From: a virus
Direction: 5' to 3' (one strand)
IMG/VR virus record: IMGVR_UViG_3300028025_002216
Span: 1 to 20,476 of that record
Length of the DNA stretch: 20,476 nt
The notes beneath the pieces are model-generated. The model made no database searches and was not told where the DNA came from. It saw only the letters and a list, made by a program, of their open reading frames with translations. How positions within the stretch are numbered: position 1 is the stretch's first letter; every line of letters starts with the position of its first letter. The position numbers and the translations under genes were made by a program. This document shows positions 1 through 20,476 of the stretch, in pieces.

Positions 1-1
1 A

Positions 2-100
2 GAGTTTCCTTATACCGCAAGCGGAATAGCTAAGGCCAAGGCCGAAGCTAAGAAGCAAGGTAAAAAGGTTGCTGTTAAGAAAGCTTACAAGAAAAAGTAA
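2..100 (+). CDS. C-terminal end of an unidentified Lys/Ala-rich protein (partial)
   Basis: An open frame enters from the left edge and stops with TAA at 98-100. The 32 visible residues begin EFPYTASGIAKAKAEA and end in a very basic tail, AYKKK. Almost a third of the visible residues are lysine, which suggests contact with DNA or another acidic partner. Its place directly before the head-tail adaptor genes suggests a head-module protein, such as a small capsid-associated protein or the end of a larger one. No domain can be recognised from so short a piece. The reading frame is well supported because it is followed at once by the next gene's leader. Confidence 0.6.
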   Translation, partial: EFPYTASGIAKAKAEAKKQGKKVAVKKAYKKK

Positions 101-118
101 CGAATCGCCGTATAGGGT
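98..118 (+). promoter_or_regulatory. Candidate phage promoter, T7-class-like TATAGGG element
   Basis: The 18-base gap after the stop codon at 98-100 contains TAACGA at its start and TATAGGG at 111-117. Aligned without gaps to the T7 late promoter core, 12 of the first 20 positions agree, including all of TATAGGG. A related sequence with TAACGA and TATAG lies before the giant gene at 7746-7765. The start codon at 119 has no purine-rich ribosome site, so a transcript starting at the GGG would be almost leaderless. No single-subunit RNA polymerase gene is visible in this window, so the promoter role is inference. Confidence 0.3.
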
Positions 119-153
119 ATGAGTAAACAACTTGCACACACCCTATATGGTGA
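105..153 (+). promoter_or_regulatory. Long inverted repeat (potential RNA hairpin) enclosing the start codon at 119
   Basis: Bases 105-118 can pair with 140-153 over 14 positions. The core TATAGGGT (111-118) and ACCCTATA (140-147) match perfectly. The outer part adds six more pairs, two of them G-U. The 21-base loop (119-139) begins exactly at the ATG of the 71-residue gene. As RNA this could hide or present the start codon. As DNA it could be a two-armed operator overlapping the candidate promoter. The pairing is seen directly; the regulatory role is inferred. Confidence 0.5.
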
Positions 154-334
154 ACCAGTTAAAGGTATCCGACCTGCGGGGGAAGCCCCGGGGAGTCGCC
201 TGGCACCAGCGGGTGCGCCCTATATTGGGCGCAACCGTTGTGTTGCTAATGAGGATACATGTGAAGGCCCTAAAGCTAAGGGCACAGATTATTGCGCAGG
301 TCATCTGCGTTCAATGGCTAAGAAAGAAGTTTAA
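119..334 (+). CDS. Small Cys/His protein, possible zinc-binding, unknown function
   Basis: A 71-residue protein. The first half is rich in Gly, Pro and Ala. The second half carries a Cys/His set in NRCVANEDTCEG and TDYCAGHL: Cys43, Cys50, Cys61 and His64, spaced C-x6-C-x10-C-x2-H. This spacing could bind one metal ion as a small treble-clef-like or zinc-knuckle fold, but I cannot assign a family. The ATG at 119 has no clear ribosome site and lies in the loop of an inverted repeat (105-153). The stop codon overlaps the next start as TAATG, so its translation probably feeds the adaptor gene. The stretch 171-236 is GC-rich and highly self-complementary, unlike the surrounding sequence. An alternative reading is that the RNA structure, rather than the peptide, is the selected element. 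Confidence 0.6.
   Translation: MSKQLAHTLYGEPVKGIRPAGEAPGSRLAPAGAPYIGRNRCVANEDTCEGPKAKGTDYCAGHLRSMAKKEV
177..236 (+). other. GC-rich segment with a hairpin and two mutually exclusive alternative hairpins
   Basis: Within the small Cys/His gene, 177-181 pairs with 186-190 (CGGGG/CCCCG). Further on, 203-207 pairs with 212-216 (GCACC/GGTGC). A longer stem forms between 211-220 and 227-236 with a single mismatch, around the loop TATATT. The last two stems share bases 212-216, so only one can form at a time, as in an attenuator-like switch. The pairing is visible in the sequence. A regulatory role is speculative because the segment is also coding. Confidence 0.35.
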
Positions 335-1032
335 TGGCTACTACGGCTGAGCTTACACAATTTGTTCGGGATGTGATGGACCTCGATGAGGTCGACCTTC
401 CTGCTGCCCTTGTTCGGCAGTTCATGCGTGATGGTTTTGACCGTATTGTTAATTTGGAGCGTCGTTGGCCTTTTTATGAATCAAGTTACTCCTTATCTAC
501 TACCGCTGGTCAGCGGGATTATCCTATTAGTTCTATTGGTGCTGGAAACTTACGAGAAGTAGTTTCTATTCTTGATAATAGTTCAGCTGGCAATCGTTTA
601 AATATTACTTCTATTGATGATGCTGAAGCTTTGTGGCATGGTTCTTTTGACGTTCCTACTCGTCCGTTGTTTTATGCGGAGTGGGGTGACACTATCAAGC
701 TTTATCCAAAGCCCGATACTGTTTATCCTTTATCTGTTCGTGGTTATCGTAAACCTAGTTATACTTGGGTTACGGACACTTCTTTAGAGCCTGATTTGGA
801 TTATCGTTTTCATACAGCTCTTGCTTACTATGCTATTTCTCAAGCTTATAGGCGTCAGGAAGATTCTGAGATGACTGCACAGTATAAGCAGTCTTTTGAT
901 GAGGCTGTTGCTTTGGCGAAGACAGAGTTGATGCGTCCTCCTTCTCATCGTCCTATGATTTTGTCACGTGGTTATGTTCGTCCGTCGTCTAAGTATTGGC
1001 TTGAATCTATGGGTCGTACCCTGGGGCAATAA
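334..1032 (+). CDS. Head-to-tail adaptor (T7 gp11 / tail tubular protein A-like)
   Basis: A 232-residue protein that probably forms the ring joining the portal to the tail nozzle in the virion. Features typical of this adaptor class are an N-terminal helical part (about 1-45) leading into RRWPFYESSYSL, and a DYPI motif. A beta-rich middle follows with RPLFYAEWGDTIKLYP (about 110-127) and a predicted strand SVRGYRKP. The C-terminal helical bundle (about 155-205) contains YRFHTALAYYAISQAYRR. The length fits T7 gp11-like and SU10-type adaptors (roughly 180-250 residues). The start at 334 overlaps the previous stop (TAATG) and is preceded by the purine run AAGAAAGAAG. The nozzle gene follows with another TAATG overlap, the expected order for short-tailed phages. 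Confidence 0.75.
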   Translation: MATTAELTQFVRDVMDLDEVDLPAALVRQFMRDGFDRIVNLERRWPFYESSYSLSTTAGQRDYPISSIGAGNLREVVSILDNSSAGNRLNITSIDDAEALWHGSFDVPTRPLFYAEWGDTIKLYPKPDTVYPLSVRGYRKPSYTWVTDTSLEPDLDYRFHTALAYYAISQAYRRQEDSEMTAQYKQSFDEAVALAKTELMRPPSHRPMILSRGYVRPSSKYWLESMGRTLGQ

Positions 1033-2639
1033 TGGCTGGTATGCAAGTTGTACGCCAGGATGATTTTACTGGTGGTTTGAATCTTAGAGCTGACCAGTTT
1101 CAGTTGGGTCCTAATGAGTCTCCTCGTATGTTGAATGTTGAGATTGACCCTCGTGGTGGTGTGTTTTCTCGTGGCGCTATGCGTCGTATTAATACCTCGG
1201 GTATTTCTGCGCATTGGTATCCTGAGAATATGTTTGCTTTTTATGGTGATGCTCATTATGTTCTTCTTAGCACTGGTCGTGATAACGTTACGGATGGTAG
1301 TGTTTATTGGTCTAATGGTTCTAACTTTACTGACCTTGCTATTCCTGTTGGTTCTGAGCATGGCGCTTCTTTTGCTGCATGGGGTAAGACGCTTTATATT
1401 ACTGCTGGACGTAATAAGGTTTCATACAAGTGGGATGGAACTACTAAAGCTGCATTGTCGGAAAGTGGTTTAGCAGGTGCATGGCAGAATAATTATGCAA
1501 GCCCAGTTCTTTCTCCTGAATATTTTCCTAAAGCTGAACATGCTATTACACACGCCGGTAAAGTGTTTGTTGCGAACACAATCGAGAACGGTGTCAACCG
1601 TTTTAACCGTATTCGCTGGTCACATCCTAACAACCCTACTAACTGGGCTGAGCAGGATTATATCGACATCAACGATGGTGGGCAGGACATTACTGGTTTA
1701 GCTTCATTTGGTGGACACCTTGTGGTATTTAAGCACAACTCTGTGTTTGCTATTTTTGGTTACGACTCTGACACCTTCCAGGTTGTTGAACTTTCCCGCA
1801 ATGTTGGCGCTGCAACGCCACATGCGGTTTGCACTACTGAACGTGGTGTTTATTTCTTTTCGTATCCTGATGGTTTAATGTTGTACAACGGAAACAATAT
1901 TGTTGATGTTTTTGAACCTATCCGCCCAGCTATTATTGCTGGACATATTAATGCTGGCGCTATTGACGAGGTTTATGTAAACTACATTAATCGTCGTATT
2001 TGGGTTTCTGTGCCGTACAGCGAAACTGGTACTGTTTCTAATCCTACTGTTTCTTTTATTTATGACCCTAGTGTTTCTCAACGTGGTGCTTGGCTTATGT
2101 TTAGCACTGGTGACTCAAAGGGTTTTGCTGGTGGTTGTACGTTTATTTTAGAGTCGGGTCAAACTCGACATCTTGCTGCTCATGCAACGTTACCTTATGT
2201 TCTTAGTGTTGATGAGTACGCCAACTCATACGATAACATCACTGGTACTGAACAGCAGTTTACCAGCCGTTATCGTACTCGCTGGATGGATGCTGGTTCT
2301 TATAGTCAGAAGAAAATGTGGCGTCGCCCCGACATTGTTATTAAGCAGGCACAAACAAACAGCACTTTAAAGTTTGATATTTATGCTGATTACGAAGAGT
2401 CTACAACCACCAAGACTTATTCTATTGATATTCCTAATGCTGGTTCGGGCATGTTGTGGGGTGTTAGTAAATGGGGCGAGGCTTCGTGGGGTGCTAGTAA
2501 CTTTGGTTCTCAGATTGTTAATGCTCGTTCTATTGGTTTGGCTCGTGCTATTCAGGTAGAGTTTTCAGGTTCTGTTGGTGCTAAGTGGGGTATCAATAGT
2601 TTGACTATGAAATATAATCCTAGAAAGGTAACTAAATAA
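1032..2639 (+). CDS. Tail nozzle / tail tubular protein B-like beta-propeller protein
   Basis: A 535-residue virion protein predicted to form the distal tail nozzle below the adaptor. The N-terminus, with DFTGGLNLRADQFQLGPNE followed by NVEIDPRGGVFSRGAMRRI, is the typical opening of this family. The rest is beta-rich with many short aromatic strand repeats such as HYVLLSTG, KTLYITAGRNKVSYKWDG, GKVFVANT, GHLVVFKHNSVFAIFG and GVYFFSYPDGLMLYNG, consistent with propeller blades. The C-terminal part (about 400-535) changes to a beta-sandwich-like sequence ending in AIQVEFSGSVGAKWGI. It overlaps the adaptor stop and the next start by one base each. Codons strongly prefer T in the third position. 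Confidence 0.7.
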   Translation: MAGMQVVRQDDFTGGLNLRADQFQLGPNESPRMLNVEIDPRGGVFSRGAMRRINTSGISAHWYPENMFAFYGDAHYVLLSTGRDNVTDGSVYWSNGSNFTDLAIPVGSEHGASFAAWGKTLYITAGRNKVSYKWDGTTKAALSESGLAGAWQNNYASPVLSPEYFPKAEHAITHAGKVFVANTIENGVNRFNRIRWSHPNNPTNWAEQDYIDINDGGQDITGLASFGGHLVVFKHNSVFAIFGYDSDTFQVVELSRNVGAATPHAVCTTERGVYFFSYPDGLMLYNGNNIVDVFEPIRPAIIAGHINAGAIDEVYVNYINRRIWVSVPYSETGTVSNPTVSFIYDPSVSQRGAWLMFSTGDSKGFAGGCTFILESGQTRHLAAHATLPYVLSVDEYANSYDNITGTEQQFTSRYRTRWMDAGSYSQKKMWRRPDIVIKQAQTNSTLKFDIYADYEESTTTKTYSIDIPNAGSGMLWGVSKWGEASWGASNFGSQIVNARSIGLARAIQVEFSGSVGAKWGINSLTMKYNPRKVTK

Positions 2640-3181
2640 TGGCTGCTTTAAATATTCCAACTTCTTTTAGCAATAACTCTACTGCTGATGCTAATCAGGT
2701 TAATGGCAACTTTCAGGCTATTGTAGCTTGGACGAATACTGATGTTGTACGTACGGATGGTTCTGTAAAGGCACAGACCAACGCTATTGCTGATGATGCT
2801 GTTACTTCAGCTAAAATTGCCAACAATGCTGTTGGTACTACAGAAATTGCTAATGGTGCTGTAACTAGTGAGAAGCTTGCTGCTGGTGTTACTACTCTTA
2901 AATTTCAAGACCATACTCTTACCGGTCTTAGTGATTTGGGTTTTGGTTTTGGTTGGACAACTGGAGAAAAGAAATTAACTCTTACTGGTGGTAAAACATA
3001 TAATGATGTTGTTTCTGTAACATGTCTTGGTGGTTTGAATGCTTATGGTTCTTCTGCTTATATTGCTGGCCTTGGCCTTCAAAGTGGTGCTCATAATGCG
3101 ACAGACATTACTGTTGTAGCTACTGTTTCTAATAATGCTGCTGGTGGTAACTATGCTATTGTTAGGATTTGGACTGTTTAA
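2639..3181 (+). CDS. Short tail fibre / appendage protein with AVTSAKIA-type repeats
   Basis: A 180-residue protein. The N-terminus (FSNNSTADANQVNGNFQAI) is of the kind that attaches fibres or spikes to a phage tail. Residues about 50-80 hold a repeated pattern, DDAVTSAKIANNAVG then TEIANGAVTSEKLAAG, which is common in trimeric phage fibre shafts. The C-terminal 95 residues are rich in Gly, Thr and aliphatic residues and look like a small beta-sandwich head. A good ribosome site (AGAAAGG) lies upstream and the start overlaps the nozzle stop. It is followed by two collagen-like fibre genes, so it probably belongs to the same host-contact apparatus. The precise role, adaptor or receptor binding, is not known. 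Confidence 0.6.
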   Translation: MAALNIPTSFSNNSTADANQVNGNFQAIVAWTNTDVVRTDGSVKAQTNAIADDAVTSAKIANNAVGTTEIANGAVTSEKLAAGVTTLKFQDHTLTGLSDLGFGFGWTTGEKKLTLTGGKTYNDVVSVTCLGGLNAYGSSAYIAGLGLQSGAHNATDITVVATVSNNAAGGNYAIVRIWTV

Positions 3182-3572
3182 TGGCTGTTGAGACGCCACG
3201 TAATAATCCACCGGAGCAGATTTGGACTGCTCCTCTTTTGGAGACCCTACGTAGCGGTGACGCACGCACATTGCAACACATCTTTACTTCACTAAAGGAA
3301 TATCTGAAGGGTGTTCAAGCAACTATTTCTAGTAACTATTATGATTTAACTATTGGTTCTGTATCTCAGGGTGTCGCAGCTGCCAGTATTACGGGAACAT
3401 TCCCAAACCAGGTTTTAAACTTGACTCTTCCTAAGGGTGACACGGGTGCTACGGGCGCTACTGGTGCTACTGGTCCACAGGGTCCTAGTGGTTTTTCGAC
3501 GTTAAATCTTGATGGTGGGCAACCTGATTCTGTGTATGGTGGTTTGCCTTTGATTGATTCGGGGAATATCTA

Positions 3573-3573
<1 letters not shown>
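3181..3573 (+). CDS. Short fibre protein with a collagen-like tract
   Basis: A 130-residue protein. The N-terminal 60 residues are helical and look like an attachment segment ([20 protein letters not shown]). A strand-rich part follows ([19 protein letters not shown], then [10 protein letters not shown]). A short Gly-X-Y run ([19 protein letters not shown], about residues 85-103) is followed by a 25-residue tail. The NLTLPKGD-to-collagen transition is typical of phage fibre connectors. It may form a heteromeric or coaxial shaft with the larger collagen-like protein encoded next. The ATG at 3181 overlaps the previous stop; a TTG twelve bases upstream is possible but less likely. Confidence 0.6.
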
Positions 3574-5252
<1,679 letters not shown>

Positions 5253-5258
5253 GACATA

Positions 5259-5423
5259 ATGAGCAAACCACTTATTCAGATTGATGACGATAAAATTCGT
5301 GAGATGACGGATGAAGAATACGCTGAGTATCTATCACTACCTGTTATTAAATTAAGTTTTGATGATAATTTATTTCCTATTTCACTAGACGCTGATGCAT
5401 TAGGTGACGAAACAGAGGTTTAA
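5259..5423 (+). CDS. Small acidic protein downstream of the fibre gene, unknown function
   Basis: A 54-residue protein starting MSKPLIQIDDDKIREMTDEE and ending LGDETEV. It has 15 acidic and 4 basic residues by my count, so it is strongly acidic. The start codon has a good ribosome site (AGGA, five bases upstream), and the gene fits exactly between the fibre stop (5252) and the next start (5425). Its codons match the phage style. A small acidic protein just after a receptor-binding fibre is reminiscent of fibre assembly chaperones, but there is no recognisable motif, so that role is only a suggestion. It is too short for common ORF length cut-offs and could easily be missed. Confidence 0.65.
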   Translation: MSKPLIQIDDDKIREMTDEEYAEYLSLPVIKLSFDDNLFPISLDADALGDETEV

Positions 5424-5424
5424 T

Positions 5425-5862
5425 ATGGCAGGTTTTGACTACATGGGATACAATCAGAAGAAGCGAGCAGCTGGGGCTGGCTACGCTTCGAAGACTGCTG
5501 CTAATACGTATGCCCAGTTTTTGTCTCAGCAACGTGGTGCCCGCAAGAAGTTTGATATTCAACAGCAGTATGAGAAGCAAGCACCGCAGGTGGTTGGTTC
5601 GTTTACTAAGCGTGGTTTGGCTGGTCCTGGTGTTCAGTCGGGTATTTATCAGAAGGGTTTGACTGATTTTGCTCAGCAGAACTTTAGGGATTTGGCTGAC
5701 CTGAACAGTGAAATGGATATGGGTGCACAGCAGGCTAAGTTTGAGCAGGCACAAACCAAGGCTGAGTACGACCAGCAAATTGCAGAGTTAGAGGCAGAGA
5801 AGCAGGCGAGTATTGCTCGGGCTGCTGCAACGTTATCGGCGTTTAAGCCGTTTTTAAGTTAG
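5425..5862 (+). CDS. Ala/Gln-rich coiled-coil protein, probable internal virion protein
   Basis: A 145-residue protein. The first 75 residues are basic and contain MAGFDYMGYNQKKRAAG and a GSFTKRGLAGPGVQSGIY segment. Residues about 85-140 are a long predicted helix rich in Ala, Gln and Glu (QQAKFEQAQTKAEYDQQIAE), likely a coiled coil. The gene stands first in a row of large virion genes, where T7-like phages keep the small internal core protein (gp14-like), so an ejected core protein is a reasonable guess. No sequence signature proves it. The ATG at 5425 follows AGAGG; an in-frame GTG at 5404 would lie inside the preceding small gene and is rejected. Confidence 0.55.
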   Translation: MAGFDYMGYNQKKRAAGAGYASKTAANTYAQFLSQQRGARKKFDIQQQYEKQAPQVVGSFTKRGLAGPGVQSGIYQKGLTDFAQQNFRDLADLNSEMDMGAQQAKFEQAQTKAEYDQQIAELEAEKQASIARAAATLSAFKPFLS

Positions 5863-5871
5863 GAGATTAAA

Positions 5872-6717
5872 ATGGCTGCAAAGAAAATTATTGGTCGTGA
5901 TGCTTTAGGTAATCCTATTTATGAGGGTGAAAAACTTCCTGGTGATATAAACACTGCTCGTATTGGACAGGGTGCAAGTTATAATACGGCTCAAGTTGGT
6001 AAAGGTGCAAACCTTAACACAGCTCGTATTGGTCAAGGTGCAAACGTAAACACCGCCATGAGACCAACAAGTGCTACTAATCCTGATATGATTTCATCTA
6101 AGGATGCCCCACGAAATTTGCAGGGCGCACCACAGAATACTGCTAGAAAAATTATTGGTCTTGGTGCTGCTCCCAGGGTTCCTGATGTTACCGAACTTGA
6201 TGCTATCCGTAAGAAAGCAGCTGCTGATGCTGCTGCAAAAGGTGGCGGTGGTGGTGGCGACCCATACGCCAATTTACTCAAGGCTTTGGCTGGTCTTGGT
6301 GATTATGCTGCTGGTAATATTAATGAGTCAATGGATGCTTTAAATAAAACTCTTGGTGCACAGACAAATCCTTACGCTAACTTTCAAGCACAGAATACTT
6401 CTACTACTCCCGAGCTTGCGCAGTTGCTTCAATCTCAGGGGGTTTCTCAGGACCCGCTTCAACAGTATGCTGCTGCTATTAATGCACAGAATACTGGACA
6501 GGCTGATGCGTTTAAAAATCAGGCAAATATTATGGCTAAGATTTATGGGGCTAATCAGACTGGCTCTATTGCTGATGTTGGTCAGCAACGTGCTGATTTG
6601 TTGAATCAACTTCAGGGCAGTGTTTTGGGTGCTGGTAAGTCTTTGTTGGGTAAGAATCCTGCTAATCGTAATCAGGTATTGCAGATGATTCTTGAAGCTA
6701 TGAAAGTTCAGAGGTAA
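5872..6717 (+). CDS. Virion-associated protein with N-terminal NTARIG repeats, unknown function
   Basis: A 281-residue protein with a strong ribosome site (AGGAG). Residues 27-63 hold four consecutive 11-residue repeats with N at 27, 38, 49 and 60, consensus NTARIGQGAxY. A fifth, weaker copy (QNTARKIIG) follows at about 88-96. Residues 117-135 are Ala-rich and end in six glycines, a likely flexible hinge. The C-terminal half (about 130-281) is helical and rich in Gln, Asn and Ala, with segments such as YANLLKALAGLGDYAAG and LAQLLQSQGVSQDPLQQYAA. The same NTARIG motif recurs in the next gene product. The position between fibre genes and the giant internal protein suggests a virion component. 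I do not recognise the family. Confidence 0.6.
   Translation: MAAKKIIGRDALGNPIYEGEKLPGDINTARIGQGASYNTAQVGKGANLNTARIGQGANVNTAMRPTSATNPDMISSKDAPRNLQGAPQNTARKIIGLGAAPRVPDVTELDAIRKKAAADAAAKGGGGGGDPYANLLKALAGLGDYAAGNINESMDALNKTLGAQTNPYANFQAQNTSTTPELAQLLQSQGVSQDPLQQYAAAINAQNTGQADAFKNQANIMAKIYGANQTGSIADVGQQRADLLNQLQGSVLGAGKSLLGKNPANRNQVLQMILEAMKVQR
5950..6060 (+). repeat. Coding repeat: four NTARIG-type 11-residue units
   Basis: Four 33-base units encode N-T-A-R/Q-I/V-G-Q/K-G-A-x-x. Synonymous codons differ between units (AAC ACT, AAT ACG, AAC ACA, AAC ACC). The peptide repeat is therefore kept by selection and is not a fresh DNA duplication. Confidence 0.85.
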
Positions 6718-6719
6718 TT

Positions 6720-7748
6720 ATGGACACACAGACACAACAGTTGCTGGCTTTGCTGATGAACTCAGCCAAAGGTGGAAACAAAAATGTTAGTTCCATTATG
6801 GGTAATCTTGATAATCCTATTTTATTGGCTATTGCTGGCGCTCTTGACCCTTACTATGGGTCAGGCCAGGGTATGAGTGGTGGCGGAAGTTTATATGGTT
6901 CTTTTGCTAGTGACGAAACAACTCCTGCTGCTGTTAAAGCTGTTATGGATTATGTTGACCAAGGGATGAACCCATATCAGATTGAGGCACAGATTAATGC
7001 TTTAGATTCTGACGTGATTAAGGATTCCGGATATACGGATGAACAGCTTATTTCTATGGGTAAAGAGATGGCTAAAGAAGGTGGCAAAAAAGGCTCCAAT
7101 GTGTTTGCTAAGGCTGGTCTTCGTAATCCTAATGATATTTATGGTCTTGATGATGTTCCTTTGGATGCTTCTCAATCTTTAGATTTTGAGAAGTATCTTA
7201 AAATGGCAAGAAAATCTAAAAAGGGTGAAGAGATGGCTAATTGGCGTTTGGGTGTTGCCCGAAACAACATGAGCAAATACAGCCCCGAGACTGTCGATGT
7301 TCCTGATTGGTTCCCTATGGGAGCAGCACCAGGAACTGTAGCTCAGATTGGTAAGGGCGCAAAGTATAATACGGCTCGTATTGGACTTGACGAGAGCGGT
7401 CAGGGTGCAGATATTAATACGGCTCGTATCGGGCTTGACGAAAACGGTAAAGCTCCAAACTTTAACACAGCTCGTATTGGCGAAGGTGCAGAATACAACA
7501 CAGCCCGTATTGGTCCTGTTGCAGGAAAGTCAAACAAGAAAAAGGGTTCACGTCCTTCAAGAGAAGAATTGGATGCTTTGTCTAGGGCTCAGGCTGGAGT
7601 GGCTGATGTCAATACTCAGGTTAATGCTGACCTTATGCGTGCACAGGCTGTCCGTGAGGGTGCTCTTATGCGAGCACAGCAACAGGGTCGTACGCCGTTT
7701 ACGGACCAAACTTCAGCTCTTCTGAAGTTCATTGCTGGCACTAAGTAA
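6720..7748 (+). CDS. Second NTARIG-repeat virion-associated protein, unknown function
   Basis: A 342-residue protein that starts two bases after the previous stop, with AGAGG upstream. The N-terminal region (about 1-70) is hydrophobic and Gly-rich (NPILLAIAGALDPYYGSG). Residues about 75-180 are helical and charged. Residues about 205-265 contain four perfect NTARIG motifs, with N at 217, 233, 249 and 260. The spacings are 16, 16 and 11 residues; the extra five residues are LDESG or LDENG. The C-terminal 70 residues are basic and helical (NKKKGSRPSREELDALSRA). Sharing the motif with its upstream neighbour suggests the two proteins bind the same partner or each other. No known family is recognised, and a role as an internal core or ejection protein is inferred from gene order. 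Confidence 0.6.
   Translation: MDTQTQQLLALLMNSAKGGNKNVSSIMGNLDNPILLAIAGALDPYYGSGQGMSGGGSLYGSFASDETTPAAVKAVMDYVDQGMNPYQIEAQINALDSDVIKDSGYTDEQLISMGKEMAKEGGKKGSNVFAKAGLRNPNDIYGLDDVPLDASQSLDFEKYLKMARKSKKGEEMANWRLGVARNNMSKYSPETVDVPDWFPMGAAPGTVAQIGKGAKYNTARIGLDESGQGADINTARIGLDENGKAPNFNTARIGEGAEYNTARIGPVAGKSNKKKGSRPSREELDALSRAQAGVADVNTQVNADLMRAQAVREGALMRAQQQGRTPFTDQTSALLKFIAGTK
7338..7514 (+). repeat. Coding repeat: four NTARIG units with variable spacers
   Basis: The units encode (K/Q/E)GAxx-NTARIG, with an LDE(S/N)G spacer after the first two copies. Codons vary synonymously (AATACGGCTCGT, AACACAGCTCGT, AACACAGCCCGT). The motif is the same as in the preceding gene at 5950-6060. Confidence 0.85.
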
Positions 7749-7765
7749 CGATTTGTATATAGTGT
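7746..7765 (+). promoter_or_regulatory. Candidate second copy of the promoter-like element before the giant gene
   Basis: The 17-base gap between the stop at 7746-7748 and the ATG at 7766 reads TAACGATTTG then TATATAGTGT. It shares TAACGA and TATAG-x-GTATG with the gap before the gene at 119, with one base less between them. Like that site it lacks a ribosome-binding purine run, while most neighbouring genes have one. It may be a phage promoter that drives the giant gene with a near-leaderless transcript. With only two copies the evidence is thin. Confidence 0.3.
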
Positions 7766-10700
7766 ATGGCTAATCCGTATACTGACGTACGGGCTATCAC
7801 TGCCCGCCTTGGGCAGGTTAGACCCGCTGGACCGACCCCTGGTGGGTCTCTGAATCCTACTTCTCCTACTAGGTCCACAGAGTCTATTCAGCTTGGTCGT
7901 GCAGCCAATAAGTTTGCTATTCAGAATCCTCAGCTTCGTGCCGAGATTGAACGTATTGCTAGTGGTTCAGGTTCAGCAAAGCCAAGTGGCTTCCTTGGTA
8001 ATGTTCTTGGTAACCCTGTAACCAAGGTGGCTCTTAAGGGTCTTGAAGCTTTCGCTATTCCTGGTCGTGCTGTTGTTTCTGCTGCTCGTGAATTGACCGA
8101 CGCTTTTGATGGCAACGATAAAACAAAAGCTAGCTTTGGTGATTTTGGTAAGCAAGTTAAGGATTCACAGTTTGGTTTTGGTAAAGCATTCAAGATTAAT
8201 ACTGGCAATATTTGGTTAGATAGAGCTATCGGCTTTGTTGGTGACGTTGCTCTTGACCCTTTAACATACGCAACTTTCGGTGCGTCTGCTGGTCTTAAGG
8301 GTGTTACCGGCTCTGCCAAGCTCGGTAACTATGCTCAAAGAACAACTCTTGCTGCTAAGGTTTTGGAGAATACCGGCGACGCTGCGCTTGCTGCTGACGT
8401 CGCTCGTCGTGGTCGTGTTGCTTTGCGCAACAATCCCGAAGTTCTTGAGCGGGTTGGTGCTAACAAGTTTGGTGTTTACTTCTTTGGTAAGCGTGTTAGG
8501 GTAGGAAAAGACGGCATGGGTTGGCGTGTTCCTCTCAGTGGAACTATTGGTGAACTTAGTGAGTCTGCTCTTTCTCGTGCTCGTCTTGGCATAACAAATA
8601 CACGCTTGGGCAAGTACATGCAGAAGATGACTATGCCTAAAGATTTCTTGGCTATGCGTATTGGTGTTTCTCGTGGAACTTTAAACCCTGAAGACGCTGC
8701 TGATGCCTTGAAGTTGTTCCAGATTGTTCCCAAGCAACGTCTTGCTCGTGCTTCTGCACAGCAGACGCTTGAACAGCAGTTGATGGGTATTCTTAAATCT
8801 GAAGAAGCAAACCTTGATTCCTACCGCAAGACTGTATATAAGTTTATTGAGGACCCGACTAGACTTGCTACTGCTAGCGAGCCTGAGAAGCAGGCTTATG
8901 CTGTTTGGAAGGCTTTCCTTGACGAGCAGTTTGATAAGGTTTCTACTGCGTGGAAGAACGTTGACGAAGCAGCAGAGATTGGGAAAACGGAAAACTATTT
9001 CCCTAGAGTTCGCAGTGATGATGCGCAAAAGTGGCTAGATTCAGATGATGCAAACGCAGCCGATGTACGTGCTGTCTATATGGATGACCCTTTCGCTTTG
9101 CCTGGTGCTTTCACCCCTCGTTCTTTACGTCCGGGTAAAAAGTGGTTTGGTTATATTCTTCAAGAAGGAGATATGACTACGGAGCGTTTGAATCAACTTG
9201 CTCGTATTCACGGCAAGATTGATTTTGATTTCTTTGAAACAGACGTTGTTGATGTTATGCGCAAATACATCTCCGATACTGCTGACGAACTTGGTATTAT
9301 TCAGCGTAACGCCGATTTGAAGGAGACTGGTTTCTTTAGGCGCATCGAGGAGCAACGTATTCGTGAGCTTGAGATTGATGAAGATGACATTGCTTCTGCT
9401 CGTGCTTTCTTGGATGAACAAAACAATATGATGGTTGGTGTTGAGCAGGATTTCCGTCAGGCCGTTACTGACCTTGTTGATAATGTCCGTGCTGAACAGG
9501 TTCGTGTTACCCAGGGTCTTGCTACTGGTGAGCGTTTAGTTCAGGATATGAGCAAATATCTTTATGACATGATGGATGATGTTGCTCGTAAGTCTGAGTT
9601 TATTGCTGGTCTTCGCCAGCGTCTTGTTCAGTTGTGGGGCAAAGAGACAGATATTCCTTTGTATGCGCTCAGTGATGATTTCCCTGTTATGTTGCGTCCT
9701 GTTCTTGGACAGTTTGACCAAATGGTTAATGACTTGAATGATTTTAATGTAATCATTAGTGACTTACATGCACAGTCGATGAAGGCAGGATACGATGCTG
9801 GTGCGACTGAAGATGCTTTGCGTCAAATTGAGGAGGGTGCTAAGGCTGCTCATCAGGCAATGAAGGAAGCGCAAGAGTCCGTTAAGTCAGCAATGGAGTT
9901 GTCTAACGTTATTGAGGGTTCTTGGGATTCTATTGTTGCTGGTCGTTCACCTCGTGTTGGTGGTACGGCTGCTCAAAAGGTTATTAAAGACATTGTTGAC
10001 ATTCTTGCTTTACGCAGAACATCAACTGGCGCCAAGGCTCAGACAGCCAGGGCCAGGGCTGTTGGTGTTTCAGGTAAGCTTAAAGATTTCTTGCGTGATT
10101 CTTTAAACCCTGCTAAACCCAATGATGCTGTAGCAGATTTTTACAAGTCTTTTTGGGATGAGATTGCTGGTGCTGGGCAGGCAGGTATAAAGCCTACTGC
10201 TGTTTCGGATATGACTGAAGAGAAGTTTTTTAATATTATTTTAAGTGCTGCTTCTCCTGATACAAATATTGCCGACCTTCGTGCTGCTGCTGCTTATGCT
10301 ATTGGTCGTGACATTCGCCTCCATCAGGCAACAAAGGTTGAGGACCTTCCTAGATTTGTGCGTCGTTTCCATGAGGACCTTAAGAACATGCTTAAGGAAG
10401 CGGAGTTTGATGAGGCTGCACGTATTGCACGTGGGAAGTCAAGCAAGAATCTAGAAGTTCAGTTGGACAATCTTAGGACTCGTTGGGGTGCTGATTATGA
10501 GGCTGCTGTTACGATGAAGAACGACTTGGACGAGTTGGATGGCGTTGCTCGTTTTGTTGATGATGGTTTCTCTGCACAGTTTGGTGAGGGTTGGGCTGAT
10601 GTCGAGTTTACTGATGCTTTGATTCCTGCTTTAGAGCAGGGAATCTCTGACGGTGCTTCTAAGGCTTCACGTCTTCCTTGGCTGTATGAGTATATTGATA

Positions 10701-13700
10701 ATGCGGATACAATGCTGGGTAAGCAGACTGACGATGTTGTTACTTTGGGTGAAGTTATAGAGCATGTTAAGAAGCGTGCTGACCTCCTTCGTAAGTCCTA
10801 CTATGAGGATACTGTAGAGATTGAAGATGTAATTAGTGCCAACCTTTTGTCGGGTCAGGGTAGCCGTGGTGCTACACGGACTACTCGTGAAACTTTTGTT
10901 TCCAACTATGAGTCTAAGGTTCGTCAGGCACGTAAGGTAGCGGATACAGAGGCTCGTGTTCCTCAGTATAGTCGTGGCGCTACGGAAAAGCTTCGCACTG
11001 CTGATACTGCTCGTGCTAATTTGTCTGAGAGTCTTGTTCATTATCAGGCTGTTTCAGATGCTGTTCAAAAGTTTGAGGCTATCTCTGGTGTGTTGGCTCC
11101 TCATGGTCTTGTTCCTACCGAGGATATGTGGCGTGGGATTATGCGTACTGTTGCTGACCAGTATGGCTCTCAGTATTCAGACAAGGTTCGTCGTATTGTT
11201 GCTGGCGAGGAAAAGTTTACAGAGTTTTATGCTGACTTTACGAAGAAGCTTCAAGAGATGAAGCGTCTTCCAGCTGAGGAGCAGATTCCTGTTTCTAGGT
11301 TGTTCAGGGAACTTCTTGATGGTGTTATGTCCGGTGATGATGCTGAGATTATGCGTGAGCTACTTGGTCCTACGATGGGCCGTATGGTTGACAAGGCTGA
11401 CATGCGTCTTGACCTTAAGACTTTGGAGTCTGCTGTTAGAAATGCAGGCACAGAGGCTGACAAGCAGGCTGCTAAGTTGCGTCTTGATGAGTATGTTCGT
11501 AATTATGTGATTCCTTGGGCAAAGAGTGTTGACCCTACTATTCGTGCAGACAAGGGTCCTGCTACGAATCTTTTGAAGGAACTTACCAGGAACCAGGAAA
11601 TTTCTACTAGGGCTGTTAGTAAAGCCACGTTGCGTAATTTGCGTACTCCTTTAAGTCGTGATGCTTCGGAACTTGATATCTATCGTTGGTTCAACTCTAT
11701 GCTTAAGACTATTGATACTTCTACTGGTGAGACTGTCGCACCTGGCGCTATTGCGCAGATGCGTAACTCTTATCAGGGTAGCGAGATTTTCTTCCGTCGT
11801 ATGAAAGACGGATACATTGATGTTGAGTCTTTTTTTGCTACTCTTGATGGTTCTGCTGATACTCCTTCGGGTTATGCTGTTCAGATGATTGAGCTTGCCA
11901 ACAGGCTTGATGGTGTTACTGTTCTTTCTGAAGAGAATCCTTTTATTCGTGGTTCAATGCTTGATGCTGTTGGTACAAACTATCGTCAAGCATACAAGGG
12001 TGGAGCAAAAGTTGTTGAGCGTAGCGAAAAGCAGGCAGCAGAGGCTGCTGAACTTGCTACTGCCGCACGTGAGATTGCTGATGCATACTCTAATCCTAAT
12101 TTGACTGTTGACGAACTTAAGGAGCTTGGTTTCACCAAGCAGATGATTAAAGAGCGTGAGCAAGTTTTGGCTGTTGAGCGTTTTGATGCTTCTGTAGAGT
12201 ACGCTAATGCTATCAAGGACCAGGAGATGGTTTCTTTCTTGGACTCTGTTGCTGGTGTTAACTTTGCACAGTTTGATGAAGGTATTGTTGTTGGAACTAC
12301 ACGTGTTGAAAAGTTCGCTGATGATTTTATCCCTGAAACTTCAGGCAGTGTCGAAGCTGTAAGAGCTAATGTTCAGTCTCAACTTGATGAACTCGCCAAG
12401 CAGGAAGCCGCAAGTAGGGCCAAAGTTGTTGAACCATATACTGTTCAGCGTGACGGAAAAATTATGTACAAGAGTGCTGAGCACAGGCGTGCTGCACAAA
12501 TAAAGCTTGACCAGTGGGCAAGCGTAGAGCAGGGCAAGTTTAGAAGCGAGCGCATAAGGCTTCAAGGATTAATGGATTCTGCTGAGTCTCGTGTTGTTGC
12601 CTCTACTCGTGAATCTCTTGGTTTTGATGTCGTTCCTGTATTTGCTAAAATGCCTGATGGTTCTACTATTAAGTTTACACAAGCAGAATGGGACTCTCTT
12701 TATATTCCACCGTACAACCAGGCTGGCCTTGCAGAAACAGGACGCACCACACGTGCGTTAATCAAGGAACGCAATAATGTTCGTGGTCTTTTAAATAAAG
12801 CTGTTGACAATCAAGCAAGCACTTGGGACCCTGCAAAGAAGTCTTACATTCGCAGGCTAGAGAAGCGTCTTGCTGAACTTGATGGTAAGATTAAAGCTTC
12901 AGAGCTTGAGATTGAACGCAACATGAAAGTTGTTCGTAACTCTGCTCTTGAAAAAGTTCGTATTCTTGTTAAGCAGCTTCAAGAGTCAACACCGCAAGAT
13001 GGCGGTGTTCACTGGATGAACCAATGGCAGGACGTTGCAGACCAGCTTGGTGCACGCACACTGGGGGCTAATAACATTCTTATAGATGAAGACTGGACAA
13101 AGGCTCTTCCATACAGTGTTATTCCTGATGCTGGTGGTCAGGTTAAGCGTGCATATGCGAACACAACGTTGTCGTATTACTTTAATGTTTTAAAGCGTGG
13201 GGATGATTCTATCAATTCTGTTCCTCAGGCTTGGGGTATTGTCGAGAATGGTATGCAGAAGCGTCGCAACTCCCTACAGGCTATGTGGCGTAGTAATAAG
13301 TCTCATGCTGTTCTTGAGCAGCGTGAGGAACTTGTTCGTGCTGCTGCCTTGACTGCTTATGATGACTTTGAGAAGTATGCACGTATGTCTGCTAAGGCTT
13401 CTGCTGAGGCACGTAAGGCTGCCGACCGTACCCGTGTTGCTGTTGATGATGTTCAGGATTCTTTCCGTAAGGCTGTTATTGAGATGCGCAATACGGAGCT
13501 TCGTGCTGCTAAGGCAGCTGGTGCCGAGTTTGATACTAAGACTCCGTTTTGGTCTACGAACACAGAGATTAACTACACTCTTAACGGTAAGGTTTATAGT
13601 GTTCCTTCTGTTGCTGATATGTTGGCTGACCCTGCTAAGTATGCAAAGAGAGCAAGGCAACGTGGTGATATATTCTTTGACTTGAAGAAGCCAGGTAATG

Positions 13701-15664
13701 TCGTTATGTTTAATGAAGCTAACGAGGCGACTCGTGCGTCTATTGCTTTGTTTGGTATGCAGAATGTTTTGATGCGTGAATCTGCTGACATGTTTGAAGC
13801 TGGGGTTGTTAATCCTTCTTTTGCTAGAAGCAACGAAGTATACAACATTATGGCTCAGTGGTCTGACGAGGCTAGGACATTGGCTGACAATATCAACACT
13901 GTTCGTCAAGCTGTGGCTGTCGAGCGTCAATCAATGTCTGAGGACGTTGTAAAAGCTCTTAATGAACAAACCAAGGACCGCCTTGATATGTTTGAGTTTG
14001 CTGCCGAACTTCGTGCAGTTCTTGATGATTTCGACCCATCTATTGAGTTGAGTCAGGATGGCATGATGCGGATGGAGACTTTGATTTCTAATCTGCGTAA
14101 GCGTTCTGCTTTGATGGAGCGTGTTGTTCAGAACATGCCGACTAAGGCTGACACAGCAGCGTTGAATGCTTCTAAGAAGCCTGCTACTCGTGCTAAGTGG
14201 ATGCAGGTTCATCTTGATTGGATTAACGGCAATCGTTCTGCGTTGCGTGCGTTGGCACAGGCTGACCTTACAGACCCGGGCGAGGCTCGCATTTGGAATG
14301 CGTTCTTGAGTGCGTTTGCTGCTGAGGGTAGGTTTACTTTGCAGGAGAGCCGTGTTGCTGCTGCTCGTTCTGCTTTGGATACTGCGCAGGCTGGCACGTA
14401 TGTCGAGAAGGTGTTGGACCCTGCTTCTAAGAAGTTCCGTGATGCGGCGAATGCGATTCTTGAAACACAGGGACGCACTATTGCTGATGACTTCAACATG
14501 CCTAGCTATTCTGTTAGTGCACCTTTAAATGAAATCATGAATAACCTTGAACGTATTAATGATGGTGCTATTCTTCGTGAGCTTGGTGGCTTCATGAGTT
14601 CGTACACTGGTTTCTTTAAAGCTTATGCTACTCTTAGCCCTGGTTTCCATGTGCGTAACTCCATCAGCAACACCTTCCAGTTGTTTGCTGCTGGTGCTGA
14701 AGTAAAGAACATGAGGGCTGGTTTGAAGTTGTGGCGCTCTCTTGGCGAGCACGTCAGAGATGGAGGAACGCTGGAGACTTGGTTGTCTAGCGGTGCTGTA
14801 CCTGCTGGGATGGAGATGCAGGCACGTATTGCTGGCGAGGTTGCGCTTGCTTTGGGTGGCGGTAAGACTGATGATGCTTTTGCTGAGTTTGTTACTATGG
14901 GCAAGAATCTTTTGACAGATAATGCTGCTACTCGTGCTTCACGTAGCTTTGGTCAGCGTGTTGAGGGTTCTGCTCGTTTCATGTTGGCGTTTGACTCCGC
15001 TGTCAAGGGAGATACTTTCAATGAAGCATTTAACCGTACTAGCCGTTTCTTGGTTGACTACAACAACCCAACGTTGCTAGATGAATCGGTTCGCAATATC
15101 CTTCCGTTTTGGACTTGGATGAGCCGTAACCTGCCGGTGCAGATTACAACACAGTGGACTAATCCTAAGCCGTATGTTGTGTATCAGCGTTTCGTGAACA
15201 ACTTTAGCACCGAAGAGGACGAGCAGTTGCCTCCGTACCTGAGGGACAAGAATCCTATCCAGATTGGCAAGGGTACGTTCCTTGCTCCTGACCTTCCGTT
15301 CATGGCTGCACAAGAAACAATCAATCTTGCCAATAACCCACGCAAGGCTTTGTCAATGGTCAACCCTGGCTTGCGTGTTCCTTTGGAACTAGCTGCAGGT
15401 AAAACGTTCTTCACTGGTCGTGAGTTTGGCAGTGAGCCTGGCCAGCAAAGCGCAATGAGTTACTCGGCGCAGAACTTGTTGCCAATGCTTGGGCAGATTG
15501 ACCGCATCACAGACATGAGTGCTGGTTCGGACCAACTTGGTTTGGCAAGATACCTTGGTATTCCAGTCCGAGGTATGACTGATGAGAAGCGTAACAACGA
15601 ACTTCAGCGACGATTGATTGAACTTCAACAACTACAAAGAAGGACGAGGGGTCTTAATGGCTAA
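7766..15664 (+). CDS. Giant internal virion / ejection protein (2632 aa)
   Basis: A 2632-residue protein, the largest gene here, likely packaged in the head and ejected with the DNA. An N-terminal segment (about 70-200) has amphipathic and hydrophobic stretches including FVGDVALDPLTYATFGAS. An ENYFPRV motif lies at 409-415. Long, mostly helical, charged coiled-coil-like regions follow (about 430-2250). The C-terminal part has AYATLSPGFHVRNSISNTF from about 2286 and a VDYNNPT-to-ILPFWTWMSRN segment (2430-2454). PG-HxRN and DY-to-PFxxW segments of this kind occur in very large internal virion or polyvalent proteins of environmental phages. I see no convincing transglycosylase or protease site. 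Gene order resembles the T7 core proteins gp15 and gp16. It has no clear ribosome site, and its last eight bases overlap the endolysin gene. Confidence 0.7.
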   Translation: MANPYTDVRAITARLGQVRPAGPTPGGSLNPTSPTRSTESIQLGRAANKFAIQNPQLRAEIERIASGSGSAKPSGFLGNVLGNPVTKVALKGLEAFAIPGRAVVSAARELTDAFDGNDKTKASFGDFGKQVKDSQFGFGKAFKINTGNIWLDRAIGFVGDVALDPLTYATFGASAGLKGVTGSAKLGNYAQRTTLAAKVLENTGDAALAADVARRGRVALRNNPEVLERVGANKFGVYFFGKRVRVGKDGMGWRVPLSGTIGELSESALSRARLGITNTRLGKYMQKMTMPKDFLAMRIGVSRGTLNPEDAADALKLFQIVPKQRLARASAQQTLEQQLMGILKSEEANLDSYRKTVYKFIEDPTRLATASEPEKQAYAVWKAFLDEQFDKVSTAWKNVDEAAEIGKTENYFPRVRSDDAQKWLDSDDANAADVRAVYMDDPFALPGAFTPRSLRPGKKWFGYILQEGDMTTERLNQLARIHGKIDFDFFETDVVDVMRKYISDTADELGIIQRNADLKETGFFRRIEEQRIRELEIDEDDIASARAFLDEQNNMMVGVEQDFRQAVTDLVDNVRAEQVRVTQGLATGERLVQDMSKYLYDMMDDVARKSEFIAGLRQRLVQLWGKETDIPLYALSDDFPVMLRPVLGQFDQMVNDLNDFNVIISDLHAQSMKAGYDAGATEDALRQIEEGAKAAHQAMKEAQESVKSAMELSNVIEGSWDSIVAGRSPRVGGTAAQKVIKDIVDILALRRTSTGAKAQTARARAVGVSGKLKDFLRDSLNPAKPNDAVADFYKSFWDEIAGAGQAGIKPTAVSDMTEEKFFNIILSAASPDTNIADLRAAAAYAIGRDIRLHQATKVEDLPRFVRRFHEDLKNMLKEAEFDEAARIARGKSSKNLEVQLDNLRTRWGADYEAAVTMKNDLDELDGVARFVDDGFSAQFGEGWADVEFTDALIPALEQGISDGASKASRLPWLYEYIDNADTMLGKQTDDVVTLGEVIEHVKKRADLLRKSYYEDTVEIEDVISANLLSGQGSRGATRTTRETFVSNYESKVRQARKVADTEARVPQYSRGATEKLRTADTARANLSESLVHYQAVSDAVQKFEAISGVLAPHGLVPTEDMWRGIMRTVADQYGSQYSDKVRRIVAGEEKFTEFYADFTKKLQEMKRLPAEEQIPVSRLFRELLDGVMSGDDAEIMRELLGPTMGRMVDKADMRLDLKTLESAVRNAGTEADKQAAKLRLDEYVRNYVIPWAKSVDPTIRADKGPATNLLKELTRNQEISTRAVSKATLRNLRTPLSRDASELDIYRWFNSMLKTIDTSTGETVAPGAIAQMRNSYQGSEIFFRRMKDGYIDVESFFATLDGSADTPSGYAVQMIELANRLDGVTVLSEENPFIRGSMLDAVGTNYRQAYKGGAKVVERSEKQAAEAAELATAAREIADAYSNPNLTVDELKELGFTKQMIKEREQVLAVERFDASVEYANAIKDQEMVSFLDSVAGVNFAQFDEGIVVGTTRVEKFADDFIPETSGSVEAVRANVQSQLDELAKQEAASRAKVVEPYTVQRDGKIMYKSAEHRRAAQIKLDQWASVEQGKFRSERIRLQGLMDSAESRVVASTRESLGFDVVPVFAKMPDGSTIKFTQAEWDSLYIPPYNQAGLAETGRTTRALIKERNNVRGLLNKAVDNQASTWDPAKKSYIRRLEKRLAELDGKIKASELEIERNMKVVRNSALEKVRILVKQLQESTPQDGGVHWMNQWQDVADQLGARTLGANNILIDEDWTKALPYSVIPDAGGQVKRAYANTTLSYYFNVLKRGDDSINSVPQAWGIVENGMQKRRNSLQAMWRSNKSHAVLEQREELVRAAALTAYDDFEKYARMSAKASAEARKAADRTRVAVDDVQDSFRKAVIEMRNTELRAAKAAGAEFDTKTPFWSTNTEINYTLNGKVYSVPSVADMLADPAKYAKRARQRGDIFFDLKKPGNVVMFNEANEATRASIALFGMQNVLMRESADMFEAGVVNPSFARSNEVYNIMAQWSDEARTLADNINTVRQAVAVERQSMSEDVVKALNEQTKDRLDMFEFAAELRAVLDDFDPSIELSQDGMMRMETLISNLRKRSALMERVVQNMPTKADTAALNASKKPATRAKWMQVHLDWINGNRSALRALAQADLTDPGEARIWNAFLSAFAAEGRFTLQESRVAAARSALDTAQAGTYVEKVLDPASKKFRDAANAILETQGRTIADDFNMPSYSVSAPLNEIMNNLERINDGAILRELGGFMSSYTGFFKAYATLSPGFHVRNSISNTFQLFAAGAEVKNMRAGLKLWRSLGEHVRDGGTLETWLSSGAVPAGMEMQARIAGEVALALGGGKTDDAFAEFVTMGKNLLTDNAATRASRSFGQRVEGSARFMLAFDSAVKGDTFNEAFNRTSRFLVDYNNPTLLDESVRNILPFWTWMSRNLPVQITTQWTNPKPYVVYQRFVNNFSTEEDEQLPPYLRDKNPIQIGKGTFLAPDLPFMAAQETINLANNPRKALSMVNPGLRVPLELAAGKTFFTGREFGSEPGQQSAMSYSAQNLLPMLGQIDRITDMSAGSDQLGLARYLGIPVRGMTDEKRNNELQRRLIELQQLQRRTRGLNG

Positions 15665-16178
15665 GTTAACATATCCAACAAAACGACTGGTTGTGCCTGA
15701 GGCGCTGGGTCGCATCCCTAGCGGGAAGCTCCCCGCTGGTTTGATGGGCAAGTGCAAGGCTGGTGGATGGCTGTACCGTCCGGCTGCTAAGTCATTTAAC
15801 GAGATGTATAAGCACGCTTTGTCGTGTGGCATCAAGCTTAAGTCTATTGGTTCTTATCGTTCGTATGAGAAGCAGTATGATTTGTTTATTAGCAGATACA
15901 GCCTGAAGGACGAGGGTCGTGTTCCGCAGGTGACTCGTAAGTTTGATGGTCGTGTGTGGTACCTACGCAAGGGGATGTCGCCAGCTGCGACTCCTGGTGC
16001 TTCTAATCATGGCTATGGTTTAGCGATTGACCTTGATGTGACGAACCCTAAGGTGTACGCATGGCTGGACATGCACGCTCCGACGTACGGTTTTTATTTG
16101 CAGGGCAAACCTACGTTGCCGAATGGTAAGAAGAATCCTGAGTTTGAAGCGTGGCATTGGCAGAAGGTTGATGCGTGA
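15657..16178 (+). CDS. Endolysin: peptidase M15 (VanY-type D,D-carboxypeptidase/L,D-endopeptidase-like)
   Basis: A 173-residue zinc peptidase predicted to cut peptidoglycan stem peptides at lysis. The M15 signatures are clear: an SYRSYEKQ substrate-side motif (R68), SNHGYGLAIDLD with zinc ligands His118 and Asp125, and EAWHW with Glu164 as catalytic base and His167 as third zinc ligand. The N-terminal 60 residues (KLPAGLMGKCKAGGWLYRP) precede the fold and have no signal peptide, so export would need a holin, which is not evident nearby. The ATG at 15657 has the ribosome site AGGACGAGGGG and overlaps the giant gene by eight bases. A TTG start at 15618 is possible in frame but would extend far into the upstream gene. 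Confidence 0.85.
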   Translation: MAKLTYPTKRLVVPEALGRIPSGKLPAGLMGKCKAGGWLYRPAAKSFNEMYKHALSCGIKLKSIGSYRSYEKQYDLFISRYSLKDEGRVPQVTRKFDGRVWYLRKGMSPAATPGASNHGYGLAIDLDVTNPKVYAWLDMHAPTYGFYLQGKPTLPNGKKNPEFEAWHWQKVDA

Positions 16179-16186
16179 TTTGAGTC

Positions 16187-17149
16187 ATGGCTTTTGGACT
16201 TGATGATTTAGCGGATTGGGTTAGAAACCTTGTAGATAACGGAGCTAATGCTGTTAACGTTGTTAATGGTGACGCACCGTTAACAAACATTCAATCTGTT
16301 AATCAGAATGTTAAGCAGGGTATTATTGACCCGGGTAAAATGCTGTCCGAGTTTAGTGGTCTTGCACAAGGGTACCGTGGTGCTAAACCAAACTCAAGCA
16401 CAATGGACAAGGGGCTTGCTTTGTTGGCGTTGACTGGTTACCTGTCGGGTGGAGCTGCAAACAGTCTTGCCAAAGACCCCCGTGTGTATGCAAAGGGTCC
16501 TAGTATTCTTGGTAAAACTATTGATATAATAAATGATTTTCGTCCATCTAGAAATAACATATATGGCGTTCACATGTCACCAACACCAGGACTAAAGAAA
16601 ATTGATATTGCTGAAGGAATAAAAGCTGGAATTGCAAAACCAAACTGGTACGACAACCAAGAGGGTGCTAACTATTTCTTTAACATGGACAATACTACTG
16701 ACATAAAACTCAGACAAATGAAATCATATCTTGATGCTTTTGGTCGTGGTAAAAATAGTTCTATGTCTGCATATCTTGTTCGTGCTCCTAAAAAAGGCGC
16801 ATTTACAGATGCAAATGATATGTATGTAGGTGAAGAAAGTCTTCGACAAAAATTAGCCTATTTGTTTGACGAAGCTAAAGCTAGTGGGGGAATTGACCTT
16901 GATGGTCAAATGTATACAAAAAAACCATTGAAAGTTTTAAAAGAAATAAAATTAGGGCAAGATGGTGGTCGTCGATTTATCTCATCTAAAAAATTGGCTG
17001 ATGCTATGTTAAAATTTAATTCTAAAAATCCAAACTCAAATAAAATTAATAAATCTATAATTGAAGAATGGGGTAATAAAATGTTAAAACAAGAACAACA
17101 AGATATGGCCGACCATCTTGAAAACTTTTCGAAATACAAAGGTAAATGA
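16187..17149 (+). CDS. 320-residue protein with AT-rich, possibly acquired C-terminal domain (ADP-ribosyltransferase-like?)
   Basis: A protein of unknown function, last in the late block and ending just before the terminator. The N-terminal part (about 1-115; WVRNLVDNGANAVNVVNGD, then a Gly-rich hydrophobic segment LALLALTGYLSGGAANSL) uses the same codon style as the virion genes. From about residue 115 the DNA becomes markedly AT-rich, with AAA, ATA and TTA codons common. The C-terminal part has YGVHMSPTPGLKKI (His129), ANYFF (Tyr163), SAYLVRAPKKGAF and MYVGEESL (Glu216/217). This order of H, Y and E patches resembles ADP-ribosyltransferase folds, but similarity is weak and this is only a hypothesis. 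Alternatives are a virion effector or an accessory lysis-time protein. The ribosome site is weak. Confidence 0.55.
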   Translation: MAFGLDDLADWVRNLVDNGANAVNVVNGDAPLTNIQSVNQNVKQGIIDPGKMLSEFSGLAQGYRGAKPNSSTMDKGLALLALTGYLSGGAANSLAKDPRVYAKGPSILGKTIDIINDFRPSRNNIYGVHMSPTPGLKKIDIAEGIKAGIAKPNWYDNQEGANYFFNMDNTTDIKLRQMKSYLDAFGRGKNSSMSAYLVRAPKKGAFTDANDMYVGEESLRQKLAYLFDEAKASGGIDLDGQMYTKKPLKVLKEIKLGQDGGRRFISSKKLADAMLKFNSKNPNSNKINKSIIEEWGNKMLKQEQQDMADHLENFSKYKGK

Positions 17150-17151
17150 CG

Positions 17152-17177
17152 AAAGGCCACCCCGAAGGGTGGCTTTT
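17152..17177. terminator. Rho-independent terminator between convergent blocks, probably bidirectional
   Basis: GCCACCC (56-62 of the 17100s) pairs perfectly with GGGTGGC (67-73), loop CGAA. AAAG and TTTT extend the stem to 11 pairs including one G-U. On the + strand it is followed by TTTTCTT, a good terminator tail. On the - strand the loop reads TTCG, an exceptionally stable tetraloop, followed by a shorter T run. It lies three bases after the stop at 17149 and ends two bases before the last base of the - strand gene at 17179, so it serves both operons. Confidence 0.85.
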
Positions 17178-17178
17178 C

Positions 17179-17457
17179 TTATTCTTCCCAAATATTTATC
17201 TTGTCATTCTTTAAGGCTGCTTCCATAGTTCCTAGCAGACTCATTAATACTCCGATTCCTACGAGCCATGAGTCTCGGTCTGCTAGTCGCATGCCGTAGC
17301 CTGCACGTACTGCTTCTATCATGTCTTCTTGTGACATCATGACGCTCATCTCGTAGAAGGTTCCGTGTTGTTCTACAATCCGTTTGGCTTTGGATTCAAT
17401 ATCCGCTACGTCTTCGGGTGGTAGAAAGTTTTTAATCCAATCGTCTTTGTCGCTCAT
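17179..17457 (-). CDS. Small protein of unknown function (92 aa), last gene of the left-going operon
   Basis: A 92-residue protein. The N-terminal half is charged (MSDKDDWIKNFLPPEDVADIE). Residues 64-82 are mostly hydrophobic with small residues (WLVGIGVLMSLLGTMEAAL) and could be either a buried helix or one membrane segment. The end (NDKINIWEE) is acidic. The start overlaps the end of the neighbouring 59-residue gene by 26 bases and the ribosome site is weak, so translation may depend on its neighbour. Composition is in line with the operon. No family is recognised, and there is not enough here to call it a holin. Confidence 0.6.
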   Translation of the reverse strand: MSDKDDWIKNFLPPEDVADIESKAKRIVEQHGTFYEMSVMMSQEDMIEAVRAGYGMRLADRDSWLVGIGVLMSLLGTMEAALKNDKINIWEE

Positions 17458-17611
17458 TAGCTATCACAATCCAATCTTGCGGTAATCCGTTAACTAGAAG
17501 ACCCTGACCCAACTCTGCGTGTTGCAGTCCGTAGTGTTGGGCTAGGACTTCGTACAGTTCTTGGACGCTTATCGGTGTGTGAAAGGCGACCGTGAACTGA
17601 GTGCGTATCAT
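17432..17611 (-). CDS. Small protein of unknown function (59 aa) coupled by ATGA
   Basis: A 59-residue open frame that reads MIRTQFTVAFHTPISVQELY and ends in ANERQRRLD. Its ATG overlaps the upstream TGA as ATGA at 17611-17608, a classic translational coupling. It fills what would otherwise be a 150-base hole between the 61- and 92-residue genes, and the last 26 bases overlap the latter. The sequence looks like a small alpha/beta protein with a basic end and no membrane segment. It is shorter than usual prediction cut-offs. The function is unknown. Confidence 0.65.
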   Translation of the reverse strand: MIRTQFTVAFHTPISVQELYEVLAQHYGLQHAELGQGLLVNGLPQDWIVIANERQRRLD

Positions 17612-17793
17612 TCGGTACCTTGAGACTCCTTACGCATTGCTTCTTCGATGGTTGTGGCTGCTGCAACAATCTGTTCTACAGATGTTGGTCCGAACTTATC
17701 TTCAAGGAATGCAATCAAAGCAAAGATGTTTGATACGACCCAGTATTGGTCGATTGATTGTTCGGTGTTATTCGTGGGTTCCGGTGTTTCCAT
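17608..17793 (-). CDS. Small protein of unknown function (61 aa)
   Basis: A 61-residue protein with a strong ribosome site (AGGAG, seven bases upstream). The first dozen residues are polar (METPEPTNNTEQ). Residues 17-34 are aromatic and aliphatic (YWVVSNIFALIAFLEDKF). A helical segment follows (TSVEQIVAAATTIEEAMRK). The pattern suggests a two-helix cytosolic protein or dimer and does not look like a transmembrane protein. The start overlaps the end of the 274-residue regulator by 26 bases, and the stop overlaps the next start as ATGA. The function is unknown. Confidence 0.65.
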   Translation of the reverse strand: METPEPTNNTEQSIDQYWVVSNIFALIAFLEDKFGPTSVEQIVAAATTIEEAMRKESQGTE

Positions 17794-18592
17794 CGTAGTC
17801 TCCTAATTCAAGATTGAAAGTATCGTCTAATATCATTAGAGCAATCACGCAGTATCCAACGATATCCATAAGTGTATCATTGGTTGACTCGTGGAATGCT
17901 TTTGTGTTTTTATTTTTTAAGTTTTCTAGTCGTTCAATCTTGTCGCTGAGGCGAACGATGACCCCGTACATCCCGAAGCGGTTAATATTGCCATGACCAT
18001 AGTCGTGTTGCTTACGGCATAGGGTGGATACCATTTCGCCTGTGTCCCAAATCTCCATCATGCGCATCTCGTTGATTGCTGTGACGGCGATATTGGTAAA
18101 GGTGTTCTGTGTGCCAGTGGTTTGTCTTTCGGCGCCGTACACGGCTTCTAGGGCTGTAATGGAGGAACGTAGGCGTTCAATGTCGAGACGTTCTGAGTCT
18201 GACATTCCTGCTAGGTACATCACCCACTGCATGGCTGATTGGTCCCATGTGTCTGCTAGTCGGATTGCTTTACGGATTGTTGTGTCTGTTGACATCGCTA
18301 CCTTTAATTTTTCGAACGCCTGATTACGCAGGCGCCATACGTGTGTTTTGGTCATGCTTAACTCGTCGGCAATCTTCTGTAAAGATTTGCCTTCGCTTAT
18401 ACATGCGTTGATTATCCACAGGTCTCGTGGTTCTAAGTCGTCCACTATTGACGCTACGGCTTCCCGTAGCACCAGTAGTTCCTCGTTTGAAGTTGGTGGT
18501 TCTTCAAATGGTTTGGTTTGCATTAGCGCTTCCATGTCCGTGTCGGGACTGCGGTCGGCTGTTGTTCTTGCTGGTCTGAACTCATTCATCAT
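17768..18592 (-). CDS. Fusion of sigma-70 region 4-type HTH with an Nmad1 (DUF1599)-like domain
   Basis: A 274-residue protein. Residues about 45-98 form a sigma region 4-like helix-turn-helix: LEPRDLWIINACISEGKSL leads to KIADELSMTKTHVWRLRNQA, the DNA-reading part. Residues about 100-185 are a helical linker of unknown fold. Residues about 186-258 (LCRKQHDYGHGNINRFGMYG, RLSDKIERLENL, ESTNDTLMDIVGYCVIAL) match the Nmad1/DUF1599 pattern. This is a helical domain linked to nucleotide or base modification in phages, with conserved Asp198, Tyr199, Asp217, Lys218, Arg221, Glu235, Asp239 and Asp243. There is no region 2, so it is not a complete sigma factor. A regulator that senses or acts on nucleotides is one reading. 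The start ATGATG overlaps the upstream gene by 11 bases. Confidence 0.7.
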   Translation of the reverse strand: MMNEFRPARTTADRSPDTDMEALMQTKPFEEPPTSNEELLVLREAVASIVDDLEPRDLWIINACISEGKSLQKIADELSMTKTHVWRLRNQAFEKLKVAMSTDTTIRKAIRLADTWDQSAMQWVMYLAGMSDSERLDIERLRSSITALEAVYGAERQTTGTQNTFTNIAVTAINEMRMMEIWDTGEMVSTLCRKQHDYGHGNINRFGMYGVIVRLSDKIERLENLKNKNTKAFHESTNDTLMDIVGYCVIALMILDDTFNLELGDYDGNTGTHE

Positions 18593-19043
18593 ATAGTTCG
18601 CTATACATCATGCTCATCACTTGGTCGGGTTCTATAATCCATCCTCGTGCTGGGTTGCTTGAGCGTCGTGCAAAGTCCATCATCTTCAGGTTCTTTTTGT
18701 TTTTGCGGATGTACTTCTTGAGTCGCTTCACTGATACGACAATGAATGCACCGCCCGTACCATCTAATGTGTATACATATACCCACCATTTTGCTTTAGT
18801 TACATTTATTCCGGAGGGGTTCCAAACTTGGTTTCCTTCTTCGTCTGTTTTGCGGAAAGGGTTTTGTTCAACCTCGACTGCCATCCTGCCATTCCTGTAG
18901 CGGTCTGTTTTGACTTCAAACGCTCCGTCGCTGAGCGAGTCAAGAAACGATTGTACGAGTTTTTCTCCTTGTTGGCCATATGCTAAATCCTTTTGAAAGT
19001 TAAATTTGCTTGCTGGGATATCCCAGTCTGAGTTCTTTGTCAT
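18582..19043 (-). CDS. PD-(D/E)XK nuclease-like protein
   Basis: A 153-residue protein with the layout of a PD-(D/E)XK nuclease core. A helix (YGQQGEKLVQSFLDSL) contains Glu27. The EVKTD strand carries Asp47, and a following strand, MAVEVE, carries Glu57 and Glu59. A later segment, SGINVTKAKWWVYVY, is typical of the helix and strand after the active site in this superfamily. The C-terminal 50 residues are basic (KRLKKYIRKNKKNLK), suitable for DNA contact. Between RusA and the regulator, it probably acts in recombination, replication fork processing or host DNA breakdown. The superfamily assignment is moderately sure; the substrate is unknown. The ATG at 19043 overlaps the RusA stop as ATGA. 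Confidence 0.6.
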   Translation of the reverse strand: MTKNSDWDIPASKFNFQKDLAYGQQGEKLVQSFLDSLSDGAFEVKTDRYRNGRMAVEVEQNPFRKTDEEGNQVWNPSGINVTKAKWWVYVYTLDGTGGAFIVVSVKRLKKYIRKNKKNLKMMDFARRSSNPARGWIIEPDQVMSMMYSELYDE

Positions 19044-19381
19044 CGTTTGGTTACCTGTAATTTATATACAAGCTTGTCGTCTGTGTACGCCACACCGTTA
19101 AGCCCGTCTAGGATTGACTTCGCATAGTTGTCAATGTCGCCCCGTAGTGGGCTAGGCTCAAGTGTATCATACTCTGTGACGGTCACCGTAAACTTATCCT
19201 TGTATAGACTGATGGACAAGGCGACTGGTTTCTCTGCGCAGAAACCGTTGTACGCCTCGTTCACTAGTCGTTCAAACTCCAAGGTTTGGATGGGTGTAAA
19301 CACCCGTCCTCGCCTGCCAAGTCTTGGTCGTTGTTTTACTTTCGGTTTGAACCTAAAGGTTTGGGTGTGTTTCCTATTCAT
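19040..19381 (-). CDS. rusA: RusA-like Holliday junction resolvase
   Basis: A 113-residue protein, the usual RusA size. The diagnostic block is GDIDNYAKSILDGLNGV then YTDDKLVYKL, where Asp82, Asp84 and Asp101/Asp102 would bind magnesium and Lys88 is the conserved active-site lysine. The basic N-terminus (FRFKPKVKQRPRLGRRGRVF) matches the RusA strand that contacts the junction. It would cut four-way junctions left by recombination or replication before packaging. The start has GGAG about ten bases upstream and overlaps the primase stop by eight bases. The stop overlaps the next start. Confidence 0.88.
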   Translation of the reverse strand: MNRKHTQTFRFKPKVKQRPRLGRRGRVFTPIQTLEFERLVNEAYNGFCAEKPVALSISLYKDKFTVTVTEYDTLEPSPLRGDIDNYAKSILDGLNGVAYTDDKLVYKLQVTKR

Positions 19382-20306
19382 TAGGTTGTGCTCCGTAAAT
19401 AATGTTGTATGACCGTTCGATGATTTTGATTAGTTCTTGTTCACCGTCTGAGCGGAGATAGAACTTACCCCAACGTCCGTCTGCTGACCTAAGAATTGCA
19501 AGAGCTTCTCCAGCAGTGACTTCGTTGTCTCTGAGTTTACATGCAAGTCTAAAGAGAGTCGAAGAACGGTCTGTTCCTTCAAGTGGTCCGTCTCTCCAGA
19601 TGACGTAGGGGACGGCACCAGCTTTCCTGAGTAGGGTGCGGACGTCTCCGTTGGCTTCTTCTTGTACGGCGTGTATCCTTTGTGGGGCTCTGTATAAGGA
19701 GGCGATTCCTTCGAGGTGCGATATGGTTGTTCTGTGTTGCAGTGCTTCGGACAGGAAACTGTGCAACCCCATTGGTTTGTCCTCTTCGTCCAGTATGATT
19801 CGTTCATCTAATCTTCCTTCGTATGCGTTTGGGTAAGGCAGGCGTACGTAGTTGCCGTATCCAGTTCCGGCGGACTCCTGCTTTGGGTTTACTTCTTTTG
19901 CTGGATAGTTGATTGCTTGGTGGGCTGCTAGGAATGCTCTGCGCATTGTCGCAGCTGGCACTAAGCTGTCTGCGAATACCCAAATGTGATATCCCTTGCG
20001 TGTCTTCTCAACCCATGCTTTGATATCTTTGACGGCGAATGCCATCTGCAGATTGCGTGCAGCGTCTAGGTCGTCAACGTCGATGTCTGTGCATCCCCAC
20101 ACGCAGAACCAACTGGCTTTGTATGGCACCAGTGGGTAGACACCTATTAGTTCATCACCTTGTAGGTGACCCATGAACGTGTCGGGCGTCAGTGGTTTGC
20201 GTACACAGCCACCGTTCCATGCTCCGTATACGTCTGCACGTCCACGGAAGAGTGTGGTGAATGAGTCAACTAGGTATGGGGTTATCCCAACTCGGGCTGT
20301 TGCCAT
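19374..20306 (-). CDS. Archaeo-eukaryotic-type primase-polymerase (TOTE-like AEP)
   Basis: A 310-residue protein predicted to make primers and possibly extend DNA at the phage fork. The N-terminus has FTTLFRGRADVYGAW and IGVYPLVPY, as in the TOTE-type AEP family. Motif 1 is CTDIDVDD, with metal ligands Asp74 and Asp76. Motif 2 is KGYHIWVF with His107. Motif 3 and its flank are EVNPKQ and GYGNYVRLPYPN. The C-terminal part (about 220-300; FRLACKLRDNEVTAGEALAI) resembles the helical primase C-terminal domain. The ribosome site is very strong (GGAGG six bases before ATG). It overlaps the upstream helicase-like gene by 25 bases. No separate DnaG-like zinc domain is present. Confidence 0.8.
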   Translation of the reverse strand: MATARVGITPYLVDSFTTLFRGRADVYGAWNGGCVRKPLTPDTFMGHLQGDELIGVYPLVPYKASWFCVWGCTDIDVDDLDAARNLQMAFAVKDIKAWVEKTRKGYHIWVFADSLVPAATMRRAFLAAHQAINYPAKEVNPKQESAGTGYGNYVRLPYPNAYEGRLDERIILDEEDKPMGLHSFLSEALQHRTTISHLEGIASLYRAPQRIHAVQEEANGDVRTLLRKAGAVPYVIWRDGPLEGTDRSSTLFRLACKLRDNEVTAGEALAILRSADGRWGKFYLRSDGEQELIKIIERSYNIIYGAQPNE

Positions 20307-20476
20307 TGCGCCCTCCGCAGATACTGGTCAGGCAGTTCACCATGCTTCAGTTCCCACAGTCGACCTGTCTTGATATCTAACTCAAAGTCAACATCGTCTA
20401 CCAGCGTACCACCTGGTCTCTTGTTCTTGAGTAGGCTGAGTGTGACTGTGTATTCGTGGATGCGCTGGTCGTAAAT
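20282..20476 (-). CDS. C-terminal end of a probable DnaB-like replicative helicase (partial)
   Basis: An open frame runs in from the right edge and ends at TAA 20284-20282. The 64 visible residues include YTVTLSLLKNKRPGGTL then DVDFELDIKTGRLWEL. A K-N-K/R-x-G-G element followed by a strand with FELDI and a T-G-R-L-W turn is typical of the end of RecA-fold DnaB/gp4-type helicase domains, where the basic loop contacts DNA. Its position directly upstream of a primase-polymerase supports this. The Walker motifs would be outside the window, so the call rests on a short piece. Other RecA-type ATPases are possible. Confidence 0.45.
   Translation of the reverse strand: MYDQRIHEYTVTLSLLKNKRPGGTLVDDVDFELDIKTGRLWELKHGELPDQYLRRAQWQQPELG

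Follow-up and report, generated by a model that had tools for sequence, protein, structure and literature searches.

The window analysed here is the whole stretch of 20,476 nt of the IMG/VR viral record IMGVR_UViG_3300028025_002216. It carries, in this order, an adaptor, a 535-aa tail-type protein, a fibre, four genes that we designate Z, A, B and C, and a VanY-type peptidase. The features considered are as follows.

334-1032: SU10-type adaptor (PF24175, E 4.9e-23)
3573-5252: fibre, long and collagen-like (PF01391), with an Mtd domain (PF18454) at its N-terminus
5404-5862, plus strand: Z, 144 aa from an ATG at about 5428; the best-conserved of the four genes, used as bait for relatives
5872-6717, plus strand: A, 281 aa; a short beta-hairpin, then a disordered repeat tail, then a helical core
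5884-5922, plus strand: predicted beta-hairpin of A, KIIGRDALGNPIY, residues 5-17 (AF2 strands at 6-9 and 15-17; block pLDDT 81-85)
5944-6066, plus strand: repeat array of A, residues 25-65, units N27, N38, N49 and N60 (AF2 pLDDT about 40-52)
6124-6156, plus strand: degenerate copy in A, GAPQNTARKII, residues 85-95 (from sequence comparison with relatives)
6720-7748, plus strand: B, 342 aa; a conserved N-domain, a hypervariable linker and conserved C-terminal helices
7167-7271, plus strand: helix 150-184 of B, the first arm beside the repeat loop (AF2 block pLDDT 63-93)
7320-7352, plus strand: degenerate unit in B, GAAPGTVAQIG, residues 201-211 (from sequence)
7356-7517, plus strand: repeat array of B, residues 213-266, NTARIG at 217, 233, 249 and 260 (from sequence)
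7560-7682, plus strand: helix 281-321 of B, the second arm beside the repeat loop (AF2 pLDDT 78-92)
7766-15664, plus strand: C, 2632 aa, large and last in the block; gp16-like solely by size and position

The 535-aa protein upstream of the fibre is related to PHROG structural proteins. The C-terminal part of the fibre was unrelated among close relatives. Downstream of the VanY-type peptidase, a gene for 320 aa (16187-17149) had no family match, nor any counterpart on the closest relative's contig of 38 kb. Z, A, B and C matched no described family among the profiles of Pfam, PHROGs, NCBIfam and PDB, with nothing above threshold for Z in any of the four, and Foldseek returned nothing of weight. 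Structure searches gave weak helical matches only. When 18 distant A proteins and 18 distant B proteins were compared with PHROGs, a single B matched a family, which was uninformative. C was distantly similar to gene 29 of the Arthrobacter phage Jasmine and to two Manatee Spring podoviruses, in one of which the match lies near WhiB genes.

Z is encoded by 160 viral contigs, 80 of which were among those examined, and on the examined contigs of sufficient length the genes after it were, with few exceptions, an A-like one, a B-like one and a large C-like one. Judged from this gene order, Z-A-B-C is a conserved four-gene block of uncultured podophage-like contigs. Small, medium and large proteins clustered after the tail genes are also found in T7 (gp14, gp15 and gp16) and P22 (gp7, gp20 and gp16). 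Since the order of sizes and the position resemble the gp14-gp15-gp16 block of T7-like phages, A and B probably serve an actinobacterial phage as ejection (internal virion) proteins. The block differs from those of T7 and P22 in having four genes instead of three and in showing no sequence or profile match to known ejection proteins. Jasmine (Jasminevirus) is a podovirus of an actinobacterial host. Its genome and the Manatee Spring contigs resemble the window in the distant homology of C and in a similar gene order before C, but homology to A and B is undetectable there by sequence, and a shared A/B motif in genes 27 and 28 of Jasmine was not above shuffles (67 against a shuffle maximum of 72). 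Podophage ejection proteins are reported to be divergent and mosaic (PMC8954989).

Sequence comparison confirmed both arrays as the initial annotation had described them. A carries four tandem units with a period of 11 residues (N27, N38, N49 and N60), reading NTARIG, NTAQVG, NTARIG and NTAMRP in order, which gives an exact NTARIG in only two of the four, and a degenerate copy, GAPQNTARKIIG, with its N at residue 89. B carries four perfect NTARIG motifs with 16/16/11 spacing, together with the degenerate unit at residues 201-211, which was absent from the earlier list. The unit of B equals the 11-residue unit of A once the five-residue inserts LDESG and LDENG are allowed for, and local alignment of A with B scored 12.6 SD over shuffled B. 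Outside the repeats no likeness between the two proteins was detectable by sequence comparison, in agreement with their description as otherwise dissimilar. The hairpin of A is retained in the closest relative (L008, which is L016) and in L007. The counterpart of the degenerate copy in the A proteins of these two reads QGAPxxTxxRIxG, and we therefore regard this copy as part of an older A tail.

The initial annotation had considered that NTARIG could turn up as a common low-complexity linker in unrelated proteins, and this was ruled out. Among 2.9 million viral contigs GAxxNTARIG was found in a real gene only in the window and in one relative, the remaining matches being stray open frames of 19-20 residues, and it was absent from 50,697 phage records. 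Prophage or host copies were likewise absent from genome contigs. Pattern matching and alignment across seven phage contigs gave no third gene carrying the motif of its lineage, with some weak top scores there. C begins with MANPYTDVRAITARLGQV (7766-7840), which resembles NTARIGQ, but the ITARLGQ stretch is kept in relatives without NTARIG and the likeness is probably due to chance.

The B protein of L008 is 78% identical to that of the window and retains all four NTARIG motifs, while its A has none and keeps just a degenerate GAPQDTARRIIG. In L003, L005 and L007, which are slightly more distant, NTARIG is found in neither protein. As read from these sequences, A can do without NTARIG when B retains it, and L008 thus excludes an obligatory A-B pairing through NTARIG. 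In a codon comparison of B between the window and L008, the four NTARIG motifs (24 codons) differ at 11 codons synonymously and at none non-synonymously; the corresponding counts are 8 and 10 for the spacers separating the motifs and 102 and 74 for the whole B gene. The ratio of 11 to 0 against 102 to 74 gene-wide indicates purifying selection on NTARIG in B. It had been argued earlier that the peptide is under selection because the codons differ between copies. Selection holds for B and the copies do differ, but the A and B copies of the window share codons beyond chance (0.605 against 0.428 +/- 0.057 for random synonymous choice; P=0.0004), which indicates that copying at the DNA level between the two genes contributed.

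Such copying is in line with a reading in which the arrays are loose linkers, that is, weakly constrained disordered spacers whose slippage repeats were copied between adjacent genes and whose shared motif has no common function. The loss of the motif from the A protein of L008, the lack of a shared motif in most relatives, the disorder in the AF2 models and the unrelated repeats in other tails (such as PTPAKATPPPPKKAGA in L018) all agree with it. The purifying selection on NTARIG in B speaks against it, as do three observations from other lineages presented below: peptides conserved under synonymous saturation in L061 and L009, tail and linker types that correlate across a non-correlated intervening domain, and peptides that are not shared with other genes of the same phages. 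We regard this explanation as credible but unlikely.

In the AF2 models, pLDDT fell below 50 at residues 27-82 of A and 189-275 of B, where the alignments were shallow and the arrays appeared disordered. The repeat blocks had a pLDDT of 26-52 and almost no strands. In A the array comes after the confident beta-hairpin (residues 6-17), and in B it forms a loop joining helices 150-184 and 281-321. These models thus give no support to a solenoid that is stable in the isolated protein, although the shallow alignments of the arrays keep them from being decisive. The short beta-solenoid that had been suggested from the sequence was left with a weak resemblance to the curlin kernel.

The published curlin kernel is N-x-Psi-x-Psi-x-Q (PMC10192328); in curlin it recurs with X-G-X-X arcs. 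Of three A units compared at the 11-residue period, two fit it fully and the third has K for Q, whereas the Gln after the kernel was found in none of the four B units. Among trials with column-shuffled repeats, 0.5-1.3% matched the kernel. Curlin_rpt (PF07012) was the only Pfam family suggested for the A array, at E 0.11 and 12.9 bits against a gathering threshold of 20.7, and full-length A, full-length B and the B protein of L008 had no Curlin match at E<=10. When the A array was compared by tblastn with 7.3 Gb of plasmid records, only E. coli records were returned, at 45-47.5% identity and insignificant E values of 0.7-3; in every match with an annotated gene, this gene was csgB. The window resembles the curlin pair CsgA/CsgB in the period of 11, in the N-x-A-x-I-x-Q pattern of A and in the presence of the same repeat in two adjacent genes. 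It differs in having just three to four half repeats, which AF2 leaves unfolded, and no csg genes or secretion signal were seen in it. Since the arrays lie below the Pfam threshold, B lacks the Gln and both full-length proteins are unmatched, we did not file them as curlin.

A short motif common to the products of adjacent genes and variable between lineages is also a known signature of amyloid signalling pairs (BASS, HET-s and RHIM) (PMC9815663). A and B differ from these in not being an NLR and its effector, and the arrays had no Pfam match to RHIM. Because of this signature (PMC9815663), we kept like-with-like stacking as the main novel alternative: the repeats of A and B would co-assemble as short cross-beta, curli-like arcades, so that both need the same sequence and no third partner is involved. 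The kernel fit of the A unit, the Curlin_rpt suggestion and the csgB matches point in this direction, while the low-confidence and almost strandless models, the failure of the full-length proteins to match Curlin, the missing Gln of B, the missing RHIM match and the absence of the motif from the A protein of L008 point away from it, and we consider it rather unlikely. A wider proposal is that, in actinobacterial podophages, two ejection-type proteins encoded side by side recognise or co-assemble with each other via matched repeats as a like-with-like code of curli-like beta-stacking, swapped as a cassette pair without changing the rest of the particle. It appears doubtful to us to a slightly greater degree.

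Sharing of a peptide between A and B is found in two further lineages, with different peptides. In L061, AKNPKVNIGQ units occur in both A and B (z 16.7), and in L023/L009, VIPGKGYKQT/PGKGYKQT occurs in both (z 8.5). The ungapped scores of the cognate A and B proteins were 121 for L061, 82 for L023 and 78 for the window, compared with 74 for the 99.9th percentile of 3080 non-cognate A and B pairs. Only three of these non-cognate pairs reached at least 78, namely one glycine run and window A with the B of L016, which carries the same motif, both above 78, and another glycine run equal to 78. The A-C and B-C pairs showed no comparable excess of ungapped score. The codon identity between the A and B copies was at the random synonymous level in L061 and L009 (P 0.78 and 0.92), with 5 synonymous and 0 non-synonymous differences in the 10-mer of L061 and 9 and 4 in the 19-mer of L009. 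As the codons are random and the peptides match, sharing in these two lineages is old and held at the peptide level. Recent DNA duplication as the entire cause is therefore partly true for the window and was rejected for L061 and L009. A visible shared motif is sporadic, being present in 3 of 56 distinct cognate pairs.

The suggestion that the repeats are a processing signal, cut at each unit, gained nothing from this comparison. The repetition itself is the one feature in its favour, and three unrelated peptides at the same place leave no conserved cut-like residue across lineages, which makes it highly improbable.

A profile-wide alignment placed the repeats exactly within two hypervariable regions. 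One is the tail at the N-terminus of A; the other is the B linker, between the conserved N-domain (about 1-155) and the conserved C-terminal helices. Comparison of L009 with L020 at the DNA level gave identities of 93-99% for Z, about 93-97% for part of the B N-domain, 97-99% for the end of B and about 92-99% for the first part of C, whereas the A tail and the B linker both fall to about 30-40%. The pattern recurred at the protein level in three independent pairs of near-identical phages (Z at least 97%), with 49-56% for the A tail and 17-41% for the B linker against 77-97% for the A core and 85-92% for the B N-domain. Near-identical phages have thus swapped both segments.

The two segments also vary together. 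In a set of 17 genomes, A-tail similarity correlated with B-linker similarity once A core and B N-domain similarity were controlled for (partial r 0.74, P<0.0005, reached by 0 of 2000 permutations), a result that rests on about nine informative pairs. L010 and L012 have the same tail and linker types although the intervening B N-domain differs, and L012/L014 show that the coupling is not absolute. As adjacent genes can recombine together, this co-variation is good but not final evidence of coupling. The initial annotation had held that free loss of the motif by related phages in one protein, with retention in the other, would refute it. L008 shows this in part, but the link between A and B itself is real, because two other lineages share different peptides and the segments co-vary. 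The finding is thus broader than first reported: by sequence, two neighbouring proteins, probably ejection proteins, have hypervariable segments that are linked and that can both carry one peptide specific to the lineage.

Other tails were also observed. In L018 (5434-6345) the A tail is the proline-rich repeat PTPAKATPPPPKKAGA, which has no counterpart in B. The A proteins of L003, L010, L011, L012 and L014 start with another tail type, in which W(T)YDxKxKKW hairpin-like segments are followed by DDERxRYGFSGDxxDSRTAxAI, and tails of this type also vary among close relatives.

The pair L023 and L021 was informative about the choice of a partner, with portal, scaffold and capsid labels in these and related contigs given by gene order and size. 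When the whole contigs were compared, identity was 99.5% for the portal-like protein (aligned part), 97% for the scaffold-like protein, 99% for the capsid, 98% for both the adaptor and Z, and 93-98% for C. Strong differences were seen in A and B, in the fibre genes and in a gene for 178 aa that follows the capsid gene. In L015/L014, C (66-71%) and a tail protein (65%) differ too, and this pair is less informative. The fibre type was rejected as the determinant of the cassette, as L011 and L014 have an identical fibre end yet differ in both segments. Because they are 93-99% identical across the L023/L021 swap, the portal-like, scaffold-like and capsid proteins, Z and C are disfavoured as partner of the segments, and the near-constant backbone points to a host component or to a contact between A and B. 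That no backbone virion gene changes along with the segments is also what stacking of A on B would lead one to expect, but the L023 peptide lies outside the curlin kernel pattern.

The same pair bears on the possibility of a packaging tag, a capsid-targeting signal that would load A and B into the procapsid. In T4 a conserved capsid targeting sequence (CTS) loads diverse internal proteins, likewise by one short peptide on otherwise dissimilar proteins (PMC3012670), and ejection-type proteins enter the procapsid with the DNA (PMC8954989). However, the tag of the window is repeated, is internal in B and varies between related phages, and the natural receptors, the scaffold-, portal- and capsid-type proteins, stay 97-99% identical while it is swapped. 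It is carried by A and B only, not by Z or C. A T4-type tag is bound by the scaffold core, and the scaffold-like gene does not vary with the tag here. We consider this role quite improbable.

We tentatively prefer, at somewhat below an even chance, to read the NTARIG arrays as peptides for docking to a single surface, carried by two segments that are coupled and can be exchanged. These segments, the tail at the N-terminus of A and the inter-helix loop of B, would be flexible and would offer this surface one and the same peptide, which would keep both segments alike, and repetition would raise avidity. When a lineage moves to another surface, both segments would be replaced together. This supposes that the segments bind something, that the bound surface is common to A and B, and that both are virion ejection proteins. 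A docking site repeated to match a symmetric partner had been among the initial suggestions. Docking remains the best reading in view of the sharing in three lineages, with peptides confined to A and B in the contigs scanned, the selection on NTARIG in B, the retention at the peptide level in L061 and L009, the replacement of both segments in near-identical phages with a nearly constant backbone in L023/L021, the co-variation and the predicted disorder of both arrays beside confidently modelled elements, but strict A-B pairing is contradicted by L008, whose loss of NTARIG from A also disfavours an obligatory A-B contact through this motif. The same loss, the presence of a shared motif in so few cognate pairs, the small number of similar pairs behind the correlation and the ability of adjacent genes to recombine together count against the docking reading as well.

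The linked segments belong near known kinds, the mosaic ejection proteins and the shared short tags. The searched text of the review of ejection proteins contained no comparable repeated peptide shared between proteins (PMC8954989), and no partner-recognition code between ejection proteins was described in the literature searched. Few parts of short-tailed phages change as fast, or are as poorly understood, as the ejection proteins. If the A tail and the B loop are matched docking segments, they mark the parts touching the common partner, and the divergence of these segments beside fixed flanking domains would be explained. A sequence rule, a peptide common to A and B, would then predict interaction in uncultured phages.

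Another repeat protein of these phages is also hypervariable. A basic protein after the capsid gene in the L008/L016 contig (L123:14325-15032) carries (P/Q)S(A/V)RAAGA tandem repeats and has counterparts at L133:10637-11239 and L125:8400-8936. In comparisons of near-identical phages it is either unmatched or has an identity of about 50%, and it is a candidate for a fast-switching virion part.
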